NCBI GenBank assembly: GCA_000171835.1
Contig: ABHC01000006.1
Span: forward strand, 124,001-188,000
DNA length: 64,000 bases
DNA from: an alpha proteobacterium BAL199
Lineage (GTDB): Bacteria; Pseudomonadota; Alphaproteobacteria; Thalassobaculales; Thalassobaculaceae
Reading direction: 5' to 3'
A program made the position numbers and the translations under genes. A model generated the notes under the pieces. That model saw only the letters and a list, made by a program, of their open reading frames with translations. It was not told where the DNA came from and did no database searches. Positions 1 through 64,000 of the stretch are shown in pieces; the first letter of the stretch is position 1, and the number at the start of each line of letters is the position of its first letter.

Positions 1-858
1 CTGGTCGACCTGGAGACTCAGTACCTGCAGAAGCTGGGTGCCGCCTGTGTATCCGCCTACAACGCCTACACCATGTGCGTGGAGTTGCCGAACACGGCGT
101 TTCTGGCGATGGACGCCCGGCACTGCGCCGGGACAGAGATGGCCGAGATCGTCGCCTACGGCGCCAGCGTCGGATCAGCGAAGGCTCGCAACAAGGTTGG
201 CGCCAAGGGATTCATCGGCAACGCCTCTGACGCGACCGCGCATTATTTCGCCCAGCAGCGCGGCTTCGGCACCATGCCGCATGCGTTGATCGGCTATGCC
301 GGATCGACGGTACGGGCGGCCGAGATGTTTCACGAAACCCACCCGTCGGAGAATTTGACGGTGCTGGTCGACTACTTTGGCCTGGAGATCGTCGACTCGC
401 TTGCCGTGTGTCGACGGTTTCCGGACCTTGCAGCGGCTGGCCGCCTGGCTATCCGCCTCGACACCCACGGCGGCCGCTACATCGAGGGACTCGATATGGC
501 CGAGGCTTACCGGGTGCTCGACCGCAACGCGCCCGAGGCGATCCGAGGCTACCGTTCGGAAGCCGAGCTGAAGTCGCTGATCGGCACGGGCGTTTCGGCC
601 GCCGCCATCTGGCATGCCCGTGAGCAGCTCAATCAGGCCGGCTTCCCGGCGGTCCGGATCGTGGCATCGTCTGGCTTCGGGCCGGAGAAGTGCCGCGTGA
701 TGGCGCTGGCCAAGGCGCCGGTGGATGTCATCGGCACCGGCTCGTATCTGCCGGAGAAGTGGAGTGAGACCTACGCGACCGCCGATATCATCGAGTACGA
801 AGGCGAGGCGCGCGTGAAGGTCGGCCGCGAATTCCTGCTACGGGGTGGGGAGCAGTAA
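1..858 (+). CDS. Nicotinate phosphoribosyltransferase-like protein, 5' partial
   Basis: The frame is open from base 1, so the N-terminus lies outside the window; 285 C-terminal residues are present. The stretch GFIGNASDATAHYF followed by GTMPHALIGY matches the nicotinate/nicotinamide phosphoribosyltransferase barrel, where a glycine-rich segment is followed by a (G)TM.H motif. Later VASSGFGPEKC and DVIGTGSYLPE fit the phosphate-binding end of the barrel. The family converts nicotinate and PRPP to nicotinate mononucleotide in cytoplasmic NAD salvage. The stop codon shares one base with the start of the next gene (TAATG), which implies translational coupling. The family call is firm; the exact substrate is inferred. 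Confidence 0.8.
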   Translation: MVDLETQYLQKLGAACVSAYNAYTMCVELPNTAFLAMDARHCAGTEMAEIVAYGASVGSAKARNKVGAKGFIGNASDATAHYFAQQRGFGTMPHALIGYAGSTVRAAEMFHETHPSENLTVLVDYFGLEIVDSLAVCRRFPDLAAAGRLAIRLDTHGGRYIEGLDMAEAYRVLDRNAPEAIRGYRSEAELKSLIGTGVSAAAIWHAREQLNQAGFPAVRIVASSGFGPEKCRVMALAKAPVDVIGTGSYLPEKWSETYATADIIEYEGEARVKVGREFLLRGGEQ

Positions 859-1586
859 TGCCAGACAAGGTGCTGATCGTCGTTCACCAGAAGCACTCGA
901 CACCGGGCCGGGTCGGGGAACTTCTGGAGGCACGTGGCTACACGCTGGACCGTCTCTGTCCGTGCCTGGATCATCCTTTGCCCCCGGATCCGTCCGAGTA
1001 CGCGGCCGTGGTCGTGTTCGGCGGACCGATGAGCGCCAATGACGACCATTGCCTCGCCGGAATCGGCCGGGAGATCGACTACACCAACCGGGTGCTGGAC
1101 AGCGGTGTGCCGTATCTCGGGATTTGCCTCGGCGCGCAGATCCTGGCGCGCGCGCTCGGCGGCTCGGTGACGCCGCATCCGCAGAACCATGTGGAAGTCG
1201 GCTATACCAGGGTTGAACCTGTGCCGGGCGCCGAAGAGTTGTTCGAGCACTCGCGGTTCTTCTACCAATGGCACCGCGAAGGCTTCGAGATGCCGCGTGG
1301 TGCGACCCCGCTGGCGACCGGCACCGGAGCATTCCCCAATCAGGCGTTCCGGGTTGGCGAGAAGGTCTACGGGCTGCAATTTCATCCCGAGATCACCCTG
1401 GCGATGATCCATCGCTGGAACCTGGGGGGCGGGCATCGTCTTCATCTGCCCGGGGCGCAACCGAAACGCGCTCACTTGAAGGGCTTCGAGTTGTTCAACG
1501 ACGGGATCGAGCGATGGACGAACGCGCTGTTCGATCGGATGGGGTTGATGGGGGTTCCGTTGAGCCGCGCCGAGGCCGCGGAGTAG
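858..1586 (+). CDS. Class I glutamine amidotransferase (GMP synthase-like)
   Basis: A 242-residue single-domain glutaminase. The nucleophile elbow GICLGAQ places Cys90, and GLQFHPEIT supplies the other triad members His176 and Glu178. FGGPMSAND near residues 54-62 is the usual oxyanion-side loop. Such stand-alone domains cleave glutamine or act on gamma-glutamyl compounds in the cytoplasm. Its start overlaps the stop of the upstream phosphoribosyltransferase gene by one base, so the two are probably co-translated. A role in NAD amidation or salvage is only a guess from that pairing. No synthetase partner domain is fused. Confidence 0.85.
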   Translation: MPDKVLIVVHQKHSTPGRVGELLEARGYTLDRLCPCLDHPLPPDPSEYAAVVVFGGPMSANDDHCLAGIGREIDYTNRVLDSGVPYLGICLGAQILARALGGSVTPHPQNHVEVGYTRVEPVPGAEELFEHSRFFYQWHREGFEMPRGATPLATGTGAFPNQAFRVGEKVYGLQFHPEITLAMIHRWNLGGGHRLHLPGAQPKRAHLKGFELFNDGIERWTNALFDRMGLMGVPLSRAEAAE

Positions 1587-1602
1587 GCGGGGTAAGTCGT
1601 CG

Positions 1603-3564
1603 TCAGGCACTCTTCGGCGACGGTAGCCGGACCCGTGCTGTCGTGCCTTCGCCAATCCGGCTTTCAATCTGAAACTTCGCCCCGATCGCTTCGGACAGCG
1701 ATCGCACGATTGCAAGGCCGAGGCCGACGCCATCACGCGGTCGGCTGGCAGTCTCCGACGCCTGCACGAAGGGTTTGGTCACTTCGTCGATCATGGCCGT
1801 TGGAATGCCGCAACCGTCGTCGCAAACCGACACCCACACGTTTCCGGTTGAATCCGGTTTGATGTCGACGACGATCGATCCGCCACGCTCGGTGAACTTC
1901 GATGCGTTGGTCAGCAGATTGACCAGGATCTGCTTCACCGCCCGCCCGTCGCTGTGGACGACCGGAGCGTCGGCCGCGCCTGTGACGGTCAATGACACAC
2001 CGCGAGCCTCGCATCGTGGAGCCACCAGCATGATAGCCTCGTCGACGATGTCGCGGATGACGAGAGGTTCTTTGACCATCTCGATCCGGCCGGACTCAAT
2101 CCGGGCAAGGTCGAGAAGATCGTCGATCAATTCAAGCAAATGAACAGCACTGGTTCGGATGTCTCGGGAGTACTCGGCGTAGCGCGGGTGCCCGACCGGT
2201 CCGAAGACTTCAGCCTGCATGATCTCACTGAATCCCATGATCGCGTTCAACGGAGTGCGCAGATCGTGGCTCATGTTCGCCAGGAACCGCGACTTCGCCC
2301 GGTTTGCAGCCTGCGCCTCGACCATCGCGTCGTGCAGTCGCTGGACGTACTCATGCTCCCGGGTCACATCCGTGCCGGTGCCTCGGTATCCCTGAAAGGT
2401 GCCGTCATCACCAAGGATTGGCCGACCGCGCAGGGAGACCTGTCGATCGCCGGACGGCGTGCCGATTCGAATGCGTCGACCGTGGATTGGCCGGCGTTCG
2501 CGCAGATCTTCCTCGAGCGCCTGGAGGCCGGGATCGTCCCAATCGTAGAACGGCAGCTCTCGCCGGGTCCGACCGACTATCCGGTCCGTTGGTATGCCCG
2601 AGATCTCGACGAACCGATCGGACACGAACGTGATCTGTCCGGCGGCATTGGTCTCCCAGACCCAGTCGGAGGCGATGTCGATGATGTCCCGGAACCGCCG
2701 TTCGCTCTGCGCCAGCGCGGCGGTGCTTTCGACCGACAAGGTCGCGTCGGTGAAAATGCCCGACCACAGCGTGGTCCCATCGGTCAGCCGGCGCGCTGCT
2801 GCGCGCACGCGCAGCCAACGCGTGGACCCGGCGGGCCGAGCAAGCGGAAGTCTTATGTTCAACTCGTCGAGCTGTTCGGCTGAGGTGTTCAGGCCCTCGG
2901 TGAAACGGTGTGTGTCCGGTTGGGCGAGCAGATCAGCCAGCGCGCAGCCCCAGTCCGCGATGAATGCCTCGGATGGAGTCCCGGTCAATTCGAGGATCCG
3001 GTCGCTCATGTAGGTGCAAGCAATGTCTCCCGCTCCTCGGCGCAGTTCGAAGATTGCGCCGGGGAGCGTCTTGGCCAGGGCGCTGAGCGTGGCTTCGACG
3101 CTCCTCTCTCGGCTGATGTCCTCGTAGATGGTGACCGCGCCGCCGTCGGGGGTCTGGATGTCGTGGAAGCGGATCACCCGGTTCTCAACCGACAGGAACT
3201 CCCCAGTCGGATTGCCCCGCTTGCGTCTGTGGAGGCGCTCATCGGCGGCGGCTTCGATTACCGGATCGTCTCGAAAGAATCGACGCGTTCGTTCGGTGAT
3301 CGTTGCAAAATCGGGTCGGTCGTCGAACGGTCCGGTGTGGGCGAACAGTTCACGGAAGCGGGCGTTCGTGTGGACCAACCGATCCTCGGTATCCCATACG
3401 GCCACTGCGATTTGGGTATGGTCGAGTGCGAACAAGAGCCGAGGCCAAACCTCTCCAGCCTCGGCACCGTCGGTACCGAGCAACACACGGGCATCGGGCG
3501 ACGGCCGGGTCGTCACGTCAGGCAGACTCGTTACTATCGTCAAAGGCGCAGCATGCCACGCCAC
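1603..3564 (-). CDS. PAS-domain sensor histidine kinase
   Basis: 653 residues with a GTG start. Three PAS-like segments are visible: about 40-150 (LLFALDHTQIAVAVWDTEDR), about 155-275, and about 285-405 (FRDIIDIASDWVWETNAAG). The HisKA H-box SHDLRTPLNAIMGFSE puts the phospho-acceptor at His433. The ATPase domain has an N box (NLLTNASKF, about 549), G1 (DDGCGIP, about 582) and G2 (GVGLGLAIV, about 612). No transmembrane segment or receiver domain is seen, so this is a soluble sensor needing a separate response regulator. None is adjacent. The signal sensed is unknown. Confidence 0.9.
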   Translation of the reverse strand: MAWHAAPLTIVTSLPDVTTRPSPDARVLLGTDGAEAGEVWPRLLFALDHTQIAVAVWDTEDRLVHTNARFRELFAHTGPFDDRPDFATITERTRRFFRDDPVIEAAADERLHRRKRGNPTGEFLSVENRVIRFHDIQTPDGGAVTIYEDISRERSVEATLSALAKTLPGAIFELRRGAGDIACTYMSDRILELTGTPSEAFIADWGCALADLLAQPDTHRFTEGLNTSAEQLDELNIRLPLARPAGSTRWLRVRAAARRLTDGTTLWSGIFTDATLSVESTAALAQSERRFRDIIDIASDWVWETNAAGQITFVSDRFVEISGIPTDRIVGRTRRELPFYDWDDPGLQALEEDLRERRPIHGRRIRIGTPSGDRQVSLRGRPILGDDGTFQGYRGTGTDVTREHEYVQRLHDAMVEAQAANRAKSRFLANMSHDLRTPLNAIMGFSEIMQAEVFGPVGHPRYAEYSRDIRTSAVHLLELIDDLLDLARIESGRIEMVKEPLVIRDIVDEAIMLVAPRCEARGVSLTVTGAADAPVVHSDGRAVKQILVNLLTNASKFTERGGSIVVDIKPDSTGNVWVSVCDDGCGIPTAMIDEVTKPFVQASETASRPRDGVGLGLAIVRSLSEAIGAKFQIESRIGEGTTARVRLPSPKSA

Positions 3565-3603
3565 CCGTTAACGGTCCGTCAAGCGGCTTTGTCCCCGCCG
3601 AGG

Positions 3604-4785
3604 TCACGTCCCCGCGAGATATTCGACCGCTGCGTCGACGCCGCCCACTCCATGGGGGATGCCCTGGCGCTTCAGTTGCAACTCGACCGAGGCAAGGCAC
3701 CCGAGGATCATCGGCTCGTTGAGATCGCCGAGGTGCCCGATCCGGAAGACTTTGCCGTTCAGCTTCGAAAGCCCGCCGCCCAACGCCACGTTGGTTTCGG
3801 ACAGCAGCTTGCCGCGGAACACGTTGGCGTCGAAGCCATCGGGCATCGAAACGGCGGTCACCGAATTCGATAGGGCGTGGTCGTCTCGCCCGAACAGGGT
3901 CGGGCCGTTGCCGCGACCCCAGGCTCGCACCGCCCGGCGCGTCGCTTCGGCCAGGCGGGCGTGGCGTGCGAACACCGCATCCATCCCCTCCTCCAGGAGG
4001 ATCCGAAGTCCTTCGCGCATGGCGAAGAACAGATGACTGGGTGCCGTACCGGCGAACCGCAGCGTGCCGTTCTCTCCGGTCTTGAGTTCGTTCCAGTCGT
4101 AGTATTTACGCGGCAGCGTGGCGGTCTTGGTCATCGCCAGCGCCTTCTCGCTGACCGCCGAGATTCCGAGCCCGACCGGCAGCATCAGGCCTTTCTGCGA
4201 CCCGGCGACGGCGACGTCGACACCCCATTCATCCATGCGGAAATCCATGGAGGCGAGCGACGAGATCGTGTCCGATATCAGCAGCGCTGGATGCCCGGTC
4301 GCCCGGATCGCCGCGCCGATGCCGGCGATGTCGTGGGTCATGCCGGTCGATGTCTCGTTGTGGACGATGGCCACGACTTTGATGGTCCCGGCGGTGTCGG
4401 CGCGCAGCCGGTCCTCGACCCGATTGGGATCGACGGCGCGGTCCCACGGGTTCTCCAGGGTTTCGACCTTCAGCCCGAAGGCGCGGCACATCTCGGCCCA
4501 GGATTCCGAGAAACGGCCGGTTTCGCACATCAGCACGGTGTCGCCGGGCGAGCAGATGTTGGTCATCGCCGCTTCCCAGGAGCCGTGCCCGGACGAGGCG
4601 TAGATCATAACCTCGCCGGTGGTCTTCATGACCTTCTTCAGGTTGTCCCGGCACTCGATCTGGATGTCGAAGAACTCGGGCGTCATGAAATCCAGGGCGG
4701 GCCGATGCATGGCCTGGAGAATACGGTCCGGGATGTTGGTCGGCCCGGGGATGTTCAGGAACTGGCGGCCGGCAAGACGGGGCAT
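3604..4785 (-). CDS. Class V aminotransferase (serine-glyoxylate / alanine-glyoxylate type)
   Basis: 393 residues, PLP fold type I. The N-terminus FLNIPGPTNIPDRIL is typical of serine-glyoxylate and alanine-glyoxylate aminotransferases. SSGHGSWEAA (65-74) is the cofactor phosphate loop and VAGSQKGLMLP places the Schiff-base lysine at Lys198. The enzyme moves an amino group from serine or alanine to glyoxylate, as in serine-cycle or photorespiratory metabolism. The ATG is preceded by GGAG at 8 bases, inside the end of the upstream DUF1330 gene, whose stop is only 4 bases away. Which amino donor is preferred cannot be read from sequence. Confidence 0.88.
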   Translation of the reverse strand: MPRLAGRQFLNIPGPTNIPDRILQAMHRPALDFMTPEFFDIQIECRDNLKKVMKTTGEVMIYASSGHGSWEAAMTNICSPGDTVLMCETGRFSESWAEMCRAFGLKVETLENPWDRAVDPNRVEDRLRADTAGTIKVVAIVHNETSTGMTHDIAGIGAAIRATGHPALLISDTISSLASMDFRMDEWGVDVAVAGSQKGLMLPVGLGISAVSEKALAMTKTATLPRKYYDWNELKTGENGTLRFAGTAPSHLFFAMREGLRILLEEGMDAVFARHARLAEATRRAVRAWGRGNGPTLFGRDDHALSNSVTAVSMPDGFDANVFRGKLLSETNVALGGGLSKLNGKVFRIGHLGDLNEPMILGCLASVELQLKRQGIPHGVGGVDAAVEYLAGT

Positions 4786-4789
4786 GGGC

Positions 4790-5083
4790 TTACTCCATTC
4801 CCTCGACCAGCATCGACCGGCTCACTGCCGCGCGATGACGGATGGCGAGCGGTCCCGCATATTCCGGCGAGTGATACCAGGCTTTGGCCTGCTCCAGGCT
4901 GGCGAACCGCAGGATGACGACCCGGCCGAGCGGAGGCTCGCCTTCCAGGACTTCCACCTGTCCGCCGCGGGCGAGATACTCGCCGCCATACTGAGAGATG
5001 GTTGCCGGAACCTGTGCCCGATATTCCTCGTAGGCGGCCGCGTCCTTCACGTCGACCTGGGCAACGATATAGGCATAGGGCAT
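4790..5083 (-). CDS. DUF1330 family protein
   Basis: A 97-residue protein opening MPYAYIVAQVDVKDAAAYEEY and carrying FASLEQAKAWYHSPEY. This is the DUF1330 (dimeric alpha-beta barrel, ABM-like) pattern: a short ferredoxin-like fold that usually dimerises. The ATG has a strong ribosome site (GGAGG, 5-base spacing). It lies directly upstream of the class V aminotransferase in an apparent operon, 4 bases apart. No reaction is established for the family; an accessory role beside the aminotransferase is inferred from position only. Confidence 0.85.
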   Translation of the reverse strand: MPYAYIVAQVDVKDAAAYEEYRAQVPATISQYGGEYLARGGQVEVLEGEPPLGRVVILRFASLEQAKAWYHSPEYAGPLAIRHRAAVSRSMLVEGME

Positions 5084-5173
5084 AGCATCCTCCGTGGTGG
5101 GCGCATCGTCGGCCGAAGCGGGACCCCGGCGTGAGCCGGCATCCTGGCTGATATCGTAGTGGGCGTGGGATGA

Positions 5174-5211
5174 AAAACTCTCATCCGCGCATGAGCAAAA
5201 CTCTCACCCGC
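5174..5211. repeat. Imperfect direct repeat, possible operator pair
   Basis: AAAACTCTCATCCGC at 5174-5188 and AAAACTCTCACCCGC at 5197-5211 differ at one base and are spaced 23 bases start to start. They lie between the end of the ketopantoate reductase-like gene and the start of the DUF1330 gene, upstream of the latter on the minus strand. Two sites about two helical turns apart is the layout expected for cooperative regulator binding. Function is inference. Confidence 0.4.
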
Positions 5212-6198
5212 TCACACGTTTCGCTGAAGCTGCCGGTCGAGGCTCTGGCGAACCGCGATAGCGGCCAGTGCATCGAGAGTGGGTGTATCGATACCAGCGG
5301 CGCGGGCGAACGCGATTGGCGCGAGCAGCATGGTGTCGAGTTCGAGCGGCCGGCCGCGGTCATAGTCCTGGCGGATCGACGGCATGTGATCGGGAGCCTT
5401 CGGCCGAAAGGCTTCCGGCTCGAACTGGCTGACGTCGATGCCGTGGGCGGATGCTACCGCCATGCCTTCTCGCGCCGCTCGCACGAACATCGCACCGATC
5501 CGCTCGTCGTCGCGCACCACGGTCGCGCGCTGCCCGGTGATCAGACAGATGATCGACACCGTCATGTTCACCAGCAGCTTGTCCCAGATCGCCTGCCGGA
5601 TGTCCGCAACCGGCGGTGAGTCGATGCCGGCGCTGTTCAACATCTTGCGCAGGGCGTCGACCGATGCATCCCCTCGGTCATCGGGTCGTCCGATCAGCAG
5701 GGTGTTCCGCGAGTCGTTCTCGTGCAGGACGACGCCGGGTTCCATCATCGTATTGGAAGAGTGGATCACCGCCCCGATGGTCCGTTCGGACGCGACGGCC
5801 GCGGCAAGCACCCCAGCAGGATCGAGGCGCGGCAGATCGGGCGGTTGTGGACGAGGCGGGGCGATGCCGTCGGCGTACCACCAGGGGATGCCGTTCTGCG
5901 CGAAAACCACGACCGTGTCGGGGCCGAGCAACGGCCCTACGCTGGCGGCCAAGTCAGGCAAGGCAGTGGTTTTGACCGTCGAGATCACCACGTCCTGCGG
6001 ACCAAGGGCCGCGGGATCGTCGGACAGGTTTAAACGCGCGCTGAAGGTCGTACCGCGGCTCCTCAGCACCAGACCTTCCGACCTGACACGAGCCAGTGTT
6101 TCGCCGCGCGCTACCGCCGAGACCTGATGGCCATCGGCGGCCAGCCGGGCGGCGATATGGCCGCCGATGGCACCCAGTCCAAACACGCAGACACGCAT
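5212..6198 (-). CDS. Ketopantoate reductase family protein (PanE/ApbA-like)
   Basis: 328 residues starting MRVCVFGLGAIGGHIAARL, whose GxGxxG fingerprint binds NADPH at the N-terminus. The central VVFAQNGIPWW and the C-terminal IWDKLLVNMTVSIICLITG carry the family's catalytic Lys/Asn region. The ATG at 6198 was chosen because GAGGGAAG precedes it and the Rossmann fold begins at once; the open frame further upstream only shadows glnE. The family reduces 2-dehydropantoate to pantoate for coenzyme A synthesis. Distant paralogues act on other 2-keto acids, so panE is not asserted. It follows glnE by 29 bases on the same strand. Confidence 0.85.
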   Translation of the reverse strand: MRVCVFGLGAIGGHIAARLAADGHQVSAVARGETLARVRSEGLVLRSRGTTFSARLNLSDDPAALGPQDVVISTVKTTALPDLAASVGPLLGPDTVVVFAQNGIPWWYADGIAPPRPQPPDLPRLDPAGVLAAAVASERTIGAVIHSSNTMMEPGVVLHENDSRNTLLIGRPDDRGDASVDALRKMLNSAGIDSPPVADIRQAIWDKLLVNMTVSIICLITGQRATVVRDDERIGAMFVRAAREGMAVASAHGIDVSQFEPEAFRPKAPDHMPSIRQDYDRGRPLELDTMLLAPIAFARAAGIDTPTLDALAAIAVRQSLDRQLQRNV

Positions 6199-6227
6199 GC
6201 CGCTTCCCTCGTTGACGCGATCCCGGA

Positions 6228-9197
6228 TCACTCCGGCTCGACCGGTTCGCCGATGTGCCGGGCGAAGGCGGCCCGGATGGTTTCGCCGGCCCGCTCGATG
6301 TTGCGTTCCAGTGCCGGGAAATCGACGGCGCGACCGGTCCGCGCCAGCCGCCGTTTCAGCGCTTCCGGCGCCGACTCCGGGTCGAAATTGCGACCGACGG
6401 TCAGCCGGAGCAGCCCCTGCAGGTTGCGCCAGATCCGGGTGGCGTTCGCCAGGAACTCGGCCTCCTCGGTGGCCAGCAGTCCGGCCGCGCCGAGCTTGCG
6501 GAACGCCTCGGCGGTGTTGCCGTCCAGGATCTCTGGATGCCGGTGCGCCTCGCGAAGCTGCAGATATTGAGCGATGAACTCCAGGTCCAGCAGGCCGCCG
6601 CGCCAGTGCTTGACCTCCCAAGGGTTGGCTGAGCGGTGTTCCTTGGCGGTACGAGCCCGCATCGAAGCAATGTCGGCAAGCAAGGTGTCGGGATCGCGCT
6701 TCTCGGTCAGGACCGATCGGACATGCTGTTCGATCCGGCTTCGCAGGGCCGCCGGGCCGGCGACGGTGCGGGCGCGGGTCAGCGCCATGCGCTCCCACGT
6801 CCAGGCGTCCTCGGCGTGATACTTCTCGAAGGCCTCCAGACTGGTCGCGACCGGTCCCTTATTGCCGGTCGGGCGCAACCGCATGTCGATTTCGTAGAGA
6901 GCGCCCTCGGCTGTCTTGGCGGACAGCGCCGAGATCAGGCGCTGGCCAAGTCGGATCGTGTAGGCCGATGTCATCAGAGGTTTCGCACCGTCGGACTCGC
7001 TGTCCAGCGGCGTGTCGTAGATGAACACAAGGTCCAGGTCGGAGCCGTGGGTCAGTTCCCGCCCGCCGTATTTGCCGAGTGCCAGGACCGCGATCGCGGG
7101 CGTGTCTGCATCCGGCAGGCGACCATGACGCTCGGCAAACTCGGTCTCGACCAGCGGCAGCAACGAGCGAATGGTGGCGTCGGCAATATCGGAGAACGTC
7201 TCGCCGGCGTGGTCGGCGTCGAGATGCGCCTGGATGATCTGCACGCCGACCTGAAACCGCCGGTCAGCGGTCCAGCGACGGGCGGTATCCAGACCCACCT
7301 CATAGTCGTCGACCGCTGCCAGATGGCGCTCAAGCTCGGCGGCCAGGCCATCGGCATCGGGGAGCGGCAGCATTGCGTCGTGAGTCAGCACACCTTCGAA
7401 CAGCGCCGGCTCGCGGCCGAGTTGCGAGGCCAACGACGGCGCCATGCCCAGGATTTCAGCCATCACGTCGATCAGCGACGGATTGGCGTGGAACAGACTG
7501 AACAACTGCACGCCGGCCGGCAGAGCCTCCAAAAACCGGTCGAAGCGGCGGAGCGCCTGATCCGGCTGTGGCATCCGACCCAGGGCTTCCAGCAGGGCCG
7601 GCGTCAACTCGGTCAGCAGTTGACGCGCTCGCTCGCTGCGCGTGGCTCTCGTATGGCCGCGGTGCCAGTCCCGGATCGTCTCGGCGACCGCGCCGGGATC
7701 CTCGAATCCGAGGCTGGCGAGAGTGGCGACGGTCTCAGGGTCGTTGTCAGTGCCGGTGAACACCAGACTACCGGCTTCGCTGGACGGCATGGACAAGGCA
7801 GGAGCCTCCTCAAACAGGCGCGCGTAGTGATAGGCGACGGTGTGCAGATGGTGGGCCAGATCGCCACGGAAACCCTTTGGGTCCTCGTAGCCCAGGAAGG
7901 CCGCAAACCGGTCGAGTTCGGCGGGATCGTCCGGCAGGATCTGCGTCTGCTTGTCGTCGACCATCTGGATCCGGTGTTCGACCTTGCGCAGGAAGCGGTA
8001 TGCAAGCTTCAGGGCGTTGGCAACCTCGCTGCGGACCCGGCCGGCCTGGACCAGCGCCGCCAGAGCCTCTTCGGTGCCGCGGGCGCGCAAGCGTGCGTCG
8101 CGCCCGCCCCAGATCAGCTGTTGGGTCTGAGCGAAGAATTCGATCTCGCGGATGCCCCCTCGACCCAGTTTGACGTTCTGGCCCTCGGCCTTGATCACCG
8201 CGCCCTTCTTGTGCACAGCGATCTGCCGCTTGATCGAATGCACGTCCTGGATGGCGGCAAAATCGAGATGCCGCCGCCAGACAAACGGCCGCAGGGAACG
8301 CAGGAAGCTGTCGGCGGACTCCGGGTCGCTGGCGACCGGTCGCGCCTTGATCATGGCGGCGCGTTCCCAGTTCTGACCCATGCTTTCGTAGTAGGTCTCG
8401 GCTGCGGTCATCGACACCGCCGGAGGGGTCGAATTGGGGTCGGGGCGCAGGCGCAGGTCGGTACGAAATACGTAGCCGTCGGCGGTCCGCTCCTCCATCA
8501 GTTTGACCATGGTCCGGGTGGCATTGACGAATGCCTGCCGCAACTCCCAATGCTCGGCATAGGCCGGCAAGGCATCGTCGAACAGCACAATCAGATCGAT
8601 GTCGCTCGAGTAGTTGAGTTCGCGGGCGCCAAACTTGCCCATCGCGAGACACACCAGACCGGATCCGATGATCGGATCGTCGGCATTCGAGTCCAGCGGC
8701 AGCTTGCCGCGTCGAATCTGCTCCAGAAGGGCATGACGCCAGGACACGGTGAGCGCGCGCTCAGCCGACTCCGAGATCGCTCCGGTCACTTCGGTCAGGT
8801 CCCACAAACCTGCGATATCGGCGACAGCAACGGCGATAGCAGCGCGTCGCTTGGCGATACGAAGCCCTTTCATCACGGCATCGATGCTGCCTGACGGATC
8901 AACAGCCTCGAAGTCGGACCATACTCGACGGATGCCGGCATCGATTCCGTCGCGCAGCATGTCGACGACAAAGGCCTGTTCGCGAAGCGTTTCGCGGGTG
9001 AGGTAGGGGCTGTGTGCGACGATGCCTTCAATCAGGGCCCGGCAACCGGGATCGGCGAGGGTGGCGATGGCTGCGTCCTGATTCTCGGAACCGCCATGCT
9101 CGGCCGCGCGTTCCTGCCAGCGCTCGATGCCGACGCGCACGGCGTTGGGATCAATCGGAATCGGCGGGGTTCGCGGCTGTAGTTGGAAGGTCAACAC
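6228..9197 (-). CDS. glnE: Bifunctional glutamine synthetase adenylyltransferase / deadenylase
   Basis: 989 residues, the usual length for alphaproteobacterial GlnE. Two nucleotidyltransferase domains are visible. The N-terminal deadenylase half has GKFGARELNYSSDIDL at about 187-202, and the C-terminal adenylylase half has LGKYGGRELTHGSDLDL at about 700, each with the G..G.REL..(S/G)D(I/L)DL signature and metal-binding aspartates. The enzyme adenylylates and deadenylylates glutamine synthetase according to PII state, tuning nitrogen assimilation. The first usable start is GTG with a weak ribosome site. It is transcribed away from the AsmA-like gene across an 80-base gap that must hold both promoters. 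Confidence 0.96.
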   Translation of the reverse strand: MLTFQLQPRTPPIPIDPNAVRVGIERWQERAAEHGGSENQDAAIATLADPGCRALIEGIVAHSPYLTRETLREQAFVVDMLRDGIDAGIRRVWSDFEAVDPSGSIDAVMKGLRIAKRRAAIAVAVADIAGLWDLTEVTGAISESAERALTVSWRHALLEQIRRGKLPLDSNADDPIIGSGLVCLAMGKFGARELNYSSDIDLIVLFDDALPAYAEHWELRQAFVNATRTMVKLMEERTADGYVFRTDLRLRPDPNSTPPAVSMTAAETYYESMGQNWERAAMIKARPVASDPESADSFLRSLRPFVWRRHLDFAAIQDVHSIKRQIAVHKKGAVIKAEGQNVKLGRGGIREIEFFAQTQQLIWGGRDARLRARGTEEALAALVQAGRVRSEVANALKLAYRFLRKVEHRIQMVDDKQTQILPDDPAELDRFAAFLGYEDPKGFRGDLAHHLHTVAYHYARLFEEAPALSMPSSEAGSLVFTGTDNDPETVATLASLGFEDPGAVAETIRDWHRGHTRATRSERARQLLTELTPALLEALGRMPQPDQALRRFDRFLEALPAGVQLFSLFHANPSLIDVMAEILGMAPSLASQLGREPALFEGVLTHDAMLPLPDADGLAAELERHLAAVDDYEVGLDTARRWTADRRFQVGVQIIQAHLDADHAGETFSDIADATIRSLLPLVETEFAERHGRLPDADTPAIAVLALGKYGGRELTHGSDLDLVFIYDTPLDSESDGAKPLMTSAYTIRLGQRLISALSAKTAEGALYEIDMRLRPTGNKGPVATSLEAFEKYHAEDAWTWERMALTRARTVAGPAALRSRIEQHVRSVLTEKRDPDTLLADIASMRARTAKEHRSANPWEVKHWRGGLLDLEFIAQYLQLREAHRHPEILDGNTAEAFRKLGAAGLLATEEAEFLANATRIWRNLQGLLRLTVGRNFDPESAPEALKRRLARTGRAVDFPALERNIERAGETIRAAFARHIGEPVEPE

Positions 9198-9277
9198 ACT
9201 CTCGGGACAACGGTTTCGGCAGTAAGGGCACAGTGCGGAGATCGGCGCGCCGCGGTCAAGACGGGGCGTCGTCGCCC

Positions 9278-12200
9278 ATGGAGGAACGTGATATCAGGGA
9301 GGATAGCTCCAAGACCCGCCGACGGGGTTCCGGTTCCGTGATTCATCGCATCGCTGTCGTTTGCCTTGAGGTCGTTCTGGCGCTTGTCGTCGGGGTTGTT
9401 CTTGTGGGTGCGGTGCTGGCTTGGCGCCTGTCGGACGGGCCGATCGTTCTCGACGTGTTGAAACCCTACGTCGAGACGATGCTGAGCCCGCCGAACGCCG
9501 GGTTCCGAACCGAGGTCGGCGTCACCCAAGTGTCTTGGAACGGCTGGAATCGGGCGCTCGATGTCGTTGCCGCCGACGTCTCGATGATCGAGCCGGACGG
9601 AAGCATCCGGGCACGTGTCGATTCGATTGCGGTCGCACTCAGTCCCAAGGCGCTGTTGGCCGGCCGGCTGGCGCCGAAGCGGATCAATGTCATTGATCCG
9701 AAGGTCACCGTGGTGCGGACGGCTGACGGCGGTTGGCGCCTGATGCCGGAGAGCGACGGGCCGGCGACCGAGTTTGATCTGTCCGGCCTGCTGCAGGCGT
9801 TCTCGGGAACAACCCCTGACAGCCCGTTGTCGGAATTGCTTGAGATCGACATATCCGGCGCCCGAATCCGTTTGGTTGACGATCAACGGGGAGTGTCGGT
9901 TACAGCCCAAGGCGTTGTCGCCGCATTGGTGCGGACACGGGACGGGTTGGCATTCCACGGCGAGGCCACGGTGGCTTGGGATGCGGGAGCGCGGACACCT
10001 GTTGAATGGCATGGCGGCTATCGCAATTCATCTGGGCGTGTTGACGTGGAGGCACGGCTGAACGGCTTGCCGGTCGATGCCTTGGTCTCGCTGCACCCTG
10101 CCCTGGAACGGCTTAGGGGTATTTCGGTGCCGGTGAGCGGTGCAGTGCGCATCGCGACAGGTATTACCGGCGTCGGTCTTTCCGGTTCCGCCGAGTTGGA
10201 GTTCGGCCCCGGTCGGGTCTCGATACCCGGATTGATCGACCGGCCGGTCGATCTTGCCGGCGGAACGGCAACGATCACCGCTGGTGCTGACCTTGAACAG
10301 GTCAAGCTGGACGGGACGCTTGATCTGGGCGGACCCAAGGTCGCGCTGTCGGCGACCGCGCTGCGCGCCGGTTCGGGCTACGGAGTGACGCTTGACGCCG
10401 TGGCGGAGAAGATGCCGGTCAATGATCTTGAGCGCTATTGGCCCGAGATTGTCGCCCCACCGGCACGCGAATGGGTCACCGAAAACCTGCGCGATGGCAT
10501 TGTGCCGCGGGCAACCGCGCATGCCGAGGCGTGGCTCGATCCGACGGACGTCGGAACGCTGCGCCTCGATACGATCGGCGGCAAGATCGACTTCACCGGA
10601 GTGACGACCCACTACTTTCGCCCGCTGCCGCCGGTCACCGCCGTGGAAGGCACCGCGGTGTACGATGCCGACAGCTTCGATATTACGATTACCGCGGGCC
10701 GCCTGGACCGGCTGACGCTGGATCGGTCGCGTGTGCTGATCCGGGGACTGGTGGTGGAGGTCGAATACGCTGACATCGACGTCGCGGTGCGCGGTCCGCT
10801 GTCCGATGCCTTGCGAGTGATCGATCACCAGCCGCTCGGCTACCCGAAGAAGCTTGGCCTCAAGCCTGACGAGGTGTCCGGCTTGGCTGGCGCCCGGCTG
10901 CGCTTCGACTTCCTGCTGCGCAAGGACTTGACGATAGAGCAGGTGAAGTTGGCTGCGGCAGCGAATCTCACCAACGTCCACCTGCCGGGCGTGGTGGCGG
11001 GGCACGACCTGGATGACGCAGAACTGACCCTCGACCTGAACGGCGCCGGCATGAAGCTGTCGGGGACGGGAACCGTTCTGGGTGCCAAGGCGGAGGTCGC
11101 GCTCGACCAGCGGTTCCACCGCCGCGGTTCCTACACCAGCCGCAGCCGGATCAAGACCGTAGCGACGCGGGAGCGTCTTGCGGCCTTCGGGTTGGATCTC
11201 GGTGAGACGATCGACGGTACCATGGCGGTGGTGGCGGAGTCGGAAATCCGCCCGGATGGGGTCGAAACGGTACGCTTCACCGCCGATTTGCAGAACACAT
11301 CCCTACGGTTCCCGGACATCCGATGGGAAAAGCCGGCGGGCGCCAGCGGAATGATCCGCGGACGGATGACTGTTCGCGGTGGCAGCCCGGTCTCGATCGA
11401 CGAATTCGATCTGCAGGCGGGAGACATGGCGATCCAGGCGGTGGCGACCCTTGCCCCCGGCGCACGTCTGAAGGTCATCGATGTCGCGCGGCTGCGCCTT
11501 GGTCGGACGGACGCGGCCGGCCGGATCGAGCGTTTGAACAACGGCGAGTGGCGCTTGGCGCTGCGTGGTCCGACGATCGATCTGTCGCCGATCCTCGACT
11601 CGGATGATGAGGCAACCGACCCACCCAAGACGGCGGACGAGGCGCCCTCCAACCCCTTGGCGCTTGACCTGCGGGTGGCGGCGGACACGTTGACGCTGAC
11701 CAAAAAGGCGACCTTCACGCGGGCCACCCTGGCGGTTCGCAGCACCGGCAAGCGGCTTGAGTCACTGGATTTGCGCGGGCGTGTCGGTGAAGGGTATGCC
11801 GCCCTCACCGTGCAGCCGATTGACGGCCAGCGCCGTTTGACCCTGCGGGCCGAGGATGCAGGCGAGTTCCTGCGGGCCCTCGACATCGTCGATACCATCC
11901 GCGGCGGCCGGCTCGGGGTGGATGGTCGCCTGACTGGGGACGGCCTGGAAGACGGTCTGTTGATGACCGCCCGGATCGAGGAGTTCCATGTGGTCCAGGC
12001 GCCGGTCTTGGCCAGTGTCTTGTCGGTTGCGTCGTTCACCGGACTAGCCGACCTGCTGCGCGGCGACGGTATTCGGTTTGCCCGGATGCGCGTCGATCTC
12101 ACCATGACGCCGGAGCGTATCGAAGCGCGCAACGGAGTGGCGTACGGACCCGGCCTCGGTATCAAGGCTGAAGGAGCTTATGACCGGTCGTCGGAACTGA

Positions 12201-12496
12201 TCGACTTCGTCGGATTGATTGCCCCCGCATACTCATTGTCCAGACTGATCGACAAGATTCCGGTGTTCGGTGAATTGCTGACAGGCGGCGAAGGCGAGGG
12301 GCTGCTGGCGACGGAGTTCCGGGTTCGCGGCAAATTGGACACCCCCAAGGTCTCGGTGAACCCGCTCACCGCGCTTGCGCCGGGGTTTTTACGCGACCTG
12401 TTGTCCACCGCTGAACGTCCGGCCGACGCCCCGGTCGTCGAGCCACCGTCGACGGAAAAGATTGACCCGTTGAAGCGTGAGGACCGGGGGCGCTGA
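9278..12496 (+). CDS. AsmA/YhdP-like envelope protein (DUF3971)
   Basis: 1072 residues from ATG 9278, just before a basic segment and one N-terminal membrane helix (about 23-48, rich in V, L and A). The rest is a long beta-rich periplasmic region. The C-terminal part (EGAYDRSSELIDFVGLIAPAYSLSRL and GEGEGLLATEFRVRG) is the AsmA-like C-terminal signature, and the middle fits DUF3971. Relatives (YhdP, TamB, AsmA) are rod-like proteins implicated in phospholipid transport to the outer membrane. It is divergent from glnE. The family call is firm; a lipid-transport role is inferred from E. coli paralogues. Confidence 0.85.
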   Translation: MEERDIREDSSKTRRRGSGSVIHRIAVVCLEVVLALVVGVVLVGAVLAWRLSDGPIVLDVLKPYVETMLSPPNAGFRTEVGVTQVSWNGWNRALDVVAADVSMIEPDGSIRARVDSIAVALSPKALLAGRLAPKRINVIDPKVTVVRTADGGWRLMPESDGPATEFDLSGLLQAFSGTTPDSPLSELLEIDISGARIRLVDDQRGVSVTAQGVVAALVRTRDGLAFHGEATVAWDAGARTPVEWHGGYRNSSGRVDVEARLNGLPVDALVSLHPALERLRGISVPVSGAVRIATGITGVGLSGSAELEFGPGRVSIPGLIDRPVDLAGGTATITAGADLEQVKLDGTLDLGGPKVALSATALRAGSGYGVTLDAVAEKMPVNDLERYWPEIVAPPAREWVTENLRDGIVPRATAHAEAWLDPTDVGTLRLDTIGGKIDFTGVTTHYFRPLPPVTAVEGTAVYDADSFDITITAGRLDRLTLDRSRVLIRGLVVEVEYADIDVAVRGPLSDALRVIDHQPLGYPKKLGLKPDEVSGLAGARLRFDFLLRKDLTIEQVKLAAAANLTNVHLPGVVAGHDLDDAELTLDLNGAGMKLSGTGTVLGAKAEVALDQRFHRRGSYTSRSRIKTVATRERLAAFGLDLGETIDGTMAVVAESEIRPDGVETVRFTADLQNTSLRFPDIRWEKPAGASGMIRGRMTVRGGSPVSIDEFDLQAGDMAIQAVATLAPGARLKVIDVARLRLGRTDAAGRIERLNNGEWRLALRGPTIDLSPILDSDDEATDPPKTADEAPSNPLALDLRVAADTLTLTKKATFTRATLAVRSTGKRLESLDLRGRVGEGYAALTVQPIDGQRRLTLRAEDAGEFLRALDIVDTIRGGRLGVDGRLTGDGLEDGLLMTARIEEFHVVQAPVLASVLSVASFTGLADLLRGDGIRFARMRVDLTMTPERIEARNGVAYGPGLGIKAEGAYDRSSELIDFVGLIAPAYSLSRLIDKIPVFGELLTGGEGEGLLATEFRVRGKLDTPKVSVNPLTALAPGFLRDLLSTAERPADAPVVEPPSTEKIDPLKREDRGR

Positions 12497-12517
12497 GACG
12501 TCCCGCCGGCGGGCGTC
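12497..12517 (+). terminator. GC-rich hairpin after the AsmA-like gene
   Basis: Directly after the TGA, GACG-T-CCCGCC is followed by GGCGGGCGTC, a ten-pair stem with one bulged T and no unpaired loop as written. No T-run follows, so intrinsic termination would be weak. It sits between the convergent AsmA-like and tyrS genes. Confidence 0.35.
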
Positions 12518-12626
12518 GTTGGCCAGATCACGCACGTCCTCTCGACAGCCTTTGCCAGTGGCGTATGGCGGTCAGTCCGATCTCGTGACAAGTGCGCTCG
12601 TCACGCGTCGGAGGACGTTGTGACGA

Positions 12627-13880
12627 CTACGCCACTCTCAGCAGGGCGTGGCGCTTGCGGCCCGACGACAGCTTGATCACGCCGTCACCGTCGAGGCTGG
12701 ATTCGCCGAGCGTTGCGTTCTCGTCGTCGACCGGTTGGTCGTTGACCCGAGCACCGCCACCGCGAATCAGGCGGCGCGCCTCGCCGTTCGAAGCGGCCAG
12801 ACCGGCCCGACGCAGCGCCTCGACCACCGAGAGGCCAGACGCCAACTCGGAGCGCGGGACGTCCACGCTTGGCAGGCCCTCGGCGGAGTTGCCCGCTTCG
12901 AAGGTCTGGCGGGCGGTTTCCGCCGCGTCGTCAGCCGCGGCCCGACCGTGGCACAGCGCGGTCACCTCGGTCGCGAGGATCTTCTTCGCCTCGTTGATCT
13001 CGGTGCCGCCCAGCGCCTCCAGCTTGGCGACCTCGTCCAGCGGCATCTCGGTGAACAGCTTCAGGAACCGCCCGACGTCAGCGTCGTCGGTGTTGCGCCA
13101 GAACTGCCAGAAATCATAGACGCTCAACCGGTCGGCGTTCAGCCACACCGCGCCCTGGGCCGTCTTGCCCATCTTGGCGCCAGACGACGTGGTGATCAGC
13201 GGCGAGGTCAGGCCGAAGATGGTCTGCTGATCGACCCGGCGGGTCAGTTCGACGCCGTTGACGATGTTGCCCCACTGGTCCGAGCCACCCATCTGCAGCA
13301 CGCAGCCGTAGCGGCGGCGCAGCTCCAGGAAGTCGTACGCCTGCAGGATCATGTAGTTGAACTCAAGAAAGCTCAGCGACTGCTCCCGTTCCAGCCGCAA
13401 CTTGACCGAGTCGAAGCTGAGCATCCGGTTGACCGAAAAATGCGCGCCGTAGTCACGCAGGAACGGAATGTATTCGAGCTTGTCCAGCCAGTCGGCATTG
13501 TCGACCATGACGGCGTCGGTCGCGGCGTCGCCGAAGGCCAGGTACTTGTCGAAGACCTGCAGGATCCCGGCCTTGTTGCGGGCAATGTCCTCTTCGGACA
13601 AGAGCTTGCGTGCTTCGTCCTTGAACGACGGATCGCCGACCTTGGAGGTGCCGCCGCCCATCAGCACGATCGGCTTGTGGCCGGTCTTCTGCATCCAGCG
13701 CAGCAGCATGATCTGCAGCAGCGAGCCGATGTGCAGGCTGTCGGCGGTGCAGTCGAACCCGATATACCCCGTGACCATCTTCGACGAGAATTCGGCGTCC
13801 AGCGCTTCCAGGTCGGTGCACTGGTGAAAGAAGCCGCGATCGGTGATCGCCTTCAGGAAGTCGGAGCGGGGCGTGGTCAT
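12627..13880 (-). CDS. tyrS: Tyrosyl-tRNA synthetase
   Basis: 417 residues. The class I motifs are present: HIGS at about 50-53 (HIGH) and GAKMGKT in the second half (KMSKS variant typical of bacterial TyrRS). GGSDQWGN is the tyrosine-binding signature. The C-terminal segment [21 protein letters not shown] is the S4 RNA-binding domain. It charges tRNA-Tyr with tyrosine. ATG 13880 ([10 protein letters not shown]) was preferred over an upstream non-ATG extension because it gives the normal family N-terminus. It is divergent from anmK with a 92-base gap, a common gene pair in proteobacteria. Confidence 0.97.
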
Positions 13881-13972
13881 GGTTCGGATCCGTCTTGCAA
13901 GTCCGCGCAGGGCGACGGGATGTACCACACGCAGCGCTTGCCAGTCGACTATCGGCGCGGGATGGTCGACAG

Positions 13973-15067
13973 ATGAAAGCCACCGATCTGACCACCGTCA
14001 TCGGCCTGATGAGCGGCACGTCCATGGACGGCATCGACGCGGCTGTGATCCGCACCGACGGGCAATCGCGCGTGGAGACCGGACCAGCCGTCACCATCCC
14101 GTACGATGATGAGTTTCGAACGCGTTTGCGGTCGGTCCTGGGCGAGCGTGGCGATGTGCCTGGCGTTGAGCGTGAACTGACCGATCGGCACGCTGCGGCC
14201 GTGCGACGCCTGCTCGACGAGGCCGGATTGTCCTCGGACCTGGTCGACCTCGTCGGCTTCCACGGCCACACCATCCGGCACGAGCCGGACAAGGGCATCA
14301 CCCGCCAGATCGGTGATGGCGCGCGGTTGGCGGCAACCTTGGGCATCAATGTGGTCGATGGCCTGCGATACGCCGATGTTGCGGTCGGCGGTGAGGGCGC
14401 ACCGCTGGCGCCGGCCTACCACCGGGCGCTGGCCGGTGGCCTGGAGCGACCGGTCGCCGTGCTGAACTTGGGCGGGGTCGGCAACGTTACTTGGATTGGT
14501 CCCGGCGACGACGACCTGCTGGCGTTCGATACCGGGCCGGCCAACGCCCCGCTCGACGATTGGTGCCGACGGATGACTGGTCGGCCGTATGACGTCGACG
14601 GCGTGCTGGCGGCGGGTGGGCAGGTCGATCGCGGCCGGCTGGACCGCTTGATGGAACACGGGTATTTCGGGCGGAATCCGCCGAAATCTTTGGATCGGGA
14701 CGAGTTCGCCTCGATCTCAGACAGTGCGACGACCGGATTGAACGCTGCCGACGGCGCGGCGCTGCTGGCGGCGTTCTCGGTGGCGGCCGTGGTCCGGGCC
14801 GTTGATTGGCTTCCCGTCCGACCGGCGCGCTGGATTGTGTGCGGCGGCGGCCGGCGGAATCCGGTTGTGATGTCGGGTCTGCGCTCCAGGCTCGGCGTAC
14901 CGGTCGATGACGCTGACACGCTGGGCTGGGACGGCGACGCGCTGGAAGCCCAGGCCTTCGCCTATCTGGCGGTCCGCAGCCGCCTCGGCCTGCCGATCAG
15001 CTTCCCGGGAACGACACGCGCTCCGAGGCCGATGACCGGCGGCCGGTTCTGGCCAAAGCCGAACTGA
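13973..15067 (+). CDS. anmK: Anhydro-N-acetylmuramic acid kinase
   Basis: 364 residues. The N-terminal [12 protein letters not shown] (about 11-22) is the hallmark of AnmK, an ASKHA-fold sugar kinase. [11 protein letters not shown] and [12 protein letters not shown] are further family motifs around the substrate and nucleotide sites. The enzyme phosphorylates and opens 1,6-anhydro-MurNAc during peptidoglycan recycling. The divergent partner tyrS is the usual neighbour. ATG 13973 fits the family start although the ribosome site is weak. Confidence 0.95.
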
Positions 15068-15073
15068 GATCGG

Positions 15074-15733
15074 TCAGGCGGACGCCTTGTCGTGGGCGGC
15101 CATCGACTTGTCGAGATAAGTGCCGACGATGTCGGTCAACTGATCGATCTGCTGGCCGAAGAAGTGGTTCGCACCCTTGATCACCGTGTGGGTGATGGTG
15201 ATGCCGCGCTGGGCCGACAGCTTGTCGACCAGCTTCTTCACCGATTCCGGTGTGACGATGTCGTCCTGGTCGCCCTGGACCATGATGCCGGAAGCCGGGC
15301 AGGGGGCCAGGAAGGTGAAGTCGAACATGTTGGCCGGCGGGGCGATCGAGACGAAGCCGGTGATCTCCGGGCGGCGCATCAGCAACTGCATGCCGATCCA
15401 GGCGCCGAACGAGAACCCGCCGATCCAGCAGTACTTCGCATTCGGGTTGTAGGTCTGCAGCCAGTCCAGCGCGGTCGCCGCGTCCGACAACTCTCCTTCG
15501 CCGCCGGTGTAGACGCCCTGGGAGCGACCGACACCGCGGAAGTTGAAGCGCAGGGTGGAGAACCCGCGGGCCACGAAGGTCTGGTACATCGAGTACACGA
15601 CCTTGTTGTTCATCGTGCCGCCGTGCTGCGGATGCGGGTGCAGCATCAACGCAATCGGCGCGGCCGGCTCCGGAGCGTGCAGATACCGTCCCTCAATGCG
15701 TCCTTCGGGACCGTTGATTGTAACCTCGGGCAT
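15074..15733 (-). CDS. Alpha/beta hydrolase of the dienelactone hydrolase-like type
   Basis: 219 residues from the second of two adjacent ATG codons (15736 and 15733); GAGGAA sits just upstream and spaces better to 15733. The opening MPEVTINGPEGRIEGRY is typical of a widespread alphaproteobacterial hydrolase. Visible elements are HPHPQHGGTMNNKVV, a GGFSFGAW nucleophile elbow (Ser in GxSxG), the acid loop VQGDQDDIV and the catalytic His in KGANHFF. It is soluble, with no signal peptide. The substrate is unknown. It ends convergently with anmK, 6 bases away. Confidence 0.85.
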   Translation of the reverse strand: MPEVTINGPEGRIEGRYLHAPEPAAPIALMLHPHPQHGGTMNNKVVYSMYQTFVARGFSTLRFNFRGVGRSQGVYTGGEGELSDAATALDWLQTYNPNAKYCWIGGFSFGAWIGMQLLMRRPEITGFVSIAPPANMFDFTFLAPCPASGIMVQGDQDDIVTPESVKKLVDKLSAQRGITITHTVIKGANHFFGQQIDQLTDIVGTYLDKSMAAHDKASA

Positions 15734-15910
15734 CATTTCCTCGCGACCGGACTCAGCGTAAGCGGTGCACATAGCGCGTTGAGCGTCGTTTTGTCGATTC
15801 TGTTGAATGTCGGCATCGTCGGCTTGGAGTCCAGACATGCCGTCATCTCGGTGCGCGATTGACGTTGGGCGGTGCGGTTCGTACGACAGGCGCGTGCTGA
15901 GGACATGGAC

Positions 15911-17029
15911 ATGACCGCCGCGGTGTATCTCGATCACAACGCCACCACGCCGATCCGGCCGGCGGCGCTGGACGCGCTGGTGCAGACCGCGCGTGCCGTT
16001 GGCAACCCGTCGTCGGTGCACGGCGCCGGTCGCGCCGCACGGGGACGGCTTGAGACGGCGAGATCGCAGGTTGCAGCCTTGGTCGGGCGGCCGGCGGCGC
16101 AAGTGGTCTTCACGTCGGGTGGGACCGAGGCGGACGCCTTGGCGGTGCGTGGATCCAACAGACAGCGGTGTCTGGTATCGGCGATCGAGCATGACGCGGT
16201 ACTGGCAGCCGCCGACGGTGCGCAGCGGATTACCGTCGGCGCCGAAGGCCGGGTCGACTTGGCAGATCTGGAGCAACGGCTGGCGGCTGGTGATGCGCCG
16301 GCACTGGTCTCGGTGATGTGGGTGAACAACGAGACCGGCGTGATCCAGCCGATCGCCGAGGTGGTTCGGCTCGCACATGCGGCCGGCGCGCTGGTGCATG
16401 TCGACGCAGTCCAAGGAGCCGGCAAGCTCGACCCGTCGTCACTCGCCGGTGCGGACCTGATCGCGCTGTCGGCACACAAGATCGGGGGTCCCGCTGGAGT
16501 GGGCGCGCTGGTAGTCCGCCCGGAAGTGGTGGTGCGGGCGCTGGCAGTCGGCGGCGGGCAGGAGCGTGGGTTTCGTTCGGGTACCGAAAACCTTCCCGGC
16601 ATCGCCGGGTTCGGCGCAGCTGCTGAGGCGATCGGAGCAACGGGCGGCGATGAGATGCGGCATGCCCGCGTCCTGCGCGATCGCTTGGAGGCCGAGGTGC
16701 TTGCATTGGCGCCCGAGGCGCGGGTGTTTGGACAGGCGGCCGACCGGGTCGCTACCACGACCTGTCTCGGCTTGCCCGGCGTGCCGGCCGAGACCCAGGT
16801 GATGACGCTCGATCTCGCCGGTATAGCGGTCAGCGCCGGGTCCGCCTGTTCCTCCGGCAAGGTAAAGCGCTCGCACGTGCTGGCCGCCATGCTGGGCGAC
16901 GACCCGATCACCGGGCAGGCCATCCGGATCAGCCTCGGCTGGACCACCACGGCGGCGGACGTCGACCGGTTCGTTGCCGCGTGGTCGGCGATGCGCGATC
17001 GTCTGTCGCCGACCGCCCGCTCCCTCTGA
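15911..17029 (+). CDS. Cysteine desulfurase (NifS/IscS-like)
   Basis: 372 residues, PLP fold type I. The N-terminus VYLDHNATTP is characteristic. SAHKIGGP places the PLP lysine at Lys190, and the mobile active-site loop SAGSACSSG places the persulfide-forming Cys313. The enzyme removes sulfur from cysteine as an enzyme-bound persulfide for Fe-S clusters, thiamin or tRNA thiolation. TenA and MnmA follow on the same strand, so sulfur delivery to MnmA is a reasonable inference. The start could be ATG 15905 or 15911. No IscU/IscA scaffold gene is adjacent, which argues against the housekeeping isc operon. Confidence 0.9.
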   Translation: MTAAVYLDHNATTPIRPAALDALVQTARAVGNPSSVHGAGRAARGRLETARSQVAALVGRPAAQVVFTSGGTEADALAVRGSNRQRCLVSAIEHDAVLAAADGAQRITVGAEGRVDLADLEQRLAAGDAPALVSVMWVNNETGVIQPIAEVVRLAHAAGALVHVDAVQGAGKLDPSSLAGADLIALSAHKIGGPAGVGALVVRPEVVVRALAVGGGQERGFRSGTENLPGIAGFGAAAEAIGATGGDEMRHARVLRDRLEAEVLALAPEARVFGQAADRVATTTCLGLPGVPAETQVMTLDLAGIAVSAGSACSSGKVKRSHVLAAMLGDDPITGQAIRISLGWTTTAADVDRFVAAWSAMRDRLSPTARSL

Positions 17030-17056
17030 ACTCTCACGATCAGGATCGACCTCTCG

Positions 17057-17761
17057 ATGACCGACAGCACCGACCTCGTCCCCGCCGGATCGTTCTGCGC
17101 CCGGTTGATCGACGCCTGCACGGCCTCCTGGGATGCCTACACACGACATCCCTTCGTCGCCGGCATGGCGGACGGCGCACTACCGCAGCCGGCGTTCCGG
17201 TACTACCTGCAGCAGGACTACCTGTTCCTGATCCACTTCGCGCGGGCGTACGCCCTGGCGGTCTATAAGGCTGACGACCTGGAGGACATGCGTTCCGCGG
17301 CCGCAACGGTATCGGCTCTGCTCGATACCGAAATGAAACTGCATGTGCAGTATTGCGCCGGTCTCGGTATGACCGAGGCGGCGATGGCGGCCGTTCCCGA
17401 GGATCCGGCCTGCGTCGCCTACACCCGCTTCGTGCTGGACCGCGGCCATTCCGGTGACCTGCTGGATTTGTATGCCGCCCTGGCACCCTGCGTGATCGGC
17501 TACGGCGTGATCGGCGCCCGACTGGTGGCCGACCCGGCCACTCGGCGCGGCGCCGGCAATCCCTATGATGCGTGGATCGCCATGTACTCCGGCGAGGACT
17601 ACCGCGCGGTAGTGCGCAAGTCGGTCGCCCAGATTGACCGGCTGGCGGCGCGCCGCGGCGGCGAGGCGCGGTTCGGTTCACTGGCGGCGACCTTCCGTCT
17701 CGCAACTGACCTTGAAGTTGGCTTCTGGCAGATGGGGCTCGACGCTGCGGCCCGAAACTGA
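17057..17761 (+). CDS. tenA: TenA family thiaminase II / aminopyrimidine aminohydrolase
   Basis: 234 residues, all-helical TenA fold. FRYYLQQDYLFLIHFARAYALA is the signature helix with the active-site Asp and Tyr. YCAGLGMTE contains the region of the catalytic cysteine, and YAALAPCVIGYGVIG and MYSGEDY match later conserved helices. The family hydrolyses aminomethylpyrimidine breakdown products of thiamin for salvage. It lies between the cysteine desulfurase and mnmA, 27 bases after the first, in a sulfur- and thiamin-themed group. Confidence 0.9.
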   Translation: MTDSTDLVPAGSFCARLIDACTASWDAYTRHPFVAGMADGALPQPAFRYYLQQDYLFLIHFARAYALAVYKADDLEDMRSAAATVSALLDTEMKLHVQYCAGLGMTEAAMAAVPEDPACVAYTRFVLDRGHSGDLLDLYAALAPCVIGYGVIGARLVADPATRRGAGNPYDAWIAMYSGEDYRAVVRKSVAQIDRLAARRGGEARFGSLAATFRLATDLEVGFWQMGLDAAARN

Positions 17762-17809
17762 CGCCGTGGTTGCTTGCGTCATACCGGTTCCCGGCCCTAT
17801 ATCCCCGTC

Positions 17810-18994
17810 ATGACCACAACCGTTCCCGATCTCGATCTCGGCCTGCCGGGGCCGCGCAGCGCCCGCCGGGTGGTGGTCGCCATGTCCGGTGGCGTCGACA
17901 GCTCGGTGACCGCGGCACTGCTGAAGGAAGCCGGCTACGACGTTGTCGGCATCACCCTGCAACTGTACGACCACGGTGCCGCGGTGGCGCGCAAGGGGGC
18001 GTGCTGCGCCGGCTCCGACATCCACGACGCCCGCACCGTGGCCGAGCGGCTCGGCATCCCGCACTATGTGCTCGACTATGAAAGTCGATTCCGCGAGAGC
18101 GTGATCGACGACTTCGCCGACAGCTACCTGCGCGGCGAAACCCCGATCCCGTGCGTGCGCTGCAACCAGACGGTCAAGTTCCGCGACCTGCTGACCACGG
18201 CCCGCGACCTCGGCGCCGAGGCGCTGGCAACCGGCCATTACGTCCGCCGTGTGCTCGGCCCGGACGGACCGGAATTGCACCGCGCGGTCGATCCCGGCAA
18301 GGACCAGAGCTATTTCCTGTTCGCCACCACACCGGAGCAGTTGGCGTTCCTGCGTTTCCCGCTCGGCAGCATGAGCAAGGAGGCGACCCGTGACGAGGCC
18401 CGTCGCCTCGGCCTCGTGGTGCAGGACAAGCCGGACAGCCAGGACATCTGCTTCGTGCCGAACGGCAACTACGCCGAGGTGGTGAAGAAGCTGCGGCCCG
18501 GCGCGGCGGATCCCGGCGACATCGTGCACCTGGACGGTACCGTGCTCGGCCAGCATGACGGGGTAATCCATTATACGGTCGGGCAGCGTCGGGGTATCGG
18601 CGTTGGCGGCCGGCGCGGTGCGGAGGGCGAAGCGGCGACTGATCCGCTGTACGTGGTGCGGCTGGACCCGGACGCCCGACGGGTGATCGTCGGTCCGCGC
18701 GAGGCGCTGGCGGCCGAGACTGTGCTGGCCGGTGAGGTCAACTGGCTGGGAGCGGACGGTGGCGTTCCGGAATCGGGTGCACGCGCCCAGGTCAAGCTGC
18801 GGTCGGTGCAGGCGCCGGTGACGGCGACGGTGTACGGCGACGCGGCCGGCGGCGCCCGGGTAGTGCTCGACCAGCCGCAGTACGGCGTCTCGGCCGGTCA
18901 GGCGGCGGTGTTCTATGGCGAGGACGGTGCCCGCGTCCTGGGCGGCGGCTGGATCCGCGGGATCGAGGCGCCCGCCGGAACCGTGGCGGCCTGA
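17810..18994 (+). CDS. mnmA: tRNA-specific 2-thiouridylase
   Basis: 394 residues. The PP-loop ATP site SGGVDSSV lies at about 26-33. IPCVRCN (about 120) holds the first catalytic cysteine and DSQDICFV the second, so both thiolation cysteines are present. VGQRRGIGV and YVVRLD lead into the C-terminal beta domain. MnmA adds sulfur to U34 of tRNAs for Lys, Glu and Gln. The sulfur comes from a cysteine desulfurase relay, and one is encoded two genes upstream. ATG 17810 gives the family N-terminus. Confidence 0.96.
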
Positions 18995-19013
18995 GCGCCG
19001 CACCGCGGGATCG

Positions 19014-19042
19014 TTGACACGGCGGAGGCCCGTGCGTATATC
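19014..19042 (+). promoter_or_regulatory. Sigma-70-type promoter for tRNA-Met
   Basis: TTGACA at 19014-19019 is a perfect -35 box. A 17-base spacer leads to TATATC at 19037-19042 as the -10 box. Transcription would begin near 19049, about 23 bases before the mature tRNA. This is the clearest vegetative promoter in the window. Confidence 0.8.
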
Positions 19043-19071
19043 GACCGTCCGCCGGCCATGCCGGTCTCGGT

Positions 19072-19148
19072 GGCGGAGTAGCTCAGCTGGTTAGAGCAGT
19101 GGAATCATAATCCACGTGTCGGGGGTTCAAGTCCCTCCTCCGCTACCA
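19072..19148 (+). tRNA. tRNA-Met (CAU), elongator type
   Basis: A 77-base cloverleaf. The acceptor strands GGCGGAG and CTCCGCT pair with a terminal G-U. The D stem is GCTC/GAGC, and the anticodon stem GTGGA/TCCAC encloses loop ATCATAA, giving anticodon CAT. The T stem GGGGG/CCCTC closes loop TTCAAGT, and CCA is encoded. The form matches alphaproteobacterial elongator Met tRNA rather than initiator tRNA. CAT could also be the lysidine-modified Ile2 tRNA, which is less likely. Confidence 0.95.
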
Positions 19149-19163
19149 CTTTTCTTCAAGCCA

Positions 19164-19799
19164 TCAGTTGAATGCCGAGAATGAGCTGTCGGCGATCTTG
19201 TCGACGTCGGCTGCTGCTGCGAGTTCATCCGGACCGAACAGCCGGACGCACAGGCGCAGGACCAAGGACAGGCCCGACAGGAACAGCAGCACGGGCCCCA
19301 GGAAGACGAAGAACTTGATGATCCAGCGATTGTCGATGCCGTTCGCGGGACCCGAGTTCTCGTCGCTCAGCCAGGCGCTCATGAAGAAATCCCAGCTGTA
19401 GTACGAGAAGACCACAAGGAACGGCGCCAGCAGCAGGATGCCGCCGGCGAGTTCGACCAGCATCCGTCCGTGTGCGCCGAGCCGAGGCCGGAAGATGTCC
19501 AGCCGGACATGGGCGTTGCGGCTGTAGGCATAGCCCAACGCACCGAGAAAGATGATGGTGTGCAGGTGCCACTCGGCGTCCTGGAAGATCGGCGAGTTCA
19601 GGTAGCCGTGCAGGTTGTTCTCGATGACGAAAGGGAGCTTCCGCAGGAACTTCCGGCTCACAGAATCGACGATGATGATCGCGATGAGCGGCAGGATCAG
19701 CCAGGACACGGCCCGGCCCATCAGGACGGCAGGCGCGTCGGCCCAGCGTGCGATCCGGATCAGTTGCGGCCAGACGCCGGCCTGTTGGATGGGTTTCAT
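19164..19799 (-). CDS. TRAP transporter small permease (DctQ-like)
   Basis: 211 residues with four hydrophobic segments, the DctQ topology (about 26-46, 70-90, 110-130 and 165-190). ATG 19799 (MKPIQQAGVW) starts just before the first helix and lies 11 bases downstream of the large-subunit stop, so the pair is one operon. With DctM it forms the inner-membrane part of a sodium- or proton-driven importer for organic acids. No DctP-type periplasmic binding protein gene is adjacent in the window. Confidence 0.85.
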   Translation of the reverse strand: MKPIQQAGVWPQLIRIARWADAPAVLMGRAVSWLILPLIAIIIVDSVSRKFLRKLPFVIENNLHGYLNSPIFQDAEWHLHTIIFLGALGYAYSRNAHVRLDIFRPRLGAHGRMLVELAGGILLLAPFLVVFSYYSWDFFMSAWLSDENSGPANGIDNRWIIKFFVFLGPVLLFLSGLSLVLRLCVRLFGPDELAAAADVDKIADSSFSAFN

Positions 19800-19809
19800 C
19801 GCCGACGTC

Positions 19810-21171
19810 CTACAGGTCGAACAGTCGGTGGGGCAGGTAGACGACGATCTGCGGCCACGCCAGGACCAGCGCGACGCACAGCATCTGAAGTGCCACAAAC
19901 GGCACGATCCCCACATAGATCTGCCGCATGGTGACGGACTGCGGGGCCACGCCCTTGATGTAGAACAGCGACAGCCCCATCGGCGGCGTCAGGAAGGACG
20001 TCTGCAGCGTGATCGCGACCAGCACCGCGAACCAGTAGATCACGTCCGGCTGGGCGATATGCGCGCCGAAGTCGAGCGGCACGATCATCGGCCCGAACAG
20101 CGGTACGGCAATCAGCAGGATCTCCAAAACGTCGAAGAAGAACCCCATGAGGAAGATCAGAAGGATCGCGAACAGCAGTATTCCCCAGGGACCGAAATCC
20201 GTGGTGCCCATGAAGGTGTGGACGAGGTCGTCGCCTCCCAGGATTCGGAACACGTAGGCGAAGGCGGTCGCGCCGATGTAGAGGCAGAAGATCATGCCGA
20301 TGACCATGGTCGAACGCCGAAGGCATTCCCTTAGACCGTCCAGGGTCAGCCCGCCGCGGGTGAACGCCAGCAGCAGCGCGCCGCCGGCGCCGACGGCGGC
20401 GGACTCGGTGATCGTGACAACCCCCGCCAGGACCGAACCCATGACCAGCGCGATCAGCACCGCCGGCGGCAGGATGCCGCGAAAGAGGGCGTGTCCGATC
20501 TCCGGCCAGTCGGTTTTCGCCCCATCCGGCGGCGGCCTGGGGCCGGCGCTCGGCACGGCAATTGTGTAGACCAGGATGTAGACAAGGTAGAGGAGCGCCA
20601 GCAGAAGCCCCGGCACCAGAGCGCCGGCGAACAGGTACCCGATCGACATCGGCATCAGTTCGCACAGAAACACGAGCAGGATGCTCGGTGGAATCAGGAT
20701 GCCCAGCGTCGACGCTGCCGCGATGACTCCGACCGCCAGCGACGGCCGGTACCCGGCCGCCAGCATGGTCGGCAATGCAATCAGCGTCAGCATGATGACG
20801 GAGGCGCCGACCACACCGGTGATCGCTGCGAAGATGACACCCATCAGGGTCACAGCCAGCGCAACGCCGCCGGGTGCCCGCTTCAGGATGAGTTGCAGGG
20901 CCTCCAGCAGATCCTGGGCGATCCGCGATCGCTCCAGCATCACGCCCATGAACACGAACAGCGGCACGGCGATGATCTGCAGGTTGTCCGCGACCGTCCA
21001 GACTCGCGGGGTAAAATTGTAGAACTCAACGAAGGAAAACACGTCGAACGCAATGCCGATCAGGCCGAACATCAGGGCCGTCCCGCCCAGCACGAACGCG
21101 ATCGGATAGCTGGTGAGGACCAGCGCCATCAGGACGATGAACATGAACAGCGGCAGAAGGTCGACGATCAT
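19810..21171 (-). CDS. TRAP transporter large permease (DctM-like)
   Basis: 453 residues and very hydrophobic, with about 12 predicted membrane segments, which fits DctM. Conserved family stretches include VIAAASTLGILIPPSILLVF and ESAAVGAGGALLLAFTRGG in the middle, plus QTSFLTPPMGLSLFYIKGV near the C-terminus. It forms the ion-coupled translocation channel of a tripartite importer. The ATG has no obvious ribosome site. Upstream there is a 355-base gap and then a divergent dehydrogenase gene, so the cargo cannot be inferred from a binding protein. Link to the sugar-acid genes nearby is speculative. Confidence 0.92.
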   Translation of the reverse strand: MIVDLLPLFMFIVLMALVLTSYPIAFVLGGTALMFGLIGIAFDVFSFVEFYNFTPRVWTVADNLQIIAVPLFVFMGVMLERSRIAQDLLEALQLILKRAPGGVALAVTLMGVIFAAITGVVGASVIMLTLIALPTMLAAGYRPSLAVGVIAAASTLGILIPPSILLVFLCELMPMSIGYLFAGALVPGLLLALLYLVYILVYTIAVPSAGPRPPPDGAKTDWPEIGHALFRGILPPAVLIALVMGSVLAGVVTITESAAVGAGGALLLAFTRGGLTLDGLRECLRRSTMVIGMIFCLYIGATAFAYVFRILGGDDLVHTFMGTTDFGPWGILLFAILLIFLMGFFFDVLEILLIAVPLFGPMIVPLDFGAHIAQPDVIYWFAVLVAITLQTSFLTPPMGLSLFYIKGVAPQSVTMRQIYVGIVPFVALQMLCVALVLAWPQIVVYLPHRLFDL

Positions 21172-21526
21172 GTCTGGAGTATTCGATCGAGTCGTGTTTC
21201 GAATTCGCTGACCAAACCGCAGTCGTCATCACTGGGCGCCTTCACCCGCCGCAAGAAGCATGGCGCCGATCGCATATATCGCCCCCGATGTACTATGCAG
21301 TCAGCATCGTACGGATGCGGTGGAAGCGGTGCAACGTTGCCGACGGGCCCGTACGGGTCGTTTCCGGAACGCACCGCACCGGCCGTACTCGGCCGTCGGT
21401 GGTGCTTCCTCCATGGCCGGAGTCCCAGACAGTTGTGAGGCAGTCCGCAGGATGGGCCGATTTAGCTTGTCGGCGGTCAGCGGTCCCTTCTAGCGTTGCC
21501 CCGTGGGCGACCGGAGGTAGGCGACG
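21172..21526. other. Divergent intergenic region, no gene seen
   Basis: 355 bases between the TRAP permease gene (minus) and the zinc dehydrogenase gene (plus). Short open frames here lack coding character or ribosome sites. The region must carry the two divergent promoters. No clear -35/-10 pair or strong inverted repeat was found by eye. A TRAP binding-protein gene might be expected here but is absent. Confidence 0.5.
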
Positions 21527-22606
21527 ATGCGGGCAGCCATCTGTTACGAGGCCGGGTCGCCGCTGCGGGTCGAGGAACTGGCGATCGACGAGCCGGGGCT
21601 GGGCGAAGTGCGGGTCCGGATTGCCGCCTGCGCGATCTGTCACAGCGACATTGCCTACATCAAGGGCCTGTGGGGGCCGATCGTGCCGACGGTGTTCGGC
21701 CATGAGGCTGCCGGCGTGGTCGAGGCGGTCGGGGCCGGAACCGTTGACCTGACGGTCGGCGATCCGGTGCTGGTCACCCTGATCCGCTCCTGCGGGTCCT
21801 GCCGGTCCTGCGGCCGTGGCCTGCCGGTCCTGTGCGACGGCGGGTTTCGGCTGAACGGGGAAAGCCCGCTGCGCCACCCCGACGGCCGACCGGTGGCCCA
21901 GGGGTTGCGGACCGGCGGTTTCGCCGAGCAGGTGACGGTGCACGCCTCGCAGGTCGTCGGGCTGCCGGCGGAGATGTCGCTGGAGACCGCTTCGGTCGTC
22001 GCGTGTGCCGTGCTGACCGGCTACGGATCGGTGGTCCACACCGCGGCGGTCGAGCCTGGCAGCGCGGTGGCGGTAATCGGGTGCGGCGGCGTCGGGTTGA
22101 ACGCCGTTCAGGCGGCGCGGTTGGGTGGGGCGGACCCGGTGATCGCCGTCGACGTGGCCGAGCCGAAGCTGAGGGCGGCCGAACGGTTCGGCGCCACCCG
22201 GTGCGTGAATTCGATGGGGCCTGATCCGGTGGCTGCGATCCGCGCGATGACCGGCGGCGCAGGCGTGGACTACGCGGTCGTCACGGTCGGAGCGACCGCC
22301 GCAGTCGATCTGGCGTTCGCCATCACCGGCGCGGGCGGCGGCGTGGTCCTGGTCGGCATGCCGGCGACCGGGGCGCTGGCGGCGTTCGATCCCGGCACGA
22401 TCGCCAATCTCAACCAGCGGGTCCTGGGGAGCAAGATGGGCACCGTCCGTCTCGAACGGGACGTCCCGGCGATCCTGGAGCTGTACCGTGCCGGGCGGTG
22501 GAAGCTCGACGAACTGATCACCGGCCGGTATCCGTTGGACGCCATCAACGAGGCGATCGCCGCCGCGCAGGCTCCTGACAGCCTGCGGACCCTGATCGTC
22601 AATTGA
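21527..22606 (+). CDS. Zinc-dependent alcohol dehydrogenase (MDR superfamily)
   Basis: 359 residues. Catalytic zinc ligands are Cys38 (AICHSD), His59 and Glu60 (GHEAAG). The structural zinc lobe has Cys89, Cys92, Cys95 and Cys103. The Rossmann motif VIGCGGVGLNAVQAARLG lies at about 183-200, and the following acidic residue fits NAD binding. The ribosome site GGAGGT is 9 bases upstream. The overall pattern is that of class III-like or aryl-alcohol dehydrogenases. Together with the dehydratase and beta-hydroxyacid dehydrogenase genes downstream it suggests oxidation of a polyol or sugar acid. The substrate is not determinable. Confidence 0.88.
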   Translation: MRAAICYEAGSPLRVEELAIDEPGLGEVRVRIAACAICHSDIAYIKGLWGPIVPTVFGHEAAGVVEAVGAGTVDLTVGDPVLVTLIRSCGSCRSCGRGLPVLCDGGFRLNGESPLRHPDGRPVAQGLRTGGFAEQVTVHASQVVGLPAEMSLETASVVACAVLTGYGSVVHTAAVEPGSAVAVIGCGGVGLNAVQAARLGGADPVIAVDVAEPKLRAAERFGATRCVNSMGPDPVAAIRAMTGGAGVDYAVVTVGATAAVDLAFAITGAGGGVVLVGMPATGALAAFDPGTIANLNQRVLGSKMGTVRLERDVPAILELYRAGRWKLDELITGRYPLDAINEAIAAAQAPDSLRTLIVN

Positions 22607-22634
22607 GACGCCCGCTGTCGCCAAGGAACCGTCC

Positions 22635-23843
22635 ATGAAGATCGTCGACCTGAAGACCTTCGTCGTCGCCAACCCGCCACCGCACCATGGTGGGCGATAT
22701 TTCATCTTCCTGAAGCTGATCACCGATTCCGGGGTCGAGGGGCTCGGCGAGGTCTATGTCGCGACCTTCGGTCCGCACACGGTCGTGCGCATGATCGAGG
22801 ATGTGTTCGAGCGCCACATCAAGGGGCAGGACCCGCGGCGGATCGAGACCATGACGCGTCGGGTCTATGGCACGGGCTACTCACTGCGTCCGGACGTGTC
22901 GCTGATGGGGGTGTTCAGCGGCCTTGAGATGGCGTGCTGGGACATCGTCGGCAAGGAGACCGGGCAGCCGATCTATGAGTTGCTCGGCGGCCGCGTTCAC
23001 GAACGGCTGCGCACCTACACCTACCTCTATCCGAAGTCGGGCAGTGCCTACCCCGAGACCACCGACGCCGACCATGTCTACGTCAATCCGGCGCGCGCCG
23101 CCGAGCGGGCGCTTGAGGAGGTCGAAGCCGGATTCACCGCGGTGAAGTTCGACCCGGCCGGCCCCTATACGGTGTTCGACGGCCGCCAGCCGGACCTGGA
23201 GTCGATCGCCCGATCGGTCGCCTTCGTCCGCGCAATCCGAGAGGCGGTCGGGACCCGGGCGGACCTGCTGTTCGGCACCCACGGCCAATTCACGGCGTCC
23301 GGGGCGATTCGTCTGGCGAAGCAGCTTGAGCCGTTCGACCCGCTGTGGTTCGAGGAGCCGACACCGCCGGAGGTTCCCGAGGAGATGGCCCGAGTGGCGC
23401 GGCAGACCTCGATCCCGATCTCCACGGGTGAGCGGCTGACCACCAAGTACGAGTTCGCGCGGGTGCTGGAGCAGGGGGCGGCGTCGATCCTGCAGATGAA
23501 TCTGGGGCGGGTCGGCGGACTGCTGGAAGCCAAGAAGATCGCTGGCATGGCCGAGACCCGCTACGCCCAGATCGCTCCGCATCTGTACTGCGGGCCCGTC
23601 GTGGGGGCGGCCAACATCCAGTTGGCGGCCTGCTCGCCGAACTTCCTGATCCTGGAGAGCATCCGGACCTGGGGCGGTTTTCACGCCGAGATCCTCCAGA
23701 CCCCGATCCGCTGGGAGGAGGGCTATGTCCTGCCGCCCACCGCGCCGGGCCTGGGAGTCGAACTGAACGAAGCGGTTGCCTTGGCCAATCCGTATGCCGG
23801 AACGGCACTGCACTTGGAGATGCAGGGCACCCCCGTTCCGTGA
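22635..23843 (+). CDS. Mandelate racemase / muconate lactonizing enzyme family dehydratase
   Basis: 402 residues, enolase superfamily. The N-terminal capping domain starts MKIVDLKTFVVANPP. The barrel domain shows a KFDP strand, the metal-binding run GTHGQF, then WFEEPTPPE and STGERL, which supply the second and third acidic ligands. A histidine in IAPHLYCGP is a candidate catalytic base. The layout resembles galactonate- or gluconate-type sugar-acid dehydratases more than racemases. It lies between an MDR dehydrogenase and a beta-hydroxyacid dehydrogenase gene, which fits a sugar-acid pathway. Exact substrate unknown. Confidence 0.87.
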   Translation: MKIVDLKTFVVANPPPHHGGRYFIFLKLITDSGVEGLGEVYVATFGPHTVVRMIEDVFERHIKGQDPRRIETMTRRVYGTGYSLRPDVSLMGVFSGLEMACWDIVGKETGQPIYELLGGRVHERLRTYTYLYPKSGSAYPETTDADHVYVNPARAAERALEEVEAGFTAVKFDPAGPYTVFDGRQPDLESIARSVAFVRAIREAVGTRADLLFGTHGQFTASGAIRLAKQLEPFDPLWFEEPTPPEVPEEMARVARQTSIPISTGERLTTKYEFARVLEQGAASILQMNLGRVGGLLEAKKIAGMAETRYAQIAPHLYCGPVVGAANIQLAACSPNFLILESIRTWGGFHAEILQTPIRWEEGYVLPPTAPGLGVELNEAVALANPYAGTALHLEMQGTPVP

Positions 23844-23862
23844 TCGCAAGCCGGAGGCTGGT

Positions 23863-24819
23863 ATGAAAGTCGGGTTCATCGGGTTGGGAAATGTCGGCGC
23901 CAAGTTGGCGGGGACCTTGCAGCGCAACGGTGTCGCCTTGACGGTGCGGGATCTCGATCCGGCTGCGGCCAAACCGTTCCTGGATCGTGGAGCTGCCTGG
24001 GCCGGCAGCGCCAAGGTCTTGGCGGAGTCTGTTGACGTGGTCATCACCTGCCTACCGTCGCCGGCGATCTGCGCGGCGGTGCTCGAAGCTGACGATGGAG
24101 TCCTCGCGGGGTTGAGCGTGGGCAAGATCTGGCTCGAGATGAGCACTACCGACGCCGACGAGGTCCGCCGACTCGGTGCACTGGTGTCGGCTCTCGGGGC
24201 GATTCCGATGGACTGTCCGGTATCCGGCGGATGCCATCGGGCCGCGACCGGCAACATCGCGATCCTAGCCGGGGGTGCCCGGTCGGCGTTCGATCGGGTG
24301 CTGCCGATCCTGACGATGATGGGGCGACAGGTGCTGCACACCGGCGACCTCGGCACGGCGTCCGAACTGAAGGTGGTGACCAACTATCTCGCGACGGCCA
24401 ATCTGGTCGCGCTGGGCGAAGCGCTGGTGGTTGCAGGCAAGGCTGGGCTCGATCTCGCCACCACCTATGAGGCGATCCGGATCTCGTCGGGTAATTCATT
24501 CGTGCACGAGACTGAAACGCAGGTGATCCTGAACGGCAGCTACAACATCAGCTTCACCATGGACCTGGTGCTCAAGGATGTCGGGCTGTTCCAGAACGTT
24601 GCCAGCAACGCCGGGGTCGCGCTGGAAGTGGCTCCATTGCTGACGGAGATTTTTCGCGACGGCGCTGCGCGGTTCGGACCGCGCGCCTGGTCGTCGATGA
24701 TCGTTCGGCGCCACGAGGAAGCCTGTGGGATTGAGCTGAGGGCGCCCGGGTTTCCCGCCGAACTCACCGATTCCGAACCTGAAGAGCGTGGCCGCGAGGT
24801 GATGGTGACACGACCTTGA
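23863..24819 (+). CDS. NAD(P)-dependent beta-hydroxyacid dehydrogenase (3-hydroxyisobutyrate dehydrogenase-like)
   Basis: 318 residues from ATG 23863, preceded by GGAGG at 5 bases. The cofactor motif GFIGLGNVGAKLA starts at residue 4. The substrate loop is DCPVSGGCHRAATG, and KVVTNYLATANLVALGEAL contains the family's catalytic lysine. The C-terminal helical domain carries KDVGLFQNVA. Members oxidise 3-hydroxyisobutyrate, tartronate semialdehyde or similar acids. Coupling to the sugar-acid dehydratase 19 bases upstream makes a tartronate-semialdehyde or related role possible. Confidence 0.88.
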   Translation: MKVGFIGLGNVGAKLAGTLQRNGVALTVRDLDPAAAKPFLDRGAAWAGSAKVLAESVDVVITCLPSPAICAAVLEADDGVLAGLSVGKIWLEMSTTDADEVRRLGALVSALGAIPMDCPVSGGCHRAATGNIAILAGGARSAFDRVLPILTMMGRQVLHTGDLGTASELKVVTNYLATANLVALGEALVVAGKAGLDLATTYEAIRISSGNSFVHETETQVILNGSYNISFTMDLVLKDVGLFQNVASNAGVALEVAPLLTEIFRDGAARFGPRAWSSMIVRRHEEACGIELRAPGFPAELTDSEPEERGREVMVTRP

Positions 24820-24874
24820 TCGAGGCAGGCCGTCCGGACGGGGAGATTCTCCCCGGAGAATTTCGGCGCAGGCA

Positions 24875-24909
24875 GAAAGAAAAACCCCGCGGGCGAACCC
24901 GCGGGGTTT
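24875..24909 (-). terminator. Intrinsic terminator of the cold-shock gene
   Basis: A perfect 12-base stem (AAACCCCGCGGG at 24882-24893 with CCCGCGGGGTTT at 24898-24909) closes a four-base loop. Read on the minus strand it is followed by TTTTTCTTTC. This is a textbook intrinsic terminator 26 bases after the stop of the csp gene. It could also stop read-through from the plus strand. Confidence 0.9.
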
Positions 24910-24935
24910 AACAATTTCGGCAGTAATGCAGCTAC

Positions 24936-25142
24936 TTAGAGGTAGCTGATGTTCCCGGCCGAGGTCCGGCCGTCGCGGCCGCTCTCGATCTCGTACTGAA
25001 CCTTCTGGCCTTCATTCGGGCTGCGCAGACCGGCGCGCTCGACAGCGGAGACGTGCAGGAAAACATCCTTGCTGCCGTCTTCCGGCTGGATGAAGCCGAA
25101 ACCCTTGGTGGTGTTAAAAAACTTCACGGTGCCAACGGCCAT
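24936..25142 (-). CDS. Cold-shock domain protein (CspA family)
   Basis: 68 residues from ATG 25142. The start MAVGTVKFFNTTKGFGFI carries RNP1-like KGFGFI, and DVFLHVSAVERAG is RNP2-like. The rest completes the five-strand OB fold. Family members are single-stranded nucleic-acid chaperones that melt mRNA structure in cold or stationary phase. It is a single-gene unit with a strong terminator downstream and a 386-base upstream region, which leaves room for the long structured leader typical of csp mRNAs. Confidence 0.95.
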   Translation of the reverse strand: MAVGTVKFFNTTKGFGFIQPEDGSKDVFLHVSAVERAGLRSPNEGQKVQYEIESGRDGRTSAGNISYL

Positions 25143-25528
25143 TTCCGTGTTCCTTCTCATATTGCCGCACGCGATATGCTGCGGCCGTGGCTTTTCGGTC
25201 AGTTCAGAAAGACCGGCAGCCTCGAGAGACGGTCAGTGGCTTCCAGTGAACGATAGCGATGTTGATATCGGACTATTCTGGGGATTTTGCAAGATCCGTT
25301 TTGAAATTGGCACACTACTGCGCGCACCAACGATGTTTCGTTGGCATTGCGCGGTGGTGCAACTCCCACCATCCAGTGGCGCTCGGCGGATCAAGCATCA
25401 GCCTTCGTTGATGCCGATGCGATCAGGACCCCGACAGTGCCGGATCGCCGTGGCGTTCGCAATCCGTCGGCTGCATTATTGTGGCTGAAACAACTCTGCC
25501 ACTGGCGGAGAGCCCCTTGGGAGGATCG
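25143..25528. other. Divergent intergenic region with hairpin, no gene seen
   Basis: 386 bases between csp (minus) and the inositol dehydrogenase-like gene (plus). A hairpin lies at 25327-25344: CCAACGA and TCGTTGG pair around loop TGTT, and flanking GCGCA and TGCGC can extend it. On the minus strand TTGCAA followed 17 bases later by GATATC is a weak promoter candidate for csp, which would leave a leader of roughly 100 bases. No convincing small gene was found. Confidence 0.5.
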
Positions 25529-26524
25529 ATGCTTACCTTCGCTCTGTTCGGCGCCGGCCGGATCGGACGCCTGCACGCTGCCAACATCGCGGCGCATCCC
25601 AAGGCGCGGCTGGGCCTGGTCGCCGACGTAGCTGAGGAGGCCGCCCAGGCGGTGGCCGCCCAGCACGGTGCGTCCGTTGGCAGCGTCGAGGAAGCGCTGG
25701 CGTCCGACCGGATCGATGCGGTGCTGATCGCGACTTCCACCGACACCCATGCCCCGTTGATCGAGGCCGCGGCTGCCGCCGGCAAGGCGATCCTGTGTGA
25801 GAAGCCGATCGACCTGGACATCGCCCGGGCGACTGCAGCGGTTCGCACGGCCTCGGCGGCCGGGGTGCCGCTGGCGGTCGGCTTCAACCGCCGGTTCGAT
25901 GCCAGCTTCGCCGCCCTGAAAGCGCGGCTCGACGCCGGGGACATCGGCACCCCCGAGATTGTCTCGATCGCCAGCCGCGACCCGTCGCCGCCGCCGCTGG
26001 CGTATGTGCGGGTCAGCGGTGGGCTGTTCCGCGACATGATGATCCACGACCTCGACATGGCGCGCTGGCTGCTCGGCGAGGAGCCGATCGAGGTGCACGC
26101 CATGGGCTCGGCCTTGGTCGACCCGGCGATTGCTGACGCGGGCGACGTCGACACCGCGCTCGTCTCCCTGCGCACCGCTTCGGGGCGACTGGCGCAGATC
26201 AGCAATTCTCGGCGGGCCGCCTATGGCTACGATCAGCGCATCGAGTGCCATGGCTCCAAGGGTATGCTGCGGGCGGACAACCTGCGAGGCACCACGGTCG
26301 AGATCGCCACCGCTGCCGGTTACGTGCGGGACCCGATCCTGCATTTCTTCCTGGAGCGTTACGGCCCCGCCTATCGCGCCGAGCTTGACGCATTCGTCGA
26401 AGCGGTCCTGACGGGCAGGGAGCCGGCGCCGACCGGCGAGGACGGGTTGGCAGCGCTTCGCCTTGCTGACGCGGCGCAGCAGTCGCTGGAGACCGGTACG
26501 CCCGTCCGGCTCCCGGCCTCGTGA
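25529..26524 (+). CDS. Gfo/Idh/MocA oxidoreductase, inositol 2-dehydrogenase-like
   Basis: 331 residues from ATG 25529 with GGGAGG upstream. The N-terminal Rossmann motif is FALFGAGRIGRLHAANI. CEKPIDLD carries the conserved Glu-Lys-Pro, and FNRRFDASF and DMMIHDLDMARWLLGE include the catalytic Asp/His region. The sequence pattern is close to IolG-type enzymes, which oxidise myo-inositol or related cyclitols with NAD. No other iol genes are adjacent. Its neighbour is a CocE-type hydrolase 19 bases downstream. Confidence 0.87.
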   Translation: MLTFALFGAGRIGRLHAANIAAHPKARLGLVADVAEEAAQAVAAQHGASVGSVEEALASDRIDAVLIATSTDTHAPLIEAAAAAGKAILCEKPIDLDIARATAAVRTASAAGVPLAVGFNRRFDASFAALKARLDAGDIGTPEIVSIASRDPSPPPLAYVRVSGGLFRDMMIHDLDMARWLLGEEPIEVHAMGSALVDPAIADAGDVDTALVSLRTASGRLAQISNSRRAAYGYDQRIECHGSKGMLRADNLRGTTVEIATAAGYVRDPILHFFLERYGPAYRAELDAFVEAVLTGREPAPTGEDGLAALRLADAAQQSLETGTPVRLPAS

Positions 26525-26543
26525 GGGCCCGGGGCGCTCTCTG

Positions 26544-28265
26544 ATGAGCAGCACTGCATCCGTCACTCCGGATATCGTAGTCGAGCGCGACCTTGAGTGC
26601 GTCACCCGCGACGGAACCGTATTGCGCGCGGATGTCTACCATCCGGCCGATGGCGGGCGGTATCCGGTGCTGGTCAACCGCACACCGTATGGCAAGCGCG
26701 AGCAGCGCTATGTGGACGATGCGTTGGCCGTCGCCCGGCGCGGCTACACCATGGTCGTCCAGGACCATCGGGGCCGGTACGCATCCGACGGCGAGTACCG
26801 CTGGATGTTCCGCAACCGGACCGAGACGTTCGATGCTGAGGACGGCTGGGACACCGTGGAATGGGCGGCGCGGCTGCCATGGAGTGACGGTCGGGTCGGC
26901 ACGTGGGGGCATTCCAATGCGTCGTGGGCGTCGTGGATGCTGGCGGGTGCTCAGCCGCCGTCCCTGGCCGCAGCACTCTGCAGCGGCATGGGTGCCAATC
27001 TGCTGTCGATGACCTTCGGGATCTTCGAGACCGGCCGTCGGCTGGAGTGGACCTACATGCAGGCTGCTGACATGAGGCGCCGTGCCGGTGCACCGTTCGG
27101 CCCCTACACCGCGGCCGAAGCGATGCGGCATTGGAACCAGGTCGAGCGGGCGAAATACCTGTGGTGGCTGCCTCTCGGCGACATACAGGGCGATGTGTTT
27201 GCCGGGCTGGACGATCAGTTGCGGACCTACCACCAGGCGCAGAATCAGGAGTTCATGCGGTTCACCGAACTGCACCCCCAGGTCCAGGTGCCGGTGATGA
27301 TGATCACCGGCTGGTGGGACCGGCTGGTCGGCACGATCGACAACTACGTCGGGCTGACGATGCTCGGCCCGGCGCATCTGCGCGGCCGGCACCGTCTGGT
27401 GGTCGGGCCATGGGGCCACGACGTCACCGCGTTCCATGGCCGCATTGGTCCGGTCGACCATGGAACCGACGCGGCGCGCAGCTATGCCGGCATGATCGCT
27501 CATTGGTACGACTGCCAGTTCAAGGGTCTCGACGACGGCATCGGCTCGGAAGCGCCGGTGCAACTATTCATCCTCGGCGCCGACCGTTGGCGCGGCGAGC
27601 AGGAATGGCCGCTGGCGCGCACTTGCTGGACCGATTTCCATCTGTGGGGGAACGGCCACGCCAACACGGTGCGTGGCGATGGCGTGCTTTCGCAGGCTCC
27701 GCCGCCGGCTGATGCACCGCCGGACCAATACATCTATGACCCGCGCGATCCCGTCATGTCGCTGATGTCGGCGGACGCTCAGGCGGCTCCGGTTGACCAG
27801 TCGCCGCACGACCATCGCGCCGACATTCTGGTCTACCAGACACCACCGCTCGACGCTGATCTGGAGGTCATCGGGCCGGTGACACTGACGCTGTGGGCGG
27901 CGACGGACGGGCCCGACACGGACTGGACCGCCAAGCTCGCGGTCGTCCACGCCGACGGACTGTGCGTCAACCTGACCTATGGCATCCTGCGGGCGCAGTT
28001 CCGGGACGGCTACGAAACGCCGTCGCCGGTGGAGCCGGGCAGGGCGTACGAGTACACCATCCGGCTCAATCCGGTCGGCATCCTGTTTCGACGCGGGCAG
28101 CGCATCCGGCTCTCGGTATCGAGTTCGGACTTTCCGAACTTCGACCGCAATCACAATACCGGCCGGGACTACTGGTCCGACCCCGAACTGCGGCCGGCCC
28201 GGCAGACCGTCTACCACGATGCGGCCCGTCCCTCGCGGTTGACCCTGCCGGTCATTCCCGTTTGA
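26544..28265 (+). CDS. CocE/NonD family hydrolase (X-Pro dipeptidyl-peptidase S15-like)
   Basis: 573 residues with no evident signal peptide. The N-terminal hydrolase domain has VVQDHRGRYASDGEY and a nucleophile elbow GTWGHSNASW (Ser in GHSNAS). It continues with the acid-bearing ITGWWDRLVGT and a catalytic His in GPWGHDVTAF. The C-terminal jelly-roll domain (from about residue 400) has VIGPVTLTLWAATDGPDTDW, typical of the X-Pro DPP C-terminal domain. Members hydrolyse esters or acyl amides, cocaine esterase being the archetype. It is probably co-transcribed with the upstream dehydrogenase. The substrate is unknown. Confidence 0.87.
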   Translation: MSSTASVTPDIVVERDLECVTRDGTVLRADVYHPADGGRYPVLVNRTPYGKREQRYVDDALAVARRGYTMVVQDHRGRYASDGEYRWMFRNRTETFDAEDGWDTVEWAARLPWSDGRVGTWGHSNASWASWMLAGAQPPSLAAALCSGMGANLLSMTFGIFETGRRLEWTYMQAADMRRRAGAPFGPYTAAEAMRHWNQVERAKYLWWLPLGDIQGDVFAGLDDQLRTYHQAQNQEFMRFTELHPQVQVPVMMITGWWDRLVGTIDNYVGLTMLGPAHLRGRHRLVVGPWGHDVTAFHGRIGPVDHGTDAARSYAGMIAHWYDCQFKGLDDGIGSEAPVQLFILGADRWRGEQEWPLARTCWTDFHLWGNGHANTVRGDGVLSQAPPPADAPPDQYIYDPRDPVMSLMSADAQAAPVDQSPHDHRADILVYQTPPLDADLEVIGPVTLTLWAATDGPDTDWTAKLAVVHADGLCVNLTYGILRAQFRDGYETPSPVEPGRAYEYTIRLNPVGILFRRGQRIRLSVSSSDFPNFDRNHNTGRDYWSDPELRPARQTVYHDAARPSRLTLPVIPV

Positions 28266-29042
28266 GGGATAAGGGTGTGCCGAGCGATAACCGCCGCCGA
28301 ACTGCCCGTCGTCGACTAGCTCTTGTCGCTCCAAACGCTGTCCGACACGCGGAGCGAGGATTCCGACGGCAGTCAGGTTAGACTGCAAGGGCGCATATCA
28401 GTCGCGGCACGTCTGCAAGTTGAGCCGGGGGTCAATGTGAGCGTGGCCGGGGAAGGAAAGCGCAAACCAACGAGAGCGCGACGATCACCGGCGGCTGCGA
28501 CCAAGGCCATCAACCTGGCCCTCCAGGGCGGTGGCGCCCATGGCGCGTTTTGCTGGGGAGTGCTCGACCGCCTGCTGGAAGACGAGCGCATCAGCTTCGA
28601 CGGTATCAGTGCTACCAGCGCCGGCTCGATGAATGCCGCAGCTCTTGCCTTCGGGCTGATCGAAGACGGGCGCGACGGCGCCAAGCGGGCGCTCGCCGCG
28701 TTTTGGAAGCGGGTTGGAGAGGTTGGAGCGGCGAGCCCGCTGCAGCCCACGCTCTGGGATCGGATGCAGCACGATCACTCACTGCTGCACTCGCCGATGT
28801 TTCTGGCCTTCGACCTGATGAGCCGGGTGATGTCGCCCTACGAGTTGAACCCGCTGAACATCAACCCGCTGCGCCGGGTCCTCGAGGAGACTATCGACTT
28901 CGAGGCGATCCGGCGGCACTGCCCGGTGAAGCTGTACCTGTCTGCGACCAATGTCCGGACCGGCAAGATCCGGCTGTTCGGCAAGGAGGAGATCTCGGTT
29001 GACGCGGTCCTGGCCTCGGCCTGTCTGCCCTTTCTGTTCCAC

Positions 29043-29046
29043 ACGG
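29043..29046. repeat. Left target-site duplication (ACGG)
   Basis: ACGG directly left of the element; an identical copy is at 30624-30627. Removing one copy with the element restores the patatin frame. Confidence 0.75.
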
Positions 29047-29061
29047 AGCCTGTTGCTGAAT
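29045..29061. repeat. Left terminal inverted repeat of the IS
   Basis: GGAGCCTGTTGCTGAAT pairs with the right end at 30607-30623 with 2 mismatches in 17. Confidence 0.85.
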
Positions 29062-29135
29062 GAGTCTGGCTTGACGGCATGAAGCAGCTATCCGGTGATT
29101 TTGCCCTCAGACGGCATTTTTCTTGTCCAATTGCT

Positions 29136-30524
29136 TCAGTTCAAGAGCCATTTTCCACCCTTTCTTCCTCTGCGGACGGACTCCGAGTGTAGTTTTTTGA
29201 TGTTGTGGGCGGCGCAGTGCAGGTTCCATTCACCCTGGGTCTCCTGCTCCCCGCGCATCATGAATCCGTCTGCGCCCTGGGTCTCCTTCATTTGCCCGAA
29301 CACCGGTTCCACGGTCTGGCCGCGCAGCCGGTAAAGTTTTCGGCCCCGTTGGGTCAGGAGCTTACGCTCCATCTGGTCACGGGCACTCATGTCCCTGGGT
29401 ATACGGCCCCGGGGTGGTGGAGCATCACGCATCGCCTTGCGCTGCTTCCAATCCTTAGTGGTGGCGATCAGGTATTCGCATTCCGCTGTTTCCGTGGCCG
29501 CGTTCTCGTCAGACCAATAGCCCGCGTCAAACAGGCCAACCCCCAGCACCGCCTCGTCGCCGGTCACCGCCTCCATCATCGTCAGGGTCCGGGCAATCAT
29601 CGGGGCCAGTTGGCGAACGTCGTTGGCCTGGTTCGTCACATCGGTGGCGAGGATGATCTGGTCCGCCGTCACCACCGCCTGGGCATTGTACCCCTGGAGA
29701 TATCCCTTGCGGCTCTTCATGATCCGGCTGTCCGGGTCGCTCACGTTGGCCTTGGCCTCTTCCTTGACAACCGCCTCGGCTGTCTTCGGCTTCCGCCCGC
29801 GTTTGGCTTTTCCGTTCGCCTTTTCCTCGGCAATCCGGGCGTTGATCTTCTCCTGCTGCTCGACCCGTTGATGGTCGGCTTCGCGCAAGAGACGTTCATG
29901 ACAGGAGCGAAGACGGGACAGCCGATCTGACGGCTTCCTCAGCCCGACGGGAACATCGTCACCTCGGCCCTCCCCGAACATCCCGTCCTCGGCGGCATCG
30001 ATCGCCTCGGCCTCCGACAGCATGGCGGCAACCTCCGCCTCCAGGGACTTCGAGGTCTGGTTCGCCGCAAGCGACGCATTTGCCTTCACCTTGGTCCCAT
30101 CCAGCGCCACCACGCCCAACCGCACCAGCCCCGCCGCATGACACAGCTTCAGGACCTCCACGAACAGGGTCTCCAGGTCGCCCCGGTGCCGCTTGCGGAA
30201 CCGCGCTATCACGCTGTGGTCGGGAACCTCGGCGCACACGATCGTCCGAAACCCAGCATCCCGCACGCACAGGCGCTCGATCTTGCGGCTTGAGCGTTGC
30301 CCGTTCGCATACGCATAAACAAGGAGACTAACCATCATCCTCGGCGCGAACGGTGGCGCTCCCGACCCACGCTTCCGGTAGTGCGTCTCGAATGCCGATA
30401 GATCCATCAAACCCACGGCATCCAGAAGAAGGTGCACGAGGTCTGTGTCCGGAACCCAATCCGCCATGTCCACCGGCAGAAGAAACCGCTGCCTACGATC
30501 TGGTTCTCGGTAAAAATTTGCCAT
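29136..30524 (-). CDS. IS1182-family transposase
   Basis: 462 residues from ATG 30524; an in-frame TTG at 30539 is an alternative start, and a G-run lies between them. The N-terminal helix-turn-helix and DUF772-like region is followed by a DDE catalytic domain. Candidate catalytic residues are Asp142 (VALDGTKVKA), Asp333 (LFDAGYW) and Glu406 (VEPVFGQMK). A lysine/arginine-rich coiled segment (about 210-262) lies between the first two, as in other IS1182 transposases. It appears intact, so the copy may still be active. Confidence 0.93.
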   Translation of the reverse strand: MANFYREPDRRQRFLLPVDMADWVPDTDLVHLLLDAVGLMDLSAFETHYRKRGSGAPPFAPRMMVSLLVYAYANGQRSSRKIERLCVRDAGFRTIVCAEVPDHSVIARFRKRHRGDLETLFVEVLKLCHAAGLVRLGVVALDGTKVKANASLAANQTSKSLEAEVAAMLSEAEAIDAAEDGMFGEGRGDDVPVGLRKPSDRLSRLRSCHERLLREADHQRVEQQEKINARIAEEKANGKAKRGRKPKTAEAVVKEEAKANVSDPDSRIMKSRKGYLQGYNAQAVVTADQIILATDVTNQANDVRQLAPMIARTLTMMEAVTGDEAVLGVGLFDAGYWSDENAATETAECEYLIATTKDWKQRKAMRDAPPPRGRIPRDMSARDQMERKLLTQRGRKLYRLRGQTVEPVFGQMKETQGADGFMMRGEQETQGEWNLHCAAHNIKKLHSESVRRGRKGGKWLLN

Positions 30525-30606
30525 CTCCCCCCCCTTCAAATTGCCTCTCCCAACGGAATCAGGACCCCGTCAGTGGGTCAAGCGGAGATCGTCGGTGGAA
30601 CCGGTG

Positions 30607-30623
30607 ATTCTGCAACAGCCTCC
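30607..30623. repeat. Right terminal inverted repeat of the IS
   Basis: ATTCTGCAACAGCCTCC is the complement of the left end apart from 2 of 17 positions. Confidence 0.85.
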
Positions 30624-30627
30624 ACGG
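30624..30627. repeat. Right target-site duplication (ACGG)
   Basis: Second ACGG copy, directly followed by the patatin coding sequence TTGAAATAGAC (read as VEID from the joined frame). Confidence 0.75.
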
Positions 30628-31133
30628 TTGAAATAGACGGTGAGGCCTATTGGGACGGCGGATACATGGGTAATCCGGCGATCTTCCCGCTGATCTACCA
30701 CTGCGACTCGGCCGACGTGGTGATCGTGCACATCAACCCGATTTTCCGCGACGAGGTGCCGCGGACCGCGAGCGAGATCCTGTCGCGGGTCAACGAGCTG
30801 TCGTTCAACTCGTCGCTGATGCGCGAGATGCGGGCGATCGCTTTCGTAAGCAAGCTGATCGACGACGGTACCATCCGGCCGGGCGCCATGAAGCGTATGC
30901 TGATCCACGCCATCGCCGACGAGCCCTACATGCGCAGCCTGCAACTGACCAGCAAGCTCAATCCGGATCCGCAGTTCCTGCACCACCTGCACGGGATTGG
31001 TCGGGCCTGCGCCGACCGTTGGATCGACGAGACCTTCGACGCGCTCGGCAACCGCACCAGCATCGACCTCAACGGCACCTACCTCTAGGCTTGGGGTTTC
31101 AGTTAACCCGAAGCAGGTGTCCACCCCTGCCTC

Positions 31134-32021
31134 TTAATCCGCCGGTCGCCGCTCCGCCGGTGCCAGTGGAACGGTCATCAGGTCCTCGCCGACGACGATC
31201 GGCCCGTCGTAGATCGCGGCCATTTCGGCGACCATGCGTTCCTTCACGCCGGGCTGGTCGAGCTGTGGCAGGAGGTGGGTGAGGACCAGCATCCGGGCAC
31301 CGGCGCGCCTCGCCGTCTCCGCCACGTCGAGATGCGAGCCGGTCATGCGGCGGTAATCGGCGGTCAGTTCGGTGCCGGAGAGGAAGTGGTTCATGTGGAT
31401 AAGGACGTCGCAACCCGACGCAAATTCGATGAAGGGCTCGTACACGCCGCCGTTGTCGCCGGAATAGACGACCGACGTGCCATCGGTTGCCAGTCGGTAG
31501 GCTTGGCACGCCAGGTGCGGTTGGACGTGCCGGGCCGGGCCGACTGTGACCGTCCAGCCGCATCCCTCCACGGCATCGCCCGTTGAAACTTCCCGCAGGT
31601 CAGGAGCAGGCCTGGGGCGTTCTGTTCCGCCACCCCGCGCCTGATAGACCGCGAGGCTTGCCGGGCTCTTGACGCGCGCTGCGATGTCCCAGGCGAAGGC
31701 GCCATGCTCGCCGATCAGCCGGTCGGTCAGCTCGCGCAGCGGCGACGGGCCGAAGACCCTCAGCGGCGGGACGCTGTCCGCACCGTGATCCCAGCGGGTC
31801 AGGACCAACCGCGGATAGTCCATGATGTGATCGTAGTGGTAGTGCGTGAGGAACAGGTGGGTGACGTCGGTCGCCTTGTAGCCCGCCTCGAGCAGCCGGT
31901 TATGCGCCCCTGGACCATGGTCCATGACAATCACGTCGCCGCCCAGGTCGAACAGGTAACCCGAACTCTGGCGGCGCAGCGAGGGTGCCGGCGTACCGGT
32001 GCCGAGAAGCGTGATCTTCAT
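31134..32021 (-). CDS. MBL-fold metallo-hydrolase (RNase Z-like subgroup)
   Basis: 295 residues. The start MKITLLGTGTPAPSLRRQSS is the usual opening of RNase Z/arylsulfatase-like MBL proteins. THYHYDH gives metal ligands His60, His62, Asp64 and His65. GPARHVQPHLACQ, VYSGDNGG and LTHLLPQ supply the later His/Asp ligands. There is no signal peptide. These proteins hydrolyse phosphodiesters, sulfate esters or lactones; a tRNA-processing role is less likely because the RNase Z exosite arm is not evident. It is convergent with the split patatin gene. Confidence 0.85.
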   Translation of the reverse strand: MKITLLGTGTPAPSLRRQSSGYLFDLGGDVIVMDHGPGAHNRLLEAGYKATDVTHLFLTHYHYDHIMDYPRLVLTRWDHGADSVPPLRVFGPSPLRELTDRLIGEHGAFAWDIAARVKSPASLAVYQARGGGTERPRPAPDLREVSTGDAVEGCGWTVTVGPARHVQPHLACQAYRLATDGTSVVYSGDNGGVYEPFIEFASGCDVLIHMNHFLSGTELTADYRRMTGSHLDVAETARRAGARMLVLTHLLPQLDQPGVKERMVAEMAAIYDGPIVVGEDLMTVPLAPAERRPAD

Positions 32022-32098
32022 CTCTGCATTCTAGGCTCGGGTCGGTGGGTAGGTGAAGAAGTCACGGCCGTACCGAGCGTCCGGCGTATGGCAGCACC

Positions 32099-33166
32099 CT
32101 AACCGACCACCAGGGCAATCCGGTCGCCGAACCGGATCGTCACGCCGGTGCCCGGCGCGAGTGGGGCGTGAACCCGTTCGTCGACCACGAACAGCTCGCC
32201 GACCGGCGAGTCCACCGTGTACTCCATATGCTTGCCCAGATAGGCGGTCTTCAGCACGGTCCCGGCGAGGCCTTCACCCCCCTGGGTGTCGAGCAGCACC
32301 GATTCCGGCCGGATCGCGGTCTGCACCGGGCCGACCGGCAGGCCACGGCTCGGCACCTGGACCTCGACCCCGCCGATCGACACTCGGGCATGAGTTCCGT
32401 CGACCGACAGAATGTCGGCGCTGACCATGTTCGCATCACCGATGAAGTCGGCGACGAAGCGGTCGGCGGGCTGCTCGTACAACTCGCGCGGCTTGCCCTC
32501 CTGGGCGATTTCGGCGTTGCGCATGACGATCACCTTGTCGGAGACCGCCAGCGCCTCCTCCTGGTCGTGGGTGACATAGACCACCGTCAGGCCGAGCGAT
32601 TGCTGGATGTCGCGGATCTCCTCGCGGACCCGGCGGCGCAGCTTGGCGTCCAGGTTGGACAGCGGCTCGTCGAACAGCAGGACCTGCGGTTCCAACACCA
32701 GCGCGCGCGCCACAGCCACGCGCTGCTGCTGTCCGCCGGACAACTCGCTCGGCAGGCGCGGGCCGTAGCCCTTCAGCCCGACCAGTTCTAGGCCCAACTC
32801 GGCTTTGGCGTGCGCCTCGGCCTTGGGCGTACCCGAAACCACGAAGCCGTAGGCGACGTTCTCGATGACGGTCATGTGCGGGAACAGGGCGTAGGACTGA
32901 AATACCATCGACACGTCACGCCGGGTCGCTGGCAAACCGGTGACGTCGTCGTCGCCGATCAGGATGCGCCCCGCCGTCGCCAGTTCCAGGCCGGCGACCA
33001 GGCGCAGGGTGGTGGTCTTCCCGCAACCGCTGGGGCCGAGCAGGGTGGCCAGGGAGCCGGCCTCGACCACGAAGGAGATGGCGTTGACCGCCACCACTTC
33101 GCCGAACGCCTTGGTCACGCCCTCGAAACGGACGGAGCTGGCGCGGCCGCCGAACGAGACCGTCAT
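32099..33166 (-). CDS. ABC transporter ATP-binding protein, FbpC/PotA-like
   Basis: 355 residues. Walker A is GPSGCGKTT, the Q-loop is MVFQSYALFPHM, the signature is LSGGQQQRVAVARAL, and Walker B is VLLFDEPLSNLD with the H-loop in YVTHDQEEAL. A C-terminal TOBE region starts at about 280. It energises an importer at the inner membrane. The ATG overlaps the permease stop by four bases (ATGA), so translation is coupled. Operon order is binding protein, permease, ATPase. TOBE-type ATPases serve iron, spermidine, phosphonate and similar importers. Confidence 0.93.
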   Translation of the reverse strand: MTVSFGGRASSVRFEGVTKAFGEVVAVNAISFVVEAGSLATLLGPSGCGKTTTLRLVAGLELATAGRILIGDDDVTGLPATRRDVSMVFQSYALFPHMTVIENVAYGFVVSGTPKAEAHAKAELGLELVGLKGYGPRLPSELSGGQQQRVAVARALVLEPQVLLFDEPLSNLDAKLRRRVREEIRDIQQSLGLTVVYVTHDQEEALAVSDKVIVMRNAEIAQEGKPRELYEQPADRFVADFIGDANMVSADILSVDGTHARVSIGGVEVQVPSRGLPVGPVQTAIRPESVLLDTQGGEGLAGTVLKTAYLGKHMEYTVDSPVGELFVVDERVHAPLAPGTGVTIRFGDRIALVVG

Positions 33167-35382
33167 GCGGGTTGTCCTCCGATTTCCAGTTTGGCGGCGC
33201 TGCGGCGGCCGAGGCGGCGTTCTCCGACCAGCAACTGCAGCAACAGGATGGCCACGAACATGATGACGATCAGCACCGAGGAGTAGGCGATCGACAGGCC
33301 GTAGTCGTTGTTCTCGACCCGACCAAGGATGTAGGCAGTCGCCATGTCGTATTCGGCGCTGACCAGGAAGATCACGGCACTGATCGCGGTCATGGCCCGC
33401 ACGAAGCTGTAGACCAGGGCCGCCAGGATGGCCGGGCGCATCAACGGCAGAACAACCCGGCGAATAGTCTGCCAACTGCTGGCACCCAGCGTCAGCGACG
33501 CTTCGTCCAGGCTGGAGTCGAGCTGGCTCATCGAGGCGATGCCGGCGCGCACCCCGACCGGCATGTTTCGGAACACGAACGAGATCACCAGGATGATCCC
33601 GGTGCCGGTCAGCTCGAGCGGCGGCACGTTGAAGGCGAGCACGTAGCTGACGCCGATCACCGTGCCGGGGATCGCGAAGCTGAGCATGGTGCCGAACTCG
33701 AAAGCCTGCTTGCCGAGGAAGCGCTGGCGCACCAGCAGGTAGGCGGTCAGCAGGCCGATGGCGGCGGTCAGCGGCGCCGAGATCGCCGAGATCGCGATGG
33801 TCGTGAAGAATGAGTTCCAGGCACCGCCGCTCCACACCCAGCCGTGGTCGCCGACCGTGATGCCGAACGCGTCGATGTAGTGCCTCAGGGTCAGCGTATG
33901 GTCGAGGCCCCAGAGGTTGACGAAGCCACCGAACAGGATGGTCGCGTACAGCACCGCGGTCATGACCGCCCACGGGATGGTGACGCCGAAGATCAGCGTG
34001 GCGAACCGGCCGGGCAGAGGCACCGCGATCCCGGCGTCTCCCTTGCCGGTGACCGACGTGTAGGACTTGCGGCCAAGCCAACGGCGCTGCGCGTAGAACG
34101 CCAGCAGGGTGAAGAACAGCAGCACCAGGGCAAGCACTGAGGCGCGGCCCTGGTCGTACTGAGCGCCGACGATCGCGAAGAAGATCTCAGTCGACAGAAC
34201 GTTGAAATTTCCGCCCAGCACCATCGGGTTGCCGAAATCGGCCATGCTTTCGATGAAGCCGAGCAGAAAGGCGTTGGCGAGGCCCGGCCGCATCAACGGC
34301 AGCGACACGGTGCGCAGCGTGGTCCAGGCATCCGCCCGCAAGGTTTGGGCGGCCTCCTCGACCGACGGGCTGACTCCCTCGACCACGCCGATCAGTACCA
34401 GGAAGGCGATCGGGGTAAACGCCAGCATCTGGGCGAGCCACACCCCGCTGAACCCGTACAGCCAGCGGCTGGCCGGGATGCCGAACGCAGCTTCCAGGAA
34501 CTGGGTAATCGCGCCCGATTGACCGAACAGCAGGATCAGGGCGAGGCCGATGACGAAGGGAGGCGTGATGATCGGCAGCACGGTCAGGCCGCGGAACAGC
34601 CGCTTGGCTGGAAACCCAGTGCGCGTCACCACCAGCGCGAAGGCCAATCCCAGGAGAGTGGTTCCAGCACCGACCGCCACCGCCAGCGCCAGGGAGTTCC
34701 ATGCCACCCCGCACGCCCGGTGGCTGTAGACGCAGTCCAGGCCCCAGATCTTGCCGGTCAGCAGTTTGTCGAGCAGGGCAGCAAGCGAGAACAGCCCCTC
34801 GTTGGTCTGCAACGCGCTGATCAGGATGCGGGCGACTGGGAAGAAGATGAACAGGGCGACGACCATGACGATCAGGCCGATCGACCCGACCACGAAGCCG
34901 TCGCCGTTCACCGCGCCGCGGGCGGCGCAGCCGAGCGTGAACAGGAAAAACAGGCCGGTCCCGGCGAGCAGGGCGCCGTAGCCCATGCCGAACTGCCGGT
35001 CGCCGAGCGGGCCGTACCAGGCTTCCAGAAACCCAGCGTTCCAGCCGCGCAGGCCAACCGTGAAACCCTGGCCGAGGATGTAGGCGACGCCGAGTCCGCC
35101 TACCAGCAGCAGCACGTTCTGCGTGAATCGTTCGGTGCTGGGCCGGCCCAGCGCCAGCGCCGGCAACAGCAGGAACCCGGCGATCGGCCACAGCCAGGGC
35201 TTGGCGCCCTGGAGCAGCAATACGATCGCCGGCGCATAGTCCGGGTCGAATGGATAGCCGTCGAACAGCCAGCCGAATCCCCAGAATCCGTCCTCGACGG
35301 CATACCAGGGAAGCAGCAGAAAACCTGCCAATCCCACCAGCTGCCAGCCGAGGACGTACCTGCCTATTCCCAGGCCATTCAC
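33163..35382 (-). CDS. ABC transporter permease, fused double-domain (FbpB-like)
   Basis: 739 residues from a GTG start, with two homologous permease halves. Each half has an EAA-type loop: EEAAQTLRADAWTTLRTVSLP in the first and DEASLTLGASSWQTIRRVVLP in the second. Roughly 13-14 membrane helices are expected, including extra N-terminal ones. Fused permeases of this type are typical of ferric-iron, thiamin and 2-aminoethylphosphonate importers. The length exceeds usual FbpB (about 500-560) because of about 200 additional N-terminal residues with several hydrophobic segments. Confidence 0.92.
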   Translation of the reverse strand: MNGLGIGRYVLGWQLVGLAGFLLLPWYAVEDGFWGFGWLFDGYPFDPDYAPAIVLLLQGAKPWLWPIAGFLLLPALALGRPSTERFTQNVLLLVGGLGVAYILGQGFTVGLRGWNAGFLEAWYGPLGDRQFGMGYGALLAGTGLFFLFTLGCAARGAVNGDGFVVGSIGLIVMVVALFIFFPVARILISALQTNEGLFSLAALLDKLLTGKIWGLDCVYSHRACGVAWNSLALAVAVGAGTTLLGLAFALVVTRTGFPAKRLFRGLTVLPIITPPFVIGLALILLFGQSGAITQFLEAAFGIPASRWLYGFSGVWLAQMLAFTPIAFLVLIGVVEGVSPSVEEAAQTLRADAWTTLRTVSLPLMRPGLANAFLLGFIESMADFGNPMVLGGNFNVLSTEIFFAIVGAQYDQGRASVLALVLLFFTLLAFYAQRRWLGRKSYTSVTGKGDAGIAVPLPGRFATLIFGVTIPWAVMTAVLYATILFGGFVNLWGLDHTLTLRHYIDAFGITVGDHGWVWSGGAWNSFFTTIAISAISAPLTAAIGLLTAYLLVRQRFLGKQAFEFGTMLSFAIPGTVIGVSYVLAFNVPPLELTGTGIILVISFVFRNMPVGVRAGIASMSQLDSSLDEASLTLGASSWQTIRRVVLPLMRPAILAALVYSFVRAMTAISAVIFLVSAEYDMATAYILGRVENNDYGLSIAYSSVLIVIMFVAILLLQLLVGERRLGRRSAAKLEIGGQPA

Positions 35383-35400
35383 GTCAGTGGTGCCGGCCGA

Positions 35401-36438
35401 TCACTGCGGCAGCGGCTTGACGTCGGTATCCCACTTCTCGAGAAGCCGGCGACGCTCGTCCGACGAGCCGTACTTCACGAAGTCGTAGTCGATCAGCTTG
35501 ATCGTCTCAAGATTCGGCGATTCCTTGGCCGGCTTGGCGGCCTTGTTCGACATCACCTGATAGGCCTGGGCCTGCACGGCCAGTTCCTGGATGTCGGCCC
35601 GCAGGGCGAAGTCGTAGAACTTCTTCGCTTCGTCCAGATTGCGAGCATCCTTGATGATGCTCATCGAGCCGATTTCGTAGCCGGTGCCCTCGCAGGGCGC
35701 GACGACCACCACCGGGAAGCCGGAAACCACCTGGGTCACGGCGTCGTGCAGGAACACGATGCCGACCGTGGTCTCGCCGCGGGCAGCAGCCTTGATCGGG
35801 GCCGAACCCGACTTGGTGTACTGGTTGATGTTCTTATGCAGGGCCTTCATGTAGTCGAAGCCCTTCTCCTCACCCATGATCTGGATGATGGTGGCCAGCG
35901 TGGTGTAGGCGGTACCGGATGAGTTCGGGTTGGCCATCTGCACGTGGCCCTTGAACTCCGGCTTGATCAGGTCGGCCCAGCACTTCGGCTCGGGCAGGCC
36001 GGCCTTGGCCAGCAGATCCTTGTTGTAACCGAAGCCCAGCGCGCCGGCGTAGATGCCGATGGTCTTGTCGCCGGCAGCCTTGGCCTGCGACAGCGCCCAG
36101 TCCTGCAACTCCTTGCGCATCGGAGAATCATACGCCTGGGTCAGGCCTTCCTCGGCCGCCTGCAGGTGCGGGTCGCCGGTGCCGCCCCACCAGACATCGC
36201 CCTTCGGGTTGCTCGCCTCGGCCTTGATCTGGGCGAAGGTCTCGCCCGAGCTCTTGCGGGTCATCGCCACCTTGATGCCGGTCTCCTTCTCGAAGGACTC
36301 GACCATCAGGTTGCACCACTCGATCTGCGGGCTGCAGTAGAGCGTCAGCTTGCCGGCGGCCGTGGCCGGGCCGGTGCCAAGTCCGAGCAGCCCGGCGGCC
36401 AGCACCCCAAGCCCGGCAACCCGTGCGATTCGATGCAT
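35401..36438 (-). CDS. ABC transporter substrate-binding protein (FbpA/AfuA-like)
   Basis: 345 residues. ATG 36438 follows GGAGGGAAGC and starts a signal peptide (MHRIARVAGLGVLAAGLLGL, cleavage likely after ATAA near residue 31). The mature start is KLTLYCSPQIEWC. FEKETGIKVAMTRKSSGETF and DVWWGGTGDPHLQAAE are typical of the periplasmic iron/phosphonate type 2 binding-protein cluster. The permease gene follows after 18 bases. Two cysteines near the mature N-terminus could form a disulfide. The ligand (Fe3+, phosphonate or other) cannot be decided. Confidence 0.9.
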   Translation of the reverse strand: MHRIARVAGLGVLAAGLLGLGTGPATAAGKLTLYCSPQIEWCNLMVESFEKETGIKVAMTRKSSGETFAQIKAEASNPKGDVWWGGTGDPHLQAAEEGLTQAYDSPMRKELQDWALSQAKAAGDKTIGIYAGALGFGYNKDLLAKAGLPEPKCWADLIKPEFKGHVQMANPNSSGTAYTTLATIIQIMGEEKGFDYMKALHKNINQYTKSGSAPIKAAARGETTVGIVFLHDAVTQVVSGFPVVVVAPCEGTGYEIGSMSIIKDARNLDEAKKFYDFALRADIQELAVQAQAYQVMSNKAAKPAKESPNLETIKLIDYDFVKYGSSDERRRLLEKWDTDVKPLPQ

Positions 36439-36493
36439 GCTTCCCTCCATGCGCCCGCAGGTCGTGGTGCCTCGGGCGGCGGTTTGTCGTTGC

Positions 36494-36518
36494 GACGGAT
36501 CGCACGTGCCGATCCGTC
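36494..36518. promoter_or_regulatory. 25-base inverted repeat upstream of the binding-protein gene
   Basis: GACGGATCG (36494-36502) and CGATCCGTC (36510-36518) are perfect 9-base arms around CACGTGC. The centre GCACGTGC is itself a palindrome. The site lies 56-80 bases before the ATG at 36438 and 79 bases from the divergent phosphatase gene. Such a symmetric element fits a dimeric repressor site or a leader hairpin. Function is inference. Confidence 0.5.
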
Positions 36519-36596
36519 TGTTCGACATTGTTCAAAATATATCGGCGTGCTGCAATGAATCCGACGATAACCATCCGAAATTGAGGCAAATCGGCG

Positions 36597-37442
36597 ATGA
36601 CAGCTCGTGGTGCGGTGACGCAGCAGGTTCAGGATCGGCTGGCTTTCGCCGAAGACGTGGCACGCCGGGCCGGCGTTCTGGCCCTGCGGTACTTTCGCGA
36701 GCGCGATGTCCTGGTGGTCGAAACCAAGGGCCAGCAGGACGTGGTTAGCCGAGCCGACCGCGAGGTCGAAGATCTGATTCGCGGGGCGTTGGCGGAGCGG
36801 TTTCCGAATGACGGCTTCATCGGCGAGGAAACCGGTGGCGATGGCTCGTACGCGTCAGGGCCGGTCTGGGTGGTCGATCCGATCGACGGCACCCAGTGCT
36901 TCCTGTCCGGGCTGCCGACATGGTGCGTGTCGATCGGGCTGATGGTCGACGGCGGGATCGCCGCCGGTGTCATCGTCGATCCCTGTTCCGAGGAATGTTT
37001 CGTGGGCGCGGTTGGCGGCGGCGCGGCCTGCAACGGCAGGCCGATCGCACCCGCCGACGTCGCGGACTTTCGGTCGGGCCTGACCGAGGTCGGCTTCTCG
37101 TTCCGGGTGCCCAAGGCGCCGACGGTGTCGTTCATCGACCGATTGATCGACTCGGGCGGCATCTATCACCGCTCGGGCTCGGGTGCTCTCGGTCTCGCCC
37201 ACGTCGCGGCCGGCCGTTACGTCGCCTACATCGAGGGCCACATGAACTCCTGGGACTCGTTTGCCGGCGCCGCACTGGTTCTGGCGGCCGGCGGTTGGAT
37301 CAACGACCTGACCGCCAATGACGGGGTCACCGGCGGGGCGATCGTGATGGCCAGCGGTCGGCGGCTGGCGGAGCAGTTTTACGCGCTGGCCGGTGAGGCG
37401 GGCTACGACCTCCCCGAACCGCCGCCGGAGTTCGCCCGATGA
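36597..37442 (+). CDS. Inositol monophosphatase family protein
   Basis: 281 residues. The metal-binding motifs are GEETGG (about 76-81), DPIDGT (94-99) and WDSFAGAALVLAAGG, the WDxxAG signature. The family uses Mg2+ to hydrolyse inositol phosphates, histidinol phosphate, fructose bisphosphate or PAPs. It is transcribed away from the FbpA-like gene and overlaps the downstream SDR gene by four bases (ATGA). The substrate is unknown. An inositol or sugar-phosphate role beside an SDR is plausible, and HisN-type histidinol phosphatase is an alternative. Confidence 0.9.
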   Translation: MTARGAVTQQVQDRLAFAEDVARRAGVLALRYFRERDVLVVETKGQQDVVSRADREVEDLIRGALAERFPNDGFIGEETGGDGSYASGPVWVVDPIDGTQCFLSGLPTWCVSIGLMVDGGIAAGVIVDPCSEECFVGAVGGGAACNGRPIAPADVADFRSGLTEVGFSFRVPKAPTVSFIDRLIDSGGIYHRSGSGALGLAHVAAGRYVAYIEGHMNSWDSFAGAALVLAAGGWINDLTANDGVTGGAIVMASGRRLAEQFYALAGEAGYDLPEPPPEFAR

Positions 37443-38233
37443 CATCGTGGAACAGTCAGGCCGACCTTGTCGGCGGTGTGTTCGTGGTGACCGGCTCGAC
37501 CCAGGGCATCGGCGAAGCCATCGTCCGGCGTCTGGCGGATCGTGGGGCGCGGGGGCTGATCGTCACGGGACGGGACGCACCGCGTGGTGAGCGGGTGGCT
37601 GCGGAATTGCGCGCGTCCGGTTCCCAGGCATTGTTCGTCCGGGCCGACCTGGCGGATGTCGAAGCCTGCCGGTCGGTGATCGCCGCGGCTGACACCGCGT
37701 TCGGCCGATTGGACGGGCTGGTGAACGCAGCCGGAGTGACCGATCGCGGTACCCTCGATGACACGACGCCGGAGCTGTGGGACCGGCTGTTCGCGGTCAA
37801 CGTGCGGGCGCCGTTCTTCCTGTGCCAGGAGGCGGTGCGGCTGATGCACCGCGACGCGACCGCCGGCCGGATCGTCAACATCGTGACCATGTCGAGCCAC
37901 GGCGGACAACCGAAGCTGGTTCCCTACAGCGCGTCGAAGGGTGCGTTGGCGGTACTGACCCGCAACCTGGCCCACGGCTTGCGGCGCGACCGAGTCCGGG
38001 TGAATGCCATCAACATCGGTTGGGCCGACACGCCGAACGAGGATGCGGTGCAGCGCGCCGAAGGGCAGCCAGCCGATTGGCTGACCGCCGCCGAGGCTGG
38101 CCAACCTTTCGGCCGCCTGATCAAGCCGGACGATGTGGCCCGATTGGTGTTGTTCCTGCTGTCGTCGGATTCCGGGGTGATGACCGGATCGGTGATCGAT
38201 CACGACCAGAACGTGATGGGCGCCTACGACTGA
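37439..38233 (+). CDS. Short-chain dehydrogenase/reductase
   Basis: 264 residues, classical SDR. The cofactor motif is TGSTQGIG (18-25), and the NAG-type motif appears as LVNAAGVTDRG. The catalytic Ser lies in VTMSSHGG and the Tyr/Lys pair in YSASKGALA. It reduces or oxidises a hydroxyl with NAD(P). The start overlaps the phosphatase stop by four bases, so the two are coupled and likely act on one pathway, for example a dephosphorylated polyol being oxidised. The substrate is unknown. Confidence 0.92.
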   Translation: MTSWNSQADLVGGVFVVTGSTQGIGEAIVRRLADRGARGLIVTGRDAPRGERVAAELRASGSQALFVRADLADVEACRSVIAAADTAFGRLDGLVNAAGVTDRGTLDDTTPELWDRLFAVNVRAPFFLCQEAVRLMHRDATAGRIVNIVTMSSHGGQPKLVPYSASKGALAVLTRNLAHGLRRDRVRVNAINIGWADTPNEDAVQRAEGQPADWLTAAEAGQPFGRLIKPDDVARLVLFLLSSDSGVMTGSVIDHDQNVMGAYD

Positions 38234-38246
38234 CAACGGCGCGGCT

Positions 38247-38274
38247 AGCGGGCGGCCGCGAAGGACCGCCCGCT
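38247..38274. terminator. Bidirectional hairpin between convergent genes
   Basis: AGCGGGCGG (38247-38255) and CCGCCCGCT (38266-38274) form a perfect 9-base stem with a ten-base loop. It sits 13 bases after the SDR stop and 7 bases before the YHS gene end. There is no strong T-run on either side. Confidence 0.55.
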
Positions 38275-38281
38275 CATTCCG

Positions 38282-38764
38282 TCACAGATCCTTGGCGGCG
38301 GTGTGCTGGATCTTCTTCCAGTTGGCGGCGGCCTTGCTGACCGTGCCGCTGCGGTCCTTCTGGAACGCCTGGAAGATCTCCTCGTTGAGGAACACGAACA
38401 GCTTGCCGTCCATAACGGCGGCGTAGCGCGGGTCACCGTCAAACTTCTTGCCGACCGAAACGCCGAAGGTGCAGAATCCGCCGTTCTGCGGGGTGTAGCG
38501 GGCCGGGTTCTTCTCGAACGCCTTCAGGTTTTCCTGGGACGCGAAGTGGTAGGCGACACCATCGTGGATGGCGGTGTAGCGCGCGGTACCGTCCAGCCGG
38601 TTGCCGATGTCGAGGAATGCCACCGGGTCGACACCGTGCAGGCCGAGCGGGGCACCGGCCGCGGTCAGGCCGGGCGCGGTGTTGTATTCGTCGACAGCCA
38701 GGGCAGGGGAGGTGGACAGGACGCTGGCCATCAACACGGCAGCGGTCGCAATCGATTTGTACAT
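38282..38764 (-). CDS. YHS domain-containing secreted protein
   Basis: 160 residues with a cleavable signal peptide (AVLMASVLSTSPALA, cleavage near residue 23). The YHS-like domain is PVAFLDIGNRLDGTARY followed by VAYHFASQENLKAFEKNPARY and FCTFGVSVGKKFDGDP. This is the metal-associated YHS fold seen in periplasmic proteins of alphaproteobacteria. A single cysteine lies in the loop. A metal or redox role in the periplasm is plausible but not shown. AAGGAT is the ribosome site. It follows an AhpD-like gene on the same strand by 40 bases. Confidence 0.85.
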   Translation of the reverse strand: MYKSIATAAVLMASVLSTSPALAVDEYNTAPGLTAAGAPLGLHGVDPVAFLDIGNRLDGTARYTAIHDGVAYHFASQENLKAFEKNPARYTPQNGGFCTFGVSVGKKFDGDPRYAAVMDGKLFVFLNEEIFQAFQKDRSGTVSKAAANWKKIQHTAAKDL

Positions 38765-38804
38765 GGGGCGATCCTTATATTGGGAACGAAACGAGAGGCG
38801 GCCG

Positions 38805-39356
38805 TCAGGCGGCGGCCGCGGAGGCGGCTTTCACGACCGGAAAGTCGATCTCGGTTTCGGCGATGTGGTTGATGTAGTTGGTGAAGATGTTGAGCACCGT
38901 ATTGGCCACGATCTCGACAACCTGCTCGTCGGAGAACCCGGCCCGGCGAACCTGGGCGAGATCCTCGTCGGAAACCTTGCCGCGGGTGGCGACGATCCGG
39001 GACGCGAACCGCAAGGCTCCCTGAACCTTGGCGTCGGTCGATCGACCGCCCAGGTTTCGGGAGATCTCGTCCGACGCTAGTCCGGCCTTGCTGCCAAGGA
39101 CGGTGTGGGCGGATGCGCAATAGTCACAATCGTTCGCACCAGCCACCGCCAGGGCGACCTGTTCGCGCATCGCGGTTGGAAGGGTGCCACCGGCCAGGGC
39201 GCCGGCGAAACCGAGGTAACCGCCGAGGGCGGCCGACGATTGCGCCATGGTGGCGATGATGTTCGGGACACCGCCCATCTGCTTCTTGACGGCGTCGAGC
39301 AGTGCCGCCGTCTTCGCGGGGGCCTGGGCGGCGTCGATACGCTGGATGCGTTGCAT
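38805..39356 (-). CDS. Carboxymuconolactone decarboxylase / AhpD-like alkylhydroperoxidase
   Basis: 183 residues from ATG 39356, with a strong AGGAGG ribosome site. CDYCASAH gives the redox pair Cys77/Cys80 and His84, the CxxCxxxH motif of AhpD proteins. VRRAGFSDEQVVEIVANT is the second family helix. Members are thiol peroxidase-type enzymes or YciW-like disulfide proteins. An AraC-family gene lies directly upstream on the same strand, so regulation by that protein is plausible. Confidence 0.92.
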   Translation of the reverse strand: MQRIQRIDAAQAPAKTAALLDAVKKQMGGVPNIIATMAQSSAALGGYLGFAGALAGGTLPTAMREQVALAVAGANDCDYCASAHTVLGSKAGLASDEISRNLGGRSTDAKVQGALRFASRIVATRGKVSDEDLAQVRRAGFSDEQVVEIVANTVLNIFTNYINHIAETEIDFPVVKAASAAAA

Positions 39357-39417
39357 GGAACCTCCTGTGAACGCGTTGTGATGACAGGAGGGAAGATGTG
39401 CGGGTCGGGACGTTGGA

Positions 39418-40395
39418 TCAACTGGAGCGCTGATGTTCGGGATCAATGGCAACATTATTGGGACGATTGGCAATATTATCAGGTGATCGTCGGTACTCCG
39501 TCGGTGCCAGACCGAACTTGCCGGTGAACGCGCGGGTGAAGGCGGCCGGCGACTGGTATCCGGTCCGGCTGGCAACCTGCTGGACGCTGCATCGGGCATC
39601 GTCCAGCAGCGACAGGGCCTTCTGGAGCCGCCAGTCGGTCAGGTAGCTCATCGGTCCCGCGCCCATGAGATCGCTGAAGCGCTCGGCAAATCGGCTGCGC
39701 GACATGCCGACGGACGCCGCCAGGCTTTCGACCGTCCAACTGCGCTCCGGCTCGGCGTGGATGAGTTGCAGCGCCCCGCCGATCTGCTGATCCTGAAAGG
39801 CTTCCAGCACCGATCTCAGCCCCGCGCTCTGGCCGATCCCGACCCTCAGCAGTTCGATGAACACGATCTCCGACAGCCGGGTCACGGTGGCGGTCGACCC
39901 GATGGTGTCGGAGAACACCTGACGGACCACCAAGCGAAGGATGTCGTCGAGCCACGGCCGGCGTGCCCGCATGGCGTTGGTCGTGACGAGATATTCTGGC
40001 AGGGCGCGGAGGATCGGATGGTCGGCGCCGGCCCGGAAGGTGAAGTGCCCGCAGACCATCTGGGTGGTCGCCGAGGAATCGCCGGTCCCAACCACTAGGA
40101 CGCCCCGGCCGTCATACCCGGCGAGCACCGTCTCCAGCGGGGGCGCCTCGCGCCCGGCAACGTCCGCCAGAACATGCGATTGACCGCGAGGGATCAGGAC
40201 CAGATCGCCGGGGCCAATATCGGCCGACGCGCCGGAAGGAAAGCCGACATGGCACCTGCCCTGAACGACCAGATGAAACCGCGCAGCCTGCCTCAGATCC
40301 GGAACGGTGACCGCCCACGGCGACGAGAAGTCAGTGCGAAAATAGAACGCGCCCTTGAGGTTGAGCGTGTCCAGAACGTCGTCAAGAACGTCCAT
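39418..40395 (-). CDS. AraC-family transcriptional regulator (cupin type)
   Basis: 325 residues from ATG 40395; a GTG four codons earlier is an alternative. The N-terminal cupin domain (about 1-190) holds RFHLVVQGRCHVGF and PGDLVLIPRGQSHV. The C-terminal domain has two helix-turn-helices: VESLAASVGMSRSRFAERF and VQQVASRTGYQSPAAFTRAF. The pattern is the AraC_binding_2 cupin class that often senses small molecules or oxidants. The AhpD-like gene lies 61 bases downstream and the YHS gene follows, so these are candidate targets. Confidence 0.92.
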   Translation of the reverse strand: MDVLDDVLDTLNLKGAFYFRTDFSSPWAVTVPDLRQAARFHLVVQGRCHVGFPSGASADIGPGDLVLIPRGQSHVLADVAGREAPPLETVLAGYDGRGVLVVGTGDSSATTQMVCGHFTFRAGADHPILRALPEYLVTTNAMRARRPWLDDILRLVVRQVFSDTIGSTATVTRLSEIVFIELLRVGIGQSAGLRSVLEAFQDQQIGGALQLIHAEPERSWTVESLAASVGMSRSRFAERFSDLMGAGPMSYLTDWRLQKALSLLDDARCSVQQVASRTGYQSPAAFTRAFTGKFGLAPTEYRRSPDNIANRPNNVAIDPEHQRSS

Positions 40396-40469
40396 CCAGA
40401 CTTCCACTCCAGTATGCCGATCGTCCCATTGTACAAGACGAGCGGCACACTGGCGAAATCACGTCCGCA

Positions 40470-41426
40470 TCAGCCCGGCCAACTGGCGCCGAGGGCCTTT
40501 CGGGCCTCCGCGACCGTGCGCAGGACGATGTCGCGGGCCGACGGGATGTCCTTGACCAGGTCCACGCCTTCACCGGCCCACAGCACGCCGGTCGACAGAT
40601 CGCCGGCCTCGGTCGCGTCGTAGCGTGCGTTCTCGGCGTCGCGCTGGTTCGCAAGGTCTTCCTCGCGCCCGTTCCAGCGTGCCGAGAAGGCGTTCCGAAC
40701 TGCGCGTCCCGGAAAATGCGTCGGCCAGGCGGCACCACGCACGATGTCGAACACCCGGGTCTGTTCGGTGTCGTCGCTGGCAGCGGCGACCGCTCCTTGC
40801 TTCAGAACCTCGCTCCACTGCGATTCCTTTGAGGCGGCGAACCGGGTGCCCATCAGCACGCCTTCCGCGCCGAGCACCAGGGCGGCCGCAAGGCCCCGGC
40901 CGTCGGCGACTGCACCGGCTGCCACCACCGGGATCGGCGCCACCGCGTCGACCACTGACGGGACCAATCCGAAGGTCCCGCGGACATGTCCGGAATGCCC
41001 ACCGGCGTCACGGCCCTGGGCGATGATCACATCGGCGCCGGCGTCGGCCGCCTGCTTCGCCATGTCGAGCGTCTGCACCTGGCAGAACAGCAGGCTGCCG
41101 GCCTGCTTGACCCGGCTGGCGAACGGCGTCGGATCGCCGAACGACAGCATCACCGCGGCCGGGTCGTGTTCCAGCGCTGCATCGAGGGCCTCGGGCCGGT
41201 CCTGCAGTGCCCAGTTGATGAAGCCCACACCGATCCGGACGTTGCCGGCGGCCAGCATCTCGCGATGGACGGTCTCGCTGCTGGCGTAACCGGAACCGAC
41301 GAAGCCGAAGCCGCCGGCCGAGGTCACGGCGGCAGCCAGGGCGCCGCCGGAGGCCGAGCCCATTGGTGCGAGGAGAATGGGGTGCTCGATCCCGAGCAGT
41401 TCGGTCAGACGGGTGGTGAATGTCAT
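40470..41426 (-). CDS. Nitronate monooxygenase
   Basis: 318 residues, FMN-dependent TIM barrel. LLAPMGSASGGALA near residue 19 and GRDAGGHSGHVRG (about 158-170), which holds the catalytic His, are class hallmarks. VAAGAVADGRGLAAALVLGAEGVLMGTRF is the flavin-binding GG strand. The enzyme oxidises alkyl nitronates such as propionate-3-nitronate to aldehyde and nitrite or nitrate for detoxification. It is last in a group with a SnoaL-like protein and a GST, facing a divergent HxlR regulator. Confidence 0.9.
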   Translation of the reverse strand: MTFTTRLTELLGIEHPILLAPMGSASGGALAAAVTSAGGFGFVGSGYASSETVHREMLAAGNVRIGVGFINWALQDRPEALDAALEHDPAAVMLSFGDPTPFASRVKQAGSLLFCQVQTLDMAKQAADAGADVIIAQGRDAGGHSGHVRGTFGLVPSVVDAVAPIPVVAAGAVADGRGLAAALVLGAEGVLMGTRFAASKESQWSEVLKQGAVAAASDDTEQTRVFDIVRGAAWPTHFPGRAVRNAFSARWNGREEDLANQRDAENARYDATEAGDLSTGVLWAGEGVDLVKDIPSARDIVLRTVAEARKALGASWPG

Positions 41427-41470
41427 GGTTTCGAATCCTTGGATGGCAGCGAAGCGGGGCTCAGCGGCGG

Positions 41471-41860
41471 TCAGGCAGGGATCATCGGTTCAACCAGATC
41501 GAAGTGGAACACCTTGGCGATGATCTGCCAGCGACCGTCGACCAGAATCAGCGTCAGAAAGTCGGTGAACTGCTTCCGGCCGATCGAGCAGTGGACGCGG
41601 GCGAAGGCGGTTACCGGCCCGGCGAACTCGATGGCGGCGATGCGATCGGTGCGTGCTTCGCCGCGGCTGGCCGGCGAAGGGCGCTTGGCCACGATCGGGA
41701 AATACTCCGGCATGGTCAATTGCAGCAACGGTTCCTCGGTGGCGCAGACATACTGCGCGTCGGGGTGGAAGACCGTGGCGAGTTTGGCGGCGTCGCTGTG
41801 GTACAGGCCGTCGAAATAGTCCGACAGGGTATCGACGGCGGCGGCGTAGCGCGGGTCCAT
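41471..41860 (-). CDS. SnoaL/NTF2-like putative lumazine-binding family protein
   Basis: 129 residues with the cone-shaped alpha+beta NTF2 fold pattern. DTLSDYFDGLYHSDAAKLA is helix 1, AQYVCATEEPLLQLTMPEYF matches the lumazine-binding-like subgroup, and LTLILVDGRWQIIAKVFHF is the closing strand pair. No catalytic mechanism can be assigned. It lies between the GST and nitronate monooxygenase genes and may be part of the same detoxification operon. Confidence 0.8.
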   Translation of the reverse strand: MDPRYAAAVDTLSDYFDGLYHSDAAKLATVFHPDAQYVCATEEPLLQLTMPEYFPIVAKRPSPASRGEARTDRIAAIEFAGPVTAFARVHCSIGRKQFTDFLTLILVDGRWQIIAKVFHFDLVEPMIPA

Positions 41861-41932
41861 TGAAAGTGTCCTATGTGAGGGTGGCGCGCGGAACGCGGCC
41901 CGATGTCGGCCAGCGTTCCGCGCGGAAGCGGG

Positions 41933-42547
41933 CTAGTGGATCAGGCCCTCGGCGGTCATCGCCTCGCGCACCGCCGTCAGGGCGGCCATTCGCTCGACGA
42001 ACGCCGCCAGGTTCGGCCATTGACCGAGGTCGATGCCAATGAAATTGCACCAGTTCGCGACGACGAACAGATAAAGGTCGGCCACCGATACGGTGTCGCC
42101 GACCAGGTGCGCCCGCCCGTCAGCCAGCAGCGCCTCGATGTGGATCATGCGCTTGGCAACGACATCCTCTGCGGCCGGGCGCGCATCATCGGCGATCGGC
42201 GTGCCGGCGAAGAACGGCTTGAACGCCTTGTGCAGTTCAGACGAGACGAAGTTCAGGTGTTCCTGCAACCTTGCGCGTTCCAGTGTGGCAGGTGCTGGGG
42301 CGAGGGCGGCGGCTGGGTTGCGGTCGGCAATGTATTGCAGGACTGCGGGAGCTTCGGTCAGCACGTCGCCGGACCGCAGTTGCAGCGCTGGGACATAGCC
42401 CTTGGGGTTGATCCGCGTGTAGTCGGCGCCGCTGGCAGTCGTCTTGGTCTGGGTGTCGACCTTCTCGATCTCGAATTCAGCGCCGGTCATCCGCAGGGCG
42501 ATATGGGCGGCCAGCGAGCAGGCGCCGGGGGAGTAGTACAACTTCAT
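41933..42547 (-). CDS. Glutathione S-transferase (beta-class like)
   Basis: 204 residues. The N-terminal thioredoxin domain starts MKLYYSPGACSLAAHIAL, where Cys10 is the catalytic residue of beta-class GSTs. The cis-Pro strand is NPKGYVPALQL, with TEAPAVLQYIADR binding the glutamyl part of glutathione. The C-terminal helical domain carries GDTVSVADLYLFVV. It conjugates or reduces electrophiles with glutathione. It is the first gene of the minus-strand group and faces the HxlR gene across 132 bases. Confidence 0.93.
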   Translation of the reverse strand: MKLYYSPGACSLAAHIALRMTGAEFEIEKVDTQTKTTASGADYTRINPKGYVPALQLRSGDVLTEAPAVLQYIADRNPAAALAPAPATLERARLQEHLNFVSSELHKAFKPFFAGTPIADDARPAAEDVVAKRMIHIEALLADGRAHLVGDTVSVADLYLFVVANWCNFIGIDLGQWPNLAAFVERMAALTAVREAMTAEGLIH

Positions 42548-42626
42548 CGGTCGGTCTCCGTGTGTTCCGGTTGATTGAAGAGATCGAGCCGACAGGTATG
42601 AACGATGGTTGCTATTGTAAATCAGA

Positions 42627-42639
42627 TATCCTTTGGATA
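42627..42639. promoter_or_regulatory. Candidate HxlR operator
   Basis: TATCCTTTGGATA is a perfect 5-base inverted repeat around TTT. It lies in the 132-base gap between the divergent gst and hxlR genes, in a locally AT-rich stretch where their promoters should overlap. HxlR-family dimers bind such sites. Assignment is inference. Confidence 0.45.
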
Positions 42640-42679
42640 CTTACTATTGAGGTTTCCATTCGGTAACCGGGAGTGAGCC

Positions 42680-43045
42680 GTGCCACTGAAGGTCCGCAAA
42701 AACCAAAGCCCGCAACCGCCGCCGTCCTGCCCGTTGACGGAGTGCATGGCGATCATCGGCGGCGCCTGGACGGTCAACGTGATCTGGAGCCTGCGGGCGG
42801 GCCCGCGGCGGTTCAGCGAACTGCGGATCGACATACCGCCGGTCTCACCGAAAGTCCTGACCGCACGGCTGAGGGAGTTGGAGGCTCGCGGGGTGGTGCA
42901 CCGCAAGGTCAAACCGACCTCGCCGCCGTCGGTGGAGTACTCGCTGACCGCGCTCGGTGGCGAACTGGTGCCGGCGATTGAGGCCATTGTCACCATCGGC
43001 CACCGGTTGAAGGGAGAACCTGTCGCATCGGTGTCGAACGGTTGA
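42680..43045 (+). CDS. HxlR-family transcriptional regulator
   Basis: 121 residues from GTG 42680 with GGAG 7 bases upstream. The start has the family signature CPLTECMAIIGGAWTVNVIW with a conserved cysteine (Cys17), which in related regulators senses electrophiles or oxidants. The winged helix continues RFSELRIDIPPVSPKVLTARL and YSLTALG. It is divergent from the GST/SnoaL/nitronate monooxygenase group and is the natural candidate regulator of it. HypR- or YodB-like redox sensing is plausible but untested. Confidence 0.92.
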   Translation: MPLKVRKNQSPQPPPSCPLTECMAIIGGAWTVNVIWSLRAGPRRFSELRIDIPPVSPKVLTARLRELEARGVVHRKVKPTSPPSVEYSLTALGGELVPAIEAIVTIGHRLKGEPVASVSNG

Positions 43046-43058
43046 AACCGGCTCGGGG

Positions 43059-43736
43059 TTAGTCGACCGGCGCTGCAACGAACCGCAGATGGCCGGTCTT
43101 GATCCAGACAGTGGCGCCGTTGGCTCCCGCCTCGACGGTGGTCGTGCCGTCATCGGGCAACCGCAGCCACGAGAGGCGCCGGAACGTCTCCGCGGCTTGC
43201 ATGAAGCCGCCGTCCAGCACGAACAGTTCGGCACCGCCCGCCCACTCGACCGACACCGTCGTATCAGGCGCCCAGCGTTCGATGCGCACGTCCTCGCGCG
43301 CGTCCTTGAACAGCGGTGTGATCGATACGCCCGCCCGGTTGCCGTCGGGCACGGCGCCGATCCTGTTGGTGTCGATGATCACATGGCTGCGGTCTGCCGG
43401 GTCGAACTGCCACAGCTTGACCAGGATGGTACAGCCGGGTGCCGATCCGGGGGTGTGGCGCGACTGCGGCGGGTTGCGGACGTAGCAGCCGGCCGGGTAG
43501 TCGCCGCGATCATCCTGGAACACGCCTTCCAGGACGATAAACTCCTCGCCGCCGCCATGGACATGCGCGGGGAACTGGCTGTCCGGATCGTAGCGCACAA
43601 TCGAGGTGGCGCGTGCCACCTCGTCGCCGATGCGGTCCAGCATACGCCGGCTGACCCCGGCGGTTGGCGAGCCCCGCCATTCGATCTGATCGGCGTGCAT
43701 CACCACGCGCTGGGTGAAATCGGCGTTGAGTTCCAT
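43059..43736 (-). CDS. Cupin domain protein (ChrR-like cupin)
   Basis: 225 residues from ATG 43736; a GTG eight codons upstream is an alternative. Two cupin motifs are visible in the first half: HVHGGGEEFIVLEGVFQDD and GCYVRNPPQSRHTPGS. These supply three His and one Glu for metal binding. A second cupin-like half follows (GAELFVLDGGFMQAAETF). This resembles anti-sigma ChrR C-terminal cupins without the zinc anti-sigma domain. A stand-alone metal enzyme or sensor is likely. It is convergent with hxlR. Confidence 0.82.
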   Translation of the reverse strand: MELNADFTQRVVMHADQIEWRGSPTAGVSRRMLDRIGDEVARATSIVRYDPDSQFPAHVHGGGEEFIVLEGVFQDDRGDYPAGCYVRNPPQSRHTPGSAPGCTILVKLWQFDPADRSHVIIDTNRIGAVPDGNRAGVSITPLFKDAREDVRIERWAPDTTVSVEWAGGAELFVLDGGFMQAAETFRRLSWLRLPDDGTTTVEAGANGATVWIKTGHLRFVAAPVD

Positions 43737-43835
43737 GGCCTGTCCGTCCGTCAGTAGCACCTGCCCGGAACAGATAGTGGCCTCGGTCGCGAATGCGAGA
43801 CGTCACCGGCCGTCGAAAACGAACTTCGGGCGGGG

Positions 43836-44675
43836 TCAGTTGGTCGGCTTGTGGTCGTCGGAGGTGGCTCGGTCATCGGCGCGTAGCGGCTGCAGCAACA
43901 TCCGGTCGAGCCGGAGTTCGCCGGGATCGCGGAACTGCGGGATGCCGATGGTCATGCCGAGATGCCCGGCCTCGGGCTGGGCGCGATAGGTGGCGAACAG
44001 CCGGTCCCACCACGGCAGATTGAATCCAAAATTGCTATCGGTCTCGCGGCGGACGATCGAGTGATGGACTCGGTGCATGTCGGGCGTGACCAGAACCCAG
44101 CGCAGCACCCGGTCGAGCGACTGCGGCAGGCGCACATTGCTGTGGTTGAACATCGAGGACGCGTTCAGCAGGACCTCGAAGACCAGCACCGCGACGGCCG
44201 GAGCGCCGAGTGCCGCCACGACGCCGAGCTTGATCACCATCGACAGCACGATTTCCACCGGATGGAAGCGGATCCCGGAGGTCACGTCGAGTTCAAGGTC
44301 GGCGTGATGCATGCGGTGCAGGCGCCAGAACATCGGGACCGCGTGAAACAGCCGGTGCTGCAGGTAGATGGCGAGGTCGAGCAGGACCACCGAGGCAAGC
44401 ACGGCCAGCCAATCCGGCGCCGGAACGAGGGCAAGCAGCCCCCAGCCACGCGCTTCGGCCAGCAGGGCCACCCCGACGGCGGCCGTCGGGAACAGCAACC
44501 TGACCAGGATGGTGTCGACCGCCACGACGCCGAGGTTCCCGGGCCACCGGGTCAGCCGTCCGATCTTCTGGTGCCGTCGCGGCGCGGCCAGTTCCCATAG
44601 CGCCATAACAGCAAAAATTCCGGCGAACACGCCAAGGCGAATGGTCGGTTCGTGCGGGAACAGAAGCTCGTTCAT
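43836..44675 (-). CDS. Sterol desaturase / fatty-acid hydroxylase family protein
   Basis: 279 residues with four or five membrane segments. The di-iron histidine clusters are HRLFH, HRMHH (in WRLHRMHHADLEL) and HRVHH (in PDMHRVHHS), the usual fatty acid hydroxylase pattern. Members hydroxylate or desaturate lipids using O2 at the inner membrane. The stop of the upstream HpnK-like gene overlaps its ATG by four bases, so both are coupled and likely act on one lipid substrate. Confidence 0.9.
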   Translation of the reverse strand: MNELLFPHEPTIRLGVFAGIFAVMALWELAAPRRHQKIGRLTRWPGNLGVVAVDTILVRLLFPTAAVGVALLAEARGWGLLALVPAPDWLAVLASVVLLDLAIYLQHRLFHAVPMFWRLHRMHHADLELDVTSGIRFHPVEIVLSMVIKLGVVAALGAPAVAVLVFEVLLNASSMFNHSNVRLPQSLDRVLRWVLVTPDMHRVHHSIVRRETDSNFGFNLPWWDRLFATYRAQPEAGHLGMTIGIPQFRDPGELRLDRMLLQPLRADDRATSDDHKPTN

Positions 44676-45556
44676 GATGGCGTTGCGTGTCCGTCGTTCG
44701 GATGAGGACCTCTGGCCAGTACCATATGGTGTTGGTCCAGCCGCTCGGCGAACCGGTCACTGGCGAGATAGGCAAGCTCCGCTTCACGGGGAGCCAGGAC
44801 CGGGTCGCGCGCCGCCAGCACGTCATCGACTTCGCCAGGGTGGCACATCAGCAACGGCCGGCGTCCGGTATGGGCAAGATAGGCGGCGAAATCTCCGTCC
44901 ACCGCACGGCTCGGCCGGAACGAGGTCACGCCGCTGAACCCGGCGTTGGTGGTGATACCAGCCTTGGCGGTCCTGTATAGCAGCGGCCGTCCGAGATGAG
45001 CGATCACCAGCGCCCGTGCCACATCGCACCGCCGGCGCAATATGGTTGCCGCCGGTTCGAAGCAGGATCGCAGCCACGTCGTTCGCTTGTCCAGGCGTTG
45101 CTCGAACAACGCCAACAGGCTGTTGCGGATGACCGGCAGCAGGTGGACGTGCTGGTGGCCGTCGAGGAACGCCGGGGGGCGGCCCAGTGCGGACTCGAAC
45201 GCGTCGAGTTGGCGGGCAATCTCGTCGGCAATTTCGATCCGATCAAGCTGGCCGAAATGAGCGAGGCGGATCAGCCGACCGAGCGGCGGCAGCCGGCCGC
45301 CGGGCGCCAGCTTCGGCATTGCTCCAAGCGGAGCGTGATCGGTCAATGTCAGGTGCAGGCCGACGTCGATCCGGTCGAGCAGTTCTCCGAGCCTGCCGGC
45401 TTCAGCGTGCCACTCCGGGAACAGGGTCATGCAACTGGTCGCGGACAGGCGCCCGGCGGCGGCCAGCGCGCGGATGCCTCGGCTGACGCCTGGCGCGATG
45501 CCGTAGTCGTCGGCGCACAGGATCACAGGCTTTTGAAGGGGTTGATACGTACTCAT
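44672..45556 (-). CDS. HpnK-like ChbG/YdjC family deacetylase
   Basis: 294 residues. ILCADDYGIAPGVSRGI near residue 12 gives the two metal-binding Asp residues of the ChbG/YdjC fold. VGLHLTLTDHAPLG and DGHQHVHLLPV supply the histidines. The motif set fits the HpnK subgroup found beside hopanoid genes. The family hydrolyses N-acetyl groups of carbohydrates. Here it is coupled with a fatty-acid hydroxylase-like gene and divergent from a lipid-glycosylation-type cassette. No squalene-hopene cyclase gene lies in the window. Confidence 0.82.
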   Translation of the reverse strand: MSTYQPLQKPVILCADDYGIAPGVSRGIRALAAAGRLSATSCMTLFPEWHAEAGRLGELLDRIDVGLHLTLTDHAPLGAMPKLAPGGRLPPLGRLIRLAHFGQLDRIEIADEIARQLDAFESALGRPPAFLDGHQHVHLLPVIRNSLLALFEQRLDKRTTWLRSCFEPAATILRRRCDVARALVIAHLGRPLLYRTAKAGITTNAGFSGVTSFRPSRAVDGDFAAYLAHTGRRPLLMCHPGEVDDVLAARDPVLAPREAELAYLASDRFAERLDQHHMVLARGPHPNDGHATPS

Positions 45557-45634
45557 CCACCTTGCGCGGGAACACAGGACGCGGGATAGGTGTCGCTCGG
45601 GGCGACGTCGCGGACCATTGTATCCGCGAACTGG

Positions 45635-46660
45635 ATGGACACGGTACCTGAGATCATGACCGGGAATGACGGGACGCTCGGGCCTGATCGGGCTGGAATC
45701 TCGATCGTGGTGCCCGCGTACAACGAAGCGGACAACTTCGATCCCCTTCTGGCGCGGTTGACGGCGGTGCTCGAGCGGATCGGCCTGCCGTTCGAGATCC
45801 TGATCGTCGACGACCGCAGCACCGACGCGACGTTTGAACGGCTGTCAGCGCTGAACGCCCGGGATCCGCGGATCAAGGCGCTGCGATTCAGCCGGAATTT
45901 CGGCAAGGAGATCGCGCTGGCGGCCGGGCTGCGCCACGCCAGGGGCACCGCAGTGGTGTTGATGGACGCCGACCTGCAGCACCCGCCTGAGCTGATCGAG
46001 ACCTTCGTTGCCGAGTGGCGGCAGGGTGCGCAGATCGTTTACGGCCAGCGTGACCGATCGGGCGAGCTTCCGGGCGTTCGGCGCTGGCTGACCCGCCGAT
46101 TCTACCGGTTTTTCGATGCGGTCGGCGAAGTCAAACTGATGCGCCACGGCGGCGATTTCGCGCTGTTCGACCAGCAGGTGGTGCGGGCGTTGAACGCGCT
46201 GCCCGAGCGCGGGCGGTTCGGCAAGGGGCTGTACGCCTGGGTCGGCTTCCGGCGGGTTGCCGTGCCGTTCACACCGGAAGCCCGGCACGCCGGACACTCT
46301 CGATGGTCGTTCTGGCGGCTGTGGATGCTGGCCTTGGATGCCGTCACCGCTTTCAGCGTCATGCCGTTGCGGGTCTGGTCGTACATTGGCGTATTCGTGT
46401 CGTTGCTTGCCATGCTCTACGGCACCTTCATCGCGATCCGCACGCTGATCGAAGGTGTCGACGTCCCCGGCTATGCATCGCTGATGGTGGCCGTCGCGTT
46501 CTTCGGTGGTGTCCAACTAATCACCCTCGGCGTGCTGGGCGAGTACGTCGGCCGGGTTTTCACCGAGGTCAAGCGGCGCCCTCTGTACATAGTCGACCAG
46601 TCGATCGGGCTCGACGAGGTTCTGGAGATCGGCGTCGCCCAGGATCCGGCACGGCGATGA
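45635..46660 (+). CDS. Family 2 glycosyltransferase, GtrB/ArnC/DPM1-like
   Basis: 341 residues from ATG 45635; GTG 45590 and ATG 45656 are alternatives and the ribosome sites do not decide. The GT-A domain has SIVVPAYNEADNF, the metal-binding DDRSTD and DADLQHPPEL, then RHGGDFALFD. The C-terminal half carries two membrane helices (about 255-280 and 290-310). It should transfer a sugar from a nucleotide donor to undecaprenyl phosphate. Its stop overlaps the next start (ATGA). Confidence 0.9.
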   Translation: MDTVPEIMTGNDGTLGPDRAGISIVVPAYNEADNFDPLLARLTAVLERIGLPFEILIVDDRSTDATFERLSALNARDPRIKALRFSRNFGKEIALAAGLRHARGTAVVLMDADLQHPPELIETFVAEWRQGAQIVYGQRDRSGELPGVRRWLTRRFYRFFDAVGEVKLMRHGGDFALFDQQVVRALNALPERGRFGKGLYAWVGFRRVAVPFTPEARHAGHSRWSFWRLWMLALDAVTAFSVMPLRVWSYIGVFVSLLAMLYGTFIAIRTLIEGVDVPGYASLMVAVAFFGGVQLITLGVLGEYVGRVFTEVKRRPLYIVDQSIGLDEVLEIGVAQDPARR

Positions 46661-48990
46661 TTCTGGCGGACCGGCCATGGTTTCGGGAGGCACTGATCGC
46701 CCTCGCGGTGGTTGTGGCGGCCTGGGTCGTGCTGGCCTGGCCCTGGCTGGTCGGCGGGCTGACCATCCCGTGGGATGCCAAGATCCACTTCCTGGCCATG
46801 CTGCGCTGGCTCGCCGAGCACCTCGCGCAGGGCGATTGGCCGCTATGGATGCCCGAGAGCTTCGGCGGCCGTCCGGCCTTGGGCGACCCGCAGTCAATGA
46901 TCCTGTCGCCTGGTTTCATGTTGCTGGCTGCGCTCGACCCCGAGCCCTCGGCACGGGCCGGTGACGCCGTGGTGCTGATCGAATTGCTGATCGGTGGTCT
47001 GGCGACCTCCTTGTTCGGGTTGCAACGCGGCTGGCACCCGGCGGCGGCGGTGCTGGCGGGGCTCGTGATGATGGTCGGAGCGTCAGCCTCGGCCCGCTTG
47101 CAGCATACGCTGTTGGTGCAGAGCCATGCCTTTATTCCCGTCGTCCTGCTGGCGCTCGATGCGGCGCTGGACCGACCGACAATCCGTCGGGCTTTGCTGG
47201 CGGGGCTGGCCGTCGGAATGCTGGTCATCGGCCGCGACCAGGTGGCCTTCCTGGGCCTGATCGCGTTGTTCGCTTTCGTTGTCGCGCGCGTCGCTTCGGC
47301 CCCTGACCCGGCCGGCTTCGTGAAGGAGCGGCTGCTGGTTGTCCTTTTGGCGGTGTCAGTGGCGGTGCTGCTGGCGATTGTGCCGGTACTCGCCACGATC
47401 GAGTTTGCGGAGATCAGCAACCGCCCGTCCTTCGCCTTCGCGTTTGGCGCCAAGCAGTCGATCCCGCCGGAAAGTTTTCTGACGGCCGTCATCCCCAACC
47501 TGTTCGGCGGGGTGTCGGCGCACACCACCTATTGGGGCCCCGGCAGCACACTGTGGTCGCCGCAGTTGCCGGTCGATCGCACGATCATCCAGTTGTACGT
47601 GGGGATGATCCCGATCGTCCTGGTCGTATGGATTGGTTTGTTGCGTGGGCGTTTGTTGAAAGGTGAGGGCCGGTTGTTGCTGGCGCTCACGGCGTTCTTC
47701 GCGATCTACGCGTTGGGTCACTACACACCTGTATTCGAAGTGCTGTTCGACCATGTGCCGGGTGTCGACAAGTTTCGACGTCCGGCGGACGCGACGTTTC
47801 TGTTCGGCGCATCCCTGGCGCTGACGGCCGGCTGGCTGTGCGACCGCGTGCTGCGCGAGGGCCTTCCGGCAGTGGCGACGTGGCGACGAGGCCTGGAAGC
47901 GGCTGTCGCGACTGTGCTGTTGGGGATCGGAGCGGCCGTGGCGTACAGCCAGGGCCAATTGACCCAGACATTGCCGGTTCTCGCTGTAACGACGGTGATG
48001 GTCATGGTCGCGGTCGTGGCTGTCGTTTGGGCTGTCCAGTCAAACACTGGCGCCGATCCGGCACGCCATAAGGCGGCGATAGCGGTTCTGGTCCTCCTGA
48101 CCGTAATCGATCTGCGGGTCTTCACGGTCGGCACGCCGCTCAACGCCATGTCGATCAAGCCGTTCACGGTTCTGGACGACCCTGAGGACGTGCCTCTCGC
48201 TGCCTGGCTGGAACGCGAAGTGGCTGAGATCGAGCTGTACGAGGGACCAGTGCGGGTCGAGGTCCTGGGCCTGGGCGGCGCCTGGCAGAACCTGCCGATG
48301 TCGATCGGCGTCGAGGACACGCTTGGCTACAATCCGCTGCGGCTAGCGGAGTACGACAAGGCCGTCGGGTCCGACCAGAACTCGCATACCGTCGATCGAC
48401 GGTTCGGGACATTGATGACCGGCTACCGCTCCGATTTCGCGGACCTGCTTGGTGTGCGTATCATTATCCTTGGCGGACCGATGGAAGAGATCGATCCGGC
48501 GAGCGCGCCGGCCTTCGGGCCAGCCTTGCGGTTCCGAGGGAGTTGGGTCTACGAGAACCCGCGGACAGTGCCGCGGGTCCTGTTCATCGGCCGCGAGGGT
48601 GCACGGCGTTACGATCCTGATACGCTGATCGAACAAGGCAGCTTGCCGCGCCTGGATTGGCGTCGTGAAGCGCTGATCGATCCGCTGCCGGAGCCGCCGA
48701 TTCAGCCGGCTCAAATTCGTGGACGCGCTGGATTTGTCAGGATGCTCGAGCGGACCAGCGACATGGTCGATCTTGAGGTGTCGGCCCAACGGCCCGGCTT
48801 CGTGGTCCTGCACGACATCGCCTATCCCGGGTGGGTGGCCTATGTCGACGGTGAGCGGCAGGAGCCGAGGCGTGCCAACGCCTTGTTCATGGCAGCGTCG
48901 GTGCCAACGGGAAAGCACAGCGTTCGGTTTGTCTACGAGCCGTTGTCAGTGGAGCATATTTGGGCGCTGCTGGTCGGGGACGATCGGTGA
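46657..48990 (+). CDS. Large polytopic membrane protein, YfhO/GT-C-like
   Basis: 777 residues from ATG 46657, overlapping the GT2 stop by four bases. About 12 membrane segments span residues 10-500 (LIALAVVVAAWVVLAWPWL is the first). The C-terminal 250 residues are soluble and beta-rich (FRGSWVYENPRTVPRVLFIG, FVVLHDIAYPGWVAYVDGE). DAKIHFLAMLRWLAEHL near residue 42 resembles the acidic first extracytoplasmic loop of GT-C glycosyltransferases, and the C-terminal motif matches YfhO-type proteins. It probably transfers sugar from a lipid carrier outside the membrane. Acceptor unknown. Confidence 0.75.
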   Translation: MILADRPWFREALIALAVVVAAWVVLAWPWLVGGLTIPWDAKIHFLAMLRWLAEHLAQGDWPLWMPESFGGRPALGDPQSMILSPGFMLLAALDPEPSARAGDAVVLIELLIGGLATSLFGLQRGWHPAAAVLAGLVMMVGASASARLQHTLLVQSHAFIPVVLLALDAALDRPTIRRALLAGLAVGMLVIGRDQVAFLGLIALFAFVVARVASAPDPAGFVKERLLVVLLAVSVAVLLAIVPVLATIEFAEISNRPSFAFAFGAKQSIPPESFLTAVIPNLFGGVSAHTTYWGPGSTLWSPQLPVDRTIIQLYVGMIPIVLVVWIGLLRGRLLKGEGRLLLALTAFFAIYALGHYTPVFEVLFDHVPGVDKFRRPADATFLFGASLALTAGWLCDRVLREGLPAVATWRRGLEAAVATVLLGIGAAVAYSQGQLTQTLPVLAVTTVMVMVAVVAVVWAVQSNTGADPARHKAAIAVLVLLTVIDLRVFTVGTPLNAMSIKPFTVLDDPEDVPLAAWLEREVAEIELYEGPVRVEVLGLGGAWQNLPMSIGVEDTLGYNPLRLAEYDKAVGSDQNSHTVDRRFGTLMTGYRSDFADLLGVRIIILGGPMEEIDPASAPAFGPALRFRGSWVYENPRTVPRVLFIGREGARRYDPDTLIEQGSLPRLDWRREALIDPLPEPPIQPAQIRGRAGFVRMLERTSDMVDLEVSAQRPGFVVLHDIAYPGWVAYVDGERQEPRRANALFMAASVPTGKHSVRFVYEPLSVEHIWALLVGDDR

Positions 48991-49379
48991 CCGGCGAAGC
49001 CGGCGCGTTGTTCCGCCAGTTCGTGGGCTTCGCGACCGTCGGGATGGTCGGACTGGTAGCGCACTACTCCGCGTTGACCGGGCTGGTCGAACTCGGCGGC
49101 GTCGATCCGGTTGTGGCGTCGGTGATCGGTTTCCTGGCCGGCGCACTCGTGAACTATGTCCTGAACCGGCGGCTGGTGTTCCGGTCCGATCGCGCCCACC
49201 GGGCAGCCGGTCCCAGGTTCTTTGCCGTCGCGGCGAGTGGGCTGGTCCTGAACGGTCTGCTGATGACGTTACTGGTCGACCATCTTGGTGTGTTCTATCT
49301 GGTCGCCCAGGTCATGGTGACCGGCGGTCTGGTCTTCTGGCACTTCCTGCTGAACAAGTTCTGGACGTTCCGGCGATAG
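48987..49379 (+). CDS. GtrA family membrane protein
   Basis: 130 residues from GTG 48987, overlapping the upstream stop by four bases (GTGA). Four membrane helices: FVGFATVGMVGLVAHYS, VVASVIGFLAGALVNYVLN, FFAVAASGLVLNGLLMTLL and VFYLVAQVMVTGGLVFWHF. GFLAGALVNYVLNRRLVF is the GtrA signature. The family is proposed to flip or hand over polyprenyl-phosphate sugars. An earlier TTG at 48960 is less likely. The last 111 bases overlap the convergent methyltransferase gene. Confidence 0.9.
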   Translation: MTGEAGALFRQFVGFATVGMVGLVAHYSALTGLVELGGVDPVVASVIGFLAGALVNYVLNRRLVFRSDRAHRAAGPRFFAVAASGLVLNGLLMTLLVDHLGVFYLVAQVMVTGGLVFWHFLLNKFWTFRR

Positions 49380-50312
49380 TGCGTGCAGACGGTCTCCGGC
49401 CCGCACTCGCTCAAACACCATTACATGAGCTTCAATCGCGTCCGGTCCGTCCCGACGTAGGACGGTTCGCTTGTGGCACCGCTGGACGAGCCCGTGTTCG
49501 CCTGCGACGCGTGTCAGATAGTCCGCGGAGTGCGCGAACCGGCGCGACGGGCGCAACCTTCGGTCCAAACCAGTTGCGTCGGTTTCAACCGCTTCGGCCG
49601 TCATGGCAAACAATCCACCGTCGACCAGCCGCCGCGTCACCGCCGCGAACAACGGGGCCAAATCGCCCAGATAGATCAGCACGTCGGCGGCCGTGACCAA
49701 GTCGAAGTGGCGGGTATCGTTCGCCAGATAGGCAGTCAGTTCGCTGACATGGAGCGCGTCGTACACTCCCTTGCTGCTCGATTGAGCGATCATTGCCGGC
49801 GACAGGTCGACACCTTCGATCCAGGCGCAGACCTTGCGCAGGCGTTCACCCATCAGGCCGGTGCCGCAGCCGAGGTCGAGGACCGAACCGAAGACCGTAT
49901 CCGAACCGCTCACCGAGTTGATGGCCTGTAGCAGTTGCGCCGGTCCTTGATAGTCCAGACCGATCAGCAAGGAGCGCTCGAACCTCGGCGCGTACTCGTC
50001 GAACAAGGCGGCGACATATGCCGGTGGCAGACCGTCGGGCTGCGGCGTAGCGCCGAGCAGGGCGAGGTGGGGCAGGGCACCCAGCCGGTCGTCGGGGCTG
50101 AGTGCAAGGTAGCGTGCGTAGGCCGCGACCGCACGGTCGCGGTGACTCGATGTTGCCGCGGCTTCACCGATTAGGAAATGCAACTCCGGCCAGTCGGGGG
50201 TCAACTCAAGCGTCTGCTCCAGCACCGACAGCGCAGCGGTCGGATCTCCGCTGTCCAGGAGTGCACGCGCCGTCTCGACCCGCCGGTCGGCTCTCAAATC
50301 TCCGGATGTCAT
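49269..50312 (-). CDS. TPR-containing SAM-dependent methyltransferase
   Basis: 347 residues. Two or three TPR-like helices fill the first 80 residues (AALSVLEQTLELTPDWPELHF). They are followed by a class I methyltransferase with VLDLGCGTGLMGERL (motif I) and HFDLVTAADVLIYLGDL (motif IV). The domain ends near HVMVFERV. The remaining 40-odd residues are low in hydrophobic content and largely antisense to gtrA, so the stop appears to have been lost or displaced. Homologues are predicted to methylate small molecules or proteins; the target is unknown. Confidence 0.85.
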   Translation of the reverse strand: MTSGDLRADRRVETARALLDSGDPTAALSVLEQTLELTPDWPELHFLIGEAAATSSHRDRAVAAYARYLALSPDDRLGALPHLALLGATPQPDGLPPAYVAALFDEYAPRFERSLLIGLDYQGPAQLLQAINSVSGSDTVFGSVLDLGCGTGLMGERLRKVCAWIEGVDLSPAMIAQSSSKGVYDALHVSELTAYLANDTRHFDLVTAADVLIYLGDLAPLFAAVTRRLVDGGLFAMTAEAVETDATGLDRRLRPSRRFAHSADYLTRVAGEHGLVQRCHKRTVLRRDGPDAIEAHVMVFERVRAGDRLHALSPERPELVQQEVPEDQTAGHHDLGDQIEHTKMVDQ

Positions 50313-50447
50313 GGGAGGGGATGAACGAACAGATGCCGATCGGGAGAGACGCTCAACAATCGACCGGTGTGTCCGAACCTCCGCGCAGTCGCGACGACGG
50401 AATGTTCATAGCACGCTGCCCGGCAGCACGCATTGTCGCAAATGTTG

Positions 50448-51398
50448 TCAGCGAGCGACCGACGGTGCCATTGCGCACAGCATCTCGAACATCATGTTGG
50501 CGGCGGTGACGCAGGTGATGCCGGTTGGGTCGAAGCAGGGTGCGACCTCGCTGATGTCGGCGCCGATGATCGGCTTGCCGGTCAGCGAACGCAGGATCAC
50601 CTGCAGGTCGCGTGGGATCAGGCCGCCGATCTCCGGAACCGCAGTGCCCGGGCAGAACGCCGGGTCGATGCCGTCGATGTCGAGGGTGATGTAGAACGGT
50701 TTGTCGCCGAGCACCTCGTGGATCTTGGCGATCACCGCGGCCCGGCCCATCGCCTCGAACTCGTCGATGGTGATCACCGTAAACCCGGCATCGATGCCGT
50801 ACTGGATGTCGCCTTCGGAGAACCGGCTGCCGCGCAGGCCGATCTGCAGGGTGCGCTTCGGGTCGATCCATCCCTCCTTGTGGCCGAGCCGCATGAAGGT
50901 CGCGTGGTTGACGGTGTCGCCGCACAACTCGGCCAATGTGTCCGGATGGGCGTCGAACTGCAGCACCCCGACCGGCTCGTCCTTCACCAAACCGCGTAAG
51001 ATCGGGGTCGGGATGGTGTGGTCGCCGCCGATCGAAATCGGCACGATCCGGTTGTCGCGCAGGGTTTCGTAGAATTCCTGGATCTGGGCGATCGACTTTG
51101 TCTTGTCGAGCGGGTTCACCGGCGCGTCGCCCAGATCGGCGACGTTGCAAATGTCGAACGGCGAGACCCCGGTGGTCGGATGCACCCGGCGGATCAGGCG
51201 CGACGCTTCGCGCACCCCGGACGGACCTTGGCGGGCGCCGGTGCGGTAGTTCACGCCGAGATCGAACGGCACGCCGACCAGCGCGATGTCGACCTCCGGA
51301 TCGATGCCGTGGCGCTTGGTGCGCATGAAGGTGGCGACATCGGCGAAGCGCGGCACGACGGCGGCGTCGACCGGTTGAAACTTTGGATCACCAGCCAT
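50448..51398 (-). CDS. speB: Agmatinase / arginase family ureohydrolase
   Basis: 316 residues. The manganese-binding motifs are all present: GGDHTI, FDAHPDT and LDIDGIDPAFCPG. ATG 51398 follows AGGAG at 8 bases. The sequence resembles agmatinases, which hydrolyse agmatine to putrescine and urea, but related guanidinobutyrase or guanidinopropionase activities are possible. The start lies 12 bases from the end of an M20 amidohydrolase gene on the same strand, so a joint nitrogen-compound pathway is likely. Confidence 0.85.
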   Translation of the reverse strand: MAGDPKFQPVDAAVVPRFADVATFMRTKRHGIDPEVDIALVGVPFDLGVNYRTGARQGPSGVREASRLIRRVHPTTGVSPFDICNVADLGDAPVNPLDKTKSIAQIQEFYETLRDNRIVPISIGGDHTIPTPILRGLVKDEPVGVLQFDAHPDTLAELCGDTVNHATFMRLGHKEGWIDPKRTLQIGLRGSRFSEGDIQYGIDAGFTVITIDEFEAMGRAAVIAKIHEVLGDKPFYITLDIDGIDPAFCPGTAVPEIGGLIPRDLQVILRSLTGKPIIGADISEVAPCFDPTGITCVTAANMMFEMLCAMAPSVAR

Positions 51399-51410
51399 GA
51401 TGCCTGTCTC

Positions 51411-52652
51411 CTATCGATTGGCGCGGGCCAGCACGGCGCTGAACAGCACCTGCAGGCCAGGGAGTTGGTCTTCCAGGCGGGTGTTCTCCGCCTCGTTGTG
51501 GCTGATGCCGTCATCGCACGGCGTGAACAGCAGCACGGTCGGCGTGATCCGCGCGAGGTGGTAGGCGTCGTGGCCGGCTTGGCTCATCATCTCTCGGTAC
51601 GGCACGCCCAGGTCGTCGGCGCTGCGCCGCACCAAGTTGATCAGGTCCGGATCGAACGAGGTCTCCCCGAAGGTCCAGGAGTCGCCCACGGCGATCTCGG
51701 TGTTGGTTTCGGCGGCGCAGTCCGGCAAGGAGGCCCGGATGCGCTCCTCCATCTCGGCGGTCAGCTTCGGGTCCGGACTGCGGAAGTCGACGAAAAGCGT
51801 TGCCCGGTCAGAGATGATGCCAGGGATGTTCGGCGACGCCTCCAGCCGGGCCACGGTCGACTTGCCTTCCCGGTCGGCATAGGCGTGGCCGATCCGGTTG
51901 ACTGCCAGTGCGACGCTGGCGGCACCGACCAGGGCGTTGCGGCGGCGCGCCATCGGGGTAGGCCCGCTGTGGGCGTTCTCACCAGTGACTTCGATCCGCA
52001 TGCCACGGGCAAGGTAGGGGGCGACGACGATGCCGAGCGGGACGCCCGCCTCCCACAGTGCGGGGCCCTGTTCGATGTGGATTTCAAAGTAGCTGTCCAG
52101 ATCGCGGCCACCCACCGGCACATCCCCGGCCCAGCCGATCGAATCCAGGGCCTGCGCCACCGTGATGCCGGCCTGATCAGTTCGCGTCAGCGCCCAGTCG
52201 AGGTCGTGGATTCCCGCGAAAACCCCGGAGCACAGCATCGGTGGCGGGAACCGACCGCCTTCCTCGTTGGTCCAGTTCACCACCTCGATCGATCGCCGAG
52301 TGGCGATACCCGCATCGTCCAGGGCGCGCAGGATTTCCAACCCAGCCATGACACCAAGGATGCCGTCGAACCGACCGCCTGCCGCCTGGGTGTCCAGGTG
52401 GCTGCCGACCAGCACCGGTGGCAGGTCGTTGTCGATACCTCCGCGCCGAACGAAGGTGTTGCCGAGCCGGTCGACCGTGACGGAGTAACCGTCGGCTTCG
52501 ACCCAGGACCGGAACAGGTCCCGCATCTGTCCATCAGACTCCGACAGCGTAAGGCGGGCCAGCCCGCCGCGCGTGCCTTTGCCGATCTCGGCCGATGCCA
52601 TCAGGGTGTTCCAGAAGCGTTCGCCGTCAATGGGCGGGATGTTGCGGGTCAT
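51411..52652 (-). CDS. M20 family N-carbamoyl-amino-acid hydrolase / allantoate amidohydrolase-like
   Basis: 413 residues, M20 metallopeptidase fold. The zinc site has GSHLDTQAAGGRFDG (His and bridging Asp) and WTNEEGGRF (Glu pair), with QAGHDAYHLAR for a late His. FEIHIEQGPALWEAG and GENAHSGPTPMARR mark the lid domain in the HyuC/AmaB/AllC subgroup. These enzymes release ammonia and CO2 from N-carbamoyl amino acids, allantoate or ureidoglycolate. It precedes the agmatinase-like gene in one operon, pointing to catabolism of guanidino or ureido compounds. Confidence 0.88.
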   Translation of the reverse strand: MTRNIPPIDGERFWNTLMASAEIGKGTRGGLARLTLSESDGQMRDLFRSWVEADGYSVTVDRLGNTFVRRGGIDNDLPPVLVGSHLDTQAAGGRFDGILGVMAGLEILRALDDAGIATRRSIEVVNWTNEEGGRFPPPMLCSGVFAGIHDLDWALTRTDQAGITVAQALDSIGWAGDVPVGGRDLDSYFEIHIEQGPALWEAGVPLGIVVAPYLARGMRIEVTGENAHSGPTPMARRRNALVGAASVALAVNRIGHAYADREGKSTVARLEASPNIPGIISDRATLFVDFRSPDPKLTAEMEERIRASLPDCAAETNTEIAVGDSWTFGETSFDPDLINLVRRSADDLGVPYREMMSQAGHDAYHLARITPTVLLFTPCDDGISHNEAENTRLEDQLPGLQVLFSAVLARANR

Positions 52653-52769
52653 GTCGGGATCCTGGTCGGTAGGGTGCCAATGTTAACCCTTCGTTCACCC
52701 TGTCTGCCAAGGCTTCCTTCATCACCGTCCGGCATTGTGGAGCTGCAACGACGTACGAGGAGTTCCGAT

Positions 52770-52961
52770 ATGAGCGACGGCGCATCCGATCCGGTGGACC
52801 AGCTTCAGATCATCATCACCGGACCGGCGCGGAGTTCCTCGTCGTCAGGGCTGCCGCCGCGGTTCGCAGGCGCTGCGGCGTCCGGTCAGGCTGGCTCCGG
52901 ATCCGTTCCCCGGCCGACAACTACGCGGCCCCGCGGACAGGCAGTCAACTTCGCGGCCTGA
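52770..52961 (+). CDS. Small hypothetical protein (63 residues)
   Basis: The ATG at 52770 has a clear ribosome site (ACGAGGAG, about 8 bases upstream). The protein begins MSDGASDPVDQLQIIITGPA, then becomes rich in Ser, Gly, Ala and Pro, with no signal peptide or membrane helix. No family is recognised. It occupies the 362-base stretch between the M20 gene (minus) and the dioxygenase gene (plus), which otherwise shows nothing. It is supported by start context only. Confidence 0.45.
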   Translation: MSDGASDPVDQLQIIITGPARSSSSSGLPPRFAGAAASGQAGSGSVPRPTTTRPRGQAVNFAA

Positions 52962-53014
52962 TCGAGGCTTTCCTGCCGCTTCGTTGAGCCAGGGCGTTCT
53001 GCTAAAAACGCGGC

Positions 53015-53818
53015 ATGAACCGACGCCCGCTCGCACCCGTTCCGACTGAAGCCATCACCGTCTACGAACGCGACGGCATCGTCTGCCTGCGCGGAGTCTT
53101 CGATGCCGACTGGATCGCGTTCATGGGTGAGGCCGTCGATCGTGCGATGGCCGAACCGGGCAGCCACGGCGAGGAATACGCGCGCTCCGGCGGTCGGTTC
53201 TTCGGCGACCTTGAGATGTGGCGGCGTCACGAGCCGTTCCGTCGTTTCGTGTTCGAGTCCCCTGCGGCCGAGATCGCCGGCGCCATCATGGGGGCCTCGA
53301 AAGTGAATTTCTTCTACGACCAACTCCTGGTGAAGGAGCCTGGAACCTCGGAACGCACCCCATGGCACCAGGATCAGCCATACTGGGCAGTCGCGGGCCG
53401 CCAAGTGTGCTCGCTGTGGGTGCCGTTCGATCCGGTCGCAGAGGATACCTGCGTGGAGTACGTCGCTGGACCGCATTCCTGGCCGGAGTTCAGCCCCTAT
53501 CATTTTGCCGACGGCACGCTGTATGCCGACACCGGCCTGCCGCCGCTCCCCGACATCGAGAGGGAGCGCGATCGGCACCGGATCCTGCGCTTTGCGCTGG
53601 AGCCGGGCGACTGTCTGGTGTTCCAGGCGATGATCGTGCACGGCGCGCCCGGGAACCGAAGTGCCAACCGTCGGCGCGCTCTGGCGACCCGCTGGACGGG
53701 TGACGACGCGCGCTATTGCGTGCGGCCCGGTGAAGTCGGTTTTCCAACCGCCGATCCCGGTCTAGCCCACGGCGACGTCATGGATTGCGAGATGTTTCCT
53801 GTCATCTGGCAGGCTTAA
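53015..53818 (+). CDS. Phytanoyl-CoA dioxygenase (PhyH) family protein
   Basis: 267 residues, Fe(II)/2-oxoglutarate double-stranded beta-helix. WHQDQPYW gives the iron ligands His118 and Asp120. IVHGAPGN gives the distal His209, and RRRALATRW supplies the 2-oxoglutarate-binding arginine. FYDQLLVKEPG precedes the site as in other PhyH members. Substrates in this family are very diverse (acyl-CoA, ectoine, phosphonates, natural products), so none is assigned. It is a single-gene unit ending 15 bases from the convergent HPt gene. Confidence 0.9.
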   Translation: MNRRPLAPVPTEAITVYERDGIVCLRGVFDADWIAFMGEAVDRAMAEPGSHGEEYARSGGRFFGDLEMWRRHEPFRRFVFESPAAEIAGAIMGASKVNFFYDQLLVKEPGTSERTPWHQDQPYWAVAGRQVCSLWVPFDPVAEDTCVEYVAGPHSWPEFSPYHFADGTLYADTGLPPLPDIERERDRHRILRFALEPGDCLVFQAMIVHGAPGNRSANRRRALATRWTGDDARYCVRPGEVGFPTADPGLAHGDVMDCEMFPVIWQA

Positions 53819-53832
53819 CGGCCGCCAATGCA

Positions 53833-54222
53833 CTATGTGTCGGACGCGTGGCGTCCGGCGTCGGCCCCGTCGGCCATTTCGTCGGCCATTTCGTCGGCCA
53901 GGCCCACGGCAACGCCGGTCGCCGCGGTGATCGCTTGCCTGAATTCGCCGAGCGCGTCATTCAACTCGTCGGCGGGCAGTTCTGCGACCTCTTCCTCCAG
54001 CCGACGGCCAATTGTCACCAAGGTCATGAACCCCAGGCTGCCGGCCACCGATGCGACGGCGTGGGCATGATCGGCAAGCTCCTGGCGCCTGCCGCACCGT
54101 GCCGCAACGTCAAGTGCCGCCCGGCGTTGCGACAACTCGTGCACGAACATCGACAGGAACCGCGCGATTTTCTCATCGCCGAAGGCTGTGCGCTGGTTGT
54201 CGAAATAGGGGCGGTCGAACAT
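53833..54222 (-). CDS. Orphan HPt-domain protein
   Basis: 129 residues, mostly helical. ADHAHAVASVAGSLGFMTLV matches the histidine phosphotransfer signature (H-x-V-x-S-x-A-G-x-L-G), with His54 as candidate phospho-site. RRLEEEVAEL continues the four-helix bundle. The C-terminus carries the repeat ADEMADEMAD from a 12-base tandem DNA repeat at 53869-53900. No kinase or receiver gene is adjacent; the window's only histidine kinase, at 1603-3564, is far away. It might relay for hybrid kinases encoded elsewhere. Confidence 0.7.
   Translation of the reverse strand: MFDRPYFDNQRTAFGDEKIARFLSMFVHELSQRRAALDVAARCGRRQELADHAHAVASVAGSLGFMTLVTIGRRLEEEVAELPADELNDALGEFRQAITAATGVAVGLADEMADEMADGADAGRHASDT
53841..53857. 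terminator. Hairpin beyond the PhyH stop, within the HPt 3' end
   Basis: CGGACGC and GCGTCCG form a perfect 7-base stem around GTG, 22 bases past the PhyH stop. The sequence also encodes the last residues of the HPt protein. No T-run follows. Confidence 0.35.
53869..53900. repeat. 12-base tandem repeat, 2.7 copies
   Basis: GTCGGCCATTTC at 53869-53880 and 53881-53892, then GTCGGCCA at 53893-53900. It keeps frame and encodes repeated ADEM/DEMA near the HPt C-terminus. Confidence 0.9.
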
Positions 54223-54429
54223 GATCGACGTCCTTGCGTCGTACGGTTGTATTGACTGACGATATCCTTAGTGCGCACCGATTGCAGTAGCTTCGTGCAT
54301 GGTGACGGCAACCGGGGTGCGGCGTAACGCCCGGTTGCGGTTCGGACACGCGATTGTTACCGGCACTTCCGACAGCCAGCGGTGACAGTTTGCCGAACTT
54401 GGTGGCTGACGCCGCGCAGGAGCACGACC

Positions 54430-55698
54430 ATGGCACACTCCGCCCGACCGGTGATGGCGGCCTCGACGGCGGCGGCTACGCCGGTCGACCACTATCGGTT
54501 CTTCGCCGACGCTCTCGATAGCTTGCGGGCGGACGGCAACTACCGGGTGTTCGCGGACCTGGAGCGTCGCGCCGGGTCGTTTCCACGCGCCGATCACCAT
54601 GACGGCGCAGTATCGGAAGTGACGGTTTGGTGTTCGAACGACTATCTCGGCATGGGACAGCATCCAAAGGTGCTGCGATCCGTGCAGGACGCGTTGGCGA
54701 AGTCAGGGGCCGGGGCCGGCGGCACCCGCAACATTGCCGGCACCAACCACAATCACGTGCTGTTGGAGGCGTCGCTCGCCGACCTGCATCGCAAGCCGGC
54801 GGCGCTGCTGTTCTCGTCGGGCTACGTCGCGAACATGGCGGCATTGGCGACCCTGGCAGCGCGGCTACCGAACTGCGTGGTGTTTTCCGACGCCGCCAAC
54901 CACGCATCGATGATCGAGGGCATCCGCCACTCCCGGGCTGACAAGGTGATCTTCCGTCACAATGATCCGGCTGATCTGGATCGGCGGCTTTCAGAGGTCG
55001 CGCCGGATCGAGCGAAGCTGGTGGCGTTCGAGAGCGTGTACTCGATGGACGGTGACATCGCGCCGATCGCCGAGCTGTGCGACGTCGCCGAGCGTCACGG
55101 AGCGCTGACGTATCTGGATGAGGTGCACGCGGTCGGATTGTATGGACCACGCGGCGGCGGTGTCGCCGAACGCGACGGTGTGGCCGACCGCCTCGACGTC
55201 ATCCAGGGTACACTCGGGAAGGCGTTCGGCAGCTTCGGTGGGTACATCGCCGGAAGCCGCGACCTCGTCGATTTCGTGAGGTCCTTCGCTTCCGGATTCA
55301 TCTTCACGACCGCCTTGCCACCACATGTCGCCGCCGGTGCCCGGGCCGCCATCGAACACCTGAAGTCGTCCCGGATCGAACGGGAACGCCACCAGGAACG
55401 TGCCGCGACGGTCAAATGCCGTCTGGCCGAGGCCGGGCTGCCGGTGATGGACAACCCGAGCCATATCGTTCCGGTGCTGGTCGGCGACGCCGGTTTGTGC
55501 CGGCTGGCCAGCGACCGGTTGCTGACCGAGCACGCGATCTACGTGCAGCCAATCAACTATCCGACCGTACCGCGCGGCACCGAGCGGCTGCGGATCACGC
55601 CGACCCCTCTGCACGATGACGATGCGATCGATCGTCTGGTGATGGCGCTGGACGAGGTGTGGCGAAGGCTGGATCTTCCCAGGCGGCCGAACGGCTGA
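54430..55698 (+). CDS. hemA: 5-aminolevulinate synthase
   Basis: 422 residues, PLP alpha-oxoamine synthase family. [14 protein letters not shown] (68-81), [12 protein letters not shown] (about 96-107) and [12 protein letters not shown] with PLP Lys264 are hallmark ALAS motifs. It condenses glycine with succinyl-CoA to 5-aminolevulinate, the first step of tetrapyrrole synthesis in alphaproteobacteria. Length and motifs separate it from KBL and BioF. ATG 54430 gives the family N-terminus ([21 protein letters not shown]). It is convergent with the lrp-like gene, 4 bases apart. Confidence 0.95.
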
Positions 55699-55702
55699 TC
55701 CG

Positions 55703-56161
55703 CTACACGTAAGTGAGTGGCAAAGCAGTGGTCAACTTGATCTCCTCCATCGCGAAGTTCGAGCTGACATCCATCATCGGAACGCTGCCGATCAACTGCT
55801 TGTAGATGGCGTCGTAGCTGGTGATGTCGGGGACGACGACCTTGAGGACGTAGTCGATGTCACCGCTCATCCGGTAGACCTCGACGATCTCGGGGATGTC
55901 GGCGATCGCGCGCGCGAACAGTTCGAGCCACTCCAGATCGTGTCGGTTGGTTCGGATCCGCACGAACACGGTCACCCCGAGGTTGATCTTGGCGGCGTCC
56001 AGCAAAGCGACGCGGGCGCGGATCACACCGGCCTTCTCCAGATTCTGGATCCGCCGCCAGCAGGGCGTCGTCGACAGACTGACCTGCTCGGCAATGTCAG
56101 CCAGCGCCAAGTCTGCGTTAGCCTGCAGAAGGGTCAGGATTTTTCGATCGAGGTCGTCCAT
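55703..56161 (-). CDS. Lrp/AsnC-family transcriptional regulator
   Basis: 152 residues. The N-terminal helix-turn-helix is ILTLLQANADLALADIAEQVSLS with TPCWRRIQNLEKAGVI. The C-terminal RAM domain follows (VFVRIRTNRHDLEWLE, VVEVYRMSGDIDYVLKV-like). It is likely a global or local regulator responding to an amino acid. The start codon at 56161 has no ribosome site, and a TAGAAT box ends 8 bases before the A of ATG. This suggests a leaderless transcript controlled by the adjacent palindrome. Confidence 0.94.
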   Translation of the reverse strand: MDDLDRKILTLLQANADLALADIAEQVSLSTTPCWRRIQNLEKAGVIRARVALLDAAKINLGVTVFVRIRTNRHDLEWLELFARAIADIPEIVEVYRMSGDIDYVLKVVVPDITSYDAIYKQLIGSVPMMDVSSNFAMEEIKLTTALPLTYV

Positions 56162-56175
56162 AGAATATTATTCTA
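56161..56175. promoter_or_regulatory. Perfect Lrp-type operator at the lrp start
   Basis: TAGAATATTATTCTA is a 7-base perfect inverted repeat around one T. It fits the published E. coli Lrp consensus YAGHAWATTWTDCTR at every position. It shares its first base with the lrp start codon and, on the minus strand, contains the candidate -10 box TAGAAT. Binding here would block the gene's own transcription, so autorepression is the natural reading. It could also act on the plus-strand gene at 56279. Confidence 0.75.
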
Positions 56176-56278
56176 CAGACAGTGCTAAAATATGGAAAGA
56201 TCGCAAACTCTTTTCGCGGAATCGCCGGTATTCTGACCATCACAATGAAGGCGTGACGCGATTTGGGAGGATCGAGAT

Positions 56279-56524
56279 ATGGCTGGCCTGTTCACCGAGC
56301 ATCCGCAATCGGTTGGCGAAAGCTATCCCGAGCATATGGGCGTGGCGTTCAGCTTTGGTGGGCGCATGGTGCTGGCGGGCCTTGCCTGTCTGGTGCACGG
56401 CCTGTTGCCGTTCCTGTTCGTGAAGACCGGCAGCCGGACGATCACCGTTCTGCACGATCGGATGGTAGCCAATCGCGGTCACAAGCGGGCGGACGACCAC
56501 GCCGGCGAGCGCGCCGCCGCCTGA
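56279..56524 (+). CDS. DUF6356 family membrane protein
   Basis: 81 residues. It begins MAGLFTEHPQSVGESYPEHM, followed by one hydrophobic segment (about 27-49, FGGRMVLAGLACLVHGLLPFLF), and ends in a basic-acidic tail. FTEHP.SVGE.Y.EH is the recognisable DUF6356 start. No function is known for the family; a small inner-membrane protein is expected. GGAGG lies 8 bases upstream. It is divergent from the lrp gene and may share its operator region. Confidence 0.8.
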   Translation: MAGLFTEHPQSVGESYPEHMGVAFSFGGRMVLAGLACLVHGLLPFLFVKTGSRTITVLHDRMVANRGHKRADDHAGERAAA

Positions 56525-56528
56525 TCGA

Positions 56529-56879
56529 TCAATCGCTGAAGATCGATAGATCCAGCGGATAGGACTTTCCCAGAAACATCACATGGGCTGAGTGGTCGGC
56601 ACGACCGTTGCCGGTGTTCGGATGGACGAACACGTCCAACTCGCCGCGATTCAAGGCCAGCCACGGCACAATCTCGGTGAAGGCTGCCGGGGCAAACGAG
56701 ATCTGATAGCTCCACATCGGATGCGGGCCGACTGGCCGCTCGTGAAACCGCCCCATCTCCACATTGCGAAAGCTCGCCGTGACGCGGTCGTACAATGCGC
56801 GAGCCGGTTCGCGCGTATCGGCGCTGAAGTAGACGTGCGCGTGCCAACTCTCGATGGCGTCGGTCGATTGGTCAGGCAT
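56529..56879 (-). CDS. DOPA 4,5-dioxygenase family protein
   Basis: 116 residues with a strong GAGGAGG ribosome site. WHAHVYF (His13 and His15), GPHPMWSYQISF and DVFVHPNTG carry the histidines conserved in the small ferredoxin-like DOPA 4,5-dioxygenase family. The plant and fungal enzymes cleave catechols in betalain synthesis. Bacterial members are uncharacterised for the most part, so the reaction here is not known. It is convergent with the DUF6356 gene, 4 bases apart. Confidence 0.88.
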   Translation of the reverse strand: MPDQSTDAIESWHAHVYFSADTREPARALYDRVTASFRNVEMGRFHERPVGPHPMWSYQISFAPAAFTEIVPWLALNRGELDVFVHPNTGNGRADHSAHVMFLGKSYPLDLSIFSD

Positions 56880-57094
56880 GGAAACCTCCTCGGACCAGTA
56901 TAGCGTCCCGTGTCAGCATGTCGGGGTCAAATTCATGAAATCCGAGTCGCGGCTAGCGCGAAATTAACCCCGATCAATCCCCCTAATCGCTGTGCCGATT
57001 CGCATGCGCTCCGTCGTGAGCGGCCTCAGTGCAGCCTAAGGTTACAGCGGAGCCGGATGTCCCGGTACCCCATGTGACTTCTGGAGAGGGGGCC

Positions 57095-57889
57095 ATGACA
57101 GAAACACCCTTGCTCGCTTCCATTGGGCCGATCCACGGCGATGTGCTTGATCGCCGGGCGGCACTGGAAACTGTGTTCCCCTTGTTCGATCAGGACTTCC
57201 ATGCCGCCGGGTTGGATCTGCAGGTCACCTGCGACCTTGAACACTTCAATGGTCTGGTCCGGTCGGTTGGCAAGTTCGTGCCGAATGCCTTTGACCCGAA
57301 GGTCAAACCGTTTCGACCCGGCGATGCCATCGGTTTCGTGGTCCGGGACGCCGCGGGCATCGTCGCGACCTACGCGGTTCGGCTGTATCGTTTCGGTGTC
57401 ACCACCTTGGCCGACCACCTCACAACGCTCAGCCTGTTCTACGCCAATCCCGTGGAGCAGATGGCCCGTGGCGAGCGGTTGCTCATCGAGGGCGAGGCCG
57501 ACCGGTACGCTTCGACGATTGACGATACTGTGGTCTGGGTCGGTGCGATGTGGGTTCGCCCGGACTACCGAGGCCGGGTGTCGAACCTTCCGACGGTCCT
57601 GGGTGTGCTGGGCGGCAGCGTCATCCACGCCAGATGGGGGCGTCAGACCACGGTCAGCATTGTGGAGCGCGGCATCGTCGACCACGGTGTCGTCAAGCAG
57701 CGGTACCGTTCGCAATACGTGCTGGACCGGATACGCTGGATCCGCCCGCACATTCCGGATCGAACCGAGATGTTCCTGATCGCTAAGGAGTCGGCGGTGA
57801 CGTTTGCGCAGATCGACGAATTGATCGGTGGAGGCACCCGGTTGAGGGTCAACGAGATCGGAGCAGCCGCTGCAAAAGCACGCGCCTAA
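57095..57889 (+). CDS. Hypothetical protein, possible GNAT-like fold
   Basis: 264 residues from ATG 57095 with GGAGAGGGG upstream. A GTG 22 codons earlier is an alternative. No family is recognised with confidence. FVVRDAAGIVATYAVRLYRF and VWVGAMWVRPDYRGRVSNL look like the beta4 strand and the RxxG/A-type CoA loop of a GNAT acetyltransferase, but the usual Q/RxxGxG/A is incomplete. No membrane or signal segment. It overlaps the end of the convergent gene at 57886 by four bases. Confidence 0.6.
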   Translation: MTETPLLASIGPIHGDVLDRRAALETVFPLFDQDFHAAGLDLQVTCDLEHFNGLVRSVGKFVPNAFDPKVKPFRPGDAIGFVVRDAAGIVATYAVRLYRFGVTTLADHLTTLSLFYANPVEQMARGERLLIEGEADRYASTIDDTVVWVGAMWVRPDYRGRVSNLPTVLGVLGGSVIHARWGRQTTVSIVERGIVDHGVVKQRYRSQYVLDRIRWIRPHIPDRTEMFLIAKESAVTFAQIDELIGGGTRLRVNEIGAAAAKARA

Positions 57890-58671
57890 GCCGCGTCATC
57901 CTCGCGCCAGTCGGGGGATAGGATCATCAGCACGCCGTGCGGCGTCTGCGTTCGGTCATCCTCCGGACGCCATACCGGGAGGCTGATGCGGTACCACGCG
58001 AAGTTGCGAAGCCCCTCGGTGGCGAGTACCGGCCCCTTGCAACGTTCCAGCCGCGGAGTTCGGGACCGCAGAACGAGTTCTCCGGCACGCGTCACGGAGG
58101 TTGCCAGCAGTGGGTCGGGGACGATGTCGCGAACCGTCTCCCCGATGAACCGGTCCCAGACGTTACGGTCCCATGGACCTGTTGGCGAACTGCGGTAACG
58201 ATCGAAGCGGAAGGTCGATTCCGTCGGCACCATGACCTTGACGCTTCGGTCCGGGCAGTCGCGACCAATGGCCGTATCCAATTCATCGGTCAACAGGCCG
58301 GCGGTACTGCGCCACGCTTCGGCCACGGCCCGAACCTGCGGGTCGCCCAGCGTCCAGATCCGATCGATCGAATAGGGGATTTGGTGCAGCACGGCTGCCG
58401 GATCGCCGGTGCTGGCCCGGGCGCAGGCATAACGCACGAAGGTCACCAGGGACTCTACCTCGGACGAGGTTTGCTGCTGCCAGTTCTCCCCGTCATAGAC
58501 TTCGATCCGCAGCAATTGATGGCTGTCGAACCGCGCGTGGCGCCTGAGGGCGGCAATCAAAGCTTCGATCGTCAGGTCACGAGCGGATCGTGCGTCGAAG
58601 CTGAATTCAGAGTATCGGGAGATCTGGACGATCCGCACCCACCCGAGTGTATGCAGTGCATAAGCGGACAC
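57886..58671 (-). CDS. Conserved-looking hypothetical protein
   Basis: 261 residues from GTG 58671. No family recognised. The N-terminal part YALHTLGWVRIVQISRYSEFSFD and RFDSHQLLRIEVYDGENWQ suggest a mixed alpha-beta fold. Upstream of the GTG the same frame stays open for 19 further codons (WIDGTGTVVDLKARLG and on) to a TAA with no ATG, GTG or TTG. Either these are non-coding or the true start is unusual or lost. Convergent four-base overlap with the preceding gene. Confidence 0.6.
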   Translation of the reverse strand: MSAYALHTLGWVRIVQISRYSEFSFDARSARDLTIEALIAALRRHARFDSHQLLRIEVYDGENWQQQTSSEVESLVTFVRYACARASTGDPAAVLHQIPYSIDRIWTLGDPQVRAVAEAWRSTAGLLTDELDTAIGRDCPDRSVKVMVPTESTFRFDRYRSSPTGPWDRNVWDRFIGETVRDIVPDPLLATSVTRAGELVLRSRTPRLERCKGPVLATEGLRNFAWYRISLPVWRPEDDRTQTPHGVLMILSPDWREDDAA

Positions 58672-58953
58672 GTCGTCGCCGAGGCGACCAAGCCGGGCCT
58701 TCAGGTCGACGACCGTCCCCGTGCCGTCGATCCACTGAGATTATATGGCAGCGAGCGGCTGCATATCCGACATCCACCTGTTCCACGTAGTATCATTATG
58801 AACATGTCATGTTCCGAGCTTTGCTCCAAGAGTATGTTTAATAACAACGATTCAGAGAGTACTTCTACCACCGCTTGCGGTGCGCGCCGGTTCGCGAGAC
58901 ACTGTTGAAGGACTGCGGGCCACCTTGATCCGCAACAGGGAGACAGCCGCCGT
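58672..58953. other. Intergenic region with palindrome, no intact gene
   Basis: About 280 bases, locally AT-rich. GAACATGTCATGTTC at 58800-58814 is a perfect 7-base inverted repeat around one T. Stretches TTATATGG and GTTTAATAACAACG could serve promoters. It separates the hypothetical gene at 57886-58671 from the frameshifted gene at 58954. Confidence 0.5.
58800..58814. promoter_or_regulatory. Candidate operator palindrome
   Basis: GAACATG-T-CATGTTC, perfect dyad, in the divergent gap between 58671 (minus) and 58954 (plus). It differs from the alphaproteobacterial LexA box, which is a direct repeat. Confidence 0.4.
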
Positions 58954-59575
58954 ATGGGAGATATCCTGTTGCTTGCCGGCCCGGCCACCAGACCGGCCGA
59001 ACTGCTGGAGTATCTCGGGGCGTCATCCCGAGATTGCGGTGGTTTCGGCGGCAGAAATAGGCCAACACCTGTTCCAGGCGGCCCGGACCAAAATCCGGAG
59101 GAGCAGAGCGAACGTCGACGGGGCGAGTACGCTTGATCTAGTCAGTTTGGGCCGAGCCGAAGGGGCCGCAGAACTGGGCCGGTTGTTTGCCAGCGTCCGG
59201 GCCGCATCCGGTGCCCGCGTGGTGATCCTCCACGATCCGTCCGGCCCATTGTTTCCATTCCAGGATCCGCCGCCGGTATCGCTATTGGTGCTGGTCCGTA
59301 ATGCTGAAGCCGCTGCCGCGGCGATCGGCGCGATCGGTATCGAGCGGGTGATCGCGGCCGCGCGCGACGCATTGACCGCCTTTCAGGCTCGGGTCGGCGG
59401 TTTCGGGGTGCCGCTGGAGCGGATCATTACGGTTGAAGAAGATCGCCTGGAAGCCGATCCGGCAGCCGGGCTGGCAGAAATCTGTCAGACGTTGGGCGTG
59501 GCGTCGGATGCAGCCTCGGTATCGGCGATGCGCGAGCCGCCACGGGTCGACGTCCGCTTCGAACGCGGTCCATAA
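58954..59575 (+). pseudogene. Sulfotransferase-like gene with a frameshift
   Basis: Reading from ATG 58954 gives MGDILLLAGPATRPAELLEYLG, then loses sense. From 59021 the next frame continues RHPEIAVVSAAEIGQHLF through to 59575. Dropping one G from the GGGG run at 59017-59020 joins them into 206 continuous residues. The C-terminal part (SLLVLVRNAEAAA, then EEDRLEADPAAGLAEICQTLGV) resembles the end of sulfotransferase-like proteins. The PAPS 5'-loop is not clear, so the family call is weak. It could be a true pseudogene, a sequencing error or programmed slippage. Confidence 0.65.
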
Positions 59576-59608
59576 TCCCGAACCGCTGGATAGGTGAGGG
59601 AGATCGGT

Positions 59609-60550
59609 ATGGCGCATCATCGTCTGGGCGCCGGTCCTGATACGGTTCATTGGGGCTGGTTTGATGCGGAGTTGAAACCGGCACTGACGGTGGACAGCGG
59701 AGATCGGATCACCGTTGAGACGGTATCGGGTGGGCCGGCCAATCTGCCCGGAGACGGCTTCCACGTGCCTCCGGAACTTTTTGCAATCCACGAACACGCT
59801 CCACGCAAGCTGCCTGGACATATCCTGACCGGGCCAATTGCCGTGCGCGGCGCGGTGCCAGGGGACGTGCTGGAAATTCGTATCCTGGACATCAAGCTGC
59901 GACAGGACTGGGGCTACACGTTTGTGCGGCCATTGGCGGGGGCGCTACCGAACGATTTCCCGACCGGCGAGCAGATGATCATCGCGCTCGACCGGGAACG
60001 CAATGTCGGCCGACTACCCTGGGGCGCCGAACTGCCGCTGCGGCCGTTCTTCGGCGTCATGGGGGTTGCCCCACCCCCTGGCTGGGGCACGATTTCAACC
60101 ATTCAGCCACGCGCCCACGGTGGCAATCTCGACAACAAGGAACTGATCCCCGGAGCCACGCTGTACCTGCCGGTGTTTGCCGATGGTGCCAAGCTGTCGC
60201 TTGGGGACGGCCATGGGGTACAGGGCGATGGCGAGGTCTGCGTCACCGCGATCGAGACGGCGCTCGAGGGCACCGTTGAGGTCATCCTGCGTAAGGATTT
60301 GGGCTGGACCTATCCGCGGGCGGAGACGCCGACGCACCGGATCAGCATGGGCATGGATCCCGACCTCGACGATGCGGCCAGCCACGCGCTGCGCCAGATG
60401 ATTGACTGGGTGACCGCGACGTCGAACCTGTCGCGCCACCAGGCGTTCATGCTGATGAGCCTCGCCGCCGACGTGCGGGTCACCCAACTGGTGAACGAGC
60501 ACAAGGGTATTCACGTCATGCTGCCGAAATCAGTTCTCAGCAGCGGGTAA
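59609..60550 (+). CDS. Acetamidase/formamidase family protein
   Basis: 313 residues from ATG 59609 (AGGGAG upstream; GTG 59594 is an alternative). The N-terminus HHRLGAGPDTVHWGWFDAELKPALTV and the middle TGPIAVRGAVPGDVLEIRILDI are the family's opening beta region. The motif QGDGEVCVTAIET and the N-terminal HEH region fit zinc-dependent FmdA-type formamidases. Members hydrolyse formamide or acetamide to ammonia and acid. It is 33 bases after the frameshifted gene. The substrate is unproven. Confidence 0.9.
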   Translation: MAHHRLGAGPDTVHWGWFDAELKPALTVDSGDRITVETVSGGPANLPGDGFHVPPELFAIHEHAPRKLPGHILTGPIAVRGAVPGDVLEIRILDIKLRQDWGYTFVRPLAGALPNDFPTGEQMIIALDRERNVGRLPWGAELPLRPFFGVMGVAPPPGWGTISTIQPRAHGGNLDNKELIPGATLYLPVFADGAKLSLGDGHGVQGDGEVCVTAIETALEGTVEVILRKDLGWTYPRAETPTHRISMGMDPDLDDAASHALRQMIDWVTATSNLSRHQAFMLMSLAADVRVTQLVNEHKGIHVMLPKSVLSSG

Positions 60551-60572
60551 GCATCGTTCAGAACAGCGCGGC

Positions 60573-61223
60573 CTACGCCCCGCGCCGAGAGGCGAGCCGG
60601 AAGGTTCGTGCCAATGCCTCAAGCCGGAACGGCGTGTCGAAGCTGTTGTGGACGATGGCGCACAGATCGACCTCGGCATCACATCGGTCGACCACGCGCG
60701 CTAGATCGGCATCGACAATGGTCTGACCGTCTCGACCGTGCTTGGCGAGCACGAAGCCGAAATCCACGTCCGGCCCGATGACGTCCTCGTACTCGGCGCC
60801 ATCGGCCGACGCCATCTCCGGTATCGCGATTGTCTCGTTCATGCCGCCTAGCACGACGTTCCAGGCGCACCCCTTGACGCCGTAACCACCCATCTCCTGG
60901 TTACGACCGTCGAATTCGGACACTGCGTCATGAAACGCGCCGAGCAGGAGGGCCCGCGCCTTGTCACCTCTCTCCAGCGTCGAGAAAATGATCTCATCGC
61001 CGAGCGTTTTCCAGACTCGGTACTGGGGAACCTGCATCTCTTCGGCGAACCGTAGCGCCACTTTGCCGACCAGGATCAGCGGGAAGGTTTCAAACAGGTC
61101 GCGGAACAGCGGCAGCCAGGATTCCTGGCGGCGGATGTAGGCCGTCTTCAATTGCTTTGACCGCACCATGTCCACCGACAGGAACATAACGCTTGGCGTG
61201 TCGCTGATGGCAGATCCGATCAT
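60573..61223 (-). CDS. Orphan class III nucleotidyl cyclase-like protein
   Basis: 216 residues. VMFLSVDMVRSKQLK (Asp18) and YRVWKTLGDEIIFSTL (Asp76) look like the two metal-binding aspartate motifs of class III adenylate/guanylate cyclases (F.D..., then K.GDE). The intervening and later secondary structure (VKGCAWNVVLGG, EDVIGPDVDFGFVLAKHG) fits the catalytic core. No sensor, HAMP or membrane segment is present. A divergent or degenerate cyclase, or a nucleotide-binding scaffold, is possible. It stands alone between the formamidase-like and Opp genes. Confidence 0.6.
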   Translation of the reverse strand: MIGSAISDTPSVMFLSVDMVRSKQLKTAYIRRQESWLPLFRDLFETFPLILVGKVALRFAEEMQVPQYRVWKTLGDEIIFSTLERGDKARALLLGAFHDAVSEFDGRNQEMGGYGVKGCAWNVVLGGMNETIAIPEMASADGAEYEDVIGPDVDFGFVLAKHGRDGQTIVDADLARVVDRCDAEVDLCAIVHNSFDTPFRLEALARTFRLASRRGA

Positions 61224-61274
61224 CCGCCGATAATTTCACCGGTCGCCTGGATTGTCACTGCCGACACCCTGCTT

Positions 61275-62900
61275 CTATGCCGCTGCGCCGCCGAACGCGA
61301 ATCCGCGGCCCGGGGCGGCGGCGAACAGCGACCGGGTGTAGTCGTGCTGCGGGTCCCCAAAGACCTCGGCCGCCGTTCCGTACTCCACCACTTCGCCACG
61401 ATGCATCACGGCCACCGTATCGCAGACCTGGGCGGCGACACGCAGGTCGTGGGTGATGAAGAGCATGGCGAGGTCGAGGCGCTGGCGGATGTCATCCAAC
61501 AGATCCAACACCTGAGCCTGGACCGACACGTCCAGGGCGGAGACCGCTTCGTCGGCGATCAGCAGGTCGGGACCCATGGCGAGCGCTCGGGCGATGCAGA
61601 TGCGCTGACGCTGACCGCCGGAGAACTGGTGCGGGTAGCGGTCCAAGCTGCCGGGATCGAGGCGCACCAGGCTCATCAACTCCTGGGCGCGCTTCATCGC
61701 GTCCCTCTGGCTGGTGCCGTAGTTCATCGGACCTTCGATGATCGAGGCGCCGACGGTCCGCCTGGGATTCAGCGACCGGTACGGATCCTGGAACACGATC
61801 TGCACCCGCCGCCGCAGGTTGCGGAGCTGGAATGGCGATGCCTTGGCGATGTCGTCGCCGTCCAAGTAGACATGGCCGTCGCTCGGATTGATCAGGCGAG
61901 CGATGCACCGCGCCACCGTCGACTTACCGGAACCGGACTCACCGACAATCCCAAGGGTCTCGCCTCGGCGGATCTCGACGGTCACGGCGTTCGCAGCCCG
62001 TACCGGCCGGGCCTTCTGGAAGAATCCGCCGCCGCTGTAGGTCTTGGACAGATTGTCGGTGGAAAGGACCACCGGCGCGTCGATCTGGCGTGGCCGGACC
62101 CGCGGTGTGAAGCTGGGAACCGAGCCGATTAGCATCTTGGTGTAGGGGTGGGTCGGACGGCGCAGCACGTCGTCGGCCGTTCCCTCCTCGACCACCTTGC
62201 CCCATTGCATCACCGCCACCCGGTCGGCGATGTCGGCAACCACGCCAAAATCGTGGGTGATGAACAGCACGGCGGTGTCGTGGCTGGCCTGGATTTCCTT
62301 GATCAGCTTCAGGATCTGCGCCTGGGTCGTGACATCGAGTGCCGTGGTCGGTTCATCGGCGATCAGCAGCGCTGGTTCCAACACCAGGGCCATGGCGATC
62401 ATGATCCGCTGACGTTGGCCACCGGAAAGCTGGTGCGGATACGACGCCGCCATCCGCGGCGGATCGGGCAGTTGCACCTGCTCAAGAATGTTCAGGATCC
62501 GCTTCTGCCGCTCGTCAGCGTCAAAGTCGGTGTGGGTTGTCAGGACCTCTTCGATCTGCTGGCTGCAGGTCATGGTCGGATTCAGGGCCGTCATCGGCTC
62601 CTGGAAGATCATCGACATCCGGGCGCCCCGCAGGTCCCGCATGCGCGCTTCGTCGGCGCCGATCAGTTCCTCGCCTTCAAGCTTGATGGAACCGGCGATC
62701 GGCGCCATGTCCCGGCCGGGCAGCAGGCCCATCACCGAGAACGCGCTGACCGACTTGCCCGACCCGGACTCGCCGACCAGGCAGACGATCTCGCGGCGCC
62801 GGACGCTGATCGAGATGTCTTCGATGGCGTGTTCCCGGTCGGCCCCCTTGGGCAGCTTCACGGTCAGATTGGTGATTTCCAGAACCGGCCGGTCGGTCAT
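61275..62900 (-). CDS. Opp/Dpp ABC transporter ATPase, fused double-domain
   Basis: 541 residues with two ATPase domains, each with its own Walker A (GESGSGKSV in the first, GESGSGKST in the second). The signatures are LSGGQRQRIMIAMAL and FSGGQRQRICIARAL, and the Walker B motifs LLIADEPTTALD and LLIADEAVSALD. The linker carries the OppD/F-type C-terminal motif (HPYTKMLIGSVPSF). It powers a peptide/nickel-type importer. The ATG was chosen at 62900 with GGGAAG upstream. It is the last gene visible of a minus-strand operon. Confidence 0.95.
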   Translation of the reverse strand: MTDRPVLEITNLTVKLPKGADREHAIEDISISVRRREIVCLVGESGSGKSVSAFSVMGLLPGRDMAPIAGSIKLEGEELIGADEARMRDLRGARMSMIFQEPMTALNPTMTCSQQIEEVLTTHTDFDADERQKRILNILEQVQLPDPPRMAASYPHQLSGGQRQRIMIAMALVLEPALLIADEPTTALDVTTQAQILKLIKEIQASHDTAVLFITHDFGVVADIADRVAVMQWGKVVEEGTADDVLRRPTHPYTKMLIGSVPSFTPRVRPRQIDAPVVLSTDNLSKTYSGGGFFQKARPVRAANAVTVEIRRGETLGIVGESGSGKSTVARCIARLINPSDGHVYLDGDDIAKASPFQLRNLRRRVQIVFQDPYRSLNPRRTVGASIIEGPMNYGTSQRDAMKRAQELMSLVRLDPGSLDRYPHQFSGGQRQRICIARALAMGPDLLIADEAVSALDVSVQAQVLDLLDDIRQRLDLAMLFITHDLRVAAQVCDTVAVMHRGEVVEYGTAAEVFGDPQHDYTRSLFAAAPGRGFAFGGAAA

Positions 62901-62925
62901 TGCGGCGCTTCCCACCTGCTACCCC

Positions 62926-63855
62926 TCAGAAACGCTTGGCCATGCGCGGATCGAGCGTGTCGCGCAATCCGTCGCCCAGCAGGTTCACCGCCAGAATGGT
63001 CAGCGCCAGAAACACGCCTGGGAACATGATGTTGTGCGGGAACACCTGAAACAGCACGCGACCCTCGGCCATGATGTTGCCCCAGGTCGGCGTTTCCGGC
63101 GGGATGCCGACGCCCAGGAAGCTCAGGATCGCCTCCACCAGGATCGCCGAGGCGCAGACATAGGTGCCTTGGACGAGCAACGGCGCGACGGTGTTCGGGA
63201 GCACGTGGCGATACAGAATCGGGATCAACGGTGTGCCGACGGAGATTGCCGCCTCAACGTACGGCTCCTCACGGATCGACAGAACGATCGAGCGGACTAG
63301 CCGCACGACCCGTGGAATCTCCGGGACGGCGATCGCGATGATGACGGTGACGACGCCTGCGCCCCACAGCGACACTAGGCCGATGGCCAGCAGGATGTTC
63401 GGGATTGCCATCAACCCGTCCATCACCCGCATGACGATGCCGTCGAGCCAGCGGATGTAGCCGGATACCAGTCCGATCGTCAGTCCAATTGCAACCGAGA
63501 TCAGTGCGACGAACAGGCCGACGATCAGTGAGATGCGGGCGCCATAGATCACCCGGCTGTACAGGTCGCGGCCAAGAGAGTCGGTGCCCATTCGGTGGAT
63601 GAACGCAACATCTTCCCCGGACGGCAGTGTGATCGTCCGTTCCGTGCCGGGAACCTTGTTGCGCCAGACCGGGTCGATCGAGGCCGGATCGATGGTTCCC
63701 AGGTACGGGGCAACCAGGCCAAGGATGACCATCGCCAACAACACCACGGTACCAAAGGTGACGCTGTGGTTGCGGAGCATCTGTCGAAACAGGCTCGGTC
63801 GTTGGGCCGACGCGGCCGCTTGGGCGGCAGAATCGACGAGATCGGGAGCTGTCAT
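62926..63855 (-). CDS. Opp/Dpp ABC transporter permease (DppC-like)
   Basis: 309 residues. A cytoplasmic N-terminus with the OppC_N segment (NHSVTFGTVVLLAMVILGLVAPYLG) is followed by the binding-protein-dependent permease domain with six helices. FIHRMGTDSLGRDLYSRVIYGARISL is the conserved DppC opening, and EEPYVEAAISVGTPLIPILYRHVLPN is the EAA loop. It forms half of the inner-membrane channel for peptides or related ligands. The ATPase gene follows after 25 bases. Confidence 0.95.
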   Translation of the reverse strand: MTAPDLVDSAAQAAASAQRPSLFRQMLRNHSVTFGTVVLLAMVILGLVAPYLGTIDPASIDPVWRNKVPGTERTITLPSGEDVAFIHRMGTDSLGRDLYSRVIYGARISLIVGLFVALISVAIGLTIGLVSGYIRWLDGIVMRVMDGLMAIPNILLAIGLVSLWGAGVVTVIIAIAVPEIPRVVRLVRSIVLSIREEPYVEAAISVGTPLIPILYRHVLPNTVAPLLVQGTYVCASAILVEAILSFLGVGIPPETPTWGNIMAEGRVLFQVFPHNIMFPGVFLALTILAVNLLGDGLRDTLDPRMAKRF

Positions 63856-63868
63856 TTCGCGCGCCCTC

Positions 63869-64000
63869 TCAGTACCGGATGCGGGGATCGAGAAGGGTGT
63901 AGGACAGGTCGATCAGCAGGTTGATCAGGACGTAGACGAACGAGAACACCAGGATCACAGCCTGGATCGTCGGATAGTCGCGCCCGAGCACGGCATCAAC
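63869..64000 (-). CDS. Opp/Dpp ABC transporter permease (DppB-like), partial
   Basis: Only the last 43 codons are inside the window. They encode a membrane helix (VILVFSFVYVLINLLIDLSY) and end LLDPRIRY, the standard C-terminus of DppB/OppB permeases. The stop lies 13 bases before the DppC-like start, so it is the upstream gene of the operon. The binding-protein gene would be further right. Confidence 0.9.
   Translation of the reverse strand, partial: VDAVLGRDYPTIQAVILVFSFVYVLINLLIDLSYTLLDPRIRY

Follow-up and report, generated by a model that had tools for sequence, protein, structure and literature searches.

Organization of the locus

The window analyzed here is a 64,000-nucleotide stretch of the genome of the alphaproteobacterium BAL199. 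Within it, three consecutive genes on the plus strand, in the order GT2, YfhO-type protein, and GtrA, share 4-base overlaps of start and stop codons (ATGA at 46657 to 46660 between GT2 and the YfhO-type gene, and GTGA at 48987 to 48990 between the YfhO-type gene and gtrA), and a divergent ydjC gene faces them across a short spacer. The three open reading frames and both overlaps noted in the initial annotation are present as follows.

43836..44675, minus strand: fatty-acid hydroxylase superfamily gene (PF04116)
44672..45556, minus strand: deacetylase of the YdjC family (GT2-linked clade), with carrier-linked N-acetylhexosamine (HexNAc) as predicted substrate (PF04794)
45557..45634, no strand: spacer of 78 bp separating the start of ydjC from the divergent start of GT2 (sequence layout)
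45635..46660, plus strand: GtrB/CsbB-type GT2, predicted polyisoprenyl-phosphate HexNAc synthase (PF00535; 341 amino acids)
46657..48990, plus strand: predicted YfhO-type GT-C glycosyltransferase (PF09586 and predicted fold; 777 amino acids)
48987..49379, plus strand: GtrA-family small membrane protein, predicted flippase for a carrier-linked sugar (PF04138; GTG start, 130 amino acids)

An alternative upstream GTG start at 45590 gives a GT2 of 356 amino acids. Judging from the layout, the promoters of both ydjC and GT2 presumably lie within the spacer, and no sigma-70 consensus site was found across positions 43500 to 49700. The GT2-YfhO-GtrA order with a divergent ydjC recurs in a sister genome (G001), in two other genomes (G130 and G452), and on a Neomegalonema contig (L066), and the linkage is therefore beyond chance. 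The four neighboring genes apparently combine components that are otherwise known from either Gram-positive or Gram-negative bacteria.

Protein families and predicted fold

The GT2 protein matches PF00535 (E value of 2.7e-33), and its best solved relative is GtrB of Synechocystis (sll0501), with 340 bits over 306 residues versus 151 bits for ArnC. The alignment extends through the C-terminal membrane part of sll0501, which places the protein with the membrane-anchored GtrB/CsbB-type enzymes. Residues described as key in GtrB are D94, D96, D157, and R200, and also R122 (PMC4728340). With the numbering anchored by us on the DXD motif, the first four align with D111, D113, D174, and R217, while R122 is displaced by a single position in the alignment as printed, falling on Q138 next to R139. 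The sugar handled by this enzyme would be an N-acetylhexosamine. The small protein at the end of the cassette belongs to the GtrA family (PF04138; E value of 1.7e-27; score of 96 bits, with a cut-off of 26.1).

YfhO (PF09586) is the sole match of the 777-residue protein, covering only 41 C-terminal residues (E value of 1.6e-7; score of 30.6 bits, slightly above the cut-off of 28.5); PF13231 and PF02366, which would indicate the ArnT/PMT_2 family, were absent at an E value of ≤0.001. An AlphaFold2 model of middling confidence (pLDDT of 69.6 and pTM of 0.75, with residues 254 to 307 poor) has an N-terminal polytopic GT-C module followed by a C-terminal beta-sandwich, which is presumably periplasmic. 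The top Foldseek match of the model is ArnT (5f15; E value of 1.3e-5), with TM-scores of 0.36 for the query and 0.48 for the target; matches at an E value of ≤0.001 have low query TM-scores (0.29 to 0.36) and rmsd values of 12 to 18. VIA-align gave Z scores of 16 to 21 against OST, PglB, ArnT, AftA, and AftD, and the C-terminal domain resembles its AftD counterpart (Z score of 9.8), with a weaker likeness to glycoside hydrolase beta-sandwiches. A search for the GT-C fold, which the initial annotation had named as a test that could refute its proposal, was thus positive by both methods, and on the strength of the model the protein is a predicted GT-C glycosyltransferase. Six residues (D40, located after the first helix, and G71, R374, R533, N545, and G732) are invariant across 15 aligned rows ranging from alphaproteobacteria to Bacillus YfhO. 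Families and fold together support the three roles that had been proposed for the cassette, namely, a carrier-loading GT2, a GtrA-type flippase, and a YfhO/GT-C-like transferase.

The divergent ydjC gene encodes a protein that matches PF04794 with 171 bits. The active site of ChbG is described as D10, D11, H61, H125, and H206 (PMC9402603); the first four align with D16, D17, H68, and H134, and H206 aligns with H239 in a weak second stretch of the alignment (3.7 bits). All five positions are present in 52 of 52 members of the YdjC clade, into which 48 of 50 GT2-linked rows fall, with the other 2 outside. In the reports cited, NaxD is a YdjC-superfamily deacetylase of undecaprenyl-phosphate-linked GalNAc (PMC11279074, PMC12330716, PMC10927774). 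A GT2-linked YdjC deacetylase with a complete active site, as in the NaxD and Lgm systems, is found here, and ydjC is probably a working part of the system, acting as a carrier-lipid deacetylase, a point that the initial annotation missed.

Co-occurrence across genomes

YdjC is associated with GT2 across genomes, and both are associated with YfhO. Among 16 genomes with a near-full-length YfhO protein, the source genome included, 12 contain an adjacent divergent ydjC/GT2 pair, which lies beside yfhO in 4 and away from it in 8. YdjC is missing from the other four (G216, G413, G249, and G770), three of which also lack a close GT2 (best scores of 111 to 114 bits); the YfhO clade is therefore able to function without the deacetylase. 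With the source genome excluded, yfhO lies beside GT2 in only 3 of 15 genomes. The conserved linkage that had been proposed as a check thus holds in part, with all of the genes together in these 3 genomes and the GT2/ydjC pair apart from yfhO in 8. In a tree, YfhO rows with and without the cassette are intermingled.

A draw of 385 genomes of the source's class contained GT2 (E value of ≤1e-60) in 79 genomes, YdjC (E value of ≤1e-20) in 61, and both in 34. The two genes are ≤1,251 bp apart in 18 of these 34, with no pair between 1,251 bp and 5 kb, and are distant or on separate contigs in the other 16. At the threshold used, YdjC is missing from 45 of the 79 genomes with GT2. The ydjC/GT2 pair was found in 5 of 8 genomes with YfhO versus 13 of 377 others (Fisher P of 6e-6, uncorrected for kinship). 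Among named GT2 loci (the best 80 of 588), 26 have YdjC within 3 kb, whereas YdjC is absent from all 11 YfhO loci of Firmicutes in the named sample. The pairing occurs in alpha-, beta-, and gammaproteobacteria, with several different arrangements of the genes. Further loci of the same YdjC clade combine GT2 and YdjC with a PMT/PMT_2-family GT-C gene, several of them also with GtrA, a layout that would be expected for transfer of GlcN or GalN to lipid A.

Proposed pathway

The gene layout, the protein families, the GT-C fold, the conserved active-site residues, and the association across genomes of YdjC with GT2 and of both with YfhO, all obtained by computation, are consistent with a four-part extracytoplasmic amino-sugar transfer system, a reading that we consider moderately probable. 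GT2 would use a UDP-sugar to charge undecaprenyl phosphate with an N-acetylhexosamine at the cytoplasmic face, and the YdjC enzyme, like NaxD, would deacetylate the sugar while it is bound to the carrier lipid, giving a positively charged hexosamine. GtrA would then flip the carrier-linked sugar, and the YfhO-type GT-C enzyme may use Asp40, in the first outer loop, to transfer it to an acceptor held at the C-terminal periplasmic beta-sandwich. We infer the identity of the sugar, the order of the steps, the direction of flipping, the membrane sidedness, and the acceptor; for the last, lipid A or another part of the LPS is most likely, but this is a guess.

The nearest described system is CsbB/GtcA/YfhO of Gram-positive bacteria, rather than phage gtr, with which the initial annotation had compared the cassette; its Gtr-like reading holds. 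As reported, CsbB, GtcA, and YfhO jointly add GlcNAc to teichoic acids (PMC8035078, PMC7389260). The systems of Bacillus subtilis, Staphylococcus aureus, and Listeria likewise consist of a GT-A GT2, a GtrA-family flippase, and a YfhO-family GT-C enzyme, and Asp40 and the five other invariant residues are shared with the Firmicutes YfhO rows. However, identity of the transferase to 11 such rows is only 13 to 16%, the hydrophobic C-terminal tail of Firmicutes YfhO is seemingly absent from the window protein in our reading of the alignment, and a YdjC deacetylase is paired with the genes here. A teichoic acceptor is unlikely because the host has LpxC, and the genome therefore probably makes lipid A.

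NaxD/FlmF2/FlmK of Francisella and LgmABC of Bordetella, which modify lipid A with amino sugars, likewise combine a GT2, a YdjC-type deacetylase, and a GT-C transferase. Addition of GlcN to Bordetella lipid A is reported to require lgmA, lgmB, and lgmC (PMC4993483). The transferase of those systems is of the ArnT/PMT_2 type, whereas here it is of the YfhO type, and GtrA is encoded in the same operon here, unlike in those systems. In the Arn system (ArnC-ArnD-ArnEF-ArnT), an N-acyl sugar is loaded, deacylated on the carrier, flipped, and transferred by a GT-C enzyme, which adds L-Ara4N to lipid A. The proposed pathway has this logic in common, and its transferase model has ArnT as top match, but the flippase here is GtrA, the GT2 is nearer to GtrB than to ArnC, and ArnD belongs to a deacylase family different from YdjC.

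More tentatively, and at somewhat less than even confidence, the ydjC/GT2 module may belong to a widespread undescribed proteobacterial pathway, making undecaprenyl-phosphate-hexosamine for interchangeable GT-C enzymes of the YfhO or ArnT type and for a GtrA or MurJ-homologue flippase. The window would then represent the all-in-one YfhO version. The proposed four-part system would bring YfhO transferases, whose known role is the decoration of teichoic acids, into alphaproteobacterial envelopes, and a set of YdjC proteins easily labeled HpnK or chitooligosaccharide deacetylase would be tied to carrier-lipid amino-sugar chemistry and not to hopanoids or chitin. In the systems studied, amino sugars on lipid A alter the charge of the cell surface and play a part in resistance to polymyxin (PMC11279074).

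Alternative explanations

A simpler possibility, which we regard as unlikely, is that a CsbB/GtcA/YfhO-type trio moves an unmodified N-acetyl sugar or a hexose to an envelope glycan, with ydjC an unrelated neighbor that, for example, handles free chito-oligosaccharides. The complete trio is encoded here with overlapping start and stop codons, the Gram-positive systems as described in the cited reports function without a deacetylase (PMC8035078, PMC7389260), and YdjC is absent from 4 of the 16 YfhO genomes. The YdjC protein also scores 95 bits on the chitin disaccharide deacetylase model, below the cut-off of 227 but above its HpnK score. However, the retention of the ydjC/GT2 pair in eight genomes with yfhO elsewhere, the recurrence of the pairing in three proteobacterial classes and several gene orders, and the single clade shared by nearly all GT2-linked YdjC proteins argue against this possibility.

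Phage-type gtr conversion, in which the cassette would glucosylate O-antigen with the YfhO-like protein as serotype-specific transferase, is very unlikely. GtrB and GtrA homologues do occur together, along with a polytopic transferase, and the solved GtrB closest to the GT2 was studied with UDP-glucose (PMC4728340). Against this, the transferase belongs to a different family, YfhO, and the linked deacetylase has no role in such a system. The GC content of the three genes (0.644 to 0.652) agrees with that of the window (0.652), and the block from ydjC to gtrA is kept in the sister genome at 73% DNA identity. Phage gtr operons have the order gtrA-gtrB-gtrX, whereas the order here is GT2-transferase-GtrA.

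The acceptor favored by the initial annotation, a hopanoid or modified lipid, is hardly credible; in such a reading, YdjC as HpnK and an OlsE-like hydroxylase would act on the lipid, hopanoid or hydroxylated, that the cassette glycosylates. The hydroxylase gene does overlap ydjC by 4 bases on the minus strand, and its product bears a weak likeness to OlsE (83 bits on a model with a cut-off of 475). The hopanoid idea fails because the genome, which has a listed completeness of 100%, yielded no match to squalene-hopene cyclase (TIGR01507) (0 of 14 control genomes passed the cut-off, and 2, B. subtilis among them, gave sub-cut-off matches), and because the “HpnK-like” gene, although of the YdjC family, is not HpnK. 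Its protein scores 60 to 61 bits on the HpnK model (TIGR03473), some 170 bits below the cut-off of 232.6, which four unlinked YdjC proteins of the same class pass with 335 to 403 bits. HpnK proteins and GT2-linked YdjC proteins form separate clades, with the motif D-G-H-Q-H in the latter and N-A-H-K-H in most rows of the former. The cyclase, score, and clade evidence already largely refutes the hopanoid version. The fatty-acid hydroxylase gene probably just neighbors the system and is not a conserved part of it: a search with a single-sequence model found no relative in the other loci examined, and in the sister genome a relative lies about 7 kb from ydjC.

Organization of the cassette

The cassette was annotated initially as three overlapping genes, an arrangement confirmed by the open reading frames (ORFs), the ATGA and GTGA overlaps, and the Pfam matches. 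These genes and the two divergent to them are as follows.

Genes of the cassette and its divergent neighbors
43836-44675, minus strand, divergent to the cassette: fatty-acid hydroxylase gene
44672-45556, minus strand, divergent to the cassette: YdjC gene, with a 4-base overlap with the hydroxylase gene
45635-46660, plus strand: GT2 gene, with a start/stop overlap (ATGA) with the next gene
46657-48990, plus strand: gene for the 777-residue membrane protein, with an overlap (GTGA) with gtrA
48987-49379, plus strand: gene for the GtrA protein, the third of the cassette

The Pfam matches of the five genes are GT2, YfhO (weak, covering 41 C-terminal residues), GtrA, YdjC, and FA_hydroxylase. GC content for four of the genes (0.644 to 0.663) matches that of the window (0.652). 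In the sister genome (G001), the segment spanning ydjC through gtrA has 73% DNA identity, and the downstream genes and their order are conserved. No relative of the 777-residue protein was found in the same-genus genome G002 (88% complete) or in the family members G026, G030, and G034, the last three of which keep two of the downstream genes. Within the family, the protein occurs in 2 of 36 genomes, its own included and many of them incomplete, with a fragment in G015; its presence across the family is patchy. An ORF on the minus strand (49269-50312), TPR/methyltransferase-like by eye, is convergent with gtrA, and the two share 111 bases at the 3′ end of gtrA.

Predicted functions of the GT2 and the YfhO-type protein

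The GT2 is predicted to be the carrier-loading enzyme. Its best solved relative is GtrB of Synechocystis (340 bits, 306 residues), followed by three ArnC-type chains at 141 to 151 bits. Residues D111, D113, D174, and R217 align with D94, D96, D157, and R200 of GtrB, which are named as active-site residues in the structure paper (PMC4728340), and the position of GtrB R122 is one residue out of register in the printed alignment. Among the GT2s of the genome, one is close to that of the cassette (759 bits), and the next best scores 71 bits. A sequence search of solved structures with GtrA gave no convincing relative (one match at E 0.68). A second GtrA-family protein (52.6 bits) is encoded outside the window, at G000:C64:54207-54569 (L002).

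The 777-residue protein had no match among PDB sequences, and a protein search of genome_contigs gave 41 pattern stretches and no relatives. Its AlphaFold2 model (pLDDT 69.6, pTM 0.75) points to a GT-C fold. The top Foldseek match is ArnT (E 1.3e-5; TM-score 0.36 by query and 0.48 by target; rmsd 11.9), and, judged by their titles, all seven matches at E ≤ 0.001 are either GT-C enzymes or assemblies that contain one. VIA-align gave Z scores of 21.4 for yeast OST, 20.1 for PglB, 19.7 for AftD, and 17.6 for ArnT, with rmsd of 5 to 6 and identity of about 10%. By title, its top 47 rows are GT-C-fold enzymes, complexes holding one, or GPI transamidase, and row 48 falls to Z 6.8. Six residues (D40, G71, R374, R533, N545, and G732) are invariant in a 15-sequence alignment comprising the window protein, three Hyphomicrobiales/Neomegalonema rows, and eleven Firmicutes rows. 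In the model, D40 lies directly after the first helix (9-31) and ahead of helix 42-57, a position at which GT-C enzymes keep a catalytic aspartate.

Folded alone from four rows, the C-terminal domain (pLDDT 67.7, with residues 1-51 of the piece poor) matches AftD over 178 residues (Z 9.8, rmsd 5.9, VIA-align). The next matches are glycoside hydrolase β-sandwiches, with Z of 5 to 7, too low to mean much alone. This comparison covers the families in the VIA-align tables, and a Z under 8 in it may reflect nothing more than a shared arrangement. The AftD match is in line with a review that notes carbohydrate-binding domains in AftD and possibly also in the YfhO of staphylococci (PMC8035078).

The divergent YdjC protein is distinct from HpnK

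The initial annotation called the YdjC protein HpnK-like and pointed to a hopanoid or other modified lipid as acceptor. The protein scores 61 bits on the HpnK model (TIGR03473; cut-off, 232.6), and its 95 bits on the model for chitin disaccharide deacetylase also fall below the cut-off (227). Ten other YdjC proteins were scored on the HpnK model: four unlinked to GT2 reach 335 to 403, four GT2-linked and one unlinked member of the window protein's clade reach 42 to 63, and L178, which belongs to neither group, scores 68.5. In a 69-row tree, 52 rows (48 of them GT2-linked) lie on one side of a branch with support of 100/98. The other side holds a 13-row clade, labeled HpnK from the 4 rows scored on that model and with no GT2-linked member, and four stray rows, two of which are GT2-linked (L071, on a long branch, and L162). 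The motif in the clade of the window protein is D-G-H-Q-H (Q in 92%), and it is mostly N-A-H-K-H in the 13 HpnK rows. We conclude from these comparisons that the protein is not HpnK.

Searching the genome with the HpnK model returned one match, the window ydjC gene itself. A search for hopene cyclase gave no match in the genome, a weaker test than that of HpnK because no control genome exceeded the model cut-off. Given the HpnK score below cut-off, the separate YdjC clade, and the lack of a hopene cyclase match, a hopanoid acceptor was rejected.

The protein appears instead to be a deacetylase-type enzyme. The active-site residues reported for ChbG (D10, D11, H61, H125, and H206; PMC9402603) align with D16, D17, H68, H134, and H239, the last in a weak second stretch, and each of the 52 clade members has all five. 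NaxD, described as a deacetylase, belongs to the same superfamily.

Linkage of ydjC, GT2, and yfhO

Among 80 named GT2 loci, the best 80 of 588 and several of them cut by contig ends, 26 have YdjC within 3 kb of GT2 (14 divergent, 8 on the same strand, and 4 convergent). In 385 genomes drawn from the class, GT2 (E ≤ 1e-60) was found in 79, YdjC (E ≤ 1e-20) in 61, and both in 34. This class is probably Alphaproteobacteria, as its rows cluster in the trees with named Methylobacterium and Bosea rows. The distance between the two is at most 1251 bp in 18 of these 34, with none between 1251 bp and 5 kb, and in the other 16 the genes are far apart or on separate contigs. At the individually surveyed loci, gaps were measured from the first possible ORF start, and small negative values carry little meaning.

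Near-full-length relatives of the 777-residue protein occur in 16 genomes (8 of the 385 in the class draw). This count takes every near-full-length match and leaves out short or weak ones and G015, where a fragment at a contig end has GtrA adjacent and YdjC lies near the edge of another contig. An adjacent divergent ydjC/GT2 pair is present in 12 of the 16, which span eight families, five of them with the pair. Within the class draw, 5 of 8 YfhO genomes have the pair, versus 13 of 377 others (Fisher's test, kinship ignored). The pair, yfhO, and gtrA form one cassette in G000 (the window's own genome), G001, G130, and G452, and yfhO is on another contig or >190 kb from the pair in G348, G165, G223, G559, G759, G578, G582, and G683. 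The cassette rows do not form one clade in the yfhO tree; therefore, the grouping has probably been lost or gained more than once.

YdjC had no match in the remaining four YfhO genomes (G216, G413, G249, and G770). Full-length YfhO relatives at L049, L050, L051, and L059 are in genomes without a YdjC match, three of which also lack a close GtrB-type GT2, so these proteins must rely on a different donor or have a different role. The neighbors of solitary yfhO genes, judged by ORF and, for five ORFs at L053, by Pfam, revealed no clear partner; the ORF picker was greedy, and some starts are misplaced in high-GC DNA.

The fatty-acid hydroxylase was rejected as a conserved part of the system because linkage is absent. 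The first search relied on a single-sequence model built from the window hydroxylase, which more distant hydroxylases could escape. A DNA search placed the G001 relative on the same contig as ydjC, about 7 kb off. The window hydroxylase (43836-44675) is weakly OlsE-like (83 bits; cut-off, 475).

Other partners of the ydjC/GT2 module

GT-C genes of the PMT/PMT_2 families, with scores above the Pfam cut-off, lie beside ydjC/GT2 at eight loci (L093, L094, L117, L143, L154, L155, L157, and L160, whose YdjC is weak and absent from the tree), with matches just under the Pfam cut-off at L119 and L151. GtrA is also present at some of them, and the ORF tested at L159 had no Pfam match. These loci resemble systems that put galactosamine or glucosamine on lipid A.

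Other ydjC/GT2 loci have a MurJ-like gene instead. Scanning 139 sources gave 22 MurJ-like ORFs on the GT2 strand, mostly in Hyphomicrobiales; nine tested score 316 to 368 bits on PF03023. Nineteen are in YdjC loci, and none is in a locus with model-detected GtrA or YfhO. This gene either replaces GtrA as the flippase or is a housekeeping murJ placed there by chance.

MurJ-like genes on the GT2 strand
Downstream of GT2 (20 of 22; 17 within 200 bp and three at 1 to 2 kb): L061-L064, L067, L068, L070 (example, L070:8976-10502), L072, L074, L076, L078, L079, L086, L144-L150
Upstream of GT2, at about 1.2 kb (2 of 22): L065, L069

Proposed pathway and relation to known systems

The Gtr-like roles initially assigned to the three cassette genes are supported. 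In the scheme that we propose, the GT2 would load a HexNAc onto the carrier, YdjC would deacetylate the carrier-linked sugar, GtrA would flip it, and the YfhO-type GT-C enzyme would transfer it. The fold, residues, and association in this scheme were computed; the sugar, the order of steps, and the acceptor we infer. Lipid A is plausible by analogy, because LpxC is present in the genome and related systems use lipid A. NaxD is reported to deacetylate carrier-linked GalNAc (PMC10927774, PMC11279074), FlmF2 and FlmK have been associated with galactosamine modification in Francisella (PMC4688374), and glucosamine addition to Bordetella lipid A is reported to require lgmA, lgmB, and lgmC (PMC4993483). 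A polysaccharide acceptor would suit the modeled C-terminal β-domain equally well.

The system is best filed as a variant of known multi-component glycosylation that joins a YfhO-type transferase to a NaxD-like deacetylase, in an organism whose genome carries LPS genes. In the open-access literature, we found no description of YfhO together with a YdjC deacetylase and nothing on YfhO in alphaproteobacteria as a glycosyltransferase. In a paper on Pontiella, a figure legend includes yfhO, gtrA, and a GT2 for undecaprenyl phosphate in its list of genes from exopolysaccharide clusters; thus, the three genes have already been drawn in a bacterium outside the Firmicutes.
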